From Bacteroidales bacterium (GTDB taxonomy: Bacteria; Bacteroidota; Bacteroidia; Bacteroidales; GCA-2748055): a stretch of 64,000 nucleotides of DNA. Location: assembly GCA_029210725.1 (NCBI GenBank), contig JARGFM010000005.1, forward strand, positions 1 through 64,000. The letters are read 5' to 3'. Numbering within the stretch: position 1 is the stretch's first letter; each line of letters begins with the position of its first letter. Below are positions 1 to 64,000 of this stretch, piece after piece. Under the pieces are notes generated by a model. It did not search any database. It had not been told where the DNA came from and was given only the letters and a program-made list of their open reading frames with translations. Made by a program: the position numbers and the translations under genes.

Positions 1-72
1 TTTATCTATTTCATTATCAACAATTTATCCACTAGGAAACTTCAGTACATTAATAAGTGCATTTTCATTGTA

Positions 73-585
73 ATAGGGCTGAAAAACGACGGTTTAAAAG
101 AAGTGCTCGGCATGTGGATTGCAGAAAATGAATCTGCGGCATTTTGGCTTACCGTCCTTACAGATCTAAAAGCTCGTGGCGTAGAGGATATACTCATTGC
201 TTGTACCGATAACCTTACCGGTTTTACCCAAGCCATAAAAGGAGTATTTCCGGATGCAGTAACGCAGCTATGCGTCATCCATCAGATAAGGAATAGCTGT
301 AAATTTGTATTCTGGAAAGACCGTAAAGAATTTTGTGCCGACCTGAAATGCATTTATGCTGCCACTAATGTAGAAATCGCCGAAAAAGCCCTGGTTTCCA
401 TGGATTTAAAATGGGGTACAAAATACAAATACGCCATACAGTCCTGGCAAAACAACTGGGAAAACCTAACACATTATTTTGATTACCCCATGGAAATCAG
501 AAAGATAATATACACTACCAATACAATAGAGAATCTGAACCGTGGTATTAGAAAATACGTAACTAATCAGTCCCTGCCAATTTAG
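73..585 (+). mobile_element. IS256-family transposase, truncated remnant
   Basis: This is an internal piece of a mutator-type (IS256) DDE transposase. Visible family hallmarks are KEVLGMWIAENESAAFWL, the DILIACTDNLTGF block carrying a catalytic Asp, the FPDAVTQLCVIHQIRNS block, and NTIENLNRGIRKY near the C-terminal catalytic Glu. The reading frame is open to the window edge, but the residues before position 73 no longer resemble the family. After GIRKY (about position 558) the sequence switches to the end of an IS66-type gene read on the other strand. IS256 transposases are about 400 residues; only about 160 are present, lacking the N-terminal and extreme C-terminal parts. It is a non-functional fossil. 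Confidence 0.85.
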
Positions 586-817
586 CGATATGATTGAGAG
601 CATTCAACACAGGCTGCTTGTTTTTCTAATCCGTATCCGTGATGCTTCGCAGGATTAGGAAGTAGTTTACTACTTTCCAGGATTTGAACTTTAGTTTGAC
701 TTTCACATGGCCTATGGCCTGTTCACTTCCGTTGTTGTCGGGCGCTACTCTGGATATTGAAAGCCCTGTACTCATCCTTCGGGGGTGAAATGGAGCTATT
801 TTTGAATTCGTTGTCAC
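563..817 (-). pseudogene. IS66-family transposase C-terminal remnant
   Basis: The minus strand encodes VAPDNNGSEQAIGHVKVKLK, then ILRSITDTD, the conserved C-terminal signature of IS66 transposases (PDNNxSERAIRxxKVK ... RSxxDT). An in-frame TAG at 626-628 follows TDTD; reading continues as KNKQPVLNALNHIAKLAGTD to a second TAG at 563-565, which resembles the usual family end. The glycine-rich stretch between the two blocks is also shortened. The piece abuts the IS256 remnant, so one element probably landed in the other before both decayed. Between 818 and the alcohol dehydrogenase start near 1050 no gene is visible; the DNA is AT-rich. Confidence 0.75.
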
Positions 818-1006
818 TCAGCTTTGCTTTATCACTAAGCAATAAGAGAAGATGTTCATAGTCAAATATTTAATCAGCCAACTATCAATATCAACAACCT
901 GATTTTGTTAATATCCACTGAATCTGAGAAATCCACAAATGCATCACAGCCAAATCCGTGTAAAACCGCGGAAAATTGTTCATAACCCCCTATTTTTGAG
1001 AAAAGG

Positions 1007-1035
1007 TTGATTAGTTACTACTTTTTTTATATTTA
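1007..1035 (+). promoter_or_regulatory. Possible promoter of the alcohol dehydrogenase gene
   Basis: A TTG at 1007-1009 is followed after 18 bases by TATATTTA (1028-1035). This is one base away from the Bacteroidota -7 element TAnnTTTG and one base short of the usual 19-base spacing. It lies just ahead of the preferred ATG at 1052, so the leader would be very short. Confidence 0.35.
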
Positions 1036-1051
1036 CGTAAACATTTATTCC

Positions 1052-2224
1052 ATGATTGACTCTTTTCAGTTTTCTTCTCTTCCGGAGATTATTTTTGGTC
1101 AGGGGAAGAGAAACGAACTGCCTGCCGCCGTAAAAGCCTGGGGTAACAGGGTTTTGCTTCTTACCGGATCCTCTTCCATTCATGACTCCGGGCATGGAGA
1201 AGAAATTATTTCCGGTCTGCAAGCTGCAAAGCTGGAGCTGAAGCACGAGGTGATCGCACATGAGCCATCCCCTGCACTTATTGATCATATTGTAGAGAAG
1301 TACAGGCCCTCAGGGATCCAAGTGGTTGCTGCTGTGGGGGGCGGAAGTGTGATGGATGCAGGGAAAGCTGTCTCTGCCATGATTCCGGTGGAGGGGAGTA
1401 TCCGGGACTATCTGGAGGGTGTTGGAGAGAAAACGCACCCTGGCCATAAAATCCCGTTCATTGCCATGCCCACAACCTCGGGCACAGGCAGCGAGATGAC
1501 AAAAAATGCAGTGATTTCAGAAGTTGGAGAAACAGGTTTTAAAAAGTCCCTGCGACATGATAACTTCATTCCTGAACTGGCTATTATTGATCCGGAAATG
1601 ATGCTCTCCTGTCCCGCCAGGCTAACGGCTACTTCTGGGATGGATGCCTTTTCGCAGTTGCTGGAATCATATTTGTCAACCAAAGCCAATGCCATGACCG
1701 ATGCTCTGGCTCTGCAGGGTCTGAAGCATATTAAAAAATATTTGCTCCGGGCATTTCTGGAGGGTGAACAGAACCTTGAAGCTCGTTCAGGAATGGCTTT
1801 GGCAGCTCTGTTTTCGGGAATTACACTGGCACATGCGGGACTGGGACTGGTGCACGGATTTGCTTCTCCTTTGGGAGGTTTTTACCACATCCCTCACGGA
1901 GTGGCATGCGGTTCTTTGATGGCTCCTGTTTTCGCTCAGACCATAGACAATCTGCTGGAACAGCCCGATCATCCTGCCATAAATAAATTAATCATTGTCA
2001 GCAAGGTCTTTGCCGACTTTAAGTATAAACAGAATCTGGAGTATCTTCAGGCCTTCAAAGAAAAGCTGATTCATATTGCCACTCTTTTGGAAATGCCCCT
2101 TCTGTCTGATTTTGGATTAAACGAGGAAGGCATTCAAAAGGTGATTGACTGCACTTCTTATAAGTATCATCCAGTGAAGCTTAGCCATGAACAGATGGTT
2201 CAGGTTCTAAAGACCAGGATCTGA
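1052..2224 (+). CDS. Iron-containing alcohol dehydrogenase
   Basis: Cytoplasmic group III (Fe-dependent) alcohol dehydrogenase of about 390 residues, a normal length, probably reducing aldehydes with NAD(P)H. The N-terminal Rossmann-like half has GGGSVMDAGK (residues 97-106) for nucleotide binding; the helical C-terminal half has the metal site D198, H268 (GLVHGF) and H282 (IPHG). The position usually held by the first metal His is Gln202 (DAFSQLLE), a variant found in some subfamilies. I prefer the ATG at 1052 over the one at 1007 because the extra 15 residues are low-complexity and lie over the likely promoter. The end overlaps the convergent lipoprotein gene by 18 bases. Substrate unknown. 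Confidence 0.9.
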   Translation: MIDSFQFSSLPEIIFGQGKRNELPAAVKAWGNRVLLLTGSSSIHDSGHGEEIISGLQAAKLELKHEVIAHEPSPALIDHIVEKYRPSGIQVVAAVGGGSVMDAGKAVSAMIPVEGSIRDYLEGVGEKTHPGHKIPFIAMPTTSGTGSEMTKNAVISEVGETGFKKSLRHDNFIPELAIIDPEMMLSCPARLTATSGMDAFSQLLESYLSTKANAMTDALALQGLKHIKKYLLRAFLEGEQNLEARSGMALAALFSGITLAHAGLGLVHGFASPLGGFYHIPHGVACGSLMAPVFAQTIDNLLEQPDHPAINKLIIVSKVFADFKYKQNLEYLQAFKEKLIHIATLLEMPLLSDFGLNEEGIQKVIDCTSYKYHPVKLSHEQMVQVLKTRI

Positions 2225-2692
2225 TTCTTCTTCAACGCTCAGGGATTTTACACGCTCTTGCCTGATGCAAAAATAGTGTTCAAAAATGTGCTTCTCCTCC
2301 AGGGTATTGAACGCTTTTCCGGATACAGCCCTGTTAAAATCCTGTATCTGCCAAACATCAGGATTGGTAAAGGGATTAAATTCAGGATCATAATTCACCG
2401 TAGTGCCATCTTTGTAAAATTTAATGGGCTCGTCTTCATAATCCTTCAGGAGCACAATCAGGCTGTCGTAGTAGAAAGAAAAATAGGAATAAGCGTCAAT
2501 TAAGTCGCAGCCAATAGAATAAAAGTCGTCTGAAACGCCTGGTTGAATCCACTCTGCATTGGCGAATTCAGAGGAGTATGGAAGCACATAAATCGGTGTG
2601 GTCGTATCATTCTTAATAGAGATCCACGAAAGATCATCATTGGCACATCCGGCCAGGGCAATAAATGCAATTATCCAAATAAATACCCTCAT
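2207..2692 (-). CDS. Small lipoprotein, unknown function
   Basis: Predicted lipoprotein of about 161 residues. It starts with a short hydrophobic signal and a lipobox IALAGC near residues 12-17, so it should be lipidated at that Cys and anchored in the envelope. The remainder is rich in aromatic and acidic residues (IDAYSYFSFYYDS) and shows no catalytic motif that I recognise. The ATG at 2692 fits the signal peptide better than the TTG six bases upstream. It lies 6 bases downstream of marC, so the two are probably co-transcribed. Confidence 0.7.
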   Translation of the reverse strand: MRVFIWIIAFIALAGCANDDLSWISIKNDTTTPIYVLPYSSEFANAEWIQPGVSDDFYSIGCDLIDAYSYFSFYYDSLIVLLKDYEDEPIKFYKDGTTVNYDPEFNPFTNPDVWQIQDFNRAVSGKAFNTLEEKHIFEHYFCIRQERVKSLSVEEESDPGL

Positions 2693-2698
2693 ATTCAA

Positions 2699-3286
2699 TC
2701 ATTTAGGTATCTCAATCCCCGTATTTGATAAGAATAGCTTGATGGCAATGGCCAGTAGGATAATTCCAAAGAATTTCCTGATAATGTGCAGGCCGTTTAG
2801 TCCAAGTATCCGTTCAAAAAAGGTTGTGAGCCGGAGTACAAGATAGACAATAATCATATTTAATGAAAGTGCCACAAGAATATTTATACTATGATACTCA
2901 GCCCTTAAGGAAAGAAGTGTTGTAATTGAACCGGCTCCGGCAATCAGGGGGAAAGCAATGGGAACAATAGCCCCGGAGCCTCCAGATTCGTGTTTAAAAA
3001 GTTGAATTCCTAGTACCATTTCAAGTCCCATCAGCAGTAAGATGATAGATCCTGCAATGGCAAAGGACGATATATCCACGCCAAAAATTGCCAGCAAAGG
3101 TTCACCAATAAACAGGAACAGCAGCATAATTGCAAAGGCCACCAGGCTTGTTTTACCAGGGAAGATGGCTCCGGTCTTTGTCTTGATATCCAGAATAATG
3201 GGAATCGATCCCAGGATATCAATAATCGCAAACAGCACCATAAAGGCTGCCAGGATTTCTACCATATTGAGGTGCATCATCTGCAT
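2699..3286 (-). CDS. MarC/NAAT-family integral membrane protein
   Basis: Six-helix inner-membrane protein of the MarC family. Typical segments are FMVLFAIIDILGSIPIIL near the N-terminus, IAGSIILLLMGLEMVLG in the middle and FPLIAGAGSITTLL, a conserved family block. MarC was once linked to multiple antibiotic resistance, but that role was withdrawn for E. coli and the function is unsettled; export of small metabolites has been proposed. The start is uncertain: a GTG at 3310 and ATGs at 3286, 3280, 3277 and 3265 are all in frame. The gene precedes the lipoprotein gene in the same direction. Confidence 0.85.
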   Translation of the reverse strand: MQMMHLNMVEILAAFMVLFAIIDILGSIPIILDIKTKTGAIFPGKTSLVAFAIMLLFLFIGEPLLAIFGVDISSFAIAGSIILLLMGLEMVLGIQLFKHESGGSGAIVPIAFPLIAGAGSITTLLSLRAEYHSINILVALSLNMIIVYLVLRLTTFFERILGLNGLHIIRKFFGIILLAIAIKLFLSNTGIEIPK

Positions 3287-3358
3287 TATTTGCCATTTGG
3301 AATTCAGCACTGCAAATATGCTATCTTTTTAGGGGATTACAAGCAAAACACGGATGGT

Positions 3359-3961
3359 TTATCGGTCTTTGATTTTAAGCAGGCAACCAATGGCCCGGGT
3401 GGTGGCCGGTTCGGGTCGCTCTCCCAGGGTAAGGGCCCGGATGGCGTTTTCCAGGTACCTGTTTGAAACTGATCTGGCATCCAGGGAGTTGTCATCTATT
3501 GCTCCCAGATAGGCCACGGTGAAACCATTGCCGCTCCTCTCCAGCAGGAAGATCTGTGGGGTCCGGGTAGCCCCATAAGCCCTGCAGACCTCCTCAGTGG
3601 AGTCTTTCAGGTAGGGAAAGGGATAGGCCATCTTCCTTGCACGCAGCTGCATATGTTCAAAGCTGTCCTGGGGAGACATATCCGGATTGTTCGAATTAAT
3701 GGCCACTACCGGGAAGCCCAGGTTTGCATAGGTATTGTGAAGGTCAATAATTCGCTGCTCGTAGGCCTTTGAAAAGGGGCAGGGTACGTTGGTGAATACC
3801 AGGATCAGACCTTTCTGATCCAAGTAATCGGAAAGGGATACCATGGAGCTGTCCACACTCAGCAAGGCGAATCCGACTGCTTTATCCCCGGGCTTCAGAC
3901 CGCCAAAGAGCCACAGCCTGGCGGCCATGAAAAGCAGAAACACCAGTATTGCTTTTTTCAC
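3359..3961 (-). CDS. Secreted redoxin-domain protein, one active-site Cys lost
   Basis: Thioredoxin-fold protein of the AhpC/TSA-Redoxin group, 200 residues, with an N-terminal hydrophobic signal (about residues 1-20) indicating export. The active-site loop reads FTNVPCPFSK: the second Cys (C61) is kept while the first position is Asn58. A cis-Pro loop TRTPQ (132-136) and a late Cys in AIGC (C193) are present, the latter shared with the two relatives at 4043-4642 and 5229-5807. It is a tandem paralogue of the next gene, aligning almost residue by residue. With one active-site Cys it may work as a one-Cys peroxidase or reductase using C193, or it may have lost activity; this is inference. Confidence 0.75.
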   Translation of the reverse strand: MKKAILVFLLFMAARLWLFGGLKPGDKAVGFALLSVDSSMVSLSDYLDQKGLILVFTNVPCPFSKAYEQRIIDLHNTYANLGFPVVAINSNNPDMSPQDSFEHMQLRARKMAYPFPYLKDSTEEVCRAYGATRTPQIFLLERSGNGFTVAYLGAIDDNSLDARSVSNRYLENAIRALTLGERPEPATTRAIGCLLKIKDR

Positions 3962-4042
3962 AAGATCAAAATAGCAATTTTAGACCGGATGATGCTAATA
4001 CTGCCGGGTTTAATTGACCATAAAGGTCTAATTTCCCTGTGT

Positions 4043-4642
4043 TCAGCCCTTCGTCTTAATCGAACAGCCTATGGCCTTGGTCGTGGCCGGATCTGGATTG
4101 GTGCCGGATAACAGGGCCGAGATGGCATTCTCCAGGTATTTTATATGGACAGATGCAACATCCATGGCATTATCGTCAATGGCCCCTATATAGGCCACCT
4201 TAAATTGACCCCCTTCGTTTTTCAGCAAAAATATGTGAGGAGTTCTGGTGGCGCCATAGGCTTTATATATTTCCTGGGATTCGTCTTTCAGGTAGGGAAA
4301 AGGATATTCCCGCTCCTCCGCCTTCGCCTTCATATTGGCAAAGGTATCCTCAGGGGAAAGCTCCTCATCATTCGGATTGACAGCCACTACCGGAAAGCCC
4401 TTCACGGCATAAGTCTTATGGAGTTTTATGATCCTTTCTTCATAAGCTTTTGCGTAAGGACAGGGAATGCAGGTAAATACCACGATCACGCCTTTCTGAT
4501 CGTCATAGTCAGAGAGCGAAACGGTGGTTCCATCCACATTTTTTAATGAAAACTCAATGGCATTATCGCCAGGTTTTACTCCTGCATTCACCTGCAGGAC
4601 AGCTATTAGTACCCAAATCCAGGTAAGAACCATTTTTTTCAT
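4043..4642 (-). CDS. Secreted redoxin-domain thioredoxin-fold protein
   Basis: Paralogue of the gene downstream, 199 residues, with an N-terminal signal peptide ending near residue 20. It retains the CxxC active site (FTCIPCPYAK, C58 and C61), the TRTPH cis-Pro loop (132-136) and the C-terminal AIGC Cys (C193). The family is a little-studied branch of AhpC/TSA-like proteins in which the CxxC is followed by Pro and a C-terminal IGC motif is conserved. It probably handles thiol-disulfide or peroxide chemistry in the periplasm. The start codon lies 1 base from the end of the TlpA-like gene upstream, so the three redox genes form one transcription unit. Confidence 0.8.
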   Translation of the reverse strand: MKKMVLTWIWVLIAVLQVNAGVKPGDNAIEFSLKNVDGTTVSLSDYDDQKGVIVVFTCIPCPYAKAYEERIIKLHKTYAVKGFPVVAVNPNDEELSPEDTFANMKAKAEEREYPFPYLKDESQEIYKAYGATRTPHIFLLKNEGGQFKVAYIGAIDDNAMDVASVHIKYLENAISALLSGTNPDPATTKAIGCSIKTKG

Positions 4643-4643
4643 A

Positions 4644-5123
4644 TCATCGTTTTATTTGTGAAACAAGACTGAATAATTCATCCCGGGCCACTTCCTGTTC
4701 CAGGAATACCCTGTTTTCTCTGTGATAAATAAGCGTGGCAGGGATGGCTCCTGACCAGGAGGGTTCTATCCGGTCGATCCATGAGTTATAATCCAGGTCA
4801 GTCATCTGAAGTACCTCGGCGCTGATCTCTTTTTCCTTCAGGAAAGGGAGAACCCGTTTTTCTGTCTGGCCGGGAAAATCCAGGCTTACCAGGATTACTT
4901 TCACCTCCCTGGAATCATATTGCCTGTGAAGTTCCTCAAAATAGGATATCTCTTTTACACAGGGGGAACACCATGTAGCCCAAAAATTTATCACATACGT
5001 AGTATCATTTTGCTTACTGCATAGAGCCGCCAGTAAATCACTGTCGATTTCCTTCACGGACTGACCCTGACTATGGCTGAAGATCAGCATGGAAGCAAGT
5101 ATGGTGATAATTACGTATCTCAT
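4644..5123 (-). CDS. TlpA-like periplasmic thioredoxin
   Basis: Exported thioredoxin-like protein of 159 residues with a signal peptide (MRYVIITILASMLIFSHS) and a classic NFWATWCSPC active site (C52 and C55). The cis-Pro loop is IPATLIYH. TlpA/ResA-type proteins reduce disulfides in the periplasm, for example in cytochrome maturation or to regenerate peroxidases. As first gene of a three-gene operon with two redoxins, it may be their electron donor. The divergent cytosolic relative begins about 100 bases away, so the spacer must hold two opposing promoters. Confidence 0.85.
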   Translation of the reverse strand: MRYVIITILASMLIFSHSQGQSVKEIDSDLLAALCSKQNDTTYVINFWATWCSPCVKEISYFEELHRQYDSREVKVILVSLDFPGQTEKRVLPFLKEKEISAEVLQMTDLDYNSWIDRIEPSWSGAIPATLIYHRENRVFLEQEVARDELFSLVSQIKR

Positions 5124-5228
5124 TGTCGCAAAAACAATAGAGAGCCTGTTTTGTTTGGAAGAATTGACTTTTTATAAACAATTTTAACTTTCAGTTGTAA
5201 AATACGCATGAACCAATTTTAGAAGCCC

Positions 5229-5807
5229 ATGTCATTTACACTGGAAATAGGAGCAAAAGCACCGGAGTTCAATCTTCCGGCAACCGATGGAAATAACTAT
5301 GCACTTTCGGATTTCAAAGAGGATTACCTGCTGATTTTTTTCACCTGCAACCACTGTCCTTATGTAATCGGATCGGATGAGCTAACAAGACTAAGCGCCA
5401 ATAAGTTTTCTTCAAAGGGGGTGAAATTTGTAGGTATCAATTCAAACAGTGCCGGAACCTATCAGGAGGATGATTTCCCGCATATGGTAAGTCGCATGAA
5501 GGAGCATAATTTTCCATGGCTCTATCTTTATGATGAAAGTCAGGAGGTTGCTCTGGCCTACGGGGCACTTCGTACCCCTCACTTTTATCTTTTCGATCAT
5601 GAGCGCAATTTATTGTATACAGGCAGGGGAGTGGATCAGCCTAAGGATTCATCCAGAATCACAGTTAATGACCTGGAGCGGGTATTGGAGGAAGTAACTG
5701 CCGGCTTAGCCGTATCCGTGCCGGTGACCAATCCCATCGGATGTAATATAAAGTGGCATGGAAAGGATAAGCACTGGATGCCCGCTGATGCCTGCGATCT
5801 GACCTGA
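5229..5807 (+). CDS. Cytosolic redoxin-domain protein (CxxCP / IGCNIKW type)
   Basis: Thioredoxin-fold protein of 192 residues without a signal peptide. It has [10 protein letters not shown] (C40, C43), the cis-Pro loop LRTPH (P117) and the C-terminal NPIGCNIKW block (C172) that defines this widespread but poorly characterised AhpC/TSA-like family. It is the cytoplasmic counterpart of the two exported paralogues encoded divergently. Its TGA stop directly abuts the stop of the convergent sigma-factor gene with no spacer. A role in thiol or peroxide homeostasis is inference from the fold. Confidence 0.8.
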
Positions 5808-6323
5808 TCAGGCCGTGTATACATTTCGCAGCTGTTTCTTACCGAGGTGAATCCTGCTTTTGACCGTACCGATTGGAATTTTCATGCGCTCTGAAATCTC
5901 CTTATACGAATAGCCAGCCAAAAACATTTTAATTGGCTTCTCATATGCGCTGGGTAACATTTCAATAACCTCGTACAGCTCTTTTTGCTCAAGCTGATTG
6001 TAAGGCGACCCGTCCGGACTGCCGCTTTGCGCTGCAAAGCCGGCAAGTTCTTCGCTGTCGTGAGTCAGTTGCCGGCAATGACTGCTTCTCAAATAGTTGA
6101 TATAAGTGTTCTTGAGAATGGTATAGAGCCAGGCCCTGATGTGATCATTATTGTGAAGTTTGTTGCGGTTTTTCAGGGCCTTATAGCTGGTCTCCTGTAC
6201 AAGGTCCAGGGCCTCTTCCCGGTCCTCTGTAAGCTGCAGGGCGTAATAAAAGAGCTGCTCCTGCAGTTGAACCAGATCATACATGAAATAGTCAGGATCG
6301 AAGGTATTTTCCCCGATTTTCAT
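5808..6323 (-). CDS. ECF-type RNA polymerase sigma factor
   Basis: Sigma-70 family factor of 171 residues with region 2 (AEEALDLVQE-like block followed by AWLYTILKNTYINYLR, about residues 35-80) and region 4 (SYKEISERMKIPIGTVKSRIHLGKKQLR, about 140-167) with its helix-turn-helix. This is the layout of extracytoplasmic-function factors. No anti-sigma gene follows: downstream on this strand lie the stop of the convergent redoxin gene and then antisense sequence. Its targets may include the redoxin genes, but no -35/-10 pair was identified to support that. Confidence 0.9.
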   Translation of the reverse strand: MKIGENTFDPDYFMYDLVQLQEQLFYYALQLTEDREEALDLVQETSYKALKNRNKLHNNDHIRAWLYTILKNTYINYLRSSHCRQLTHDSEELAGFAAQSGSPDGSPYNQLEQKELYEVIEMLPSAYEKPIKMFLAGYSYKEISERMKIPIGTVKSRIHLGKKQLRNVYTA

Positions 6324-6451
6324 TGACTGAGCAACTTAATTTGCAGTAAATTACAAAATTATCCGGTACGAATCAACTTGCGAATATGGAATAGTTTTCA
6401 CAATTTTAAATCTCTTAATAAATTCAGTATTAAACTTCAAAAATCAATAAG

Positions 6452-7180
6452 ATGACTAAAAAATTTCTATTACATGTATTTGCCGGTTTTTTAGCGGTTT
6501 TTTTCACTGCCGGCCTTCAGGCTCAGAACGCGCTGACTGAAGAGGAGAAAACGGATGGCTTTGTGCTGCTCTTCGACGGAGAATCTACCGACGGTTGGAG
6601 GGGATTTCAGAAAGACCATGCTCCGACTAAATGGGTGGTGGAAGATGGAACACTCCATTTCAACCCCCGGGCGAAGGGTGACGGCGGAGATATTATGATT
6701 GACCGGAAATTCTCTGATTTTCATCTGAAGCTGGAGTGGAAGATCGAAGAAGCTGGCAATTCAGGTATCCTTTACCTGGGCTCTGAGGACCCCAAATATA
6801 ATGCTATTTACATGACAGCCCCTGAAATGCAGGTGCTGGACAATGCCGCACATCCCGATGCCAAGATGGGAACGAATGGTAACCGTCAGGCCGGATCACT
6901 GTATGACCTGATTCCTGCTGATCCCCAGAATTTCGCAGGTGCGGGCGAATGGAACACCGCTGAACTGATTGTGAAGGATAAGCATGTGAAACACATCCAA
7001 AACGGTGAAGTGGTTGTGGAGTATGAATATGGAACTCAGATGTGGGATGCCCTGGTGTCTCGTTCCAAGTTCCCGGGTTTAAATCCCGACTGGACCAATT
7101 TACAGGAAGAAGGCTTTATCGGTCTCCAGGATCATGGAAACAATGTGTGGTTCAGGAATATTAAAATCAAGGAATTATAA
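6452..7180 (+). CDS. Secreted DUF1080 / 3-keto-glycoside hydrolase-like protein
   Basis: Exported protein of 242 residues: signal peptide (1-24, ending AGLQAQ) then a DUF1080 domain, a concanavalin-like beta-sandwich. Family blocks include DGFVLLFDGESTDGW, NSGILYLG, EMQVLDN and WFRNIKIKEL. The family (Pfam 3-keto-disaccharide hydrolase) contains enzymes that cleave glycosides already oxidised at C3. It precedes a sugar isomerase/epimerase-like gene by 10 bases and lies near a Gfo/Idh/MocA oxidoreductase, the usual partners in oxidative glycoside breakdown. The exact substrate is unknown. Confidence 0.85.
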   Translation: MTKKFLLHVFAGFLAVFFTAGLQAQNALTEEEKTDGFVLLFDGESTDGWRGFQKDHAPTKWVVEDGTLHFNPRAKGDGGDIMIDRKFSDFHLKLEWKIEEAGNSGILYLGSEDPKYNAIYMTAPEMQVLDNAAHPDAKMGTNGNRQAGSLYDLIPADPQNFAGAGEWNTAELIVKDKHVKHIQNGEVVVEYEYGTQMWDALVSRSKFPGLNPDWTNLQEEGFIGLQDHGNNVWFRNIKIKEL

Positions 7181-7190
7181 AACATACAAG

Positions 7191-8138
7191 ATGCAAAACA
7201 GAAGGACATTTATGAAGAGTACGGCCCTTGCGGCTGCAGCCATTTCCGCAAGTAGTGTGGCAAGTGCTAGAGAAAGCAGCGGTATTCCGGTCGTGCAGGA
7301 GCATGGAAACCGTGAGGTGTTTTTTGATATCTCTTTGGCCGAGTGGTCGCTGAATAAAAAGCTATTCGGAGGTGAACTGGATAATCTGGATTTTCCAGCA
7401 TATGCCCAAAAGAATTTTGATATTCATGCCGTTGAATACGTAAATCAATTTTTCAAAGATGCTGATACAGATTATATCAAGGAGCTTTTGAAGCGTACTC
7501 AGGACATTGGAGTTAAGAATGTGTTGATCATGATTGATGGAGAGGGAAATCTGGGGGATACCGATGAGGAGCAAAGGAAAAAGGCGGTTGAGAACCACTA
7601 CCGGTGGGTGGAACATGCTCATATACTGGGTTGCCATGCTATCAGGGTGAATGCGGGCGGTAGAGGCACTGAAGAAGAAGTGGCTTTCTCGGCAACCAGG
7701 AGCCTTAGAACCTTAAGTCAGTTTGCAGCCGATTACGGGATCAGTGTTATTGTTGAAAATCATGGAGGTTACTCCTCACGAGCCAGCTGGTTATCCTCGG
7801 TAATCAGGAATACCGGAATGGTCAATTGCGGGGTGCTTCCCGATTTTGGTAATTTTGTGATAGACCGCAGGCCCGGTGGTGAGAAATATGATTTATACCT
7901 TGGAATGAAGGAGCTAATGCCTTTGGCAAAGGGTGTGAGCGCCAAATCGCACAACTTTGACGAAGAAGGGAATGAGGTGGATAAAGATTTCTACAGGCTT
8001 TTGAAAATAGTTAAGGATGCAGGCTTCAGGGGGTATATTGGAATTGAATATGAAGGCAGGGAACTAAGTCAGGATGAAGGTATCATGGCTACCAGGGATT
8101 TGTTGATCAAAGCAGGTAAAGCAGTTATGGAGGTATAA
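7191..8138 (+). CDS. Sugar phosphate isomerase/epimerase family protein, Tat-type signal
   Basis: TIM-barrel protein of the xylose-isomerase-like (AP endonuclease 2) superfamily, about 315 residues. It begins with NRRTFMK followed by an alanine-rich stretch, a plausible twin-arginine signal, so it probably works in the periplasm. Metal-site type residues occur in VIVENHGGYSS and CGVLPDFGNF, and YIGIEYEG near the end. I start at 7191, 10 bases after the DUF1080 gene, rather than at 7134 inside it. With the DUF1080 protein it is likely to process keto-sugars, for example by epimerisation or lyase chemistry; that is inference. Its stop abuts the convergent dehydrogenase stop. Confidence 0.85.
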   Translation: MQNRRTFMKSTALAAAAISASSVASARESSGIPVVQEHGNREVFFDISLAEWSLNKKLFGGELDNLDFPAYAQKNFDIHAVEYVNQFFKDADTDYIKELLKRTQDIGVKNVLIMIDGEGNLGDTDEEQRKKAVENHYRWVEHAHILGCHAIRVNAGGRGTEEEVAFSATRSLRTLSQFAADYGISVIVENHGGYSSRASWLSSVIRNTGMVNCGVLPDFGNFVIDRRPGGEKYDLYLGMKELMPLAKGVSAKSHNFDEEGNEVDKDFYRLLKIVKDAGFRGYIGIEYEGRELSQDEGIMATRDLLIKAGKAVMEV

Positions 8139-9080
8139 TTACCTGCTTTTCAGATAAACGTCAATATTGCGTGCGATCTTTTCTACCAGCAGTTCCCTGG
8201 ACTCCTTAGAGGCCCAGGCCATATGAGGGGTGATCAGGATTTTCTCCTTGTCGAAAAGTCTAAGTAGAGGGTTATCGGCGTTGATGGGTTCTTGCTCCAT
8301 CACGTCGATGCCTGCTGCTCCAATTACATTTTCATTCAATGCTCTGGCAAGGTCCTTTTCGTTTACAATTCCTCCTCTGCCAAGATTGAGCAGGATAGCG
8401 CAGGGCCGCATCAGTTTCATTTTGTCATAAGTGATCAGGTTGCGGGTATGATTATTCAAGGGAGCGTGGATCGAGACCACATCAGAGCTTTTGAGCAGAT
8501 CATCCAGCTCAAAGCGCTTATAACTTATATGATTGTTGCGTCCGGTGGTGGAGTAGAAGATTACCTCCATTCCAAAGGATTCAGCAATTCTGGCCACCTG
8601 CCTGCCGATGGTTCCGAGCCCTATGATCCCCATCCGTTTTCCCTTCAGCTCCCAAAAGGGTTCATTGTGATGAGTGAATGAAGCACTTTTGGAATAAGCT
8701 CCGCTTTTTACATAGGTGTCGTAGTAATAGGGCTTGTTGATCAGATATAACAACATGGTAAAGGTGAGCTGTGCCACAGAATCGGTTGAATAGCCGGCCA
8801 CGTTTTTCACTTCAATTCCGTTACTTTCTGTATAGTTCAGATCCACATTATTGATTCCGGTAGCTGCCACGCAGATCAACTTCAGATCCGGAAGCTGTTT
8901 GAGTACCTCCTCATTCATCTGAATTTTGTTCACAATAACAATCTCTTTACCCTGGCATCTTTCAATCACCTGGTCAGGCTCCGTAGATTCATGGATTTCA
9001 AGATTACCCAGCTTGGAGAGTTGTTTCAGATTATCTACTTTCCCTATGGTCTTTTTGTCGAGGAATACAATGTTGGTCAT
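8139..9080 (-). CDS. D-2-hydroxyacid dehydrogenase (glycerate/hydroxypyruvate type)
   Basis: NAD(P)-dependent dehydrogenase of about 313 residues. The catalytic domain flanks a Rossmann domain with GLGTIG (154-159). The catalytic triad is visible as R235 in NLGRGG, E264 in EQEP and H286 in TPHMAW. It probably interconverts hydroxypyruvate or glyoxylate and their hydroxy acids. The ATG at 9080 gives the usual start (MTNIVFLD); an upstream in-frame start at 9128 would add an atypical tail. It is transcribed towards the isomerase gene and the stops touch. Confidence 0.9.
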   Translation of the reverse strand: MTNIVFLDKKTIGKVDNLKQLSKLGNLEIHESTEPDQVIERCQGKEIVIVNKIQMNEEVLKQLPDLKLICVAATGINNVDLNYTESNGIEVKNVAGYSTDSVAQLTFTMLLYLINKPYYYDTYVKSGAYSKSASFTHHNEPFWELKGKRMGIIGLGTIGRQVARIAESFGMEVIFYSTTGRNNHISYKRFELDDLLKSSDVVSIHAPLNNHTRNLITYDKMKLMRPCAILLNLGRGGIVNEKDLARALNENVIGAAGIDVMEQEPINADNPLLRLFDKEKILITPHMAWASKESRELLVEKIARNIDVYLKSR

Positions 9081-9211
9081 GATTCTTGTTTTACCTTCAA
9101 TTAACATATCTTTTCTGAATTGGTTCAACAGGAGCCTCTAAAACCCCGGTACAGGGTTAAGGATTGTTAAATGCTCCTTTTTCCCGAAATTATTGGATAT
9201 TTTTATATCAT

Positions 9212-10030
9212 ATGCAGTTAAGGATCCTGATTCCGGCTACCTGTGCACTCTGTCTGATGCGGCTTCCTGTAATGGCGCAACCGGCCGATACTCTTTTCCA
9301 GCTTTCTGCGGTTATCTATGACGAATCATTCCTGCCTGTTCCGGCAAGCCATGTCATCAACATGAACAGTCACAAAGGTGATGTTACAGATAGCCTGGGG
9401 ATATTCAGCCTGCCTGTCAGGCTGAGTGACACCCTTCTGATTCGAAACATCGCTTTTCGTGATACACTTGTCCCTGTGGCAGAAATGCAGGCAAACAGGA
9501 ATGTCCGTTTGAACAGGAGACTTTACCAGTTGCAGGAGGCCCGGATCTTTGAGTGGGGTGCCAGTTATGAAGATTTTCGTGAAGCCTTCCTGGACATGCC
9601 TATGAAACAAAGCCTGGGAGCTTCCCTGGGGCTTCCCCGCCAGGATCCGGACAAAGTTCCCCTGGAGATGGACGAAGAGGCCGTAAAAAGCGCGGGTTTG
9701 CTTCTGACCTCACCCGTATCTTTTATCTATTATAATTTTAACAAGCATGCCAGGTCGGCCCGGAAAGTATACTGGTTAAAAAAGAACCGGGAAAATCAGG
9801 CTCAATTTGATGCGATTGTAAGCGGGGAGAATCTTTCAGAATTAACCGGCCTGAGCGGGTTAAAGCTTCAGCAGTTTATACTCTTTCTTTCCAGGCGGAT
9901 GGTCTGTGATCTGAATAGTTCTGAGTTTGAAATCTATCAGGAGATTCACGGACTCTGGAAAATTTTCCGGGAGCAGGATGAAAAGGGGATGCTGGAAGAG
10001 GCCCGGGAAATAAAAATAAGGGAGATGTAA
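9212..10030 (+). CDS. Exported protein with carboxypeptidase-regulatory-like domain
   Basis: Secreted protein of about 272 residues, unknown function. A signal peptide (ending near MAQPAD) is followed by about 80 residues resembling the CarboxypepD_reg-like beta-sandwich common in Bacteroidota (LSAVIYDESFLPVPASHVI ... GIFSLPV). The C-terminal part is helical and charged, with two Arg/Lys-rich patches. I chose the ATG at 9212, since the in-frame ATG at 9164 adds residues in front of the signal. It stands alone between convergent and divergent neighbours. Confidence 0.65.
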   Translation: MQLRILIPATCALCLMRLPVMAQPADTLFQLSAVIYDESFLPVPASHVINMNSHKGDVTDSLGIFSLPVRLSDTLLIRNIAFRDTLVPVAEMQANRNVRLNRRLYQLQEARIFEWGASYEDFREAFLDMPMKQSLGASLGLPRQDPDKVPLEMDEEAVKSAGLLLTSPVSFIYYNFNKHARSARKVYWLKKNRENQAQFDAIVSGENLSELTGLSGLKLQQFILFLSRRMVCDLNSSEFEIYQEIHGLWKIFREQDEKGMLEEAREIKIREM

Positions 10031-10075
10031 GACGCTTCTCCCTCTGTATGAGATTATCAATCAGGCCTTTCCTCC

Positions 10076-11671
10076 TCAGACCACCAGCTCTTTATCTTTG
10101 TCCCAATAGACCTTGCGGCCCTCTTTCTGAGCGATAATGCCCATGGCAGCAGCCACTCCCTCTTCGAAGGCCTGGTCAATGTTGCAACTGGGCTGTTTGT
10201 TTTCCCGGATGGCCTGGATCCATTCGGCGATATGCAGGTGAGTGGTATCCACCCGTCGTCCTCCGCGATAGGTATAAAGGAGTCCCCTGGCCGCAAAATA
10301 TTGCTCCGTGGCGGTGGCAATGGAATCCACGTTCTTGCGTCCGGGTATATAGGTGTAAATGGGAAGCTCCGGATCAATAAGTCCGCTTTTGATCTGCTCT
10401 TCATACCTGGTACTCTCCCTGTCCGCATATACCGTCAGGGTATTCCCCAGTTCCATGGATCCATCATGCCCCATGATGACCTTGCCCCGGTCATGGTTAC
10501 TGGCCAGTGTGGCACTGTAAAGCAGGCTGAAATCCTGATCCGGATATTCCAGAACGGCGTTCCAGACATCCGGAACCTCCCGGATTTCGTTGACATAATC
10601 GCCCCGTTTCTTGTCTTTCCAGAAATATACTCCACCTGAAGCTGATACAGAGGCAGGAATACCCATTCCAATGATCTGGTTAATGGCATCAAATTCGTGC
10701 GTGAGCAGGTCGCCCGATAATCCGGTACCATAGTCCCACCAGCATCTCCAGCGGAAGAAACGTTCCGGGCTCCAGGGATGCTTGACTTCGCAGGGTTCTT
10801 CAAATTGTGCCCAGTCGACCGTATTGGGATTGGCATCGGGATGGATGTCGTAGACCCAGGCACCGTTGGCCGAGTTCCGGTTGGTGCAGACCTCTATCAG
10901 GTTTATTTTTCCAATAAGCTTTTTGTCGATGGCCTCTTTGGCCTTTAGGTAACTCTCGGTCTGTCGTCCCTGGTGACCCAATTGGTATGTAATCCCGCTT
11001 GATTTAACCGTGTCACGGATGGCATAAGTTTCATCCATGGTCAGGCTGAATCCCTTTTCCGCAAATACATGTTTGCCTGCTTTGGCAGCATCAATGGTCA
11101 TCTGGGCATGCCAGTGGTCGGGTGTCGCAATAATCACGGCATCAATATCATTGGAAGCCAGCAGATCGCGGTAGTTTCTGTACCGCTTAGCCTGCTCTCC
11201 CATTTTTCCTTCTGCACCCTCCCGGCCAATATTGGAAGCAGCGGACATGGCCCTCTCTGCATGAACATCAAAGAGGTCGCAGACCCCGGTTATCCGAATA
11301 TTAAGGTCATCCTGTTCCAGGAAATTTGAGAAGCGGTTATTATTTGAATCCTTTGCTTCGTTCTGTTTCCAGGTGTCAATGGTTGCCGGCTGAACGAATC
11401 CTGCGGCCTGCATCAACTGAGTTCCACGGATTCCATATCCAATGATACCGATCCGTATAGTATCCCCGTCGTGTTTATAAGGAAGATATTCCTTCTCCCC
11501 GGCGCTCATATTGAGCTCTTTGGCCAGTTTGTGGCTGCGGATGTGTTCCTGTCTTGTTTTTCTCCAGGTGCCGTAAGCCATGGCACCCAGAACCGGTACA
11601 GTGGCCAGTCCTTTAAGTACATCCCTGCGGTTCATCTTGCTACCGCCTGCATTTTTATCTTTGTCAGTCAT
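10076..11671 (-). CDS. Gfo/Idh/MocA-family oxidoreductase with Tat signal
   Basis: NAD(P)-dependent sugar oxidoreductase of 531 residues, longer than simple family members, as is typical for Bacteroidota exported versions. The N-terminus has MNRRDVLKG and a hydrophobic stretch, a clear twin-arginine motif, followed by a Rossmann fold (IRIGIIGYGIRG) and the EKG/H catalytic region (ATPDHWHAQM, HVFAEKGF). Related enzymes oxidise sugars at C3 with tightly bound cofactor. It is the second gene after a DoxX protein (9-base gap), and close to the DUF1080 and isomerase genes. The start could also be the ATG at 11635, just before the Tat motif. Confidence 0.9.
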   Translation of the reverse strand: MTDKDKNAGGSKMNRRDVLKGLATVPVLGAMAYGTWRKTRQEHIRSHKLAKELNMSAGEKEYLPYKHDGDTIRIGIIGYGIRGTQLMQAAGFVQPATIDTWKQNEAKDSNNNRFSNFLEQDDLNIRITGVCDLFDVHAERAMSAASNIGREGAEGKMGEQAKRYRNYRDLLASNDIDAVIIATPDHWHAQMTIDAAKAGKHVFAEKGFSLTMDETYAIRDTVKSSGITYQLGHQGRQTESYLKAKEAIDKKLIGKINLIEVCTNRNSANGAWVYDIHPDANPNTVDWAQFEEPCEVKHPWSPERFFRWRCWWDYGTGLSGDLLTHEFDAINQIIGMGIPASVSASGGVYFWKDKKRGDYVNEIREVPDVWNAVLEYPDQDFSLLYSATLASNHDRGKVIMGHDGSMELGNTLTVYADRESTRYEEQIKSGLIDPELPIYTYIPGRKNVDSIATATEQYFAARGLLYTYRGGRRVDTTHLHIAEWIQAIRENKQPSCNIDQAFEEGVAAAMGIIAQKEGRKVYWDKDKELVV

Positions 11672-11680
11672 ATCAGTTAT

Positions 11681-12160
11681 CTATTTCTTATTGAACAGAA
11701 ATCGATCCATCCCGATGATCTTCCAGGTGGGGAACAGCAAAATTACCCAGAGGGTAAGCAGTTCAATGAGGTTCTTATTAACCCAGAGGTAGCTTCCCTC
11801 TGTGGGCATCGCAAAGTTCACCCCGATGATGGCCGGATGAGACAGGTAGTAGAAGGCCAGAAGAACCATCCCGGCGATAGAAGCAATTCTGGTGAACAGG
11901 CCAACGATCAGTCCCGCTCCTATAAGAATCAGTCCCCACATATTCGCGAAATCCATGACATTTAACAAGGCCGGATTAGCTGCAATTGAATGGAATACTC
12001 CTTCAAAAAGCCCTTTGGAATCCATCAGATAACCCATGGACGACCAGTTCGGATTCAGCAGTTTGACAATTCCTTCATAGAGGAAGTGCCAGCCGATGGC
12101 AACACGCAGGATCACCAGGGACCAGAGTTGCCATTTTGAGAAATCTTTATCTTTTATCAT
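11681..12160 (-). CDS. DoxX-family membrane protein
   Basis: Four-helix inner-membrane protein of 159 residues with the DoxX signature ILRVAIGWHFLYEGIVKLL near the N-terminus and GAGLIVGLFTRIASIAG in the middle. DoxX proteins associate with quinone-linked oxidation (named for thiosulfate:quinone oxidoreductase) and often sit beside periplasmic Gfo/Idh oxidoreductases. Here it is the first gene of a two-gene unit with such an oxidoreductase, so passing electrons from sugar oxidation to the quinone pool is a reasonable inference. No gene is visible in the roughly 200 bases between it and the next gene. Confidence 0.85.
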   Translation of the reverse strand: MIKDKDFSKWQLWSLVILRVAIGWHFLYEGIVKLLNPNWSSMGYLMDSKGLFEGVFHSIAANPALLNVMDFANMWGLILIGAGLIVGLFTRIASIAGMVLLAFYYLSHPAIIGVNFAMPTEGSYLWVNKNLIELLTLWVILLFPTWKIIGMDRFLFNKK

Positions 12161-12357
12161 ATAGTTAGAAAAATTGGGGTAATAATTATCGACAGGCGAA
12201 TTTAACCATTATTGTAATAAAAATAAGTTAGACTCGCTTTAAATTGTAAAAATCACACAATGATTTTCCGAGGTATTCTCTGCTCTGCAGGCTTTCAAAT
12301 AATAAAATTAAGCAATCAAAAGGACCATGCCTAAATAGCAGGCAGCTCCAATGGAGC

Positions 12358-12771
12358 TTATTTACGCTTAAGACTTTTAGTGATAAGAAGATGGTTTTTC
12401 TCCGCTCTTCGCCAATACTCCATGTTGCTGGTGAAGGCTCTGATAAGAGTTATTCCCATTCCACCCGGGTCTGAAGTAACCGGATCTGTATGTGGTTCCT
12501 TTTCATATTCCAGGGGATTGAAGGGAATCCCGTCGTCGATCAGTTCGATTTCAATATGGCTTTCCCTTAAACCCAGGCGGATAAAAATCTGGTGTTCCTT
12601 CGAATCATCAAAAGCAAAACGGATGATATTGGAAAATAACTCTTCAATGATCAGCTGGATCTGCCTGATTTCTGATTTGGGTACAGTCCACTCTTTATCA
12701 AGAAATACCAGATCTTTACGGATCCGGGAAATCTCTTGTATATGAGAACAGTATGTAAACGTCCGTTCCAT
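12358..12771 (-). CDS. RsbW/SpoIIAB-like ATP-binding regulator
   Basis: Small GHKL ATPase of 137 residues. It has the N-box (IIEELFSNIIRFAF), the G1 box (IELIDDGIPFNP) and the G2 box (PGGMGITLIRAF), the pattern of HATPase_c_2 serine kinases/anti-sigma factors. Such proteins usually bind a sigma factor or an anti-anti-sigma protein in partner switching. No STAS or PP2C partner is adjacent. It begins 1 base after the FtsX-type permease gene ends, so the two are translationally close. I start at the ATG at 12771; an in-frame ATG at 12870 lies within the permease gene. Confidence 0.85.
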   Translation of the reverse strand: MERTFTYCSHIQEISRIRKDLVFLDKEWTVPKSEIRQIQLIIEELFSNIIRFAFDDSKEHQIFIRLGLRESHIEIELIDDGIPFNPLEYEKEPHTDPVTSDPGGMGITLIRAFTSNMEYWRRAEKNHLLITKSLKRK

Positions 12772-12772
12772 G

Positions 12773-15175
12773 CTACTGTTCCCGAATAAATTCCACAGGA
12801 TTGGTCCGGGCCAGACGAATGGTATGGTAGAAAACGGCAATCCAGCTAAAGACAACCAGGATAGCTGCACAGACCGGGAAGACCCAGACCGGGATATCGA
12901 CCCGGTATTTGAAATTTCGCAACCAGCGCTCCATCATAAACAGGGAGACTGGTATGGAGAGAGCAGAGGAGAGAATGGCCAGCCACAGGTAATACAGCAG
13001 CTCCGGAAAAATAATCTGATGGACCCTGGCCCCATTGATTTTTTTCAGTGCAGCCGGTTTGATCCGTTTCTGCATGAAAAAACCGCTTAATGCAAACAGG
13101 CCCAGGCCGGAAATTATAATTGAGAGTATGCTGAAAATGAGTAAGAGATGGATCTGGATCAGTTCCGACTCGTAGAGTTCCTCAATCAGGGATGAGGTGA
13201 AATAGTATTCCAGGGGGTAGGCGTGAAACAACTCATCCCATACGGATCTTAAATGCTCCAGGGCCGTTTCCGGACTGCCTGCAGGCAGGATGGAGAAGCA
13301 CCATAACCAGGTATACTTGGGAAATATAACCATGGGGGTGATTTCGTAATCAAGCCCCGACAAATGGAAATCCTCGACCACTCCGGTCAGCGGGCCCGGC
13401 CAGATAAACCCGGGATGAGGAAAATTAAGTTGCAACTCTCTTCCTATCAGATCTCCGGGATCATCCGAAATCATCCTGGCAGCAGTTTCATTCAGAACAA
13501 AATACTCTATGGAATCCGAAGGCTTATATTGTACCGGAAAATCTGAACCATAAAGGACATTGATATCATAAAACCGGAAAAACTCCTGATCCACAGGGAA
13601 CAGGAATAATTTTTTTTCGCCTTCATCCACCCCGTCTATCTCAAAGGTATTGGCGTCCATGGCCTGACCCGTGGGTTCCTCCATACTGCCGGTTACATTG
13701 GCTATATGCGGACTTTCCAGCATTCGCTCTTTGAAAACTTCAAAGTTGTTTACAATTTCGCGATGAAGGTGGTGCAGGTGGATGGCTTCCTGCCGGGATG
13801 CTCCCAGCTGCCGGTTCATGGCATAACTGGTCTGACGGGAAATCAGGATCAGATTGGAAAGAAGAACAAAGGTGATGATGAATTCAAGCACAATGACCGA
13901 TCTGATAAAGAGATTACGTCCTGCATGATCTCCCGGAACTCCGGGTTTGGAGGAGATATGTTTTATTTGAAGATGCCGGTACAACTTTCCGGTGGATATC
14001 AGGGAAGTGATCAGCGCACCGGATATGTTCAATATCAATAATACGATCAGGGGGAGTATAACCATGGCCAGGTTGCTAAACAAATAGGTGCCACCCTGTT
14101 TCTCAATGGAAGGGGCAATCAGAATGGTAAAAAGTATTCCAATCACATAAGCGATGCTGCCAATAAAAAGGCTGTCGACCAGGAACTGCCTGAAGAAAAC
14201 CGATCTCCCGGCTCCCATCTGCCACTGGATGACCAGTTTTTGTATCTGCAACTGACTTTTGCTATAAGCAAGCAGGGTGAAATTGAACCACGCCAATACA
14301 AAAACCAGCATGCCGGCTACCATGACGATTAATACGGTGCGGAACCTTACATTGCTTTGTATCTCTCTGGCCTTATGAGAACGCAGATGGATATCTGAAA
14401 CAGCTTGCAGGTGGGGGGAGATCTGGCTGGAATAGGACTCATCCACATGGTTCTCGATAAAGCGTTTCAGCTGTGCTTCCATCTCCTCCGGGTCGACTGA
14501 AGGTTTTAGCTTCAGGTAGGCCCAGGCGGTACCCTCGTATTCAACGGGATTTTCAAAAGAGCTAAGGGCTGAAATCCTGAAGTGAGAATTTTCCGGAAAG
14601 TCTTTAATAACTGCTACAACCGTATAGGTGACCGGGTCCACCCCGAACTGATGCACCAGATCCACGGAGCTGCCCACCGGATTAAGCTCTCCAAAGAATT
14701 TTCTGGCTGTATTTTCGCTCAATACCACGGTAAAAGGCTCGGACAAAAGGTCTTCTGATGCTCCTTTAACCACCTCCGGCTTAAAAATATCCAGGAACTC
14801 CGGATCGCAGCTATACGCATACTCTTCGTAGAACGACCGGTCGCCCAGCCTGAAGGCTGCTTTTCTGAAGGGAGCAATTCGCCCCACAGCTTCGATGCCT
14901 GAAATTATCTCGGCAAATGCGATTTTATTCAGTGCACTTCCATGCAGGATCCTGGCTGTATGGCGAAAAAAACCCTCATAATCCTCTTCAAAGGTGAGCC
15001 TGTAAATTTGTTCCCTGTCCGGATAACTTCTGTCAAAGGTGAGGTGCCAGGCCGACCACTGAAAAGTGGCCAGGAAGGTGCTTATTCCTACTGCCAGTCC
15101 GGTCACCACAAATATGGCGTAAAGAAGGTTTTTTTTGAGGCTGCGTATGGTCAGTAAGAGATGCTTCCCTGTCAT
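12773..15175 (-). CDS. ABC-type permease with two FtsX domains (MacB-like)
   Basis: Membrane protein of about 800 residues. The layout is N-terminal helix (about 15-40), a large MacB-type periplasmic domain, three helices (about 275-390), a second helix at about 420, a second periplasmic domain and three C-terminal helices ending in RTNPVEFIREQ, the family end ARxNPxExLR. Such double-FtsX permeases transmit ATPase energy to periplasmic events (lipoprotein or peptide release, signalling). No ATPase gene is adjacent. It starts at the ATG at 15175; an in-frame TTG 36 bases upstream is less likely. Overall topology is inferred by eye. Confidence 0.85.
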   Translation of the reverse strand: MTGKHLLLTIRSLKKNLLYAIFVVTGLAVGISTFLATFQWSAWHLTFDRSYPDREQIYRLTFEEDYEGFFRHTARILHGSALNKIAFAEIISGIEAVGRIAPFRKAAFRLGDRSFYEEYAYSCDPEFLDIFKPEVVKGASEDLLSEPFTVVLSENTARKFFGELNPVGSSVDLVHQFGVDPVTYTVVAVIKDFPENSHFRISALSSFENPVEYEGTAWAYLKLKPSVDPEEMEAQLKRFIENHVDESYSSQISPHLQAVSDIHLRSHKAREIQSNVRFRTVLIVMVAGMLVFVLAWFNFTLLAYSKSQLQIQKLVIQWQMGAGRSVFFRQFLVDSLFIGSIAYVIGILFTILIAPSIEKQGGTYLFSNLAMVILPLIVLLILNISGALITSLISTGKLYRHLQIKHISSKPGVPGDHAGRNLFIRSVIVLEFIITFVLLSNLILISRQTSYAMNRQLGASRQEAIHLHHLHREIVNNFEVFKERMLESPHIANVTGSMEEPTGQAMDANTFEIDGVDEGEKKLFLFPVDQEFFRFYDINVLYGSDFPVQYKPSDSIEYFVLNETAARMISDDPGDLIGRELQLNFPHPGFIWPGPLTGVVEDFHLSGLDYEITPMVIFPKYTWLWCFSILPAGSPETALEHLRSVWDELFHAYPLEYYFTSSLIEELYESELIQIHLLLIFSILSIIISGLGLFALSGFFMQKRIKPAALKKINGARVHQIIFPELLYYLWLAILSSALSIPVSLFMMERWLRNFKYRVDIPVWVFPVCAAILVVFSWIAVFYHTIRLARTNPVEFIREQ

Positions 15176-15237
15176 ATCTGAATCATGGCTGAAACAAATA
15201 TAACCATTCAAGCCTCATTCAGGGCAGCAGCATGCCT

Positions 15238-16287
15238 TTAATTTTCACCCAGGAACTCTTCTGCCGCTCTCATGGCATCCACCGCATCACCCAGGATCAT
15301 TTGGAAACTCATAAATCCATGGATCATTCCGCTATATTCCAGGTACTCCGCCTTTACACCAGCAGCTTCCAGTTTATGGGCATACTCCTTATCACTGTCT
15401 CTGAGCGGATCACACTCAGCGGCAATAATCAGGGCGGGAGCAAGATCGTTACTTAGTTCCGCTTCAAGCGGGGAAATATAGGGATTGTCATCTCTCCCTT
15501 CCGTCCCCTTGTATGCATTACGAACTCTTTTGAGAAATGCTTCGCTGAGAACATAGCTCCGGTCGGCATTCTTCAGAAAGTGGTTTATGGAGGGATATTC
15601 CCTGTCCACAAAGGTGACTGCAGGGTAAAGAAGGACCTGGCAGCGGGGCTGCGGGGTTTGTTTATCCCGGCACATCAAAGTCACTACCGTGGCCAGGTTC
15701 CCTCCGGCGCTATCACCCATCACCGAAATCCGGGTGGTATCGATGCCCAGGGAGGATCCGTTTCTAAGCAAGCTCTGGAAGGCAGAATAGCAGTCCTTGA
15801 TAGCTGCTGGGAAGGGGTGATCGGGAGCGAGCCTGTAATCCACTGATACAATAATCTGTCCGGTCATTCTGGCCAGCTTGCTGGCCATGATATGGTATTG
15901 TTCCACACTCCCCAGAACAAAACCTCCTCCATGAAAAAACAGGCATGCCGGCTGGTGGCCCTGAAGGCTTTCCCTGGTGGGATAATAAATCCTGACCGGA
16001 ATTTCCACTTCGTTGAACAGGAGAGTCGTATCCACCAGTTTTTTCTGGGAAGGAGTGAACAGGTTCAACATACAGGGCGCGGGTTCTTTTACGGTACTTT
16101 CCTCCATCACACGGGTCATCCTTTTGAGGACCATCAGGGCGGCCGGTTTCAGATAGGTGCCGGGTTCGGCCGTGGCCAGTTTCTCCTTTTTTCTGTCGCT
16201 TTTAGGAATATATTTCCCCGGCACCTCCGTGTAGCCACTGAGAAAAAGAGTGAACAGGAATACGGATGCAAGTACTTTTTTCATCAA
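15238..16287 (-). CDS. Exported alpha/beta hydrolase, HSL-type esterase
   Basis: Hormone-sensitive-lipase (family IV) esterase of 349 residues with an N-terminal signal peptide. Visible are the oxyanion motif FFHGGGF (about 118-123), the nucleophile GDSAGG (S193), the acid ECDPLRDSD (D293) and the histidine in MIHGF (H323), a complete triad. It should hydrolyse short acyl esters, perhaps on sugars, in the periplasm or outside. It follows the PQQ-type propeller gene by 4 bases and is presumably translated with it. Either of two consecutive ATGs can be the start. Confidence 0.9.
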   Translation of the reverse strand: MMKKVLASVFLFTLFLSGYTEVPGKYIPKSDRKKEKLATAEPGTYLKPAALMVLKRMTRVMEESTVKEPAPCMLNLFTPSQKKLVDTTLLFNEVEIPVRIYYPTRESLQGHQPACLFFHGGGFVLGSVEQYHIMASKLARMTGQIIVSVDYRLAPDHPFPAAIKDCYSAFQSLLRNGSSLGIDTTRISVMGDSAGGNLATVVTLMCRDKQTPQPRCQVLLYPAVTFVDREYPSINHFLKNADRSYVLSEAFLKRVRNAYKGTEGRDDNPYISPLEAELSNDLAPALIIAAECDPLRDSDKEYAHKLEAAGVKAEYLEYSGMIHGFMSFQMILGDAVDAMRAAEEFLGEN

Positions 16288-16291
16288 AAGT

Positions 16292-17695
16292 CTATTTCGA
16301 TATGGCTATCAGGCGACTTGCTGTTCTGAAAATCAGCATCCCATCCGTGATGCCCGGAGTGACCAGGGAAACCTCCCCCAATGGAATCTTCTTCAGAAGC
16401 TCATATTCCTTTCCGGCTTTCACGATGTACAGATCACCATCCTCGGAAACCAGGTAAAGCTTGCCGTCAGAAGCTACGGGCGAGGCAATAAAACTGGCGG
16501 GATTTACAGTTTCCCGGTAAATGATTTCCCCGGTTCTTGCATCAAAACAGCTCAGATTCCCGTTCCACCGGAGGCGATAGAGGAGACTGTCATATACCAG
16601 GACCGAACTCATGTAGGCTCCCTGCCTGTTATAATACCAGGCAAAATCTTCTCCCGGCGAATCTTCTCTTGGCGGGTAGGGTATTTCACCCCGGGCACTG
16701 TTTTTTACAGCCATTAAAGGAGCCAGGGAACCGTGTGCACTATTAAAAAAGATCAGGTCTTTCCATATGATGGGAGAAGGAACCGGGATATCCCCCCCTC
16801 CGGACATGCGCCATATCTCCTCTCCGGTATGCAGGTCATAGGCCCCCCGGTGCTTAAAACCATTAAGCACCACACGGGGCGAACTTCCCTCAAAATAGAG
16901 ATTGGGAGTGCACCAGGTGGATATTTCATCCCTTTGCTGTTTCCAGACGGTAGCACCACTTTGGAGGTCCAGGACCGCCACAAAAGCGGTATTCAGGGCA
17001 TCGGCCTGGATGATCACTTTGTCTTGAAATATCAGTGGTGAGCTGCTGAATTCCCACTCGGCTGATTCAACCACATTCCAGGCGGATTTGATCAGGCCAA
17101 AATCGCGTTTCCAGAGTAGTTTTCCCTCTACATTGTAGCAATAGAGCCCTTCGGATCCAAAAAAGGCGATAACATGGATCCCGTCAGTGGCTATGGTCGT
17201 ATTGGCATGCGATGATTTTGGGTGGCGTTTGACCTTCGGAATGCCCTGGCAGGCATCCTGTTCCCAGACCAGCCTGCCGGAACCTTTATCGATGCATAAG
17301 ACCTTCCATACATGTTCAGAGGAGTCATTTATGGGGGTGATATCTCCATACATCCCCGGCAGATAGCCTTCCCGGTCCTCTTCGCTGACCGCTGTGGTAA
17401 TAAATACCCGCTTGTCCCAGATAACCGGGCAGGAAAGGCCCAGGCCGGGTACCGGGATGTTCCACTTCACCTGGTAGGAAGATTCGATATGGAAACTATC
17501 CGGAAGATGGGCATCATCCAGAAAGCCTGAAGCAAAGAAACCCCGGTAAGACGGCCATTGCCGGTTGGTCTCCATGGCTTCAAAAAAAGAATCCGGGCTA
17601 TGGATATCTTCCCCGAGCAGGGACTGGGCCCCGGAGTCGAAGAAGAAGGCCAGGGCCAGGCTTGTAATGATCAGATGAAGAACAGTCAGTTTCAT
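16292..17695 (-). CDS. Secreted PQQ-type beta-propeller protein
   Basis: Exported protein of 467 residues: signal peptide (1-23) then a propeller of repeated blades resembling PQQ-binding quinoproteins (WNIPVPGLG, GSGRLVWEQ, EGKLLWKRD, SGATVWKQQ, HTGEEIWRM, RTGEIIYRE). Blades carry the Trp at their end but no dehydrogenase calcium or PQQ residues are obvious, so it is more like a BamB/PQQ-repeat binding protein than an active alcohol dehydrogenase. It is the first gene of a unit with the esterase. Its role may be to present or bind the ester substrate, which is inference. Confidence 0.8.
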   Translation of the reverse strand: MKLTVLHLIITSLALAFFFDSGAQSLLGEDIHSPDSFFEAMETNRQWPSYRGFFASGFLDDAHLPDSFHIESSYQVKWNIPVPGLGLSCPVIWDKRVFITTAVSEEDREGYLPGMYGDITPINDSSEHVWKVLCIDKGSGRLVWEQDACQGIPKVKRHPKSSHANTTIATDGIHVIAFFGSEGLYCYNVEGKLLWKRDFGLIKSAWNVVESAEWEFSSSPLIFQDKVIIQADALNTAFVAVLDLQSGATVWKQQRDEISTWCTPNLYFEGSSPRVVLNGFKHRGAYDLHTGEEIWRMSGGGDIPVPSPIIWKDLIFFNSAHGSLAPLMAVKNSARGEIPYPPREDSPGEDFAWYYNRQGAYMSSVLVYDSLLYRLRWNGNLSCFDARTGEIIYRETVNPASFIASPVASDGKLYLVSEDGDLYIVKAGKEYELLKKIPLGEVSLVTPGITDGMLIFRTASRLIAISK

Positions 17696-17742
17696 GAGTT
17701 CTGTATTTGTTAATACATATAAAGTTATGATATTTTAAAAAT

Positions 17743-18444
17743 ATGATAACTTTGAGTGTGCAGATAAAGCTCATTCAACCCTCCATAGAGATACTGGATC
17801 TCAGGATTGATGAACCCATCACAACGGCCACCGATCTGATCCTGGCGGCCATTTGTTTCTATGCGTTTTTCAGAATCCGCCGGCTGGAAAGTGAAGGGAA
17901 AGTGAAATGGTATTTCAAATACTATTTTCTAACGCTCGGACTTGGGGCTACTTTTGGGGGGATCTTAGGCCACGCTTTTCAGTACCGGCTTTCAGAGGAA
18001 TGGAAACTGGTGTCCTGGGTTCTGACTCTGGGTTCCGTGGCATTGATGGCCCATGCCCTGCTGGAAGTGGCAAGACCGCATGTGAGACCAGGGATTACCA
18101 GGTTGATCTCCAGGTTTAACTTACTGGTCTTCCTGATTGCACTCTTCTATACCCTCTGGACCCTGGCATTTTCCCCGGTCAAGTACTATACCATCTTTGG
18201 AATGCTGATGGTCGTGGGTTCTCTGAGCTATTATATCTACCACAAGACCGGAAACCGGGCTATGCTGAAACTGATGGGAGCGGTGGGCATTGCTTTTCTC
18301 TCTGCCGTCATCTTTAGTTTTGGATGGGGATTGAGCCCCTGGTTCAACCACCAGGACATCAGCCACGTTATTTTAAGTTTCAGTGCTTTCAGTCTCTATA
18401 AAGGGGCAGCGCTGATCATGGACGGGCCAATAATCGGTCCCTGA
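17743..18444 (+). CDS. Multi-pass membrane protein, unknown; weakly CREST-like
   Basis: Integral membrane protein of 233 residues with about seven hydrophobic segments. Histidines sit in membrane-near positions: H77 in GGILGHAF, H104, and H203 and H208 in FNHQDISHVIL near the last helix. This spacing resembles metal-dependent membrane hydrolases of the CREST superfamily (ceramidase, PAQR), but the exact HxxxH and TM3 Asp are not there, so I do not assign it. The start is uncertain because a TAACTTTG promoter-like box (17747-17754) overlaps the first codons. It runs ahead of the DUF5916 gene in the same direction. Confidence 0.6.
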   Translation: MITLSVQIKLIQPSIEILDLRIDEPITTATDLILAAICFYAFFRIRRLESEGKVKWYFKYYFLTLGLGATFGGILGHAFQYRLSEEWKLVSWVLTLGSVALMAHALLEVARPHVRPGITRLISRFNLLVFLIALFYTLWTLAFSPVKYYTIFGMLMVVGSLSYYIYHKTGNRAMLKLMGAVGIAFLSAVIFSFGWGLSPWFNHQDISHVILSFSAFSLYKGAALIMDGPIIGP

Positions 18445-18495
18445 AAGTTAAGGGTTCTCCTTATATTTTACATGTTAGAGTACTAATCCTTCAGT

Positions 18496-20551
18496 ATGGG
18501 GCGCCTTCTTGTACTTGCAACACTCTTACTTACCAGCATGCATGGCAGACTTTGCGCACAGCGCTCCATGGTTGCCCATCCCATGGAGTCGGCCATCGTC
18601 ATTGATGGGATTCATGAACCTGAAAAATGGAGAGGGGCCGATTCTGCAAGCGGTTTTGTGCAAATGGCGCCTCTGCCCGGGGAGCCCTCTTCGCAAACAA
18701 CGATAGCACATATCGGATATGACAGCATTAATTTATACATCAGTGCACTCCTGTACCAGGAGACGGCAGTACTGGCAAAGGTGATGAACCGGGATATTCT
18801 CACAAAGGGAGATGACTGTTTTGTCCTGGTGATTTATCCATATAACGACAATCGCTCGGGATATGGATTCTGGACCAATCCACTGGGAACACAGACCGAC
18901 TTCAGAATTAACGACGATGGAAAGAGCATTGATGTGAATTGGGATGCGGAGTGGAAGACTGCATCCACAAAGTCCGAATGGGGCTGGACCCTGGAGATGT
19001 CTATTCCATTTAGAAGTCTGCGCTTTAAACCGGGAAACGATACCTGGGGACTTAACTTTAGCAGGATATACCTCGCCAATCTGGAGACTACTTACTGGTC
19101 GGGCACACTAAGTGATGATTTTAGAGTTTCGCAGGGGGGGAAAGCTCACAGGGATCAGAATTCCATCCTCTGCGAGTAAGCTTTCCCTTTATCCCTATGC
19201 AACCATTCGCTATGAAAACAATGAATTTACCGGAGTAAACAAAAGGGTAAGACCGGATGCCGGTGGAGATATTAAATGGCAGATATCCCCCAATTTAACA
19301 GCCGATGCTACTATAATTCATGATTTCGCCACTGTGGAAGCAGATCAGGAAAGGATAAATTTGACCCGCTATGAGTTGAATTACCCCGAAAAGCGACTCT
19401 TCTTTCAGGAAGGGAACGAGATGTATGGAACCCGGATCAGAACCTTCTATTCCAGGCGCATACAGGATATTATGTACGGAGGCAAGCTAAACGGAAAAGC
19501 CGGCAAATATAATTTCAATGCCATGAATGTGCGTTCGTTGCAGATGGACGAGGAGGATGAGGCCCCCTCATTTTTTACCACTGCCAGGGTTAAGCGGGAT
19601 TTTCTGGGATCAAGCTCCCTTGGTCTCTCCTTGGTGGATAAACGCAATGATTCCAGCTATGTAAGCTCCATAAGCGGGAACTATGTGCTAAACCTGGGTG
19701 AGACATGGAAGCTCACCGGACAGTTTGTGGCCATTGTTCCCGGTGATCTGCTTTCGCATTCCGCCTGGTTCATGCGCTTTGCCAAAGAGAATAACTTCTA
19801 CCACATGCATGTCCGCTATACAGAGATGGGTGAGCACTTCAGGGAGAATATCAACCAGGCTGGATATGTAGTGGATGACGACCGCAGGGAGGTGGACAGC
19901 GATCTGAGTTACCGATGGTGGATCCGGAACAAAGTATTCCGCTATATGGAGTTTGAAACCAGGAACAATGTGTTCTGGGCGAGAACTAGCGGGGTGCTCA
20001 GAAGCTGGAATATTAACGAATCGGTGGTATTCTACTTCCAAAACCGATTTTCATTAACCTATCTGTACAACAACGAATACAAGCTGTTCGAGAAAGACTA
20101 CTACAACCATCGACATACCTTTAGCCTGGGTTATAATACAGCTGAATGGAGTCATGCCTTTGCCGAATATTCCTTTGGCCACAATTTTGACCGTGATTTT
20201 CAACGGTATTCCCTGGGCGGAAGAATGAAAATCACGTATAAGATGGCTTTGGAGTATGGTGGTGACCTGATCAGGTTCACACCCGATGAAGACCATATGT
20301 CTACACTTATCAATGTGCTTTCAGTCGACTATAACTTTACGAGCGATCTCTGGATCAAGTTGTTTGCGCAAAACAGCACCGGAAACAGCAAGATATATAT
20401 TTATGGACTGGCCGGATGGCGATTCAATCCTCCATTCGGAGCTGTATACCTGATCTACTCTCGTGACCAGGAGGCCGGGATCATGAGCGACCTGGCACAA
20501 GCCGATGCCTTTTTTCTGAAGTTCACACTTCCGATTACTGTATTTCGGTAA
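18496..20551 (+). pseudogene. DUF5916/CBM9-domain outer-membrane protein, frameshifted at a G7 run
   Basis: Two overlapping open frames (18496-19179 and 19112-20551) together make one protein of about 685 residues. The first has a signal peptide and a CBM9-like sugar-binding domain (AIVIDGIHEPEKW ... DVNWDAEW ... LEMSIPFRSLRF). The second has the DUF5916 region that is predicted to form an outer-membrane barrel (PEKRLFFQEG, FYSRRI, alternating aromatic strands to the end). The frame changes at GGGGGGG (19134-19140); with six G the reading VSQGGKLTGI is continuous. Either the gene is broken, phase-variable, or the run is a sequence error. The truncated product would be the sugar-binding domain alone. 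Confidence 0.8.
19134..19140 (+). other. G7 homopolymer at the frameshift
   Basis: Seven consecutive G follow GCA at the exact point where the CBM9 and DUF5916 frames separate. Removing one G restores a single frame. Homopolymers of this kind are prone to both replication slippage and sequencing miscalls. Confidence 0.85.
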
Positions 20552-20590
20552 TTGTTGCGTAACTTGAAGGGAACTTAAAAACTTATTAAG

Positions 20591-21028
20591 ATGAAGCGCT
20601 CGCAGTATGCTGAAGAACTGTTTCTCTCCGGATTCAATTGTGCCCAATCGGTCCTGTTGTCCTTTGCGGATGACCTGAAATACAGCAAAGAACTGGCCCA
20701 GAAAATTGCCGCAGGGTTCGGAGGCGGAATGGGCAAACAGCAGGAGACCTGCGGGGCAGTGACCGGCGCCATCATGGTACTTGGCATGCTGAAGGGAGAA
20801 GAGGTGAATAATAACGAGGAATTGAAGGCCGCTGCCTATGGAAGTGTCAAGGAGCTGCATAGCGACTTTTTTGCGGAATATAAAACCACGCAGTGCAGGG
20901 AACTGATCGGCTGTGACCTGAATACTCCAGAGGGATCCCGGAAATTCAGGGAAGAGAAGATCATGGAGAATGTTTGTGCCGGATGTATAAAAAAGGCGGT
21001 GGAGATTGTGGAAAACCTCACCGCCTGA
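20591..21028 (+). CDS. C-GCAxxG-C-C family redox protein
   Basis: Cysteine-motif protein of 145 residues. The family signature is complete: C in GFNCAQS (residue 17), the CGAVTG motif (about 55-60), C in TTQCREL and GCDL, and the final VCAGCIKKA. Such proteins are thought to bind a metal or cofactor in redox reactions, but their biochemistry is poorly known. It lies between two damaged genes (DUF5916 upstream on this strand, creatininase convergent) and is itself intact. The start follows an AT-rich spacer of 39 bases. Confidence 0.85.
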   Translation: MKRSQYAEELFLSGFNCAQSVLLSFADDLKYSKELAQKIAAGFGGGMGKQQETCGAVTGAIMVLGMLKGEEVNNNEELKAAAYGSVKELHSDFFAEYKTTQCRELIGCDLNTPEGSRKFREEKIMENVCAGCIKKAVEIVENLTA

Positions 21029-21045
21029 TCCTGGGATATGCCTGT

Positions 21046-21942
21046 TTACTGTTCTGTTTTCAGTGGATTCGCTGCTTCCCTGTGGAAGCTCTCCTCCAGG
21101 GAAGAGATGCTTTCATCTGATTTCAGGAAACTGATTAACTCGGCCAGCTGCTGAGACTGGCTGTCGAGACTCATTTCACCGATCTCCCGGTTGGGGGCTG
21201 AACCGTCTCCCGCATAGTGATTGGGAAAGCTGGCATACCACCAGATCCCGGTATATCCATAGGGAATGTCCAGGCGGGCCTGGTCGCTTCCCGACTGAGT
21301 GGCAGCACGGTCTGCATGCACCAGGTCGGGCCGGACTGCAAATACCTCGGAGGTTTCGACCTCATCGGCATGTCCCCCGTAATCGGTATTCCGCAGTTTC
21401 TCCAGCTCCTGGTCCAATTTGGAGTCATCGGGGCGGAAAAACACCACCGTGTAATCTTTCTGCTTCGCCAGTTGGGTCTGGCAAAAATAGGAGAAGAGGT
21501 TGTTATTGCCGCCGTGACCATTTACAATGACGATTTTTTTAATTCCGTTCCGCGACATTTCTTCACAGGTCTCTTCCAGTATTCTCCATACCAGTTCAGC
21601 GCTGTAGGCCATGGTGCCGGGCTGGTGCCGGGCTTCAAAAATCTGTCCGAAATAGAACTCCGGGAAAACCAGGGCATATTCCAGTCCTGCTGCCCTGGAA
21701 GAGATCTCCCGGGCCAGGATTATATCCGTGGAGAGCGGCAGATGGGCCCCGTGTTTCTCCATGATGCCGGCGGGAAGAATGCAGACTCCTTTGGATAGTT
21801 CCACGGCTTTTACAAAATCGGGAGCCGTGAGTTCATTTCACAGGTAGGGGAGCGAACCCTTTTCAGCTTCCTGGGAAAAGGCATTCAATGAGGTCATGCA
21901 GAGCATGGCTAAAGTAATAAGGCTATGTTGAAGTTTCATCAT
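21046..21942 (-). pseudogene. Secreted creatininase-family amidohydrolase with in-frame TGA
   Basis: The creatininase domain reads from 21804 to 21046 with metal-binding blocks GIMEKHGAHLPLSTD, NGHGGNN and GGHADEVETS, giving E, H and D ligands. Upstream in the same frame there is a signal peptide (start ATG at 21942, MMKLQHSLITLAMLCMTSL) and a normal family N-terminus (ELTAPDFVKAVE), but codon 35 is TGA (21838-21840) after GSLPYL. A Trp codon (TGG) at this place would restore a protein of about 298 residues. As written, translation could restart at the GTG at 21804 to give a cytosolic 252-residue form lacking the signal. Confidence 0.75.
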
Positions 21943-21972
21943 TTCTGGTTTTGGTTTTGTGCTTGTCTGCTG

Positions 21973-22569
21973 CTAATATATTGAATCTATCGGGATTTCA
22001 ACAGCATTTTCAAGATCATTCATGGCATTGATCAATTTCAGTTTCCGGTACCCGGAAAGGTCCCCGCGGGTGATCCTGCTTTCCACGATCAATCCCGATT
22101 TTATCAGGGAGGCTCGCATGGTTCCTGGCAACAGGGGCGTGTCGGAAGTCGCCCATCGCTTTCCGTCCCAGAAAACCACATTGGCATAAAAGCTGTCCGT
22201 GATGCATTCATTTTTAACAATCAGGATATCATCGCAATCCCTGCGTTGCCTGAACAGCTTTTCCAGTGCCGAGCGGTTCTCATATTTGTATGGATACTGG
22301 ATGGAATCTGAATGAACCATTCTGAGCGAGCGAACCAGATGTGGGTGATAGGCTTCATATTCAATGCGCAGGACCTCTTTCTCATAAATTACCCGGCATT
22401 TATATGTATTCTGTTCCAGTCCCCGCGGGACCTGGAGAACTTCGGCAAGCCGGGGATGCACCTTCAAACCAAGTGCTTCGGTCCGGGTCCGTTCAAAGCG
22501 TTCCTGATGGAATTCCAGATTCATCAGTGTACCTTGAGAAAGCTGTATGGTTTCAATATACCGGGACAT
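21973..22569 (-). CDS. pabC: Aminodeoxychorismate lyase-like class IV aminotransferase
   Basis: PLP-dependent fold-IV enzyme of 198 residues, short compared with about 270 for E. coli PabC but typical for Bacteroidota. Features are the Lys in YPYKYENRSALEKL, and the cofactor-binding ITDSFYANVVFWDGKRW and PLLPGTMRASLI. It should convert aminodeoxychorismate to 4-aminobenzoate for folate synthesis. Its start overlaps the end of pabB by 17 bases, which indicates translational coupling of the two folate genes. Confidence 0.85.
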   Translation of the reverse strand: MSRYIETIQLSQGTLMNLEFHQERFERTRTEALGLKVHPRLAEVLQVPRGLEQNTYKCRVIYEKEVLRIEYEAYHPHLVRSLRMVHSDSIQYPYKYENRSALEKLFRQRRDCDDILIVKNECITDSFYANVVFWDGKRWATSDTPLLPGTMRASLIKSGLIVESRITRGDLSGYRKLKLINAMNDLENAVEIPIDSIY

Positions 22570-23533
22570 ATACTTTCTTTAGCATTTCATCATACTCCTG
22601 CTCCCAGGAACTTTGATGGGTGATTCCCCCTCCGCTTTTAAACACCAGTTTTTCTCCCTGTTTCTCCATATACCGGATGGCGACTGCTGTATCCAGCTTA
22701 CTGCCGTCAAAATAGCCAAAAACCCCGGTATAATAACCTCTTTCATAAGTCTCAATCTTCCGGATGATCTCCAGGGTCTTCTTTTTAGGAGCCCCGCAGA
22801 TGGATCCGGCAGGAAGCAGGCGAAAAAGAATATCTCCCAAATTCCTTTTAAAATTTTCGGGAAGGCGGCCGGTGACCTCAGAACTCATCTGCAGAAGCTC
22901 TCCCCGGTGAGTCTTCAGTTTTTCAATGTATTTGAAGCGCTTAACTCTGACCTGGCTGGCTACGGTACTCAGATCGTTCCGGATCAGATCCACAATGGTA
23001 TGGTGTTCAGCATCTTCCTTGGGATCGGAGGCCAGCAGTTTGTACGCGCCTGGGATCCCGGCATCCATGGTGCCTTTCATGGGGTTGGAAGAGATCTTCC
23101 TGTCCAGGATCCTGATAAAACGTTCGGGACTGAATACCACCAGTTTATTCTCCAGGTAAAGTTTATAGGGGGCCCTGCTGTTCGTGAATATTTCAGACAG
23201 GGAGTAGTTGCATTCCACTGCTGTGGGCATGGTCAGGTTCAGGAGAAAGGAGTTTCCATAGAGGATATCCTTCATGACCTGTTCAAAGGCCTGATGGTAC
23301 TGTTGCGGATCGGGTGGGGTCAAAGTCAGTCGTATGTCAGATCCACGGATACTTTTCAGGGAATGATTCACCATCCCCGGCATTTCCAGGAAGAATCCAT
23401 TGCTGGCAGCTTCTTCCGGAGTACAGACCAGGTTCTCTTCTCCGCTGAAGCTGATCAGGAACACAAAAGGAAGTTCCCTGCCTGCTAATTCGTTGATTTT
23501 CCCGATGGTTGTATGACGGTTAAGAACTTCCAT
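22553..23533 (-). CDS. pabB: Aminodeoxychorismate synthase component I
   Basis: Chorismate-utilising enzyme of 326 residues, lacking the N-terminal domain of E. coli PabB, as usual in this phylum. The chorismate-binding motifs NPMKGTMDAG (catalytic Lys) and GSICGAPKKKTLEII are present, followed by YYTGVFGYFDG and FKSGGGITHQS. It makes 4-amino-4-deoxychorismate with ammonia or a glutaminase subunit. No pabA-type glutaminase is in this window. It precedes pabC with a 17-base overlap and follows the Na/Pi cotransporter gene by 18 bases. Confidence 0.9.
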   Translation of the reverse strand: MEVLNRHTTIGKINELAGRELPFVFLISFSGEENLVCTPEEAASNGFFLEMPGMVNHSLKSIRGSDIRLTLTPPDPQQYHQAFEQVMKDILYGNSFLLNLTMPTAVECNYSLSEIFTNSRAPYKLYLENKLVVFSPERFIRILDRKISSNPMKGTMDAGIPGAYKLLASDPKEDAEHHTIVDLIRNDLSTVASQVRVKRFKYIEKLKTHRGELLQMSSEVTGRLPENFKRNLGDILFRLLPAGSICGAPKKKTLEIIRKIETYERGYYTGVFGYFDGSKLDTAVAIRYMEKQGEKLVFKSGGGITHQSSWEQEYDEMLKKVYVPVY

Positions 23534-23551
23534 GCTGATCCCCCCACAGGG

Positions 23552-25603
23552 CTACTGCTCCCATTCCAGAGCATTCCGGGCAATGCTGGTGGCATGACTG
23601 TCAATGGTGGAATAGAGCGCCAGGATCTCCAGGTGGGTCTTGCTACTTTCAATGGATTCGGCCATGCCTTCCAAAATGCGGTCGTAGTGCTGTTTTTCCA
23701 GCTCTCTGGAGAGGGCCCGGTACTCCTTGTGCTTGGCCTTCATTTTTGCGGCAGTCTGTAGATTCGCCTCCTCAAACACCATCAGAGAGCGCTTCAGCTG
23801 CTTCTCAATCTTTTCATGAAATACACGGAGCTCTTTTTTGCCCTGGTCGGAGAAATCATAATCCTTTAAGCACCATTTTTCGGCCCGGGTGGCCAGGTTT
23901 CCGGAAATGATATCTGCGATTTTCTCAAATTCATTGAGAGAGTACAAGAGCCGGAAGGTCTCTTTTTGTTGTTTGTTGTTCATGGACTCCCTTTTAATTT
24001 TTAAAAAATAGGATTTGATGGCATCGGCCAGGAAATTTACCTCCTGCTCGTGAACATATAGCTCGCCCAGTTTAGAGGCATCCTTTTCCAGAAAGGGGAG
24101 TTGAATCAGGGAAAACATGGTCCGGACTATCATTCCCATCCGGATGATCTCCTGTTTGGCCAGATTAAGGGCCAGGGAGGGGGTCGAGATCATGCCCGGA
24201 TCCAGGTACAGGGTGCGGAAGGCATTTTTGCCCTCCTCCTTCTCCCTGCCAGCAATCCAGTCCACGAATCGGGCGACCTGCGGAGTAAAGGGGAGAATCA
24301 CCAGCATCAGACCCCCGTTGATCAGGGTGTGTGCATTGGCAATCAGCCGTGGCAGGGGGGCTTCCGGAGTCAGCTGTTCCAGGAGGTGACCCAGGCGTAC
24401 GGTCCATCCCGCAAAGATGAGCACGGAGATCAGTTTAATTAAAATGAAAGCCAGTGCCACTTTTTTTGCCTCCTTATCCGCTCTCATGCTGGCCAGCAGA
24501 GCTGTGACCGGCGTGCCCAGGTTGGAACCAAGGAGGAGTGGAATGCAGGCATCCAGTGAGATCAGGCCCTGTGATGCCAGCACAATCATAATTCCGATAA
24601 ATGCGCTGCTACTCTGGATAATGGCCGTGAACAGGGCCCCCACCAGGATGCCAGGCAAAGGGCTCTCCAGCCGGAGCAGCAAATCGATAAAGGGAGCAAA
24701 GTCCCTGAGCGGAGCCATGGCACCGGACATGATCTCCAAGCCGAAAAACAGGAGTCCGAATCCAAAGAGCGAGTATCCCACTGCCCTGAATCTCTCTTTT
24801 TTCGAAAATGCCTGAATAAAAAATCCCACGGCCACAAGCAGCAGACTGTATTCGGTGATTTTAAAGGCGATCAGCTGAGCGGTGATGGTAGTGCCAATGG
24901 CCCCACCAAGCAGCACCGGAATGCTTTGCCTGAACTGAAGCAACCCGGCATTTACAAAGCTTACCAGCATAACCGATGTTGCACTGCTGCTCTGAATAAT
25001 GGTCGTAACAAAGGTGCCGATGCCCGCGCCCACGATCCTGTTCCGGGTGACATTTTCCAGGATCGAACGCAATCGTTCACCGGCCGATTGCTGCATTCCC
25101 TCACTCATGGAGTGCATCCCGAAAAGGAATAACCCCAGGCCTCCGAACAAGCTGATCAGCAGTATTAAAACCCAGTTTTTCCGGGCGGCTTTGGCCGTGA
25201 AGAAAACTTCATTATCGGGGAATCCCTCGGCGATCCTGGCGGAGATTTGATAGCTGCCCGGTTTCGAACCCAGGGTAAGTTTCGTCCTGGCCCGGCCGGA
25301 GGAGTCCGTGATAACCAGCATGGGACTGAGCATTGGATTCTCACTCTCCTCCGGCTGTGCCAAAAGACGAAATTCTACCTGTATGCCCTGAACCGGTTGA
25401 CCCGAGGCATCCGAAACCAGGACCTCAATTGGAGAGCTTAGCGTAGTCCCGCAGATTCCTGATAATACCCCCGGGGAGGAATTTACGGCAGAGAGTGTCA
25501 GGGGAGGAAACCATAATTCTTCATGAATGAAGGTGGTGTCCTGAGCCCGGAGGGAGCCTGCCAGCAGAAAAACGCAAACGATATATATCAGAATTCTGTT
25601 CAA
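23552..25603 (-). CDS. Na/Pi cotransporter (NptA/PNaS family) with N-terminal Ig-like domain
   Basis: Protein of 683 residues in three parts. Residues 1-21 are a signal peptide and about 35-135 form a Big-1-like Ig domain (SPIEVLVSDASGQPVQGIQVEF). The core (about 145-440) has the inverted-repeat Na/Pi transporter with two QSSSA motifs (TTIIQSSSATS and TAIIQSSSAFI). The C-terminal about 180 residues are a PhoU-like helical domain (LLYSLNEFEKIADIISGNL). Imports inorganic phosphate with sodium. The exported Ig front is unusual and would lie in the periplasm. It heads the pabB-pabC run. Confidence 0.9.
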   Translation of the reverse strand: MNRILIYIVCVFLLAGSLRAQDTTFIHEELWFPPLTLSAVNSSPGVLSGICGTTLSSPIEVLVSDASGQPVQGIQVEFRLLAQPEESENPMLSPMLVITDSSGRARTKLTLGSKPGSYQISARIAEGFPDNEVFFTAKAARKNWVLILLISLFGGLGLFLFGMHSMSEGMQQSAGERLRSILENVTRNRIVGAGIGTFVTTIIQSSSATSVMLVSFVNAGLLQFRQSIPVLLGGAIGTTITAQLIAFKITEYSLLLVAVGFFIQAFSKKERFRAVGYSLFGFGLLFFGLEIMSGAMAPLRDFAPFIDLLLRLESPLPGILVGALFTAIIQSSSAFIGIMIVLASQGLISLDACIPLLLGSNLGTPVTALLASMRADKEAKKVALAFILIKLISVLIFAGWTVRLGHLLEQLTPEAPLPRLIANAHTLINGGLMLVILPFTPQVARFVDWIAGREKEEGKNAFRTLYLDPGMISTPSLALNLAKQEIIRMGMIVRTMFSLIQLPFLEKDASKLGELYVHEQEVNFLADAIKSYFLKIKRESMNNKQQKETFRLLYSLNEFEKIADIISGNLATRAEKWCLKDYDFSDQGKKELRVFHEKIEKQLKRSLMVFEEANLQTAAKMKAKHKEYRALSRELEKQHYDRILEGMAESIESSKTHLEILALYSTIDSHATSIARNALEWEQ

Positions 25604-25642
25604 GCCCGGGAATTGCGTTTATAAATATACGAATCTTGTTTA

Positions 25643-26026
25643 TCACGAGACCAGCTTTTTTTGATACCAGAGGTCGAGTAAGAACCAGATGAGAATTGAT
25701 ATCAGGTAGATAATTATACCTGTAAGAGAAGTGATCATAGAAACTTTCAGTCCGCCCGCCAGCATGGCCGGGGAAACATCTGCGGCTTCCTCGATGGCGG
25801 TAAAAGCAGAAAAGAGGCCGATCAACTGTCCCAGGATGCCTGTGATCATGGTAAACAAACCGAGGGATTTTACATACTTCAGCTGGTACCTGAAACCTTC
25901 TTTGCTCACTGCCTTTCCGCTGGAAATTGAAAGGACGAAATAGACAGAAACGGCCACGATAATAACCAATAAAATGGTGAGAATACTCATAAACAGAGAA
26001 CCACCCATAATAAACCATTCTTTCAT
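25643..26026 (-). CDS. Orphan MotA/TolQ/ExbB-like membrane protein
   Basis: Short membrane protein of 127 residues with three hydrophobic helices (about 12-35, 52-75 and 88-118). The central block GLFTMITGILGQLIGLFSAF followed by GGLKVSMITSLTGIIIY matches the channel region of MotA/ExbB/TolQ proteins. No ExbD/TolR-type partner with a C-terminal periplasmic domain lies nearby, and the protein is shorter than ExbB (about 240). It may pair with a subunit elsewhere. It lies 39 bases upstream of the Na/Pi cotransporter in the same direction. Confidence 0.65.
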   Translation of the reverse strand: MKEWFIMGGSLFMSILTILLVIIVAVSVYFVLSISSGKAVSKEGFRYQLKYVKSLGLFTMITGILGQLIGLFSAFTAIEEAADVSPAMLAGGLKVSMITSLTGIIIYLISILIWFLLDLWYQKKLVS

Positions 26027-26176
26027 GATGATAAATTTTAAATGAAACTTAATTACACGACAAAGTTAGCTGGGACAGGGCATACAGCGCAAGGTCGAAT
26101 CCGGTCCGAAACCTGCATTCTGCCGACATTCGAACTTCCGAGTGTGAATTTTTGCGATATTTAGATGAAATAGCAA

Positions 26177-26932
26177 ATGAAAACCTGGCATCACATATTA
26201 TTCTGGATTTTTGTTTACACCTCCCTTACCCTGGTTTTTACCAGGTGGACCCATGTGATCGTGGAGGCATTCTTTTTTGTTTCCCTGTTAATGCCCGTCA
26301 TTATTGCCACCTCCTATTTCTTTAACTATTTCCTGGTTCCCCGTTACCTGTTTAAACGAAGATTCTTCCTGTTCGGTCTTTATACCTTTTATATGCTGGT
26401 GGTTTCACTCTGCCTGGAAATGCAGGCAAGTATCCTGACCGTTTTACTGGTAGCGTATTACAATATTAATGAGAACGGCATGCTTATTACAGATGTATTT
26501 ATCATGGCCGGAACTCTCTATCTGGTCGTACTGGTGATGTCTTTTATCCTGCTGATCAAACACTACCTGATGGATCAAAAAGCGATTGCAGAACTTGAAA
26601 AAAAACAAAAACAACTGGACCAGGGTTATTTCACAGTCCGATCAAACCGGCAGACCGCCCAAGTGAAATATGGGGACCTGCTCTACCTGGAAAGCCTGGG
26701 GGATTATATTGAATTTCATCTGGCAAACGGGACCAGCATCTCTTCCAAAGAGAAGATCAGTTTTATGGAAAAAAACCTGCCTGAGGGATTTCTCAGGATC
26801 CACCGCTCCTTTATTGTTAATCAGTCAAAAATCTCTTCCTTTTCCAGAGAGTTTGTAGTAGTGGGGGATAAGGAGCTGCCTATCAGCCGCAGTTACAAGC
26901 AAAAGGTGCTGATCAGGCTGAACGGGAATTAA
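26177..26932 (+). CDS. Membrane-bound LytTR-domain transcriptional regulator
   Basis: Regulator of 251 residues with four N-terminal transmembrane helices (about residues 5-130), a short coiled linker (QKAIAELEKKQKQLDQ) and a C-terminal LytTR DNA-binding domain (YGDLLYLESLGDYIEFHLANG, then FLRIHRSFIVNQSKI). The membrane part is an unidentified sensor without a histidine kinase or receiver domain. It therefore works as a one-component system, which is common in Bacteroidota. It is divergent from the MotA/ExbB-like gene across a 150-base spacer in which two promoters are expected. Confidence 0.9.
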   Translation: MKTWHHILFWIFVYTSLTLVFTRWTHVIVEAFFFVSLLMPVIIATSYFFNYFLVPRYLFKRRFFLFGLYTFYMLVVSLCLEMQASILTVLLVAYYNINENGMLITDVFIMAGTLYLVVLVMSFILLIKHYLMDQKAIAELEKKQKQLDQGYFTVRSNRQTAQVKYGDLLYLESLGDYIEFHLANGTSISSKEKISFMEKNLPEGFLRIHRSFIVNQSKISSFSREFVVVGDKELPISRSYKQKVLIRLNGN

Positions 26933-26945
26933 GCATCCCCGGCTG

Positions 26946-27413
26946 CTATTCCAAAGCCTTAGACTCTTCCGGGTTCAGTTTCGCCATCCGGGTTACTTTC
27001 TCTTTTGTCACGGTATTGGAAGAGAGTACCAGGATGCAGATCACAAACAGGATGAGTTGCTTGGAATCCTGTAAAACGATAAGTCCCACCAGGGAGAACA
27101 GGGCCGCTCCCTCGATCACGGCCCAGCGGACAATCATGGCCGACTGAAACTGCTCGAATTTTCTGGCGAAAGAGTCCCCGGCATCGATGGTCTCCATTTT
27201 TCGCGAAGAAATGGTATATCCGGCCGGGATGGATACCAGCAGAAACACATTCACGTAGGTGAGGATATCAATTCCCTCCTTAAATTCCGGAATATTCATC
27301 TCATTGAGGTAGATGGCCACTACAAAAAACAGAAGCAATCCGGTATTCATGGCATAGAAAATAATTTTCAGGGCACGGTAGGCCACTCTGGGTTGAAACT
27401 TCTCACCGATCAT
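26946..27413 (-). CDS. Small membrane protein, unknown function
   Basis: Membrane protein of 155 residues with about four hydrophobic segments (LKIIFYAMNTGLLLFFVVAIYL, LTYVNVFLLVSIPAGYTI, ALFSLVGLIVLQD and LILFVICILVLSS). Similar short proteins occur widely in Bacteroidota with no known role. The open frame continues upstream of the chosen ATG to about position 27640, but that extension lies at a junction with foreign DNA and starts without ATG, so I do not include it. Confidence 0.6.
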   Translation of the reverse strand: MIGEKFQPRVAYRALKIIFYAMNTGLLLFFVVAIYLNEMNIPEFKEGIDILTYVNVFLLVSIPAGYTISSRKMETIDAGDSFARKFEQFQSAMIVRWAVIEGAALFSLVGLIVLQDSKQLILFVICILVLSSNTVTKEKVTRMAKLNPEESKALE

Positions 27414-27514
27414 CAGCTGGATATTTATACCAAAATTAGTGGAAATGCCCCAGAAATAAAACAGTCCTGGGAATAGCCCGCATATATCCGCAACAAAGAT
27501 TGGATACTGGAGAT

Positions 27515-27706
27515 TCAGCGCGTTGTGAACCGGAATATGGTAGAGAGGCTTTCGCTGCCTGAAAAATGGATAATCGCAAACAATGCTTTTGCTATGAGGG
27601 TAACAACACCATCTTCAGTGCTTTCAAATTTCCAGGGTTGCGTATTATGCCCTGAAAGTGCTTTTACAGCATACTCAACTAAAAATTTAAAATCATCTGT
27701 CTTCAT
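27515..27706 (-). pseudogene. Nitroreductase N-terminal fragment
   Basis: The first 40 residues (DFKFLVEYAVKALSGHNTQPWKFES) match the beginning of Acg-like/nitroreductase flavoproteins, including the SGHNTQPW motif that contacts FMN. After DGVVTL the similarity stops and the frame ends within 20 residues. The full domain is about 200-330 residues, so this is a truncated piece. It starts about 45 bases beyond the inverted repeat at 27751-27881, as a following gene cassette would. Confidence 0.6.
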
Positions 27707-27750
27707 TTTTACTCCTTTTATGTTTTTGTCTTGGCGTGTCTTTGCTTGCC

Positions 27751-27881
27751 GCTAACGGTTGATGGTATGGTGTCGTGCGGGATTACGAAGCGATTTCCTA
27801 TCAGTTTACACCGACCTTTTTTACGAGCCACAAACTCTCGTAAACCGCTGAAACCCGCATGCACTATACCATTTGTTGTGC
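27751..27881 (-). repeat. Long imperfect inverted repeat, attC-like
   Basis: The arms pair over about 30 bases: GGTATGGTGTCGTGCGGG at 27764-27781 against the complement of CCCGCATGCACTATACC near 27854-27870, with single unpaired bases and GC...AAC at both tips. The repeat begins 19 bases beyond the stop of the acyltransferase gene on the minus strand and is followed by the nitroreductase start, which is where the recombination site of an integron cassette lies. Its outer boxes match the attC consensus (RYYYAAC/GTTRRRY) only partly. No integrase gene is in the window. Confidence 0.5.
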
Positions 27882-27900
27882 TTTCGTGCTTATTTTTATA

Positions 27901-28689
27901 TTAATCTGTTTTGTCATTTATCAAATGTCCACTTTTTATAGTTTCAAGCAATTTATTCATAAATCGAGACGCAGGTGCACCATCTATAATAGCATGGTCA
28001 AATGATGCGGTCAAACAAAGATGCTCTCTTGAAACAAATTTCCTATTTATCTCCACAACTTTGCTTCCAATACTCCCCACAGTTATTAGTACTGTTGCAC
28101 TTCCATGCGGTATAAACCATACAGCTTCTTTACTAAACATTCCAACAGAAGTCACGGCGACTTTACCATAACTTTTTGACATTCTTATATTTTTATCAGC
28201 AATCCTAATAAATGTTTTTAATAAAAAAGTCGGTATTAGATTAAGCCAAGTCTTCCCAGATAAACTTCCAAGCTTATCACTTATCTGTTCTTTTGCTGTC
28301 TTTATTTCTGTCTGAATTTGATTAGGTGATTTTTCCTGTGCTCTTTTTATTCCTATCGGTTCGGGGACTTTTTCTCCTTGTATATCTCGTTCGACTAAAA
28401 CACTAATGGTAATATCTTCAAGTACAATAAGTTTACGACCTTTAATAAAAGAATTAAATTCGGGATATTCTTTTATTGTCTGAGCTAAGCAGGATACAAT
28501 ATATGCCGTTAGTGACAGTTTTTTTCCAGTCTTTTCAAATTGCCTTGTTATTTTTTTTCGAGGTTCTGTAATATCAACCTCCGAGAAACTATGGATTGTA
28601 TTTTTCTCTTTCGTAACAGTTGCAGATGCAATTACTGCTCGTCTGTTACATGTTAATGGCAAACTTTTATATCCCTTATCTTTAATCAT
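27901..28689 (-). CDS. Stand-alone 2-oxoacid dehydrogenase acyltransferase-type catalytic domain
   Basis: Protein of 262 residues matching the catalytic domain of E2 acyltransferases (and CatA-like folds). The C-terminal catalytic block is FDHAIIDGAPASRFMNKL, with the His and Asp of the HxxxDG motif. No lipoyl or E3-binding domain precedes it. The usual E2 is 400 or more residues. Base composition is clearly AT-richer than the neighbours and codon choice differs (many AAA, ATA, TTA), which suggests acquisition from elsewhere. Substrate unknown; an acetyl- or acyl-transfer reaction is likely. Confidence 0.75.
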   Translation of the reverse strand: MIKDKGYKSLPLTCNRRAVIASATVTKEKNTIHSFSEVDITEPRKKITRQFEKTGKKLSLTAYIVSCLAQTIKEYPEFNSFIKGRKLIVLEDITISVLVERDIQGEKVPEPIGIKRAQEKSPNQIQTEIKTAKEQISDKLGSLSGKTWLNLIPTFLLKTFIRIADKNIRMSKSYGKVAVTSVGMFSKEAVWFIPHGSATVLITVGSIGSKVVEINRKFVSREHLCLTASFDHAIIDGAPASRFMNKLLETIKSGHLINDKTD

Positions 28690-28952
28690 TTGATTCTATT
28701 CTCATTATAATGTAGTTGTCTCCCAGCATGAACATAGTAGCAAACAAATATTGTAGTGCTTACTGAATACAAGTTAAGAAGATAAAATCAATGGGGTTTA
28801 TTCTGGATTACGATTATCCGGAGGATTATTGATTTTGCTGAGCTTGCTCAGGCAGACTCAGGAGCCCGCAAGTGCGAACTGGAATTGGAATTAGTGATAA
28901 AAAGTTCAGAATGCTTGCGTTCTGGGACAGAGAGAAATGCAGGTGAAATAAT
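28690..28952. other. AT-rich spacer without recognisable gene
   Basis: About 260 bases between the acyltransferase start and the tRNA terminator. No open frame with recognisable similarity, no copy of the attC-like repeat and no duplicated tRNA end were found by eye. Confidence 0.5.
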
Positions 28953-28987
28953 AAAAAAAGCAGCTACACGTTTTATTGTGTAACTGC
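28953..28987 (-). terminator. Rho-independent terminator after tRNA-Arg
   Basis: On the minus strand a ten-pair stem (GCAGTTACAC with GTGTAGCTGC, one G-U pair) with an eight-base loop is followed by seven T. It lies 13 bases beyond the tRNA 3-prime end. Confidence 0.8.
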
Positions 28988-29000
28988 CTCATATTCAAGG

Positions 29001-29074
29001 TGAACGAGAGAGGAGTCGAACCCCCAACCTCCTGATCCGTAGTCAGGTGCTCTATCCAGTTGAGCTACTCGTCC
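29001..29074 (-). tRNA. tRNA-Arg (anticodon ACG)
   Basis: The minus strand folds as a cloverleaf of 74 bases. The acceptor stem GGACGAG pairs with CTCGTTC, the D-arm contains AGCTCAACTGGATAGAGC, the anticodon stem CCTGA/TCAGG encloses CTACGGA with anticodon ACG, and the T-arm contains GGTTCGACTCC. The CCA end is not fully encoded (A-CC-T). Its 3-prime end faces the AT-rich acquired segment. Confidence 0.93.
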
Positions 29075-29163
29075 GGTACGGGAGTGCAAATTTAATCATT
29101 TCCCTATAATTTCAAAACTCTTTTACCGTTGAAGATATAGTAAATTTGACTTAAAATGTACAG

Positions 29164-31968
29164 ATGAAAAAGCTGCTGAAGATACTGGTAATCACCCTGG
29201 GAGTGATTCTCGTTTTGTTGATTGTGACTCCGATTCTTTTCAAGTCGAAAATTGAAGCGGAGGTCAAGGAGAAGGTGAACGAGGAGGTTCATGCCCGGGT
29301 GGACTGGTCCAGGTTCAGTCTTTCTTTCTTCCGGGGCTTTCCCGACCTGAGCATTAATCTGCACCAGGTATCGGTGGTGGGGGTGGAGGCCTTCGAGGGG
29401 GATACCCTTGCCGGGCTTCAGCGTTTTGAATTGCGGGTGAATCCTTTCAGTGCCATCCGGAAGGATATAGTGCTAAAATCCATTCTTGTGGAACGTCCGC
29501 TGATCAATGCCATCGTGCTGGAGGATGGATCGGCCAACTGGGATATCAGCGCTGCGGCCATCGAGGAGGAGGATGAAGCTGAGGAAAGTGCTGAAGCCTC
29601 TTCCTTGTCTGTCTCCCTGAAGCGTTTTGCGATTACAGACGGACGTATTTACTATCTCGACGAGACCGTTGATATGGAAACTTCCCTGGAGGGCTTTCAG
29701 ATGGAACTGCGGGGGGACCTTTCCATGGAGCAGACAGAATTAATCATATCCGGCGGTATTGACAGGATCAATGCAAAGATGGATGGGATCCGCTATCTCC
29801 GGGATGGGGTCTTTAAGCTGGATCTGATTGTGGCTGCCAACCTGGCGGAAAACAGGTACAGCCTGAAAGAGAACCTGATTAGCCTGAACGGTCTTACGCT
29901 GGGCGTGGAGGGTGATGTGCTTTTGCTGGACGATGATGCCATGGAACTGGATCTGAAGTTCTTCTCGCGTGAGACTACTTTTAAAACGCTTCTTTCCCTG
30001 GTCCCGGCCATTTATCTGCAGGATTTCGAGAGCCTGAAGACCAGCGGGACTCTGCAACTGGATGGAACAGTAAGTGGAGTAATGAAAGACTCTATTCTTC
30101 CCGATGCTACATTGAACCTGCAGGTCAGGGACGGCTATTTCTCCTATCCGGATCTCCCCAGGGATGTTTCCGATGTCCGGATATCCCTGATGGTGGATTA
30201 CAGGGGAGCCGACATGGACAAGACCCTGGTCGATCTCCAGAACTTTCATCTCTTGCTGGGTGGGAATCCATTTGATTTAAGCATGCAGGTCGATCATCCA
30301 ATCAGTGATATGCATGTGGCCGGTAAAGCCATTGGCAGCATTGACTTTGCCTCGCTGCAGGACATAGTTCCCATGAAAGATATGAGTCTCGGCGGCAGGC
30401 TTGAAGCGGATCTCAGGTGGGATACAAGAATGTCATACATAGAGAATGAAAATTTTGAGGAAGTGGACCTTGATGGTTCCCTGCTGATAGAGGGAATGCT
30501 GCTGGAGGCCCCTGAGCTCCCGGTGCCTTTGGTGCTGGAGACAATGAACATGTTGTTCAGTCCCAGGATTGTTGAGCTTACGTCCCTGGATTTGAAGATG
30601 GGGGCCTCCGATCTTCATATAAAGGGCGAACTGGTGAATTTCATCCCCTACGTTTTTGACGGTCAGACCATATCGGGCCGACTGGCCGTAAGATCTGCGC
30701 TTCTGGATGCCAATGAGCTTATGCCTGAGCTGGAGGAGACTGCTGAGATGGACCAGGTAAGCGGCGATACCCTGGTCCCTGTGCTGCCTGATTCCCTGGC
30801 TGAGCCGATAAGGGTGAGAATTCCGGAAAATATGGACCTTGCCATGAGCGTGGATATGCGCCGGGTGGAGTATGCCAAAATTCTATTTGAAAATATCAAG
30901 GGAGAGATGCACCTGAAGGAAGGTGTGGCGGGAATGGATCCATTGCGGATGGATCTGCTGGAGGGGAGTATGCTCACATCGGGATGGCTTGATACGCGCG
31001 GTGAGTATGCCGAAGCGGATTTCACGGTGGATATGAAAAACGTGGATATTCCTGCTGCCTACAAAACCTTCGTGTCTGTGGGGAAGCTGGCTCCCATTGC
31101 CAGATACTTCAGGGGGAAAGCAAATGTGGATATGGAATTCCATTCGCTGATGGACGTAAGCTTTGCTCCACTCTACGAATCTATGAATGCAAAAGGACAG
31201 GCAAAAACAGAGGGCCTTCAGTTTTACAACATGGCGGAATTTTTACCCCTGACGGAGATCCTGAAAAATGAGAAATTCAATGAGATGGCACCGGATGAGG
31301 TTTATGTTGGGTTCACCGTAAAGGAGGGAAGGGTGATATTCAATCCCTTCACCATGGATTTCTATGATTCAGAAATGACCGTTTCCGGCTCTCACGGGAT
31401 TGATCTGAGCATGGACTATACCCTGGATATGAAGATTGCCAGAACAGACCTGGGCAGTGGGGCCAATGAAATGTTCCAGGGCATGACCCTGCTTGCTGCC
31501 GGCGCAGGTCTGAAGATTCCACAATCAGATTATATCAAAGTTCTGGCCCGTATAGAAGGAACATTCAATCATCCGAAACTGAGCACCGACCTGAGCGGGA
31601 ATATGAAATCGGCAGGGGAAACGATTCAGGAAGCCTTGGAAGAAAAGGTCACCGGGGAGATAAAGAAGGTGGAAGAGGAGATCCGGGAGGAAGCCGAAAA
31701 ATTAATTACCGATGCCGAAACAGAGGCTGCCAGGCTGATTGAAGAGGCCAGGAAGGCTGGTGAAGCGTTGATGAAGGAGGCGGAGCTTCAGGGTGAGAAG
31801 CTGATGGAAGAGGCTGGCAGCAATCCCTTGAAACAGGTGGCTGCAAAATCGGCAGCCGGGGAACTGAAACGTCAGGCTGAAAAGCAGTCCGCCAGCCTGG
31901 TGAGTGAAGCTGAGCTGAAAGCAGCAGCTCTTATTCAGAAAGCCCGCGAAGAAGCCGGCAGAATTTAG
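29164..31968 (+). CDS. AsmA-family envelope protein with C-terminal coiled-coil tail
   Basis: Large envelope protein of 934 residues with one N-terminal membrane anchor (residues 5-27) and a long periplasmic AsmA/TamB-like beta region (DIVLKSILVERPLINAIV, DGSANWDI, LGGRLEADLRW). AsmA-like proteins are linked to outer-membrane biogenesis and lipid transfer. The final roughly 125 residues are a charged Ala/Glu/Lys-rich coiled coil (ETEAARLIEEARKAGEAL), uncommon in AsmA proteins. A TAAATTTG element at 29141-29148 is a plausible -7 box, giving a short leader. Confidence 0.85.
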   Translation: MKKLLKILVITLGVILVLLIVTPILFKSKIEAEVKEKVNEEVHARVDWSRFSLSFFRGFPDLSINLHQVSVVGVEAFEGDTLAGLQRFELRVNPFSAIRKDIVLKSILVERPLINAIVLEDGSANWDISAAAIEEEDEAEESAEASSLSVSLKRFAITDGRIYYLDETVDMETSLEGFQMELRGDLSMEQTELIISGGIDRINAKMDGIRYLRDGVFKLDLIVAANLAENRYSLKENLISLNGLTLGVEGDVLLLDDDAMELDLKFFSRETTFKTLLSLVPAIYLQDFESLKTSGTLQLDGTVSGVMKDSILPDATLNLQVRDGYFSYPDLPRDVSDVRISLMVDYRGADMDKTLVDLQNFHLLLGGNPFDLSMQVDHPISDMHVAGKAIGSIDFASLQDIVPMKDMSLGGRLEADLRWDTRMSYIENENFEEVDLDGSLLIEGMLLEAPELPVPLVLETMNMLFSPRIVELTSLDLKMGASDLHIKGELVNFIPYVFDGQTISGRLAVRSALLDANELMPELEETAEMDQVSGDTLVPVLPDSLAEPIRVRIPENMDLAMSVDMRRVEYAKILFENIKGEMHLKEGVAGMDPLRMDLLEGSMLTSGWLDTRGEYAEADFTVDMKNVDIPAAYKTFVSVGKLAPIARYFRGKANVDMEFHSLMDVSFAPLYESMNAKGQAKTEGLQFYNMAEFLPLTEILKNEKFNEMAPDEVYVGFTVKEGRVIFNPFTMDFYDSEMTVSGSHGIDLSMDYTLDMKIARTDLGSGANEMFQGMTLLAAGAGLKIPQSDYIKVLARIEGTFNHPKLSTDLSGNMKSAGETIQEALEEKVTGEIKKVEEEIREEAEKLITDAETEAARLIEEARKAGEALMKEAELQGEKLMEEAGSNPLKQVAAKSAAGELKRQAEKQSASLVSEAELKAAALIQKAREEAGRI

Positions 31969-31987
31969 TTTTTCCGCCATACAAAAA

Positions 31988-32027
31988 AAACAGGCTGCCT
32001 CTATCGAAACAGCCTGTTGGTTTTTTT
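31988..32027. terminator. Bidirectional rho-independent terminator
   Basis: ACAGGCTG (31990-31997) pairs with CAGCCTGT (32010-32017) across a 12-base loop, with A-run on one side and T-run on the other. It can end both the AsmA transcript and the convergent L19 transcript. Confidence 0.85.
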
Positions 32028-32038
32028 GTGAGTCGTAT

Positions 32039-32386
32039 CTAGAATCTTTTCTCTTTGATACGTGCTTTTTTACCCGTCAGATCACGGAAGTAGAAGATAC
32101 GGGCCCTTCTTACCCGGCCATGCTTATTGATGTCAATTTTATCGATAAAGGGGGAAGCAGAAGGGAAGATCCTTTCCACACCGATATTCCCCGACATCTT
32201 ACGAACCGTAAAAGTCTCGGTATTTCCTTTTCCCCGTCTCTGGATCACAACTCCCCTGAACTGCTGAATACGCTCTTTGTTTCCCTCCTTGATCTTATAG
32301 TGAACAGTGATGGTATCACCCGCACTAAATTTGGGAAGTTCCCTTTCAGCAGCATATTCCTGGTCAACAACCTTCATTAAATCCAT
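32039..32386 (-). CDS. rplS: 50S ribosomal protein L19
   Basis: Ribosomal protein of 115 residues with the L19 core: [46 protein letters not shown] and [15 protein letters not shown]. It sits at the interface of the 30S and 50S subunits. Length and sequence are typical of the phylum. It stands alone here, without the trmD/rimM partners common elsewhere, and ends at the bidirectional hairpin. Confidence 0.98.
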
Positions 32387-32496
32387 GATTCTATTTCTTT
32401 ATTATATTCTATGCTTCGATTTAACAGGTCGCAAAAGTACAAAAAAAATCCAGTTAATAATAAAATATTCCCCGTTTTATTAACAGCCCTGTTTTA

Positions 32497-34191
32497 TTAA
32501 TGGGCATCCCCCTGCGGGGCCCTTAATTTCTTGCCGGCATCCTTTACAACCACAGATTTCCACTGTTCGGAATAACCGGGCTGATCCGGACTCAGCGGAT
32601 AGCCATCTTTGCTGCGGAGAAACTGACCATTCTCCTCCTTTTTGATATTCCCGTCAATGTATTTAACAAGCAGGAACTGTCCCAGCTCCTTGTATCGTTT
32701 AACGGTATAATCCCCCATATTCACCGAGTAATTGGTGACAAATTCCCGGGCCACTTCCGGGTTGGTTTCATTCAGGACGGCAGCAGCAGCATCTATGGCT
32801 GCAATTTCCGTGATAAACTTCTCTTCCAGCTCCGCCTGTACTTTCCAGACATCTTCCATCATTACATTGTATCTCAGATAGCTGAAGTTGGAGACAAAGC
32901 TGAAGGCCCAGAAGGCGGCTGTTTCTGAATAGGTGAGCAGATCGCCGTTCCCTACAGCATATGATTCGGGAACGCGGGTCATACCGCAATACATGGGAAC
33001 ATAAGTGGTGGCTGCAGCATCATCTATGCCGAACCACAGAATTCCTCCCAGCCAGTCGGGTTTCATGGGCCTGCTTTCGGCCACAAAAGAGAAACCTGTC
33101 TGCTGGGTGGCCGTGGCACGTTCATTCACATACATTTTTCCATCATATTCCCAGGTGAGCGGACGCCAGCGATAGGGGAGACCAAAAGGTCCGGCTCCGG
33201 CATCTTTGCTCATATCCAGTTCCGTTCCCTCCAGGTGGTCTCTCATAAAGTCCATCAGGTCCTTGTTGGAAAGTTTCCGCTTGGGTTTGATAAAGAGCGG
33301 CATCCTGTTATCCAGATCTTCTCCCTTTACATAATCAAAGTACTGGTCCATGTCGTCGTTTATATCTTTGAAAAAGGACCATACCCGCAGATCGCAAAAC
33401 CTGGCACCACCAAAATCGACAGGTGCGTAGGTGTCAGAAAAACTGAAGTCCTCATCGCTACCTTCATAGTAGCCCATTTCACGGGCAAAGGAGATCACGT
33501 CGGGTGCATAAATACAGTTTTCCGGATCATCCAGGGGAAACTGCCGGATCCTGGCCTGATTGGCATGGCCCGACACGTATCCGTCCGGAATCCTTACGGC
33601 CACCCAGACGGCCCCTTTATTTTTGTTGTAGGTCTTACCGTTTTCAGTTGCCATCTTCATCCCTTTGCCAATAAGTTCCATAATCCAGACCTCGTTGGCG
33701 TCTGCGATGGAGAAGGATTCCCCGGAACTGGCATACCCGTGTTCAGCGACCAGATCGCCCATGATTTTAATGGCTTCCCTGGCCGTTCTGGCCCTCTGCA
33801 GGGTGATATAAATCAGGCTGCCGTAATCGATGATCCCGGTGGAATCGCGAAGTTCCCCCCTTCCTCCATAAGTGGTTTCCCCGATAGCCACCTGGTGCTC
33901 GTTCATATTTCCGACCACGGAAAAGGTGTGAGAAAGCTGGGGGATCCTACCCAGAAATTTATTGGTATCCCACTCGTAGACATCCAGCATGGTGCCCGGG
34001 GGATAGTCTGCCGCCGGTCTGAAGTATAATTCTCCATAAAGTACATGGGCATCTGCAGCGTAGGTGATCATGGTCGTGCCGTTCACCGATGCGCCGGGAG
34101 TAACCAGGAAATTGGTACATGCCAAAATGTTGCTGCTCCAGATGGCCAGTGCAAGTATCGCGCTAAAAACATGTTTCTTACTCATATTCAT
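32497..34191 (-). CDS. Exported C69 (U34) family dipeptidase
   Basis: Ntn-type peptidase of 564 residues with a signal sequence ending before ACTNFLVTPGAS. In this family the Cys (about residue 25) becomes the N-terminal nucleophile after processing. Other family blocks are NEHQVAIGETTYGG, DANEVWIMELIGKG and GAVWVAVRIPDGYVSGHANQARI. It should cleave dipeptides in the periplasm. The gene is monocistronic: about 110 bases separate it from L19 and a 430-base gap lies upstream. Two ATGs six bases apart could serve as start. Confidence 0.92.
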   Translation of the reverse strand: MNMSKKHVFSAILALAIWSSNILACTNFLVTPGASVNGTTMITYAADAHVLYGELYFRPAADYPPGTMLDVYEWDTNKFLGRIPQLSHTFSVVGNMNEHQVAIGETTYGGRGELRDSTGIIDYGSLIYITLQRARTAREAIKIMGDLVAEHGYASSGESFSIADANEVWIMELIGKGMKMATENGKTYNKNKGAVWVAVRIPDGYVSGHANQARIRQFPLDDPENCIYAPDVISFAREMGYYEGSDEDFSFSDTYAPVDFGGARFCDLRVWSFFKDINDDMDQYFDYVKGEDLDNRMPLFIKPKRKLSNKDLMDFMRDHLEGTELDMSKDAGAGPFGLPYRWRPLTWEYDGKMYVNERATATQQTGFSFVAESRPMKPDWLGGILWFGIDDAAATTYVPMYCGMTRVPESYAVGNGDLLTYSETAAFWAFSFVSNFSYLRYNVMMEDVWKVQAELEEKFITEIAAIDAAAAVLNETNPEVAREFVTNYSVNMGDYTVKRYKELGQFLLVKYIDGNIKKEENGQFLRSKDGYPLSPDQPGYSEQWKSVVVKDAGKKLRAPQGDAH

Positions 34192-34476
34192 TCTTTTGGT
34201 TATAAGACTTAATCATTCACACCGAAGCGATGCGCCTGCAAGATTTCATTTTTCTGTCAAACTACCAACACAAGGTATCGAATAACATGGTTTATCGGAA
34301 AAAAACAAAAAAAAAGGAAGGAATATTAAAAGATATATTAATATGAACACCCCTGCATATATCAAAGAGGTTCTTCATAAATAACCTGATAATATGAATA
34401 CACCCCCTTAAATATGGGGGTGTAATGTCCAATTATCATATTAAACATAATTTAACGTAAATTATATATAAATATG

Positions 34477-34507
34477 GTTGCAGCAAGAGCGAAAGTGATT
34501 ATCTTTG
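34477..34507 (+). promoter_or_regulatory. Bacteroidota-type promoter of a candidate small RNA
   Basis: GTTG at 34477-34480, exactly 19 bases, then TATCTTTG at 34500-34507, a full match to the -7 consensus TAnnTTTG and a near match to the -33 TTTG. No protein gene follows on this strand. The rest of the gap (34192-34476) is AT-rich and shows no gene; it presumably contains the dipeptidase promoter. Confidence 0.65.
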
Positions 34508-34512
34508 TGGCA

Positions 34513-34616
34513 TATTATTTGTATCAAATCAGTAAAAGATATATAGGGTAGTTTAGTTGGTAGTTTTAGTTAGTGTTGTAGAAAAGGGTCAATCGCCAGG
34601 TTGAACCCTTTTCTTT
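34513..34616 (+). ncRNA. Candidate orphan small RNA
   Basis: From the expected start just after the promoter to the terminator hairpin is about 100 bases, containing no open frame of useful length. The body has repeated TAGTTT/TTAGTTAG-like units (34549-34575) and ends in a stem AAAAGGGTCAA/TTGAACCCTTTT followed by a T-rich stretch. It matches no RNA family that I can name. Confidence 0.45.
34582..34616. terminator. Hairpin terminator between small RNA and alcohol dehydrogenase
   Basis: AAAAGGGTCAA (34582-34592) pairs with TTGAACCCTTTT (34601-34612) with one bulged base. T-rich sequence follows on the plus strand, and the minus strand reads into it right after the dehydrogenase stop, so it may serve both. 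Confidence 0.7.
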
Positions 34617-34618
34617 TG

Positions 34619-35758
34619 TCAGAAGATGTACGTCAGCAATTCTTCTCTTTCCCGATCAGATAAGCCATAATTGGTTCCTTCCGCTCTGTTTCGGTTCATC
34701 AGACTCAGGATCTCCTCTTTCCTGGACTTATCAATTCCTGCTTCCTGGCATTTAACCGGACTTCCGAGCGACCTGAAAAAGGACTCCAGGGCGCTGATTG
34801 TATCATCCGCGGAGCTGACTCCAAATAGTTCGCGGCCCAGTTGAAGAATCCGCCCCCCGGCTCTCTCTTTCATCAATTTCATCCAGGCCGGGTAGATAAT
34901 CGACAGGGTGGCGCCATGGGGCGTATCATACAAAAAGGAGAGTATATGACCCAGCGCATGCACGCCCCAGTCGCCCGATGCCCTTCCATACAGGGTGATA
35001 TTGTTCAGGGCGTTGGTGGCTGCCCACATAATTCTGGCCCGCAGTTCATATGATTCCAGATCCTTCATCAGGGAAGGACCAAACTCCAGGGCTTCCTGAA
35101 TGACTGAAATAACAAATCGATCGGAAAGGGTGGCTTCTCCTTTGCCAAACCAGGCTTCCAGGGAATGGGCCACCAGGTCCGCAATCCCGTAGGCGGTGTA
35201 GTTGGCCGGCACCGATTGGGTATAGGAAGGATCCAGGAAGGAGTGAACGGGGTAGATCAGTTCGTTTCTATAGCCGATTTTTTCTTTCGTTGCCTCATTC
35301 TGCAGAACCGCAACGGCATTCATCTCTGTCCCGGTCGCTGCAAGGGTCAGAACCGCAAGCAGAGGTTTGGCCGTAAGGGGCGCATACTTGCCGGTCATTA
35401 GTTCCCAAACATCACATTCCTCGGCGATGCAGATGGCTATGATCTTTGCGGAGTCGATCACACTTCCTCCCCCGACAGCCACCACCATATCTACTCCGGC
35501 TTCCACTCCAATCCTGGTTGCTTCCATCACATCTTCCACTCTGGGATTGGGTTTAATTCCATTAAATTCAGTGATATCAATACCCTGGTTTTTCAGTTGC
35601 TCCAGGGTATCCCGGTAGCTGCCGTTCCGGAGCACAGAACCGCCCCCATAAACAAGCAGGGCCTTTTTCCCAAGCTTTGCCGCACCGGGCCCAAGTTCTT
35701 TGACCACATTTTTTCCAAAATGGAGTTTCACCGGATTATAAGCGATAAAATTGTACAT
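34619..35758 (-). CDS. Iron-type alcohol dehydrogenase, YqhD/BDH-like
   Basis: Group III alcohol dehydrogenase of 379 residues, close to the NADPH-dependent butanol dehydrogenase/YqhD branch. Motifs: GGGSVLRNGSY, VGGGSVIDSAKII, and TLAATGTEMN. Metal ligands are D and H in GIADLVAHSLE, and the two His in VHALGHILSFLYDTPHG. It probably detoxifies or reduces aldehydes. It is separate in sequence from the dehydrogenase at 1052-2224. It follows anmK by 11 bases and may be co-transcribed. Confidence 0.92.
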   Translation of the reverse strand: MYNFIAYNPVKLHFGKNVVKELGPGAAKLGKKALLVYGGGSVLRNGSYRDTLEQLKNQGIDITEFNGIKPNPRVEDVMEATRIGVEAGVDMVVAVGGGSVIDSAKIIAICIAEECDVWELMTGKYAPLTAKPLLAVLTLAATGTEMNAVAVLQNEATKEKIGYRNELIYPVHSFLDPSYTQSVPANYTAYGIADLVAHSLEAWFGKGEATLSDRFVISVIQEALEFGPSLMKDLESYELRARIMWAATNALNNITLYGRASGDWGVHALGHILSFLYDTPHGATLSIIYPAWMKLMKERAGGRILQLGRELFGVSSADDTISALESFFRSLGSPVKCQEAGIDKSRKEEILSLMNRNRAEGTNYGLSDREREELLTYIF

Positions 35759-35769
35759 AGCAAGATGTT

Positions 35770-36834
35770 TTAGATGTTATAAATTGTGCCTGCCGACAGG
35801 TCCTTCCTTCCGCCGCTTACGCTGGCCAGGCAGTTGATCTCTCCCCGGATCCTCAGAACTCCGAGCAGGGCAAAAATAAGCGCCTCTTTATAGTGGATCA
35901 ATTTCTCTTCAGGGATCACCAGGGATGTGCCTGTCAGTTTCTTTAACCGTTCAAGCAGCATAAGGTTCAGTGTTCCGCCCCCGGTTATCAGGAGAGACTT
36001 TATCCCTGCCTCATGGATGTTCCTGGAAATTTGATAGGCAATATGCTCCAGCACGGTGGCCATAATATCTTTGGCGGCCAGATTGCCGGGCCGAATAAAA
36101 GGAAGGAATTGTTCCAGGAACCACTCCCTTCCCAGGGATCGGGGTCCGCTTTTTGAGTAGAAATCCAGGCCGTTCAACTTCTCTAGCAGCTCCTTATGCA
36201 CCTGTCCCGAACGGGCCATCTCCCCATCCCTGTCAAAGGGCAGTCCTTCCATGGCGGCTATATGGTTGAGTGCCATATTGGCGGGGCAGAGATCATAAGC
36301 GATCCGCTCCCCCCGACTGTTTTCGAAGGAGATATTGGCAAATCCTCCCAGGTTCAGACAGCCTTCATACTCGTGAAAGAGCAAGCTGTCGCCCAGGGGA
36401 ACCAGGGGAGCTCCCTGTCCTCCCTGGGCCACATCCTCGCTCCGGAAATCATTGATTACCGGGATTCCTGTCTGGTCGGCCATAATCCTGCCATTTCCTG
36501 CCTGGAAGGTAATCCCCCGCTTTGGTTCGTGCAGGATCGTATGTCCGTGTGAAGAAATGTATTGCGGGAACAGCCCCGTCTTTCTGTGAAAGACAGAGAG
36601 CAGCCGGGCATAGTGATGGCCCAGTTCCAGATCGAGTTCATCGATGTTCTTTTTGCTCCATTTACAGGCTTGTTCCAGTTTACAATAAAGCTCCTCCGGG
36701 TAAGGAAAGGTTTCGGCCTCCAAAATCCTGAAATCCCACAAGCCATCCTTCCATATCAGATCGCAGCATGCCAGGTCGACCCCATCCATGGATGACCCTG
36801 ACATTAATCCCGTAACCCGGTAAGTCTTTTTCAT
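35770..36834 (-). CDS. anmK: Anhydro-N-acetylmuramic acid kinase
   Basis: Cytoplasmic sugar kinase of 354 residues, standard family length. The N-terminal GLMSGSSMDGVDLA and the downstream HGHTILHEP, NLGGFANIS and TGGGTLNL blocks are diagnostic for AnmK, which hydrolyses and phosphorylates anhydro-MurNAc during cell-wall recycling. It sits between an M23 wall peptidase (10 bases upstream) and the alcohol dehydrogenase, in one direction, so a recycling link to the peptidase is plausible. Confidence 0.96.
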   Translation of the reverse strand: MKKTYRVTGLMSGSSMDGVDLACCDLIWKDGLWDFRILEAETFPYPEELYCKLEQACKWSKKNIDELDLELGHHYARLLSVFHRKTGLFPQYISSHGHTILHEPKRGITFQAGNGRIMADQTGIPVINDFRSEDVAQGGQGAPLVPLGDSLLFHEYEGCLNLGGFANISFENSRGERIAYDLCPANMALNHIAAMEGLPFDRDGEMARSGQVHKELLEKLNGLDFYSKSGPRSLGREWFLEQFLPFIRPGNLAAKDIMATVLEHIAYQISRNIHEAGIKSLLITGGGTLNLMLLERLKKLTGTSLVIPEEKLIHYKEALIFALLGVLRIRGEINCLASVSGGRKDLSAGTIYNI

Positions 36835-36844
36835 GAATTATTTT

Positions 36845-38557
36845 TTACCATTCAAAAGTAGTCTGAAAGAGCTTAACATTTCCCTTTTGGTCGCTTACAT
36901 ACAGTTCCAGTTCGTGAAGCGTTCCTTTGGCAATTCGCTCCGGGTCAAATCTGTAGATAAGGAGTTCGTTCTTCGGATCATATTCGAACAAGGCCCAATG
37001 CGTATCAATATAGCCCTCGTATCTGCCGATACCAGACAATTCATCGCGGATGGTGAAGCGAAGCTCTTCATTGCCAGAATAATCGATTCCATGGTTCTTA
37101 TGAGGGATGATTTCGGGAGAAACAGAGTCGATTGCCACACTGAATACCCCGAACTTTTTAAGTCTGGCTACCATGGCACCATCTCTGTATTCGCCGCCTG
37201 CCGACTCAAATTTCCCTTCATCGTTGACGGTAATGAACAACAGTTTGTTTCGAAGCCCGGGATCAACTTCGGGACTGTCCACAGAAAGGGTATAGGAGGA
37301 GTGTACCGGTACCTCTTTATTGCCAAGGTGATACAGGGGACTGAGTGTTCCCTCTTTCTGAGGGGACATATGGAAGCTGAAGTCGATATCCTGGTAAAGG
37401 GCGTTGGCCGGAATCTCTACCCGCACCGGGCCCCTGTCAAAGCGGTTGACCCTGTCAGATTTCAGGGTGGACACGTAGATGGAGTCTTTGCCCGCAGGGG
37501 CAGGCCTGTCTTCAGCTCCCTGAAGGGTAAACTCCAGAACGGAGCTGTTTCCGACCACATCGGTGGCCACGATCCTGAAGGGGTAGGTCCTGGGCTCATT
37601 TACCACCAGGGCCTGGTTATCCGCTGATTTATTGTAGATTCTAAGCCTGTCGTTGGGGAGACGATGAAGACGGTGTGCCCTGATTCCCGATCTGATCAGT
37701 TCCCGGTAATCGATGTGTGCATTGATGTACCTGGTTTCCGAGAAGGCGAATTCGTCCATCGCATGGCTGTATTTGAGCTTATTGTCCACAAACATCTCCA
37801 GGGTATACACGCCGCACCTGTTGGAAGCCCCATCCAGATAATCAAAGACCTCAACACTGATACCCAGATTTCCATAAGCCGAAATACCGGTGCCGTAAGG
37901 GATGGTGTAAACTCCATTGTCCCTCACAATGCGGCTCGAAAACTTTTCAGTTTGATTGTTTACATAACTCTGGCTATCCATGGGATACAAATGAAGCGAA
38001 TAGAACCTTGGAGCCGTCTGGTCCCTGATATCAAAGTTGTATTTGAGCACATTCACGGGATGCTGGTTGGCCGAGCTGCGGATCTCAAAATGAAGATGGG
38101 GCCCTGAGCAGCTGCCTGAGTTTCCTGAAAAGGCTATTAATTGCCCTTTTTTCAATGGAAAGGTCTCTCCGCTCAGGTAAAGATCTACTGTATGGGACTG
38201 CTGCCTGTACTGCATGCGGGTTACATAAGTGGCTATATCGTCCCGGAACCTGTCCAGGTGCCCGTACACAGAAGTGAAGCCATTTGGGTGGCTGATGTAG
38301 ATGGATTTCCCGTAACCGTTGGCTTGAACCTTGATCCTCGAGATGTATCCTTCATCCACGGAAAACACCTGGTGGCCGGTTTTCCCCTGTGTTTTAATAT
38401 CAATCCCCGAATGGAAATGATCACTCCGGATCTCCCCAAAATTACCGGAGAGGTACAGGGGGATCTTCAGGGGAGGATGGAAGCTTATTCCATCCTGTCC
38501 GATGCTGTAAAGCATAAGGAATTGTAACAAAATCAGGGTAATGGCTCTGGACATCAT
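36845..38557 (-). CDS. Exported M23-family metallopeptidase
   Basis: Secreted protein of 570 residues with a signal peptide (ending near YSIGQDG) and an N-terminal LytM/M23 domain (about residues 40-175). Zinc ligands are visible: H and D in HFHSGIDI, and H in HLHFEI, with NGYGKSIYISHPNGF and YGHL between. The rest (about 380 residues) is beta-rich, probably several Ig-like domains, with unknown partner. It cuts or remodels peptidoglycan cross-links. It is the first gene of the run with anmK. Confidence 0.9.
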   Translation of the reverse strand: MMSRAITLILLQFLMLYSIGQDGISFHPPLKIPLYLSGNFGEIRSDHFHSGIDIKTQGKTGHQVFSVDEGYISRIKVQANGYGKSIYISHPNGFTSVYGHLDRFRDDIATYVTRMQYRQQSHTVDLYLSGETFPLKKGQLIAFSGNSGSCSGPHLHFEIRSSANQHPVNVLKYNFDIRDQTAPRFYSLHLYPMDSQSYVNNQTEKFSSRIVRDNGVYTIPYGTGISAYGNLGISVEVFDYLDGASNRCGVYTLEMFVDNKLKYSHAMDEFAFSETRYINAHIDYRELIRSGIRAHRLHRLPNDRLRIYNKSADNQALVVNEPRTYPFRIVATDVVGNSSVLEFTLQGAEDRPAPAGKDSIYVSTLKSDRVNRFDRGPVRVEIPANALYQDIDFSFHMSPQKEGTLSPLYHLGNKEVPVHSSYTLSVDSPEVDPGLRNKLLFITVNDEGKFESAGGEYRDGAMVARLKKFGVFSVAIDSVSPEIIPHKNHGIDYSGNEELRFTIRDELSGIGRYEGYIDTHWALFEYDPKNELLIYRFDPERIAKGTLHELELYVSDQKGNVKLFQTTFEW

Positions 38558-38626
38558 TATCTCGGGGATCTTAAAATTTCAAAACTATGCTTTTATTTTT
38601 AAGCTCAACAGTTTCGGAATTGAAAG

Positions 38627-38657
38627 TTTTAAACGGATCAAAATAATTCTATATTTG
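38627..38657 (+). promoter_or_regulatory. Promoter of the coiled-coil/zapA unit
   Basis: TTTT at 38627-38630, 19 bases, then TATATTTG at 38650-38657, an exact -7 element with the standard spacing and one mismatch in the -33 TTTG. It lies 19 bases ahead of the ATG at 38677. Confidence 0.6.
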
Positions 38658-38676
38658 TATTATATATCTCTGTTGA

Positions 38677-38970
38677 ATGAGTGCTGAACAGACCGAAATA
38701 CTTGAAGGAATCAGGAAGAAAATTCAATCGGCAAAAGTCCGCTTGCAGGAACAACTGGACGAAAATGTCCGCTTGAAAACACAGAATGAGCATCTTCAGA
38801 AATCGGTTCAGCAAAAACAGTCAGTAATTAATGAATTGGAACAAAAAAACCAGAAATTGTCTCTGTTAAAAGGGATTCTGGCCGATGGTGAAGATTCACA
38901 GGATGCCAGGATACAGATAAATAGAATTGTGCGGGAGATTGACAAGTGTATTGCTCTATTAAACAGATAG
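38677..38970 (+). CDS. Small coiled-coil protein upstream of zapA
   Basis: Protein of 97 residues that is almost entirely coiled coil (KIQSAKVRLQEQLDENVRL, QKQSVINELEQKNQKLSLL). No enzyme motif. It ends 7 bases before zapA, so the two are co-transcribed. Its composition recalls ZapB-like or other small division-associated coiled coils, but there is no sequence evidence for a precise name; a role with ZapA at the division site is inference. Confidence 0.75.
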   Translation: MSAEQTEILEGIRKKIQSAKVRLQEQLDENVRLKTQNEHLQKSVQQKQSVINELEQKNQKLSLLKGILADGEDSQDARIQINRIVREIDKCIALLNR

Positions 38971-38977
38971 GACGGGG

Positions 38978-39265
38978 ATGACGGAAGATATGCTTTCTAT
39001 AAAGGTTCAGATTGCTGAACGTTTTTATCCCCTGAAGATAAAACGCCGGGATGAAGAGAAAATACGGCAGGCGGCCAGAATGATTAATGATAAAGTACTG
39101 CAGTATAAACAGAGATATACAGATAAAGATACGCAGGATTTTATGGCCATGGCTACTCTTCAGTTTGTTATAAACCTGATCGATTGCGAACAACAACAAA
39201 ATGTTGTATCTTTGGAAGAGGAGTTGGGGAATTTGAGTAGTGAGCTGGATGAGTTATTGAAATAG
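38978..39265 (+). CDS. zapA: Cell division protein ZapA
   Basis: Protein of 95 residues with the ZapA fold: N-terminal strand pair with SIKVQIAERFYPLKI, the EEKIRQAARMINDKV helix, a QDFMAMATLQFVINLI helix and a C-terminal coiled coil. ZapA bundles FtsZ filaments and stabilises the division ring. It is followed by the 6S RNA candidate and rny, an arrangement that recalls the zapA-ssrS order of gammaproteobacteria. Confidence 0.9.
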   Translation: MTEDMLSIKVQIAERFYPLKIKRRDEEKIRQAARMINDKVLQYKQRYTDKDTQDFMAMATLQFVINLIDCEQQQNVVSLEEELGNLSSELDELLK

Positions 39266-39291
39266 AGTAAGACGTTCTTATACATATTAAT

Positions 39292-39492
39292 GAGTTTGCC
39301 CGCATTGTTTCTTCAATTATTTTTTGAACTCAACATTTATCATATTGGAGCAAAGCTCAGATTAAGAAAAGCAGGCCAAAATTCCGGTTCGCCGGGATAC
39401 TGAAGTATTCAGTCATTGGACACTTGATATGATCTGGCAGTTCCACCCGTGTTTTATGGGGTTTAATAAAATTTTGAGGGAATGTGCGGGTT
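39292..39492 (+). ncRNA. ssrS: Probable 6S RNA (Bacteroidales-1 type)
   Basis: About 200 bases between zapA and rny form one long hairpin. The closing stem pairs CCCGCATTG (39299-39307) with the complement near 39481-39490 (AATGTGCGGG), followed directly by seven T. Inside are a CCGGTTCGCCGG hairpin and an ATACTGAAGTAT palindrome around a large internal region. Length, layout and position fit 6S RNA, which binds RNA polymerase in stationary phase. No coding frame is present. Confidence 0.72.
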
Positions 39493-39518
39493 TTTTTATT
39501 TTCTAAAATGAACTAGAT

Positions 39519-41093
39519 ATGGAACTGTTAACGCATTTATTGATGCTGCAGTCGTCCATGGTCATGTATCTTGTTATAGGAGGTGCTTCACTGTTATTGG
39601 GAGTGGGAGCTGGCTTCGTCCTTGTTGGTGTAATTACCAGAAGAAAGAGCTCCAGGATGCTCAAAGAGGCAGAAGGTGAAGCAGAAATGATTAAGCAACA
39701 GAAGATACTGCAGGCCAAGGAGAAGTTTCTTCAGCTAAAGGAAGAACACGAGAAGCTCATCAATGAGAAGAATGGAAAGCTGAATCAGCTAGAGAATGAA
39801 GTAAAACAAAAAGAGTTTTCTGCCAGCCAGAAATATGAGGATATTCAACGGAAGAGGAAGGAGGTAGATGCTATTCGGGAAAATCTGAATGTTCAGCTGG
39901 AGCTTATTGAAAAGAAAAAAGAAGAACTGGAAAAATCCCACCGCAGGCAGGTGGAGCAACTGGAGACCATATCGGGTCTTTCAGCCGAAGAGGCAAAAGA
40001 GCAACTGGTTGAATCTCTGAAAGAGGAGGCCAGGACAGAGGCCATGTCACTGATCAATGAGATCGTTGATGAAGCCAAGATGACTGCGAACAAGGAGGCA
40101 AAGAATATCGTTATCAAAACCATTCAGAGGGTGGCCAGTGAAACGGCCATTGAGAATGCTGTGACGGTCTTTCATATCGAATCGGATGAGCTTAAGGGCA
40201 GGATTATAGGAAGGGAAGGAAGAAATATCCGTGCCCTGGAGGCTGCCACGGGTGTGGAGGTGATTGTGGATGATACTCCTGAAGCCATCATTCTTTCTGC
40301 CTTCGACCCTGTCAGAAGGGAAGTGGCCAGGCTATCCTTGCACCAGCTGGTTACCGATGGACGTATTCATCCGGCCAGGATTGAGGAGGTAGTGGCCAAA
40401 ACCCGGAAACAGATCGAGGAGGAGATCATTGAAGTCGGAAAGCGCACAGCCATTGATCTGGGGATTCATGGCCTGCACCCGGAACTTACCCGTATGGTGG
40501 GAAAGATGAAATACCGCTCATCCTATGGGCAAAACCTCTTGCAGCACTCCCGGGAAGTTGCAAATCTCTGTGCCATTATGGCAACGGAACTCGGTTTGAA
40601 TGCCAAACTGGCCCGGAGGGCTGGTTTGTTGCATGATATTGGGAAGGTGCCCGATGATGAGCCTGAGATTCCCCATGCAGTTTATGGAATGAAGGTGGCT
40701 GAGAAATACAAGGAGAAACCGGAAGTATGCAATGCCATCGGATCGCATCATGATGAAGTGGAGATGACCACACTTCTTGCACCCATTGTACAGGTTTGTG
40801 ATGCCATATCAGGGGCCCGACCGGGCGCCCGACGTGAAGTGGTAGAGTCTTATATCAAGCGTTTGAAGGAACTGGAGGCCATGGCCCTTTCCTATCCTGG
40901 TGTTTTGAAAACCTATGCCATTCAGGCAGGCAGAGAGCTAAGGGTAATTGTGGGCAGTGAAAAAGTAACAGATAAGGATGCGGAGAGCCTTTCCTTTGAT
41001 ATTGCCAGGAAAATTCAGGATGAAATGACCTACCCTGGACAGGTAAAAGTGACTGTTATTCGTGAAACACGTGCCATAAGTTACGCCAAATAG
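39519..41093 (+). CDS. rny: Ribonuclease Y
   Basis: Membrane-anchored endoribonuclease of 524 residues. Order: N-terminal helix (about 12-36), long coiled coil (about 40-185), KH domain ([23 protein letters not shown]) and HD domain with [10 protein letters not shown] and SHHDEVEM metal residues, then the conserved C-terminal [12 protein letters not shown]. It starts mRNA decay at the inner membrane. It ends in a one-base overlap (TAGTG) with the epimerase start. Confidence 0.97.
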
Positions 41094-42148
41094 TGAAAAA
41101 AGTTCTTGTTACGGGTACAGCGGGTTTTATTGGGTTTCATCTGGCCAGGAAACTGGTGGAACAGGGATTCCATGTAACCGGGCTGGATATCATCAATGAC
41201 TATTACGATGTGGGGCTGAAATATGACCGGCTGGAGCTGTCCGGGATAGCACGCAGCAGTATTGCCTATAACCAGGAAGTAACAAGCAGTAATTCTGATA
41301 ATTATCAGTTCATCCAGTTAAAACTGGAGGACCGCGATGCCCTTTTCGATTTGTTCGCCAGGCATCAATTTGATGTCGTGGTGAACCTGGCCGCCCAGGC
41401 AGGTGTGCGCTATAGCCTTACCCACCCTCAGGCCTATGTGGATAGTAATATCACCGGTTTTCTGAATATCCTGGAAGCATGCAGGCATCATCCCGTTGAG
41501 AACCTGATCTATGCCAGCAGTTCGAGCGTTTACGGGCTGAATAAGAACATGCCGTTTTCTGTGAGTTCCAATGTGGATCACCCCGTGAGTCTCTATGCCG
41601 CCAGTAAGAAGAGCAACGAGCTGATGGCCCATACCTACAGTCATCTCTTTGGAGTGCCCAGCATAGGCTTACGCTTTTTTACGGTTTACGGTCCCTGGGG
41701 CAGACCCGACATGGCCCTGTTTCTCTTTACAAGAGCGATCCTGGCCGGCGAGCCGATCCAGGTGTTTAACCATGGAATGATGGAACGGGACTTCACCTAT
41801 GTGGATGATATTGTGGGCGGGATCGAAAGAATGGTCAGCCTGGGTCATGTAAAGGGGGAGGGGTGGAAGCCTGAAACTCCGGATCCTTCATTCTCCTCAG
41901 CACCCTACAAGATCCATAACATCGGGAACAGCAGCCCCGTTAAATTGATTGCCTTTATTGAGGCCATTGAGAAAGCACTGGGGAAAAAGGCTGAATGGCA
42001 AATGATGCCCATTCAGCCCGGGGATGTGGAAAAGACCTGGGCCGATGTCACTTCCTTAAGGAGAGATTATAACTACAATCCGGACACCCCGGTGGAAACC
42101 GGAATCCAACGGTTTATTGCCTGGTACAGGATGTATTACAAAGTATAG
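41093..42148 (+). CDS. NAD-dependent nucleotide-sugar epimerase (UDP-glucuronate 4-epimerase type)
   Basis: Short-chain dehydrogenase-type epimerase of 351 residues. The NAD motif is GTAGFIG (residues 8-14); the catalytic YAASKKSNE (Tyr and Lys) and SSSSVYG are present; GLRFFTVYGPWGRPDMAL is typical of UDP-glucuronate epimerases (GAE/CapI). It should supply UDP-galacturonate for surface polysaccharide. The start is GTG overlapping the rny stop by one base, indicating translational coupling. Confidence 0.92.
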   Translation: MKKVLVTGTAGFIGFHLARKLVEQGFHVTGLDIINDYYDVGLKYDRLELSGIARSSIAYNQEVTSSNSDNYQFIQLKLEDRDALFDLFARHQFDVVVNLAAQAGVRYSLTHPQAYVDSNITGFLNILEACRHHPVENLIYASSSSVYGLNKNMPFSVSSNVDHPVSLYAASKKSNELMAHTYSHLFGVPSIGLRFFTVYGPWGRPDMALFLFTRAILAGEPIQVFNHGMMERDFTYVDDIVGGIERMVSLGHVKGEGWKPETPDPSFSSAPYKIHNIGNSSPVKLIAFIEAIEKALGKKAEWQMMPIQPGDVEKTWADVTSLRRDYNYNPDTPVETGIQRFIAWYRMYYKV

Positions 42149-42159
42149 GGCCGGGGAAA

Positions 42160-43020
42160 TCACTTACCGGGGTGAAGTAAGTTCTTCAGCGATTGAGCTT
42201 TATCTGTCTGTCCCGACCGTTCGTAGGCAAATTGCAGGTTGATAATTAACCTTTCAATAAGTTCAATTCCGGAGCAGGGAGAGAAGTAATACTCCTTTTC
42301 TTCAATCTTCAGATGACGCAGGAAGTGTTTCAGCTCCTTCAAGCCCAATACCGATCCCTTATCCGAGGGATTGATATAGAAGAGGATGTTGTTTGGATCT
42401 TCATGGTAGTCCGGATCGTAATAGCACAGAACGAAGTTCCTGGGCAGATTCACCCCGTAGATCGGCAGGTTCAGTCTCCTGGCCAGCTCCGCATAGATCA
42501 GTCCCAGCAATACCGGGCTCCCCTTATAAGTATCCATCACATGATTGATCAGATAAAGTTGCGGAGAGTGTGCCTTCTTCAGACTTTTATCGAACTTATG
42601 AATCTCGTAGAGAAAATAGTTGATCACCTTTACTTTTTCAAGGGCAGTCAGCTCGTTATTCAGCTCCAGCCAGATATCTTTTTTTATCTTCTCCATTTTC
42701 CTGTTCAAAAGCTCATATTCCAGTTCAGGATACTGGAAACGTGCCACCAGGAAGGCCCCGTAAAGCAGGTCGTTGCCACCACCTGATCTCCAGTTGTTCA
42801 TTCCTCTTTCCAGAGAATTAAACTGGATTTTCCGTATCACATCTTCAATCCGAATCTGCAAATCGGATTTAAGCGTGATTTCCCATCTTTTCTCCAGGGG
42901 AGCGACCACTGCTTCGCCAAGCTCTATCAGGCGATTCGATACATTGTCAAATACGAGTTTATCAGGATCTTCCAGAAGACTGATCAGGGCTTCCAGCTCT
43001 TTATGTCCGTTTTCAGTCAT
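42160..43020 (-). CDS. SirB1-like transglutaminase-fold protein
   Basis: Protein of 286 residues in the SirB1/Transglut_core2 family. Typical is SPVLLGLIYAELARRLNLPIYGVNLPRNFVL, which aligns with the catalytic region, but the usual catalytic Cys is not evident (GSPVLLG in place of the expected Cys-bearing segment), so the protein is probably not a transglutaminase. The C-terminus has a TPR-like repeat. It overlaps the nucleoside phosphorylase by 8 bases and follows it in one transcription unit. Function unknown. Confidence 0.8.
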   Translation of the reverse strand: MTENGHKELEALISLLEDPDKLVFDNVSNRLIELGEAVVAPLEKRWEITLKSDLQIRIEDVIRKIQFNSLERGMNNWRSGGGNDLLYGAFLVARFQYPELEYELLNRKMEKIKKDIWLELNNELTALEKVKVINYFLYEIHKFDKSLKKAHSPQLYLINHVMDTYKGSPVLLGLIYAELARRLNLPIYGVNLPRNFVLCYYDPDYHEDPNNILFYINPSDKGSVLGLKELKHFLRHLKIEEKEYYFSPCSGIELIERLIINLQFAYERSGQTDKAQSLKNLLHPGK

Positions 43021-43894
43021 CCGGAAGCAGTTTTTCCAGGACCATGCGAATCAATGCATCAACGGCCCCGTGATAGTCCTCCAGAAACTCAAGGGATATG
43101 CGGTTTGCAATTGCGACACAAATGGTAATGGCCTGGTGGTTCAAAAAAGCAGATAAAGCATAAAGCGCTGAACTTTCCATCTCAAAATTATTGATGCGCA
43201 TGCCTTCAAACCGGAAGGTGTTGATTTTTGAAACCAGTTCTGGGTCAAAAGGGGAAAGCCGGATACTCCTGAGCTGCGGCGCATAAAACCCGGGAGTGGA
43301 GAGGGTGATCCCGGATAGCACCCCGGGTCCGGACAGCAGCTTGTGCAACTTCTCTGAGCCTTTGATAAAGTAGGGTTCGGCCAGGGTGCTTTTCCATGAG
43401 GTGTGATCTCTGAAGGAGTCGGACAGGGAGAGCAGGTTATGCTCATCGGGATCCCTGTAGAAGTGGTAAAGCCCGTCAAATCCCCCGGCCACCCTGGTGA
43501 GGATCTGTCCACCGGGAGCGATATCGGCATGAAGTGCTCCGCTGGTCCCGATCCGGATCAGGTTCAGACTCTTTTTCCGTACCCGGGGGATGCGCCGGTC
43601 CAGATCCACATTTACCAGGGCATCCAGCTCATTCAGGACAATATCTATGTTATCAATCCCAATACCTGTGGAGAGTACGGTCACTCTTTTACCCCGGTAA
43701 CTGCCTGTATGGGTAACAAATTCCCGGTTACCTTTCTCCAGCTCAATATGGTCGAAATGCGCCGAAACCATAGAAACCCTTCCGGGATCACCCACAAGGA
43801 TCACATGATCGGCTATATCCTCAGGCAGTAGCTTCAGGTGGTAAATACTTCCATCCGGATTCAGGATCAGATCTGTACGGGAAATCGGATTCAT
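43013..43894 (-). CDS. Nucleoside phosphorylase (uridine phosphorylase-like)
   Basis: Protein of 293 residues of the PNP/UDP phosphorylase family. Motifs: HVILVGDPGRV for phosphate, TGIGIDNIDIVLNELDAL, RIGTSGALHADIAPG and FEMESSALYALS, the last being the ribose-binding site. It salvages nucleosides by phosphorolysis; uridine is the most likely substrate from the family pattern. Its 3-prime end overlaps the SirB1-like gene, and the opposite strand carries the SPFH protein gene starting about 90 bases upstream. Confidence 0.9.
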   Translation of the reverse strand: MNPISRTDLILNPDGSIYHLKLLPEDIADHVILVGDPGRVSMVSAHFDHIELEKGNREFVTHTGSYRGKRVTVLSTGIGIDNIDIVLNELDALVNVDLDRRIPRVRKKSLNLIRIGTSGALHADIAPGGQILTRVAGGFDGLYHFYRDPDEHNLLSLSDSFRDHTSWKSTLAEPYFIKGSEKLHKLLSGPGVLSGITLSTPGFYAPQLRSIRLSPFDPELVSKINTFRFEGMRINNFEMESSALYALSAFLNHQAITICVAIANRISLEFLEDYHGAVDALIRMVLEKLLPDD

Positions 43895-43981
43895 ACACGC
43901 TGCTATTTCGCTTATTCCATAAAAATAGTGTATTTTTACAGCTGCTTTGAAAATACTTACTCACAAACAAAACACCATAAT

Positions 43982-44794
43982 ATGAAAAGAGCTCAATACT
44001 TAATTATTAGCGTGGTAGCCATCGTGGTACTGCTGCTTATATTCGGAAGTCAGATGTTTTATGTTCTGAAACCGGGTGAGCGTGGCGTGGTTTTTAAGAA
44101 ATTCGGAATGGGACTGGATAAGGATAATATCTATATTCCCGGATTTCATGTAATTGCTCCATGGAATGACCTGATACGCTACGATGTCAAGGAACAAAAG
44201 ATTGAAGAGACCATGGATGTACTGGATAAAGGCGGACTGTCCATCAATGTGGATGTGACCCTTATTTTTAATCCTTTTTATGAAAGAATCGGTTATCTGC
44301 ATGAAAACATCGGAGCCAATTATGTATCCGTTATGGTGATCCCCAACGTGCGATCGGCCGTTCGGGCGGTAACAGGCCGCTACACCGCCGAGGAGATTTA
44401 TTCCACCATGCGTGGCGAAGTGGAGAAAGAGATTATTGCAGCTACCCGGAAAGCACTTGCCGATAAAAGTATAGAGATGAAAGACCTGCTGATCCGGGCC
44501 ATTACCCTGCCCGAAAAGATAAAAGCTGCGATTGAGAGTAAATTGCAGCAGCAGCAGGAGGCCCTGGCCTACCAATACCGGCTCGAGCGTGAGACGAGTG
44601 AGGCCGATCGTCTCCGGATCCAGGCACAGGGTATTGCTGATTACAATGCCATTATCAGCGCTTCTCTGACCGATCGTATTTTAAGGCAAAAGGGTATTGA
44701 TGCTACCCTGGAGCTGGCAAATTCAGCAAATAGCAAGGTGGTGGTCATTGGAGGCGGGGAAGAAGGATTGCCGCTGATCCTGGGAGGAAACTAA
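43982..44794 (+). CDS. Prohibitin/SPFH-domain membrane protein
   Basis: Membrane protein of 270 residues with an N-terminal anchor (about 5-27) followed by a prohibitin/SPFH domain (KPGERGVVFKKFG ... GFHVIAPWNDLIRYDVKEQKIEE ... NPFYERIGYLHENIGANY) and a C-terminal coiled coil with QQQQEALAYQYRLERETSEADR. Such proteins form ring- or cage-like assemblies and can regulate AAA proteases. The ATG at 43982 begins the signal-anchor; an upstream extension to 43838 overlaps the divergent phosphorylase and is not supported. Confidence 0.9.
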   Translation: MKRAQYLIISVVAIVVLLLIFGSQMFYVLKPGERGVVFKKFGMGLDKDNIYIPGFHVIAPWNDLIRYDVKEQKIEETMDVLDKGGLSINVDVTLIFNPFYERIGYLHENIGANYVSVMVIPNVRSAVRAVTGRYTAEEIYSTMRGEVEKEIIAATRKALADKSIEMKDLLIRAITLPEKIKAAIESKLQQQQEALAYQYRLERETSEADRLRIQAQGIADYNAIISASLTDRILRQKGIDATLELANSANSKVVVIGGGEEGLPLILGGN

Positions 44795-44806
44795 AGCAAA
44801 AGAATC

Positions 44807-45265
44807 ATGTTGCAGCGATCACAGACTCTTTTTCTTCTGGGAGTCTTTATCCTGAGCCTGTTTTTATTAACGGGCCCTGTCACACGTTTTACACTGGAAG
44901 GAAGCGAGTTTGTACTGAAGTATTCCGGCCTGTTTAATGAGGCCGGTGAGAAACTGGAAGTGGCCACCTGGCCGCTTTCCGTTCTCTGTATCTCCGTTGC
45001 GGTGCTTGCATTTCTAAATATTTTCCTGTACAGGAACCGTATGCGGCAGATGAGGATCGCCGTGTTCCTCATCCTGCTCCATGCGGGTATGGTAGCCATG
45101 ATGTTTTTCTATACAGCTATGTCGAAGCGTCAGCTGGAGGGAGCCCTGGTCCTGCATCAATGGAGGTTTGTGATACCTCCCGTATGCATTATTCTCCTCT
45201 ATTTCGCCTTCCGGAGAATCCGCAGGGATGAGCTGCTTGTAAAGGCTTTCGACAGGATCAGATAA
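44807..45265 (+). CDS. DUF4293 membrane protein
   Basis: Membrane protein of 152 residues with four hydrophobic segments. The start MLQRSQTLFLLGVFILSLFL is characteristic of DUF4293, a Bacteroidota-specific family of unknown role. The end overlaps the convergent pyrI gene by 8 bases. It follows the prohibitin gene by 12 bases and may be co-expressed with it. Confidence 0.88.
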   Translation: MLQRSQTLFLLGVFILSLFLLTGPVTRFTLEGSEFVLKYSGLFNEAGEKLEVATWPLSVLCISVAVLAFLNIFLYRNRMRQMRIAVFLILLHAGMVAMMFFYTAMSKRQLEGALVLHQWRFVIPPVCIILLYFAFRRIRRDELLVKAFDRIR

Positions 45266-45713
45266 TCACAATGTTGTCCTGGTCGGTTATCTTTTCGCAA
45301 TAGTGGCATTTCAACTTCACCTGCACTTTGGAGATCACCTCGAAACGCGTGCTGACCTTTTCGTTATTGGTGATACATTTGGGATTCACACATTTCGCGA
45401 TGCCGTAGATTTCATCGGGAATTTCAACCACCCTTTTCTCGACCACGTCGTACTCGCGGATAATGTTTAGCTTGGCACTGGGCGCCACCAGGGCAATCTT
45501 GTTGATTTCCGAGTCTTTAAAGAAAACCTCTGACAGTTTGATGATCCCTTTTTTTCCCAGCTTATTACTTCCGAGACTGTTGCCGATGGTTATCATGGTA
45601 TCGAGTTTATCGAGGTTCAGGATGGATACCACTTTAAAGAGGGCAGAAGCCGGGATATGATCAATAACGGTTCCTTCTTTAATCGCACTGACTGATAGTT
45701 GTTTATCTTTCAT
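45258..45713 (-). CDS. pyrI: Aspartate carbamoyltransferase regulatory subunit
   Basis: Regulatory chain of 151 residues. N-terminal allosteric domain (SAIKEGTVIDHIPA) and C-terminal zinc domain with the four Cys in CVNPKC, and CHYCEK. It binds nucleotides (ATP, CTP) and tunes PyrB in the ATCase complex of pyrimidine synthesis. It follows pyrB after 28 bases. The catalytic-regulatory pair indicates a class B ATCase. Confidence 0.97.
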   Translation of the reverse strand: MKDKQLSVSAIKEGTVIDHIPASALFKVVSILNLDKLDTMITIGNSLGSNKLGKKGIIKLSEVFFKDSEINKIALVAPSAKLNIIREYDVVEKRVVEIPDEIYGIAKCVNPKCITNNEKVSTRFEVISKVQVKLKCHYCEKITDQDNIVII

Positions 45714-45741
45714 CTTATTGGCTTGTTCAGTTGGAATGAAA

Positions 45742-46650
45742 TTATTTTATACCCAGGATGGAGGTCAGGATGGCCATACGCACATAGACTCCGTTCCTTG
45801 CCTGATCAAAATAGTAAGCATGGGGGCTTCCGTCCACATCTGTATGGATCTCGTTTACCCGGGGCAGGGGATGCAGCACTTTCATGCTTTCCTTGCAATC
45901 CTCCAGCATCGCCCTGCACAGGATGTATGCGTTTTTAACTCTTTCATATTCAATGGGATCGGTGAATCGTTCCTGCTGAACCCTGGTCATATAAATAATA
46001 TCGGCTTCCGGAAGGAATTCAGTCAGTTCCTTTCCTTCGATATAATTTAATCCGATTTTGTCCAGATAAAGTTTATAGGAAGGGGGCATTTTAAGCTCAT
46101 CGGGTGATATGAAATAGAAGGTTGGATTGAATTTGGACATGGCCTGAAGCAGGGAATGAACGGTTCGTCCGTATTTCAGGTCTCCTACCATAAAGATCTT
46201 CAGGTTCTCCAGGGTACCCTGAGTTTTCAGGATGGAATACATATCCAGCAGGGTCTGGGTGGGATGCTGGTTAGCACCATCTCCTGCATTCACAATGGGT
46301 ACAGAAGAAACCTCGCTGGCCAGGCGGGCACTCCCTTCCAGGGGGTGGCGCATCACGATCAGGTCGGCATAATTACTTACCATTTTAATGGTGTCGTGCA
46401 GGGTTTCTCCTTTGGAAGCACTGGTGGCCCCTGAATCGCTGAATCCAACAACCCGGCCACCCAGTCCGTTGATGGCAGTTTCAAAACTCAGCCGGGTTCT
46501 GGTGGAGGGCTCAAAAAACAGGGTAGAGATCACATATCCATTGAGGATTTCCTGGCGTGGGTTCGCTTCGAATTCGGCAGCCAGATCCAGGATACGCAGA
46601 TACTCTTCCCGGGTGAAATCTGTGATTGAAACAAGATGTTTGTTCTTCAT
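45742..46650 (-). CDS. pyrB: Aspartate carbamoyltransferase catalytic subunit
   Basis: Catalytic chain of 302 residues. Motifs: [13 protein letters not shown] (carbamoyl phosphate), [22 protein letters not shown] and HPLPRVNEI. It makes N-carbamoyl-aspartate, the first committed step of pyrimidine synthesis. It precedes pyrI in the same unit. Length and motifs are standard. Confidence 0.98.
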
Positions 46651-46684
46651 ACGATGAGGATTTATTTCGAATTTAATATAGTGA

Positions 46685-47290
46685 CTATTCTTCTATAAGT
46701 GCTATCCTGCAGCTTGTGATTTTTGAAAAACTATCAAACACCCTATTGCTATGCCGCTTCCATGATTTCAAAGTCAGTGAGCAATTCAAATCAAACTCCT
46801 GCTCCTCGATATCTAGCTCCAACTCCTTGATCACCTTCATGACGGCATTCATACAATCGTATTTAAACTCCACTCTTAAGCGGTCATACACTCTTCGCTC
46901 GATACAACTGTTCTGATCCAGTGCATCCGCGGCAGCCGACCGATAGGCATTTATCAATCCACCCACACCCAGCTTGGTCCCTCCGAAATACCGAACCACC
47001 ACCACCAGCAGATCGCTTAGTTCCCTGGATATAATTTGTCCGTATATGGGTTTACCGGCACTTCCCGACGGTTCTCCGTCATCGCTCACCCTGTACCGTG
47101 TCAGCCCGGGCCCCAAACGCCATGCAAAGCAGTGATGCCGGGCATCGTGATACATCTTTTTAAGCCCGGCCAGTTGCTGCTTTATGCCCTCCTCATGATC
47201 AAGCGGATAAGCGAATGCGAGAAATTTGCTTCCTTTCTCTTTATAAATCCCTTCCGAAGGGCCTTGTATGGTCAGATACAGATCTTTCAT
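46685..47290 (-). CDS. YigZ/IMPACT-family protein
   Basis: Protein of 201 residues with the UPF0029/IMPACT domain: [45 protein letters not shown] and [22 protein letters not shown]-terminal ferredoxin-like domain follows ([15 protein letters not shown]). YigZ is thought to act on translation or RNA-related targets. Its start abuts the stop of the EamA-type transporter gene with no spacing. Confidence 0.93.
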
Positions 47291-48172
47291 CTAGACCAGC
47301 ATAAAAAGCAACAGAGCCAGTGCCGACAGTCCGATTCCTATCCAGTTGATCAGTTTCAGTTCCTCTTTAAAAACCCAAAGTCCCACCAGCACGCTCAAGG
47401 CCACTATACTGATGTTATTGGCCCCGAAAATAACCGAACTGTCTAAGCTCCTGCCATCAGACGGGCTATAGTGCAGGGCTCTTACCATAAAATAGATGGA
47501 ACCGAAGTTCACGGCTCCCAGCAAGCCTCCCCAGGCCCATACCCTGCCTTTGAAAAACTGTCGCCTGTCTTTCCTGAATATAAGCATGGCCAGTAATCCT
47601 GAGAGAAAAGCATTCAGGAAGAGAATGGCGCTGAAAAGAGCGGTTTCGACATCATCCACATATTGCTGTTGTGCCAGTTTCACCAGGGAATCCACGACCC
47701 CCATACCCACAAAAAGCAGGAGGGGGATAAAGACGGCACTCCTTCCAAAACTACCGTTTTCAGGTTTATATACCGTTAACACCACTCCACCCAGCGCGAT
47801 AATCACAGCGGTCGACTTCATCTGGGTAAGCTGATCGGAAGGGTCGATAATCAGGGAGAAGACAATGGGGAAAATGACCGACATTTTACTGGCAACGGTG
47901 GTGACCGATAGTCCGGCTTTTTTTGTGGAATGGGCCACCAGGAAAAACATCAGAATAAACAGGATTCCAATGATGATGCTGACAGGCAGCCATCGGGCAT
48001 CCAATATGGCTGGAAGTCCTGCATCGCCGGTGTTGATGATAAGACCCAGCAGAGTGGCAACGAGGTAATTAATAACAATTACCGGGAAGACCGGGATATA
48101 TAACCGGCTAATACTTTTGAAAATGATGAAAATGCCTGTGGAGGAGAGTATGCAGAGAATAAGAAAATGCAT
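47291..48172 (-). CDS. EamA/DMT-family transporter
   Basis: Ten-helix drug/metabolite-type transporter of 293 residues with the two-fold repeat of about 145 residues each. Typical segments are SKMSVIFPIVFSLII, IIALGGVVLTVYKPE, ANNISIVALSVLVGLWVFKEELKLINWIGIGL. The substrate is unknown. It precedes yigZ; a terminator-like hairpin separates it from dnaA upstream. Confidence 0.9.
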   Translation of the reverse strand: MHFLILCILSSTGIFIIFKSISRLYIPVFPVIVINYLVATLLGLIINTGDAGLPAILDARWLPVSIIIGILFILMFFLVAHSTKKAGLSVTTVASKMSVIFPIVFSLIIDPSDQLTQMKSTAVIIALGGVVLTVYKPENGSFGRSAVFIPLLLFVGMGVVDSLVKLAQQQYVDDVETALFSAILFLNAFLSGLLAMLIFRKDRRQFFKGRVWAWGGLLGAVNFGSIYFMVRALHYSPSDGRSLDSSVIFGANNISIVALSVLVGLWVFKEELKLINWIGIGLSALALLLFMLV

Positions 48173-48187
48173 TCAGAACTTCATATT

Positions 48188-48217
48188 AAAAAAAAACAGG
48201 TCCCTTGAGAACCTGTT
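48188..48217 (-). terminator. Terminator after dnaA
   Basis: On the minus strand AACAGGT pairs with ACCTGTT across nine bases, followed by nine T. It lies 10 bases beyond the dnaA stop. Confidence 0.85.
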
Positions 48218-48227
48218 CCTGTTGAAA

Positions 48228-49649
48228 CTACATTTTAAGTTTTTTCTCAATTTCATCGACCTGGAGCCGGAAGCGTTTATCAGTTTCTATCAGGTTATTC
48301 ACTGTTTTACAGGCATGTAATACTGTTGCATGGTCCTTTCCTCCAATCTGGGAGCCAATGGTTGCCAGAGATGATTTTGTCAGGGTCTTGGAGAAGAACA
48401 TGGCTACCTGGCGTGCCTGAACAATCTCCCGTTTTCTCGTCTTTGACTGTAGCTGTTCGAGCCCGATGTTGTAGTAATTGCAGACCACTTTCTGAATATA
48501 GTCAATGGAAATCTCCCGCTTGGTGCTTTTGATGAGCTTATCGATCATCTCTTTGGTGAGATCGAGAGTAATCTCTTTCTTGTTAAGTGTTGACTGGGCA
48601 AGCAGGGATATCAGTGCGCCCTCCAGTTCCCTGATATTATCTGAGATATGTGTGGCGATACACTCCAATACCTCTTCAGGAAGCTCGATCCCATCATTAT
48701 AGGTTTTCTTTTTCAGAATGGCCATCCGGGTTTCGAAATCTGGTACCTGAAGATCGGCCGAAAGCCCCCACTTGAACCTGCTGAGCAACCTGGACTCCAT
48801 TCCCTGTAACTCTACCGGGGGTTTGTCCGAGGTGAGAATCAATTGCCTGCCACTTTGATGAAGATGATTGAATATGTGAAAGAAGGTATCCTGCGTTTTC
48901 TCCTTTCCTGCGAATTCGTGCACATCGTCAATGATCAGCACATCAATCATCTGGTAGAAGTGGAGAAAATCATTTTTATTGTTATTCCTGATGGCATCTA
49001 CAAACTGCGTCTGGAATTTGTTGGCATTTACGTAAAGAACTGTTTTATCAGGAAACAGCGCCTTAACTTCAATGCCTATGGCCTGTGCCAGATGAGTCTT
49101 TCCCAGGCCACTGTCGCCATAAATCAGCAAAGGATTAAACGCGGTACCCCCGGGGTTTTTAGAGACGGCATAACCGGCAGAGCGGGCAAGTCTGTTGCAC
49201 TCACCTTCGATGAAGTTATCAAATGAGTTCTCCGGATTGAGCCTGGGATCAATATCCAGCTTCTTCAATCCGGGAATTACAAAAGGGTTTTTTATAGTAT
49301 TTTCGCTGGCATCCAGAGGAACGGAAACGGGAGTGTTCCGGATCTCCTTATTGTTTCTGGCCGGGAATTTGACCGTATAGGGCTTGCTGTTATTATAGGA
49401 GTTATTCTGCATGATCACGTTGTACTCAAGCTTGGCTTCCGGGCCCATTTCTTTTTTGATCACTTTTCGCAGTATATCAATATACTGTTCCTCGAGGTAT
49501 TCATAGAAGAAGGGGCTGGGAACCTGGATAGTCAAAATGTCATTTTCAAGCTTCAGAGGAACAATCGGCTCAAACCAAGTACGAAAACTTATGGAGGGCA
49601 CATTGTCTTTGATCACGTTAAGACAGTTGTTCCAGATACGTTCATGCAT
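48228..49649 (-). CDS. dnaA: Chromosomal replication initiator protein DnaA
   Basis: Initiator of 473 residues. Domain I is at about 5-85, AAA+ domain III has Walker A GDSGLGKTH and Walker B VLIIDDVHEF, with a sensor region FKWGLSADLQ, and domain IV ends with the DNA-binding helix (GGKDHATVLHACKTV). It opens the origin by binding DnaA boxes. The AT-rich spacer upstream is a candidate control region. No dnaN or gyrB is adjacent. Confidence 0.99.
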   Translation of the reverse strand: MHERIWNNCLNVIKDNVPSISFRTWFEPIVPLKLENDILTIQVPSPFFYEYLEEQYIDILRKVIKKEMGPEAKLEYNVIMQNNSYNNSKPYTVKFPARNNKEIRNTPVSVPLDASENTIKNPFVIPGLKKLDIDPRLNPENSFDNFIEGECNRLARSAGYAVSKNPGGTAFNPLLIYGDSGLGKTHLAQAIGIEVKALFPDKTVLYVNANKFQTQFVDAIRNNNKNDFLHFYQMIDVLIIDDVHEFAGKEKTQDTFFHIFNHLHQSGRQLILTSDKPPVELQGMESRLLSRFKWGLSADLQVPDFETRMAILKKKTYNDGIELPEEVLECIATHISDNIRELEGALISLLAQSTLNKKEITLDLTKEMIDKLIKSTKREISIDYIQKVVCNYYNIGLEQLQSKTRKREIVQARQVAMFFSKTLTKSSLATIGSQIGGKDHATVLHACKTVNNLIETDKRFRLQVDEIEKKLKM

Positions 49650-50019
49650 TTTAAACGTCGATTTAGTATTAGAATTTTAAGTTTTTAGCCAGCGGGATAC
49701 TAAAAGCAAAGATTGTGAAAAAAAAGTTAAAAAAAAACTGAAGAAGCCTTGAAAGTTACAGAAAGACTATATTGTTTTTAGGGTCAATTATTTATAGAAT
49801 AAAAAAAAACAGATTATTTGTAACATGCACAATATCAAATAGTTATCATAATTCTTATTCTTTCTAATCTTAATGAATTGTTAATTAAACCTTTAGTCCT
49901 TCCAATTCAATTTTTTATTTAATATACATCCAAACTCAGGGTTTTCTTTCAACAAAAAAAAACAACTTTTATCAAATTATTTCACCTGAAAATCTTCGCT
50001 TCCGGGGTGGTTTTTGCTG
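49650..50019. other. AT-rich intergenic region between dnaA and the MCE gene
   Basis: About 370 bases, notably AT-rich with runs of A and T (nine A at 49802-49810, ATTTTTTATTTAATATA near 49911) and no gene. Weak DnaA-box-like words (TTATCATA, TTATCAAA) occur; no clear TTATCCACA. It probably contains the dnaA promoter, and an origin is possible but not demonstrated. Confidence 0.45.
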
Positions 50020-50940
50020 TTATTTTCCGAACAGTGAAAAATGAACATAATCCTGCGGATTTTCATTCAGATCGTTCACCAGGCTGTCCAGGTTACTAAG
50101 AAGATTTTGAAGCTGAGTGTATATGCTGTCTGAGTAAATAAGTTTGCCTGCGGAACCCTCACCGGAATTCAACTGATTCATCAGCTGTGTAAAGGCGCCG
50201 GACGCTGCTATTAATTCTTCGGCGATCCTGTCAATGCCGGCTCTGTCCAGGGAGGCAGCGATGGAGTTAAGGTGCCCCGTCATTGAATCAATCTCCTCTT
50301 CCTGAGATTCAAGCATGGAGGTAAAACTCTCCAGGTTTTGAAAGCTTTCGTACAGCGGTCCGCCCTGCTTCAGAGAACGGGAAAGGGATGCCGATATCCC
50401 GGCAAGGTGGCGGAGGGTTTCGGCCGGATCCTCTGTTTTCAAAAGCCCGTCAAGTTTTAAGACCACGCTGTCAAGGGATTCTGCGAGCCCTCCGATCTGC
50501 TCGACGACGGGCAGGATCTGGTCGGTGACGGAGGAAAACATATTCTCTTCAGTTAAAGACTGGATGGTATCCTGGTGCTGAAGCCGGTCCCCTTGTCCGG
50601 ATGCCTCCAGGCGGATGGCCTTGCTGCCCAGGAGATCCGCACTGTAGAGGATGGCGGTGGAACCTCTCCGGACAGGGTAGCGTTTCTCGATATGCAATTT
50701 TACATGGATGGGGGGCTTCACGCCCGGCAGAAGATCAATGGCATCTATAAACCCGATTTTCACTCCGTTCATCAGCACAGGTGCGGAGGACTCGATGCCA
50801 CCTGAATCCTCAAAAAATGCATGCAGGGTATAGGTGCTGTTAAGTATATTCCTGCCTTTCAGGTAGTTAATGCCCCAGATTAAGACAATCAGAGTTGCTA
50901 GACCGATGATGCCGACTTTGGCTTCACTGCTGATTTTCAT
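50020..50940 (-). CDS. MlaD/MCE-domain protein
   Basis: Protein of 306 residues with an N-terminal anchor (SEAKVGIIGLATLIVLIWGINYL) and one MCE domain (about 40-120: NSTYTLHAFFEDSGGIESSAPVLMNGVKIGFIDAI). The remainder is coiled coil (about 140-300). MCE proteins move lipids across the periplasm; the permease and ATPase subunits are not nearby. It overlaps the amidase gene by 17 bases and follows it. Confidence 0.92.
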   Translation of the reverse strand: MKISSEAKVGIIGLATLIVLIWGINYLKGRNILNSTYTLHAFFEDSGGIESSAPVLMNGVKIGFIDAIDLLPGVKPPIHVKLHIEKRYPVRRGSTAILYSADLLGSKAIRLEASGQGDRLQHQDTIQSLTEENMFSSVTDQILPVVEQIGGLAESLDSVVLKLDGLLKTEDPAETLRHLAGISASLSRSLKQGGPLYESFQNLESFTSMLESQEEEIDSMTGHLNSIAASLDRAGIDRIAEELIAASGAFTQLMNQLNSGEGSAGKLIYSDSIYTQLQNLLSNLDSLVNDLNENPQDYVHFSLFGK

Positions 50941-52093
50941 ATGATTGATTTATTTCCTCCAGGGCAACGCTGAGCGGAACGATCTTCCCGCCCTTCGATG
51001 CCACAACAAAAGCGTCTGGATAATCAGATTTTATTGCAGTACATCTCTCCAGGGCCGCGTGGTAACTGGACTCTCTGCCCACCAGGTATTTGAACCACCT
51101 GCCATCCTCGATCACCATGACCCTATCGTAGCCCTTAAAGGATGACGGTTCTGCGGCAATTTTGTTCTTGGAAGAAGCCAGTTGAACGCTAAAAATGATC
51201 CTGTCCGCCACAGGGGCAAGCTCTTTGTTTTCTTCAGGGCTAAGCTTACCGCCGGCAGGTTTATCTCCCACGACCACGGTAAGATTGCTCCGGCGGTCAA
51301 TAAGCTCTTTGTAGTTTTTAAATCCCCGGTAGATGGCAGAGGCAATAATCTCCTGCCCATATGGGGTAAGCAGGTATTTTTCCTCTTCAAGATTGGAAAT
51401 AAAACCGGTCTCCACCAAAACACCCGGCATAGAAGTCTGCGCGAGCACCAGAAGACCCTGCTCCCTGACACCCAGATCATTTCTCTGCGCACGCTCCCTG
51501 AACTGGTCCTGCACAAAATCGCCGAACTCGATACTCTGTTTAAAATAGGTCTTTTGCATCAGGGAAAACATAATATAGGATTCGGCCGATTTGGGGTCAA
51601 AGTCTTCATAAACCGTTTCATAATCCTCCTCCAGCAGGATGACGGAGTTCTCTCTGACCGCCACTTCAAAATTTTCATCTGCACGGTGCTGACCAAGGAC
51701 CAGGGTGAGGGTTCCATGCGCCGTGGTCCGGCTGTGCGCGTTTACATGGATGGACAGAAAGAGATCCGCTTTGGCTTTGTTAGCAATTTCGGCCCGCTGC
51801 TGCAGCTCAACAAATACATCTGATTTCCGGGTATAGATCACTTTGACATCCGGAATATTCTCTTCGATATAGGAACCTACTTTCAGGGCAATGGCAAGGG
51901 CAATGTCTTTTTCCTTGCCCCGCTTGCCAACCGCACCGGGGTCTTTTCCGCCATGCCCTGCATCAATCACAATGGTCCGGATTCCCTTGGGCGGATCCTT
52001 CCCTGGATCTCTCCCTGTGGATGGGATAGAAATAAGCGCTAAAAATGTTGATACAAGAAACGTATGAAATAGCCGTTTTATATATATTGGCAT
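50924..52093 (-). CDS. N-acetylmuramoyl-L-alanine amidase
   Basis: Exported amidase_3 enzyme of about 389 residues. The signal peptide is near residues 1-25; zinc ligands are in IDAGHGGKDPG (His), E in KEKDIALAIA-type helix and SIHVNAH (His), with VLVETGFISN (Glu). A C-terminal SPOR-like segment (FSVQLASSKNK ... YKYLVG) is present. It cleaves the stem peptide from glycan strands at division. The ATG at 52093 is chosen over 52111. Divergent from the LptD-like gene by 39 bases. Confidence 0.92.
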   Translation of the reverse strand: MPIYIKRLFHTFLVSTFLALISIPSTGRDPGKDPPKGIRTIVIDAGHGGKDPGAVGKRGKEKDIALAIALKVGSYIEENIPDVKVIYTRKSDVFVELQQRAEIANKAKADLFLSIHVNAHSRTTAHGTLTLVLGQHRADENFEVAVRENSVILLEEDYETVYEDFDPKSAESYIMFSLMQKTYFKQSIEFGDFVQDQFRERAQRNDLGVREQGLLVLAQTSMPGVLVETGFISNLEEEKYLLTPYGQEIIASAIYRGFKNYKELIDRRSNLTVVVGDKPAGGKLSPEENKELAPVADRIIFSVQLASSKNKIAAEPSSFKGYDRVMVIEDGRWFKYLVGRESSYHAALERCTAIKSDYPDAFVVASKGGKIVPLSVALEEINQSYENQQ

Positions 52094-52132
52094 TACCTTT
52101 GCGTTTATCACAAAAATATAAGTTTATCCATA

Positions 52133-54862
52133 TTGCTTTACGATCGGTCTAAGATATTTTTCATCATCTTACTAACTCTGTTGTCTTGCCCTGTATTGCA
52201 TGCTCAGCAGGCCGATACTGTTGTAGCGGCAGCTCATCCGGCTCTGGATTCTTTTTTCGAGGCCATATCGGATAGCATGGTGATGGCCGATTCTCTTCGC
52301 TCCGACACACTGACTATCCCTCCCTCAGGCGGGGGAGATGTGGAATCGGAAGTGGTGTACGATGCCAATGACTCTCTTATATTTTGGCTGGACGATGGAA
52401 TGGTGGAGCTTTACGGAGGGGCGATTATCACCTATGAAGACATCACCCTGGAGGCTGACTATATCCGCTATGAGATGGACCTGAACCTGGTCATTGCAAA
52501 CGGATTGCCCGATAGCGCGGGAAATATGGCGGGAAATCCGGTCTTTACGGATGCAAACAATTCATTTGAATCCAAGAACCTGAGATATAATTTTAAAACT
52601 CAGAAAGGCTATATCGAAGAGGTGATCACCCAGCAGGAGGGAGGTTACCTGCATGCGGAGCAGACCAAGAAACAGAATAACGGGCATGTGCACCTGAAGG
52701 ACGGGAAATATACCACCTGCGATCTGGACCACCCCCATTTCTATATCGCCCTGACCAAGGCGATCAGTATGCCGGGAGATAAGATAGTTTTCGGACCTGC
52801 CTACATTGTCCTGGCCGATGTGCCGCTTCCCATCGGACTTCCCTTTGGTTTTTTTCCAAATTCAACTACCAAAACTTCGGGAATCCTGATTCCCAAATAC
52901 GGGGAGGAAGCCAGGCGGGGTTTTTTCCTCCGGGAAGGAGGCTACTATTTTGCCATGAACGATTATATGGACCTGCGTGTAACCGGAGATATCTATACCA
53001 ACGGTACCTGGGGGGTGCGGGTCGGAAGTAATTATAAATGGAACTATCGTTTCGGGGGAAATCTGAATGTGCGCTATTTTAAGAATGTGAACGGATATAA
53101 GAATATTGAAGATACTTATACAGTAAGCAGGGATTATGCCATTGGCTGGAGCCATAGCCAGGACTCCAGGGCTAATCCCAACAGTTCGTTCAGGGCCAGT
53201 GTAAACTTATCCAGCTCCTCCTACGATCAGAACCATACCAGGAATATCAACAGTGTGATGAGAAACACCAAGCAGTCCAGTATCTCCTACACAAAATCAT
53301 GGCCCAACAGCCCCTTTAATATGAGTGCTTCCCTGAACCACTCGCAGAACAGCAATAATAAATCGGTTAGTCTGACTCTGCCTAAGGTCTCCTTCAACAT
53401 GGCCAGGATCAATCCTTTCAAACGTAAATCGGGAGTGGGTCCCAAACGTTTTTATGAGGATATACAGTTGAGTTATACCAGTCTGCTGGAGAACCGGATT
53501 TCCACTACGGATACTCTGCTGTTCACCAGCCAGGTGTGGGATGATATGAAAAACGGATACAATCACAGCATTCCCCTGAGTTTAAGTATCAAACCATTCC
53601 GGAAAACGCCCATGCTGCAGAGTTTTGCCATTACCCCTTCCCTGAATTACAATGGGATGCTCTATACCAAGCAGACCCGGAAATATCTCAGCTATGAAGA
53701 TGAGTATGATGAACTGGGGAACATCACCGGCTACAGCACTACTATTATTAAGGACACCATCAGTAAGATATCTTATGCCCACTCCCTCTTTCCCAGTATT
53801 GGTTCGGGCATCTCCCCCAAGATTTACGGCATGTATACTTTTAAGGGAAAGGGCAGGCTGGAGCAGATCAGGCATGTGATGACCCCAACGGCCGGCTTCT
53901 CCTATGTGCCCGATATGGGTAACTTCCAACCCGACTACTACCGAACCCTGGTGGATGAAGAGAGCGGGGATACCGTTGCAATTTACTCTATTTACGAAGA
54001 CGGGATCTATGGAACCCCCTCCACCAGGGGAGCATCCGGTTCGCTTAATTTTTCCCTGCGTAACAATCTGGAGGCAAAGATGCGCTCCAAAAACGACACC
54101 ATTGATGAACTGGAGAAGGTGAAATTGCTCGATAACCTGAGTTTAAGCACCAGCCTGAATCTCTTTCATACAGACACACTGACGCCCGCATGGACCCCGA
54201 TCAATTTCAACGGAAGCACCAAATTATTTGATAATAAACTGAACTTTACTTTCCGGGGAGTACTGGATCCCTTCGGATATGATACCGCAACCAACAGAAG
54301 TCGCACCGCAGAAACCTGGTTTTCCCAGACAGGCAAACCGCTTCGCCTTACCGCAGTCAGTATGTCGACAGGTTTTACACTCAAATCAAAGAAGGAGAAG
54401 AACGGCACCAAGCCGGGACAGGAGGATCTGGACGGCCAGTCACAGCTTAACAGCCGGGGTATGGATGGAGAAGACCCCCTGGGAACCTATGATCCCAATG
54501 TGGAGGAGTTTTACGGCGACTATGTGGATTTTGATATTCCCTGGTCGCTCCGGGTGGACTATAGTTTCAGTTATTCCAAAAAACTGGATGAGAGCAAGAT
54601 TATTCAGACGCTGAGGACTTCCGGCGATTTCAGTCTTTCACCCAACTGGAAAATCGGATTTAATACTGGCTATGATCTGAACACGAAACAATTCACGACC
54701 ACCAACCTGAGTATTTACCGGGATCTGCATTGCTGGGAGATGCGCATCTCGGTGGTTCCCTTTGGAAACTACAAATCCTACAATTTCCAGATCAATGCCA
54801 AGTCGGCTATTCTGTCTGATCTGAAATGGAACAAAAGAAAATCCTGGGTGGATAATTTCTGA
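52133..54862 (+). CDS. LptD/OstA-like outer-membrane LPS assembly protein
   Basis: Outer-membrane protein of 909 residues with a signal peptide ending near LHAQ. N-terminal OstA-type beta region (about 70-200: ALDGMVELYGGAIITYEDITLEADYIRYEM-like blocks) and a C-terminal beta-barrel rich in alternating aromatics ending in NF. LptD inserts lipopolysaccharide into the outer leaflet. The start is a TTG; no in-frame ATG precedes it and the downstream ATG would remove the signal. It stands divergent from the amidase-MCE unit. Confidence 0.85.
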   Translation: MLYDRSKIFFIILLTLLSCPVLHAQQADTVVAAAHPALDSFFEAISDSMVMADSLRSDTLTIPPSGGGDVESEVVYDANDSLIFWLDDGMVELYGGAIITYEDITLEADYIRYEMDLNLVIANGLPDSAGNMAGNPVFTDANNSFESKNLRYNFKTQKGYIEEVITQQEGGYLHAEQTKKQNNGHVHLKDGKYTTCDLDHPHFYIALTKAISMPGDKIVFGPAYIVLADVPLPIGLPFGFFPNSTTKTSGILIPKYGEEARRGFFLREGGYYFAMNDYMDLRVTGDIYTNGTWGVRVGSNYKWNYRFGGNLNVRYFKNVNGYKNIEDTYTVSRDYAIGWSHSQDSRANPNSSFRASVNLSSSSYDQNHTRNINSVMRNTKQSSISYTKSWPNSPFNMSASLNHSQNSNNKSVSLTLPKVSFNMARINPFKRKSGVGPKRFYEDIQLSYTSLLENRISTTDTLLFTSQVWDDMKNGYNHSIPLSLSIKPFRKTPMLQSFAITPSLNYNGMLYTKQTRKYLSYEDEYDELGNITGYSTTIIKDTISKISYAHSLFPSIGSGISPKIYGMYTFKGKGRLEQIRHVMTPTAGFSYVPDMGNFQPDYYRTLVDEESGDTVAIYSIYEDGIYGTPSTRGASGSLNFSLRNNLEAKMRSKNDTIDELEKVKLLDNLSLSTSLNLFHTDTLTPAWTPINFNGSTKLFDNKLNFTFRGVLDPFGYDTATNRSRTAETWFSQTGKPLRLTAVSMSTGFTLKSKKEKNGTKPGQEDLDGQSQLNSRGMDGEDPLGTYDPNVEEFYGDYVDFDIPWSLRVDYSFSYSKKLDESKIIQTLRTSGDFSLSPNWKIGFNTGYDLNTKQFTTTNLSIYRDLHCWEMRISVVPFGNYKSYNFQINAKSAILSDLKWNKRKSWVDNF

Positions 54863-54866
54863 GACT

Positions 54867-54898
54867 AAAAAAAAACCGCCCGGATCATCCGGACGGTT
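54867..54898 (-). terminator. Terminator after rpsF-rpsR-rplI
   Basis: On the minus strand a stem of about 11 pairs with one mismatch (AACCGTCCGGA over TCCGGGCGGTT) and a three-base loop is followed by nine T. It also lies just past the LptD stop on the plus strand. Confidence 0.85.
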
Positions 54899-54929
54899 TC
54901 ATATGGATAAATGGATAAGAGGGTAAATT

Positions 54930-55376
54930 CTATTCGGAAACGATTTCAAAAGGAATATCCACCAGCACCTCTTTATGGAGTTTGACGGTGGCTGAGTAGC
55001 TTCCGATCTCTTTGATCAGATCATCTTTGATGGAAATGTTCTTGCGTTCCACTTCGAATCCTTTTTCTATCAGGGCTTCGGCTATCTGGATGGTATTTAC
55101 AGAACCAAAGATTTTTCCCTTGGTGCTGGTTTTGGCACCAATGGTCAGACTCACTTTCTTCAGTTCTTCGGCCAGTTTCATAGCGGCCTCTTTCAGTTGC
55201 TCTTCTTTGTGAGCACGTTGCCGGAGAATCTCCTCATGGACCTTTTTGTTCTGTGCCGTGGCATTGATGGCATAGCCTTTCGGAATCAGGTAATTCCTGG
55301 CATATCCATCCTTCACCATAACAATGTCGTCCTTATGTCCCAGATTGGGCATGTCCTGTTTTAAGATCACATTCAT
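54930..55376 (-). CDS. rplI: 50S ribosomal protein L9
   Basis: Ribosomal protein of 148 residues with N-terminal MNVILKQDMPNLGHKDDIVMVKDGYARNYLIPKGYA (the RNA-binding domain), a central helix and a C-terminal domain. Last gene of the S6-S18-L9 operon, 14 bases after rpsR. No ssb or priB is between, unlike in E. coli. Confidence 0.98.
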   Translation of the reverse strand: MNVILKQDMPNLGHKDDIVMVKDGYARNYLIPKGYAINATAQNKKVHEEILRQRAHKEEQLKEAAMKLAEELKKVSLTIGAKTSTKGKIFGSVNTIQIAEALIEKGFEVERKNISIKDDLIKEIGSYSATVKLHKEVLVDIPFEIVSE

Positions 55377-55390
55377 TTTTCTTCCTCCTT

Positions 55391-55660
55391 TTACTTTAGC
55401 ATGTCAGTTACATAAGGAAGCAGGGCCAGATGACGCGCACGCTTGATAGCCACTGCAATTTTTCTCTGAAACTTAAGCGAAGTACCTGTCAGGCGCCTCG
55501 GAAGAATTTTCCCCTGTTCGTTCAGGAATTTCTTCAGGAATTCGGGATCTTTATAGTCGATATACTTAATCCGGTTTTTTCTGAACCTGCAATACTTTTT
55601 TTTCTTAATCTCTACCGTAGGCGGAGTTAAATATCTGATTTCTGAATTATCCTGTGCCAT
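55391..55660 (-). CDS. rpsR: 30S ribosomal protein S18
   Basis: Ribosomal protein of 89 residues with the S18 core [47 protein letters not shown]. Start ATG overlaps the rpsF stop by one base, so it is translationally coupled to S6, with which it forms a dimer in the platform of the small subunit. Confidence 0.98.
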
Positions 55661-56016
55661 TATTCGTTCTCCTGTTTTTGTTCTTCTGATTTTCTTGCTC
55701 TTTTCTTCTCTGCATAAGCAACCGCATATTTCTCCATTTTCATGGTCAGAAAGCGAATGATTCGCTCATCCCTGCGGTACTCAATTTCCAGTTTCGCGAT
55801 CAGGCTGGGTTCTGCCCTGAACTCGATCAGATGGTAAAACCCGGTGGATTTCTTTTGAATGGGGTAGGCCAGCTTCTTCAGCCCCCAGTCTTCTTCATAA
55901 ACGATTTCACCTTTGCTGTCGGTGATAATCTTCTTGAATTTTGCAACCGCTTCCTTCATCTGGCTTTCAGACAAAACGGGAGTAGCAATGAAAACGGTTT
56001 CGTATTGATTCAACAT
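55660..56016 (-). CDS. rpsF: 30S ribosomal protein S6
   Basis: Ribosomal protein of about 118 residues: [17 protein letters not shown], then [39 protein letters not shown] start at the ATG at 56016 because the open frame further upstream adds 43 residues absent from S6. It heads the operon and is divergent from dnaX. Confidence 0.97.
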
Positions 56017-56171
56017 ATATAAATATTTAGTTAATAAAAAATCGACTGCAAAAGTAGCAAGTTTTTGAATAAGAGCCAAAAAAAGACCGTTTCTTTTCAA
56101 TTTGCTTTCCCTGATCTCTGTTTCGGTCATTTTGACCTTCGACATTATAGAGTAGTTTGTTATCTTAGCAG

Positions 56172-57920
56172 ATGCAAATGGAGAAGTTTATTGTTTCGGC
56201 CAGAAAGTACAGGCCTGCAAGTTTTGATGATGTGGTGGGTCAGCCCTCTATCACAGGAACGCTCAGGAATTCTGTAATCAATGAGCACCTGGGTCATGCC
56301 TATCTTTTCAGCGGTCCGCGCGGGGTAGGAAAGACAACCTGCGCCCGGATTTTTGCCAAAACCATTAACTGCGGAAATATTTCTGAGCGAGGTGAAGCGT
56401 GCAACCAGTGTGAATCGTGCATCTCCTTTAATGAGAATCGTTCCTACAGCATTCATGAACTGGATGCAGCTTCCAATAATTCGGTGGATGATATCAGGAA
56501 CCTGACAGAGCAGGTGCGGATCCCACCACAAATTGGTCACTATAGTATCTATATCATTGATGAGGTACACATGCTTTCCCAGTCTGCATTTAATGCTTTT
56601 CTGAAAACGCTGGAAGAACCCCCTGCCCATGCTATTTTTGTTCTGGCCACCACGGAAAAGCATAAGATTATTCCGACCATCCTCTCGCGCTGCCAAATCT
56701 TCGATTTTAACCGGATCAGGGTCGAAGATGCGGTGGATTACCTGAAGCAGATTGCCGATAAAGAAGGTCTGGAGTACGAGGAGGATGCCCTGCATGTGAT
56801 TGCCCAAAAGGCAGATGGTGCCATGCGGGATGCACTCTCCATCTTTGACCAGGTTGTTAGTTTTTCCAGGGGGAGAATCACCTACCAGGATGTGATCAGT
56901 AATCTGAACATTCTGGATTCTGAGTACTTTTTCAAACTCACCTTTTTCCTGATTGATGGTGATGTGGCATCGGCCATGCTCTTGTTCAATGAAATTCTTA
57001 CCAAGGGCTTCGATGCCCGGAATTTTATCAATGGATATGCAGCACACCTGAGGGATCTGATGGTATGCAAGAATCCGGAGACTGTCCAGCTGCTGGAAGT
57101 TGGTGCCGGGATCAGGGAGAAATTCCTGACCCAATCCGAACAGGTCTCCTTATCTTTTCTTTATGAGGGACTGGAAATATGCAACCAGGCCGATATCCAG
57201 TTCAGAAGCAGCAGGAACCAGCGGCTGACTATTGAACTGGCACTGGTTAAGCTGGCCAACCTTTCCGGGGTTTCAAAAAAAAAAATAGTCACTGAAACTA
57301 AGCAGGAACCGAAACCTGCGCCTGAACCTGAAGTAAAGGAAGCCCCTGCACCTGAAGTAAAAGAGGCCCCTGCACCTCCTGATGCCCTGTCTGAGAATGG
57401 GATCAGCTCGATGGTCAGAACTTCAGGCATCTCCATTAAGGACAGCCTGAGGGGCTGGTCGCCAGGTTACCTGAAGTCGGAAAATGCAGATCAGGAAGCT
57501 GTTTCTGCTGAAACTGACGGGCAGGATTCAGGAACGGAGGAGCGTGCAAAAGAGGCGGATCCGGAAACCATCATACAGGCATGGAACGATTATGCCACCT
57601 CCATCCAGAAAAGCAAACCCCGTATATACAGCACCCTGATCCATCACAAACCCATTGTCAGTGGAGGAAGCACGGTCATGGTGCTGCTGAACAGTGAGGC
57701 ACAGCGGGATCATTTTGTAAAGAAGATCAGGTCAGAACTGGTGAAGCATATTCAGAAAACCACCGGTCTCCAGTCCCTGGATATTATTACTGAAGTGTCT
57801 GAAAACGAGGAAAATGGAAAAAAAATCTACACCGAACAGGATAAGATGGAATTTCTGCTTCAGAAAAACTCTGAACTGGCTAAGCTGAAATCCCGGTTTA
57901 ATCTGGATTTTGACGATTGA
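56172..57920 (+). CDS. dnaX: DNA polymerase III tau subunit with internal A11 slippery run
   Basis: Clamp-loader AAA+ protein of 582 residues. Walker [10 protein letters not shown] (48-56), zinc Cys 67, 77, 80, 83, Walker B IIDEVHML (128-135) and the SRC motif, then domain III up to about 365. At codons 368-371 (TCA AAA AAA AAA ATA) an A11 run is followed in both other frames by a stop within four codons. After it come a Pro/Ala linker with repeated EVKEAPAPE and a C-terminal domain with [18 protein letters not shown]. Full length corresponds to tau; a 371-374-residue product would be gamma-like. Confidence 0.95.
57275..57285 (+). other. A11 run in dnaX, candidate slippage site
   Basis: Eleven A between TTC and TAGTC at the domain III/linker boundary. 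Loss of one A puts TAG immediately after the third Lys codon; gain of one A (or a -1 ribosomal shift) gives Asn-Ser-His and then TGA. Similar A-runs cause transcriptional slippage in Thermus thermophilus dnaX. Confidence 0.8.
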
Positions 57921-57971
57921 ACATTAAAAAATATCAGTTGTAATTAATAACATAAACCATAACATAGAATC

Positions 57972-59243
57972 ATGACCGGAGAAAAGATCAACAAGCAAAT
58001 GGGGAAAATTACAGTACCCGATTTTCCAATTGTTCCATTTATTGAAGGAGATGGTACCGGGCCCGATATCTGGGCTGCATCTGTCCGGGTACTGGATGCT
58101 GCCGTCGAAAAGGCATACCAGGGCAAAAAAAAGATCATATGGAAAGAGGTTTATGCCGGTGAAAAGGCATACAACAAGACCGGTAAATGGCTGCCGGAAG
58201 AGACCCTGGATATCATACACGAGCACCTGGTGGCCATCAAGGGACCCCTGACAACTCCGGTTGGCGGGGGCATCAGGTCACTGAATGTGGCATTAAGGCA
58301 GATACTTGATCTTTATGTATGCCTTCGGCCGGTCAAGTATTACAAAGGAGTCCCTTCTCCGGTAAAAAAGCCGGAGACCACGGATATGGTCATATTTCGC
58401 GAGAACTCAGAAGATATCTATGCCGGCATTGAGTGGATGACCGGAACCCCGGAAGGGGAAAAAATCAAGAAATTCCTTTTGGATGAGATGGGTGTGTCCA
58501 CCATGCGCTTCCCTGAAAGTACCTCCATTGGCATCAAACCCATTTCAAAAGAGGGAACCTACCGGCTGGTCAGGGCTGCCATCCAGTATGCGGTCCGCAA
58601 GAAGCAGCCATCTGTAACTTTGGTGCATAAAGGGAATATCATGAAGTTTACTGAAGGCCAGTTCAAGCAGTGGGGATATGAGCTGGCTGAAGAGGAATTT
58701 GGCGACCTGGTATTTACCTGGAACCAGTACGACAGAATCGCCGCGAAAGAAGGTAAAGCGGAGGCAGATAAGGCACAGGATAATGCCCTTAAGAATGGAA
58801 AAATTTTAATCAAGGACGTGATAGCCGATGCCTTCCTGCAACAGATACTTACCCGGCCGGCCGAATACTCTGTCATAGCCACTATGAACCTGAATGGCGA
58901 CTATATTTCTGATGCCCTGGCTGCTATTGTGGGGGGCATAGGGATCGCACCAGGCGCCAATATAAATTATGAGACCGGTCATGCTATTTTTGAGGCTACA
59001 CATGGAACCGCACCCAAATATGCCGGACTGGATAAGGTGAATCCCGGATCAGTTATTCTTTCCGGGGTGATGATGCTGCAATACATGGGATGGGATGAAG
59101 CGGCCGATTTGATTGTAAAGGGATTGCAGGAAGCCATTATGAAGAAGAAAGTTACCTATGACTTTGCCAGGCTGATGGACGACCCTACTGAATTGAAGTG
59201 TTCAGAATTTAGCTCAGCCATTATTGAGAATATGCAGGTTTAA
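57972..59243 (+). CDS. icd: Isocitrate dehydrogenase, NADP type
   Basis: TCA-cycle enzyme of 423 residues. Substrate-binding [13 protein letters not shown] and RPVKYYKG, and the NADP-type signature [16 protein letters not shown] (Lys-Tyr) as in E. coli. It oxidises isocitrate to 2-oxoglutarate. It lies 51 bases after dnaX, on its own, and is followed by a ferritin gene. Confidence 0.97.
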
Positions 59244-59298
59244 AATGTACGCTTCGCCGAAGGGATACAAATAAATAATTAACTTAATAAGCTACAAT

Positions 59299-59805
59299 AT
59301 GTTAACAAAAAAAGTTGAAGAGATCCTGAATCAGCAGATTCAAAAGGAAGACTATTCGTCACAACTCTATCTCTCCATGGCTTCATGGGCCGAAAACAAA
59401 GGATTTGAAGGAGTCTCAAACTGGCTTTACGCCCAGTCTGAAGAAGAGCGTGCCCATATGCTTAAACTGGTCAGATATGTAAATGAACGGGATGGCGTTG
59501 CGGTAATTCCGGGCATGGAAACTCCCCCCGTCGATTTTGGAGATATCTTTGGTATGTTTAACGAAGTGTTGAAACACGAAAGGTATATCTCGGAGTCTAT
59601 CAATGAGATCGTGGGTGTTTGCATGAAGGAGAATGATTATACGACCCAGAACTGGATCCAGTGGTTCGTAAACGAGCAAATCGAGGAGGAGGCTTCGGTA
59701 AGGGCAATTATCGATAAACTGAATCTTGTGGGTAAGAACAACCTTTATATGTTCGACCGCGATATCATGTCCATGCGCGGTGCTGAAGAGGCCCCGGCAG
59801 AATAA
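59299..59805 (+). CDS. Ferritin
   Basis: Non-haem ferritin of 168 residues with the four-helix bundle and ferroxidase-site residues (QKEDYSSQLYLSMASWAE, EEERAHMLKLVRYVNERD, NEQIEEEASVRAIIDKL). It stores iron as mineral in the cytosol. It starts 55 bases after icd. The following 140 bases to secA carry a possible promoter. Confidence 0.96.
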   Translation: MLTKKVEEILNQQIQKEDYSSQLYLSMASWAENKGFEGVSNWLYAQSEEERAHMLKLVRYVNERDGVAVIPGMETPPVDFGDIFGMFNEVLKHERYISESINEIVGVCMKENDYTTQNWIQWFVNEQIEEEASVRAIIDKLNLVGKNNLYMFDRDIMSMRGAEEAPAE

Positions 59806-59892
59806 TATTTACTGTATTTCTTTCTTTCTGACAATATAGCCGCTTTTTAATATTGGTATACTATTTGAAACTAGTGGACCAATAAAAAAGGG

Positions 59893-59900
59893 TAAATTTG
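59893..59900 (+). promoter_or_regulatory. Possible -7 element for secA
   Basis: TAAATTTG is an exact Bacteroidota -7 element 46 bases ahead of the secA start. No TTTG is at the right upstream distance. Confidence 0.35.
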
Positions 59901-59945
59901 TCCTTTCACTATAATTGGTATAAATCAAGATAATCACATCGGATC

Positions 59946-62900
59946 ATGGATGTAGGCAAAATACTAGGGAAGTTTCTAGGTAATAAGGCGGACAGGGATA
60001 TGCGTGAGGTGATGCCTGTTGTGGATAAGATAAAAGCTGCATATGAGCCTATGCCCCGGCTGAGTAACGACCAGTTACGAGAGCGGTCAGCTATGCTTAA
60101 GAAGCGGGTGGCTGATTTTGTTGCCGAAGAAAAATCGCAGATGGAAGCCCTGAAAGCCAGAGCAGAAGATCCGGAAGTGGATGTGAGCGAAAAGGAGGCC
60201 ATTTATAAACAGATCGATAAACTGGAAGAGGAGATTGATGAGAAGTATGAGGTGATTCTGGATGAAATACTCCCGGAGGCTTTTGCAGTGATTAAAGATA
60301 CCGCCCGTCGCTTTAAGGAACACGATGAGATTGAGGTAACGGCTTTGGACCATGACAGGACACTGGCTGCCAGCAGGGAATCGGTGGAGATCAGAGACAA
60401 CAGGGCCATCTGGAAGAACCGCTGGATGGCGGGGGGAAATGAAATCACCTGGGATATGGTCCATTATGATGTGCAGCTTATTGGCGGAGTGGCGCTGCAC
60501 AGAGGGAAAATCGCGGAGATGGCTACCGGTGAAGGAAAGACCCTGGTGGCCACACTGCCTGTTTTTCTGAATGCACTCTCCGGAAAAGGTGTGCATTTGG
60601 TTACCGTGAATGATTACCTGGCCAAACGGGATTCGGAATGGATGGGACCCATCTATGAGTTTCATGGTCTTACGGTGGATTGCATTGATAAACACCAGCC
60701 TAATTCGGAAGCCAGGAGGAAGGCCTATAACAGCGATATTACATTCGGAACCAACAATGAGTTTGGCTTTGACTACCTGCGCGACAATATGGCACATAGT
60801 CCGGCTGAACTGGTTCAGCGAAAACACAACTACTCCATCGTCGATGAGGTTGACTCGGTTCTGGTGGATGATGCCAGGACCCCTCTGATCATTTCCGGCC
60901 CCATTCCAAAGGGGGATGACCAGGAGTTCGGAGAATACAAGCCCAAGGTGGAAAAACTAGTCACGGTCCAGCGCCATCTGGTTAATAACATCTTTACGGA
61001 AGCAAGGAAGCTGCTTGCTGAGGGCGATACTGAAAAGGCAGGTTTTAAACTGCTTCAGGCTCATAAGGGCTTACCCAAATATAAGGCATTGATCAAGCTT
61101 CTGAGTGAAGAGGGGAACAAGTCCCTGCTGCTGAAAACAGAAAATCACTATATGCAGGAGCAATCCAAGAATATGCACCTGGTGACCGATGAACTTTACT
61201 TTACTATTGAGGAAAAACTCAATTCAGTGGAGCTTACAGAGAAGGGGATCGACCTGATCACAGGGTCTTCTGATGATCCGGACTTCTTTATCCTTCCTGA
61301 TATCGGGTCGGAAGTGGCCGAGATTGAACGCTCCGACATGGAGGATAAGAAGAAGCTGGAGATTAAAGATAAGATGCTTCAGGATTATGCAGTAAAATCG
61401 GAAAGGATCCATACCGTTAACCAGTTGTTGAAAGCATACGCCATGTTTGAAAAGGAGGTGGAGTATGTGGTCATGGACAATAAGGTGAAGATCGTGGATG
61501 AGCAGACAGGTCGTATTATGGAGGGCCGTAGGTACAGCGACGGATTGCACCAGGCCATTGAGGCCAAGGAAAATGTTAAGGTGGAAGCCGCCACACAGAC
61601 CTGGGCCACCATTACCCTGCAGAACTATTTCCGGATGTACCATAAACTGGCCGGCATGACCGGTACAGCTGAAACAGAAGCGGGTGAATTCTGGGATATC
61701 TACAAACTGGATGTTATGGTTATACCGACCAACCGGCCTATTGTCAGGGACGACCGTGAGGATCTGGTATACAAAACAAAGCGGGAAAAGTATAACGCAG
61801 TGATTGATGAGCTGGTACGGCTTAACAAGGAGGGACGTCCCGCACTGGTGGGTACTACCACCGTAGAGGTGTCTGAGCTGCTCTCCAAAATGCTTAAGAT
61901 TGGAAAGATTCCGCATAATGTCCTGAATGCCAAACTGCACCAGCGGGAGGCCGAAGTGGTTGCCCAGGCAGGCAAGGCAGGCACGGTTACCATCGCCACG
62001 AATATGGCAGGACGGGGTACCGATATCAAGTTGTCCGCGGAGGTTAAGGTGGCGGGCGGACTTGCTATTATCGGAACCGAAAGGCACGAGTCGAGGCGGG
62101 TCGACCGGCAGCTGCGCGGCCGGTCGGGCCGGCAGGGTGATCCGGGCTCCTCCCAGTTCTATGTCTGTCTGGAGGATGACCTGATGCGCCTGTTCGGATC
62201 GGAGCGCATCGCGGGTATGATGGATAAGCTCGGACTAAAAGAGGGAGAGGTGATCCAGCACTCCATGATCACCAAATCCATTGAACGCGCCCAGAAAAAG
62301 GTGGAGGAGAACAACTTTGGTATTCGTAAGAATTTGCTGGAGTATGATGATGTGATGAATTCTCAGCGCGAGGTGATCTACAAGCGCAGAAAGCATGCCC
62401 TTTATGGAGAGAGACTCGGTCTCGATATTGCGAATATGATGTTCGATGTGACCGAAAGTATTGTAAATGAATATCACAGCAGCGGTGACTTTGATGGTTT
62501 CAAACTGGAACTGATCCGCTTTCTTTCGATCGAATCACCGGTGGCAGCTGATGAATTCAAACGCCTGACCAGCAACGAGCTGGTCGATAAGATTTACGAG
62601 GACCTGCTGATAGCATACAAAAGGAAGCAGGAAAGCATCTCAGAACAGGCCATGCCGGTAATCAACCAGGTCTATGAACATCAGCGCCAGGTATATGAAA
62701 ATATTGTAGTTCCTGTCTCTGATGGGACCCGGGTTTTTCAGGTCCTGGCAAACCTTGAAAAATGCTATAATTCGGGGGGTAAGGAACTGGTCCGTTCCTA
62801 CGAAAAGAGCATTATCCTGGCCACCATCGATCAATCCTGGCAGGAGCACCTTCGCGAACTGGACGATCTGCGCCAGTCGGTACGAAATGCCCAGTATGAG

Positions 62901-63254
62901 CAGAAAGACCCTTTGTTGATTTATAAGTTTGAGGCTTTTGAGCTTTTTACTGCTATGATTGATAAGGTAAACAAAGATGTGGTTTCCACTCTGATGAAGG
63001 CCCATATTCCTCTGAAGGACCCCAATAGTGTGAAGCGGGCGGAGGCTCCCAAAAAACTGGACCTGAGTAAGTTTGAAGCCAACAAGGATGAGTTGAACAG
63101 TTATAATGATCCCTCAGGTGGCGGTAAGGCAAAAGATGGACGAACCCAGGCACATCAGCCAGTCAGGGTGGAAAAGAAGGTGGGCCGGAATGATCCCTGT
63201 CCATGCGGCAGTGGTAAAAAATACAAAAACTGTCACGGCAGGCCCGGTGCCTGA
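59946..63254 (+). CDS. secA: Preprotein translocase ATPase SecA
   Basis: Motor of the Sec pathway, 1102 residues, the larger form usual for Bacteroidota. Walker [10 protein letters not shown] near 195, [20 protein letters not shown], the preprotein cross-linking region, [12 protein letters not shown] and [13 protein letters not shown] of motor domain 2, and the C-terminal zinc site [16 protein letters not shown]. It drives secretion of the many exported proteins of this window. It converges on dapA with 17 bases between. Confidence 0.99.
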
Positions 63255-63271
63255 GTCAGGAAGAAAGCTTT

Positions 63272-64000
63272 TTAATAAAGTTTTCGGTCCAGCAGAGCAA
63301 TCTCCTCCTGCAGTGCAGCCGTGGCAGGAATTAAGGGGAGCCTGACCGTATTCTCAATCCATCCGCGGATCTCCATGGCAGCTTTAACTCCTGTAGGATT
63401 TCCTTCCTTAAATATGGCCTTTATCATCGGGAAAAGCATGTAGTGCAGTTCCCGGGCCTTTTCATAGGAGCCATCCAGGGCGGCAGACACCAGGAGAGAA
63501 GTAAGTGCCGGGTATGCATTCCCTATAACACTGATAGCTCCGTCGCCGCCAGCTGCAATCATGGGCAGGGTAATCGCGTCATCGCCCGAAACTACAAGGA
63601 ATTTTTCGGGACGGTTCTGAATGATTTCCATCACCTGTTCCAGATCGCCCGAAGCCTCCTTAACTCCCGTGATAATTCCCCCGAAATCTGATGCAAGTCT
63701 GAGGACGGTCTTCGCTGATATATTAGAACCGGTCCTTCCCGGTACATTGTAGAGCATTACCGGCAGTTCAGTAACAGACGCAATGGAAGCATAGTGCTGG
63801 TAAATGCCTTCCTGGGAAGGCTTGTTATAGTAGGGGGAGACACTCAGTATTCCTTGTATCCCAAGACTGTTTGCTCTCCTGACTGCCTCAATGACTTCCC
63901 TGGTATCATTTCCGCCGACACCCAGCATCAGGGGTACTCTTCCACCACAGGTATCTTTTACGCTGCGGATGACATCCTCCTTCTCTCCGGCCGAAAGGGT
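63272..64000 (-). CDS. dapA: 4-hydroxy-tetrahydrodipicolinate synthase, partial
   Basis: C-terminal about 243 residues of DapA; the frame stays open to the window edge (LSAGEKEDVIRSVKDTCGGRVP before MLGVGGNDT). Family residues: YYNKPSQEGIYQHY, the catalytic Tyr in MLYNVPGRTG and the Schiff-base Lys in GVKEASGDL. First step of the lysine/diaminopimelate branch. An N-terminal piece lies beyond the window. Confidence 0.96.
   Translation of the reverse strand, partial: TLSAGEKEDVIRSVKDTCGGRVPLMLGVGGNDTREVIEAVRRANSLGIQGILSVSPYYNKPSQEGIYQHYASIASVTELPVMLYNVPGRTGSNISAKTVLRLASDFGGIITGVKEASGDLEQVMEIIQNRPEKFLVVSGDDAITLPMIAAGGDGAISVIGNAYPALTSLLVSAALDGSYEKARELHYMLFPMIKAIFKEGNPTGVKAAMEIRGWIENTVRLPLIPATAALQEEIALLDRKLY

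Follow-up and report, generated by a model that had tools for sequence, protein, structure and literature searches.

A probable programmed slippage site at the end of the DnaX clamp-loader core in a Bacteroidales bacterium and its relatives

Does a run of eleven adenines inside dnaX allow a Bacteroidales bacterium to make both tau and a shorter, gamma-like protein from the same gene? The run was found in a 64,000-nucleotide stretch of DNA (the window; positions 1 to 64,000 of contig JARGFM010000005.1 in assembly GCA_029210725.1), and an original prediction made from the sequence proposed that it serves programmed gamma production. Here, the gene, its run and the corresponding site in relatives were analyzed computationally. 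Recoding of some kind at the run appears almost certain, and the sequence comparisons make it very likely that the run is a built-in route to two proteins from one gene. More specifically, the A11 run of this dnaX is probably a programmed transcriptional slippage site from which a gamma-like short form would be made.

The A11 run and the end of the clamp-loader core

The product of the window gene is assigned to the DnaX gamma/tau family by two curated NCBIfam models that score above their cut-offs, NF011531 (PRK14971; 744 bits, cut-off 685) and TIGR02397 (434 bits, cut-off 250). Pfam matches comprise DNA_pol3_delta2 at residues 24-181, the ATPase lid at residues 189-234, and DNA_pol3_gamma3 (PF12169, domain III) at residues 245-368. 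Because the PF12169 match ends at residue 368 and the tract codes for residues 368-372, the run lies at the end of the clamp-loader core, which bears out its predicted placement between the end of domain III and the start of the linker. Further downstream, residues 471-562 matched PF11490 at 20.6 bits, which is below the curated cut-off of 26.3, and a profile of the tau C terminus that we built ourselves recovers the tau-only part in relatives. The coordinates of all these features are collected in the table.

Features of the window dnaX gene and its A11 run
Feature	Coordinates	Strand	Basis
dnaX, 582-aa tau in the DNA frame	56172..57920	+	ORF; NF011531 and TIGR02397 above cut-offs
Clamp-loader core, domains I-III, common to tau and the predicted gamma	56172..57274	+	Pfam
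A11 slippery tract (predicted)	57275..57285	+	Sequence; same place in family genes
TAG, immediate stop with A10 (371-aa product) or A13	57286..57288	+	Sequence
TGA, stop after Asn-Ser-His with A12 (374-aa product) or a -1 ribosomal shift	57293..57295	+	Sequence
Tau-only Pro/Ala linker and C-terminal domain	57286..57917	+	PF11490; tau C-terminal profile

In the frame of the core, the run reads TCA AAA AAA AAA ATA GTC and codes for Ser-Lys-Lys-Lys-Ile-Val. The tau half shares the DNA frame of the core, and the gene is a single ORF encoding 582 residues rather than two ORFs. The predicted coordinates, frame and product lengths (371-374 residues) proved correct by sequence, save for a possible start two codons later, and both predicted outcomes of a shift, an immediate TAG with one A fewer and Asn-Ser-His-TGA with one A more, were likewise confirmed. 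Residues are numbered here from the ATG at 56172; since the matches of relatives start at residue 2-3, the ATG at 56178 is a possible alternative start, with which the product lengths would be reduced by two. Lysine is encoded equally by AAG and AAA in this gene (19 codons each, those of the tract included).

In the mechanism that we propose, RNA polymerase would add or drop A's over the A11 run, giving rise to dnaX mRNAs of mixed length. Messages in the frame of tau would be translated into tau with its C-terminal domain, and those that are one A off would meet a stop within 0-3 codons, yielding a gamma-like clamp-loader core of 371-374 residues. That the slippage is on RNA rather than on the ribosome, how efficient it would be, and how stable and useful the short form would be are points that we infer.

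Runs of this length are rare in the genome. When both strands of the 3.81 Mb assembly were counted, the A11 run in dnaX was the only one, and there were 16 runs of at least ten A's (17 overlapping hits). The 15 other A10 runs comprised seven outside any stop-to-stop frame of at least 100 aa, four within sense-strand frames of at least 100 aa, some of which are doubtful, and four within antisense-strand frames only. Two runs elsewhere in this genome may be further slippage sites: a sense-strand A10 at residue 188 of a 410-aa stop-to-stop frame (L378), and a T10 within an 815-aa stop-to-stop frame (L368).

Conservation of the run and of the stops beside it

The nearest relatives were compared in a family set of 28 genomes, of which 23 cover the site (13 of 18 from the same genus and 10 of 10 from the rest of the family). 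The five same-genus genomes that do not cover it are G001, G007, G013, G014 and G016; the G001 contig (L022) starts within the dnaX linker, past the expected position of the tract, and the tract region is missing there. An unbroken run of A10-A13 directly follows the core in all 23 site-covering genes, which represent six genera, with A10 in nine, A11 in eleven, A12 in one and A13 in two. The alignment of relatives that had been suggested as a check thus found the run intact, not broken by synonymous changes. Within the genus, the codons that follow the run often read xCA-GTA-ACT-GAx or nearly so, a pattern that places TAA or TAG in one of the shifted frames and, for the majority of the genes, TGA in the other. 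Stops occur in both non-tau frames within five codons in 20 of the 23 family genes, the wider spacings being those of L017 (one frame at 12 codons) and of L040 and L042 (one frame at 8). Outside the tract and the stops, the linker is highly divergent among relatives.

To extend the comparison, an order sample of 119 genomes, about one per family, was used; 111 of these contained dnaX, and 110 genes were usable, L129 being cut before the site. A tract was defined as at least nine A's within 105 nt of the core end. By this definition 51 of the 110 genes have a tract (A9 in 6, A10 in 23, A11 in 17, A12 in 3 and A13 in 2) and 59 are tractless, which suggests that the device is dispensable in many lineages. 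L161 (the same record as L020) and L271, L272 and L290 (genomes already counted) were also left out of the order and pooled tallies.

The original prediction had called for scoring stops in both shifted frames among relatives, and this comparison gave a clear separation. Both non-tau frames stop within eight codons in 43 of 50 order genes with a tract (median, 4) compared with 2 of 59 tractless genes (median, 30 among 58); seven of the 50 lack such a pair. The stop distances of the 50 tract and 58 tractless genes differed with a Mann-Whitney P value of about 1e-15, which is not corrected for relatedness. At 500 random downstream positions of the same order tract genes, stops in both frames were found in 15%. 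In one tractless gene with tau in frame, that of G113, no stop appears in the two remaining frames for 17 and 63 codons.

The pooled set of 166 tract and 84 tractless genes was then broken down by run length. This set is nonrandom and includes near-duplicates (L180 and L282 are core-identical), and the order sample is the fairer of the two. Paired stops were present in 4 of 84 genes with A8 or less (4 of 77 with A3-A8), 10 of 17 with A9, 101 of 105 with A10, 33 of 36 with A11, and all 8 with A12-A13; for A10-A13 together, the count was 142 of 149. Judged from these sequences, paired stops appear to switch on with run length, a pattern that base composition would not easily give.

These comparisons bear on whether the run could be a functionless chance homopolymer, or merely a Lys-rich linker, in AT-rich DNA. 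The linkers are of low complexity, and the 59 tractless order genes would fit such an explanation; however, the A11 is unique in its genome, the run is present in 23 of 23 family genes, paired stops are coupled to runs of at least ten A's, and, as described below, 16 of the 51 order genes with a tract carry tau out of frame. The counts in the family, the comparison of stops and the genes with a displaced tau half led us to reject this explanation, which is scarcely credible. The earlier judgment that the site is hard to explain by chance is upheld by the unique A11 and by the recurrence of the tract and its nearby stops at the same place in relatives.

Beyond the order, 30 loci were retrieved from each of two further samples: the class sample (116 genomes with dnaX), of which 27 loci were used, and the phylum sample (107 genomes with dnaX), which supplied 26 new loci. 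A tract of at least nine A's was present in 54 of 79 loci on contigs of named genomes, including loci titled Pedobacter, Mucilaginibacter, Hymenobacter, Chitinophaga, Dyadobacter, Aquimarina and Flagellimonas. No tract was found in the Bacteroidaceae- and Prevotella-titled loci that we looked at. Most of a set of 15 tractless Bacteroidaceae- or Prevotella-like dnaX genes carry a short inverted repeat, GGGC-N3/4-GCCC, about 40 nt past the core end, which is approximately where other dnaX genes carry the A-run (loci examined: L166, L167 [imperfect], L170, L171, L182, L189, L190, L192, L198, L206, L207, L210, L214, L274 and L072). As the repeat is kept despite differing residues (GRSP, GLCP, GRRP, GHSP and GRKP), it may be an RNA hairpin.

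The frame of the tau half and the route of recoding

The frame of the tau half was assigned with a profile of the tau C terminus built from 143 genes, and agreement with the longest open frame was required. No tau frame was obtained by profile for L061, L020, L182, L191, L196, L285 and L327, and L112, L117, L165, L124 and L173 were dropped for a short frame or for a mismatch between the profile and the longest frame. Among the 51 order genes with a tract, tau lies in frame 0 in 32, in +2 in 10 and in +1 in 6, with 3 undecided. Each of the 16 out-of-frame genes has a zero-frame stop within 0-5 codons. Among the 59 tractless genes, tau is in frame in 57, out of frame in one (L157) and undecided in one (L124). 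The exception, L157 (G028), has no A-run near the core end, and its tau half is nevertheless in +1 by profile; another shift site, an assembly error or decay could account for this.

Out-of-frame genes were also found close to the window gene and far from it. In the family, 5 of 23 genes (L044-L047 and L020) have the tau half in another DNA frame. All four genomes of genus g6 (G024, G025, G026 and G027) have tau out of frame, three with A11 and one with A13; the core frame meets a stop 0-2 codons past the run, and the tau half lies in +2 in three of them and in +1 in G025. In G003 (A13), the contig ends after 65 codons, and tau is out of frame over that whole length. Out-of-frame tau was also seen in the wider sample: in three loci from records flagged as metagenome assemblies (Sunxiuqinia, Culturomica and Chryseobacterium gleum by title), in that of Cesiribacteraceae bacterium YIM B00369 (which carries no such flag), and in two single-contig genomes of the phylum sample, L314 (G307) and L324 (G342), both listed as 100% complete. 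A further 20 genes from outside the class were picked by hand with a bias toward short open frames, so no rate is drawn from them. Of these, 19 could be anchored, 15 with A9-A10 at or near the same spot and 4 without a run, and 9 of the 15 have tau in +2 as judged from the longest open frame alone. These nine genes, with short core frames, are L382-L390 (G306, G268, G293, G264, G310, G313, G327, G302 and G334); L391 and L392 have A10 with tau in frame and carry the family code f181, which is common to several of the nine.

A tree was calculated, with FastTree only, from the 136 tract genes whose core is complete. On this tree, arrangements with tau in and out of frame must have interchanged at least 18 times, eight of these changes being forced by well-supported branches. 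Genes whose core and tau half are in different DNA frames can yield tau only via slippage or frameshifting. A -1 ribosomal shift serves only one of the two out-of-frame arrangements, whereas both are served by transcripts that have gained or lost A's, and slippage is therefore favored. Transcriptional slippage is likely to be the main route of recoding.

The signals that accompany ribosomal frameshifting were also sought. SD-like 4-mers upstream of the run were at background level, in 16 of 149 tract genes compared with 142 of 1,490 control windows, and AGGA, GGAG and GAGG are absent from the 14 nt tested upstream of the window run. The window lacks A_AAA_AAG, the run in dnaX being followed by T (TCA AAA AAA AAA ATA). 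Folding of the 60 nt 3' of the tract gave a mean z of -0.36 in 149 genes, slightly stronger than the -0.13 to -0.19 of three control windows; downstream of the window run there is a weak fold (z, -1.44), and a search for a conserved downstream hairpin in the 149 tract genes found nothing clearly above background. An Rfam search of positions 56900-57700 returned two matches at E<=5, neither of them a frameshift element. Together, tau displaced in both directions and the lack of a clearly conserved hairpin and of an SD-like motif argue for slippage of RNA polymerase over frameshifting of the Escherichia coli type. The only tRNA-Lys found in the genome has the anticodon UUU (40 tRNA matches scanned; one not called by ARAGORN), so ribosomes could shift on A_AAA_AAA as well, and may do so to some extent at this run. 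According to PMC5009743, E. coli likewise has just one tRNA-Lys, and the presence of two Lys tRNAs may explain the use of slippage in Thermus. The finding of UUU alone does not help the slippage reading.

Programmed -1 frameshifting on A_AAA_AAA, in the style of E. coli dnaX, could in principle produce the short form by itself. The phase of the run (TCA AAA AAA AAA) suits it, as does the UUU tRNA-Lys; a shift would meet the TGA three codons on, and a change of frame by -1 would lead into tau in 10 of the 16 out-of-frame order genes. In the other six, however, tau lies where such a shift cannot reach, and the lack of A_AAA_AAG, of SD-like enrichment, of a clearly conserved hairpin and of an Rfam frameshift element weighs against it, as does the account in PMC5009743 that A_AAA_AAA is far less shift-prone than A_AAA_AAG in E. 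coli. Frameshifting as the principal mechanism is thus unlikely. The spread of run lengths from A9 to A13, and the differing tau frames of close relatives, would also fit a contingency tract at the DNA level, in which the run mutates often and cells alternate, by phase variation, between having and lacking tau. Such on/off switching would not need paired stops in both frames, and the "off" frame is accompanied by a conserved tau half in all four g6 genomes and in the two single-contig genomes. The dnaX gene encodes core subunits of the replication machinery, and tau is regarded as essential. A persistent off state is unlikely for this reason, and phase variation can be considered highly improbable. 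Lastly, errors in run length could mimic out-of-frame tau, given that many of the genomes look metagenome-assembled (many contigs), that poly(A) length is error-prone, and that run lengths from short reads may be off by one. Assembly errors would leave the tract and its stops untouched, though, and all four g6 genomes depart from the in-frame length, as do the two single-contig genomes L314 and L324; there is next to no likelihood that such errors explain the pattern.

Under the preferred reading, transcriptional slippage, many Bacteroidota dnaX genes could be frame-agnostic, making tau and gamma whatever the length of the run in DNA; we regard the arguments for and against this as evenly balanced. 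About ten A's would let the polymerase deliver all three frames, with stops flanking the run in both unwanted ones. If all frames are delivered, the length of the run could drift within A9-A13, with the tau half moving among the three frames between sister species. The genomic reading frame at this point would then be near neutral, and the length of the tract would set the tau:gamma ratio.

Relation to known dnaX genes and significance

The kind of site described here is already known, from Thermus dnaX and from the two-ORF dnaX genes of Antonov et al. (2013). In Thermus thermophilus, dnaX has an A9 run with transcriptional slippage and stops in both frames (Larsen et al. 2000, as described in PMC1088944 and PMC5009743). 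The window gene resembles it in having a coding-strand run of at least nine A's, tau in the DNA frame, and close stops in both other frames. The two differ in position, the window A11 being at the end of domain III, at residue 368 of 582 or about two thirds of the way, and the Thermus A9 about seven-eighths of the way through (PMC1088944). They differ also in that slippage, which by these accounts yields gamma from mRNAs of altered length, has been measured in Thermus and is predicted here.

Antonov et al. described 17 two-ORF dnaX genes from 12 genera in which tau needs recoding; poly(A) is present in 12 of the 17, with A10 in nine and A9, A8 and A7 in three Chlorobi (PMC3711429). A rule similar to ours, by which shifts in both directions point to a transcriptional origin, is used in that study. 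Relatives of the window gene, in g6 and elsewhere, resemble these genes in having poly(A) between the gamma and tau parts and tau out of frame, whereas the window gene itself has tau in frame. By the account in PMC3711429, all 17 genes are -1 at the DNA level; here, both directions as well as in-frame genes are found among close relatives. Our literature search did not find co-conservation of the run and the double stop across the phylum, and the nine A10 species of Antonov et al. may include Bacteroidota; neither did it find in print a repeated exchange of the tau frame in both directions among close relatives. Priority on some species may belong to that study.

The E. coli and Blochmannia genes offer further comparisons. 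Like E. coli dnaX, the window gene has tau in the DNA frame, would give two products (gamma being predicted here), and has its shift site in a poly(A)/Lys stretch after the clamp-loader core. At the E. coli site, as described in PMC3711429, A_AAA_AAG is preceded by an SD-like element and followed by a stem-loop; in contrast, A_AAA_AAG is absent from the window, and neither an SD-like motif nor a stem-loop is clearly conserved in the relatives tested. In Blochmannia dnaX, a frameshift in an A-tract is similarly thought to be corrected by transcriptional slippage, according to PMC3017870. There, however, the frameshift falls within the tau-only part, farther downstream than the site at which E. 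coli makes gamma. The genomes concerned are those of symbionts with reduced gene content, and the authors read the frameshift as a tolerated error and not as a two-product device. Gamma as a purpose-made subunit is described as having been controversial even in E. coli (PMC5009743).

The conservation of the tract and its paired stops amid a divergent linker, together with tau out of frame in relatives, supports the original prediction of programmed gamma production. A slippery run with two stops at the core end, recurring across lineages, is strong evolutionary evidence that a short DnaX has been selected for. Sister genes in and out of frame offer a natural experiment on slippage, and the tractless lineages are those in which gamma may be dispensable or made otherwise. 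For annotation, out-of-frame dnaX genes of this kind should not be taken for broken genes.
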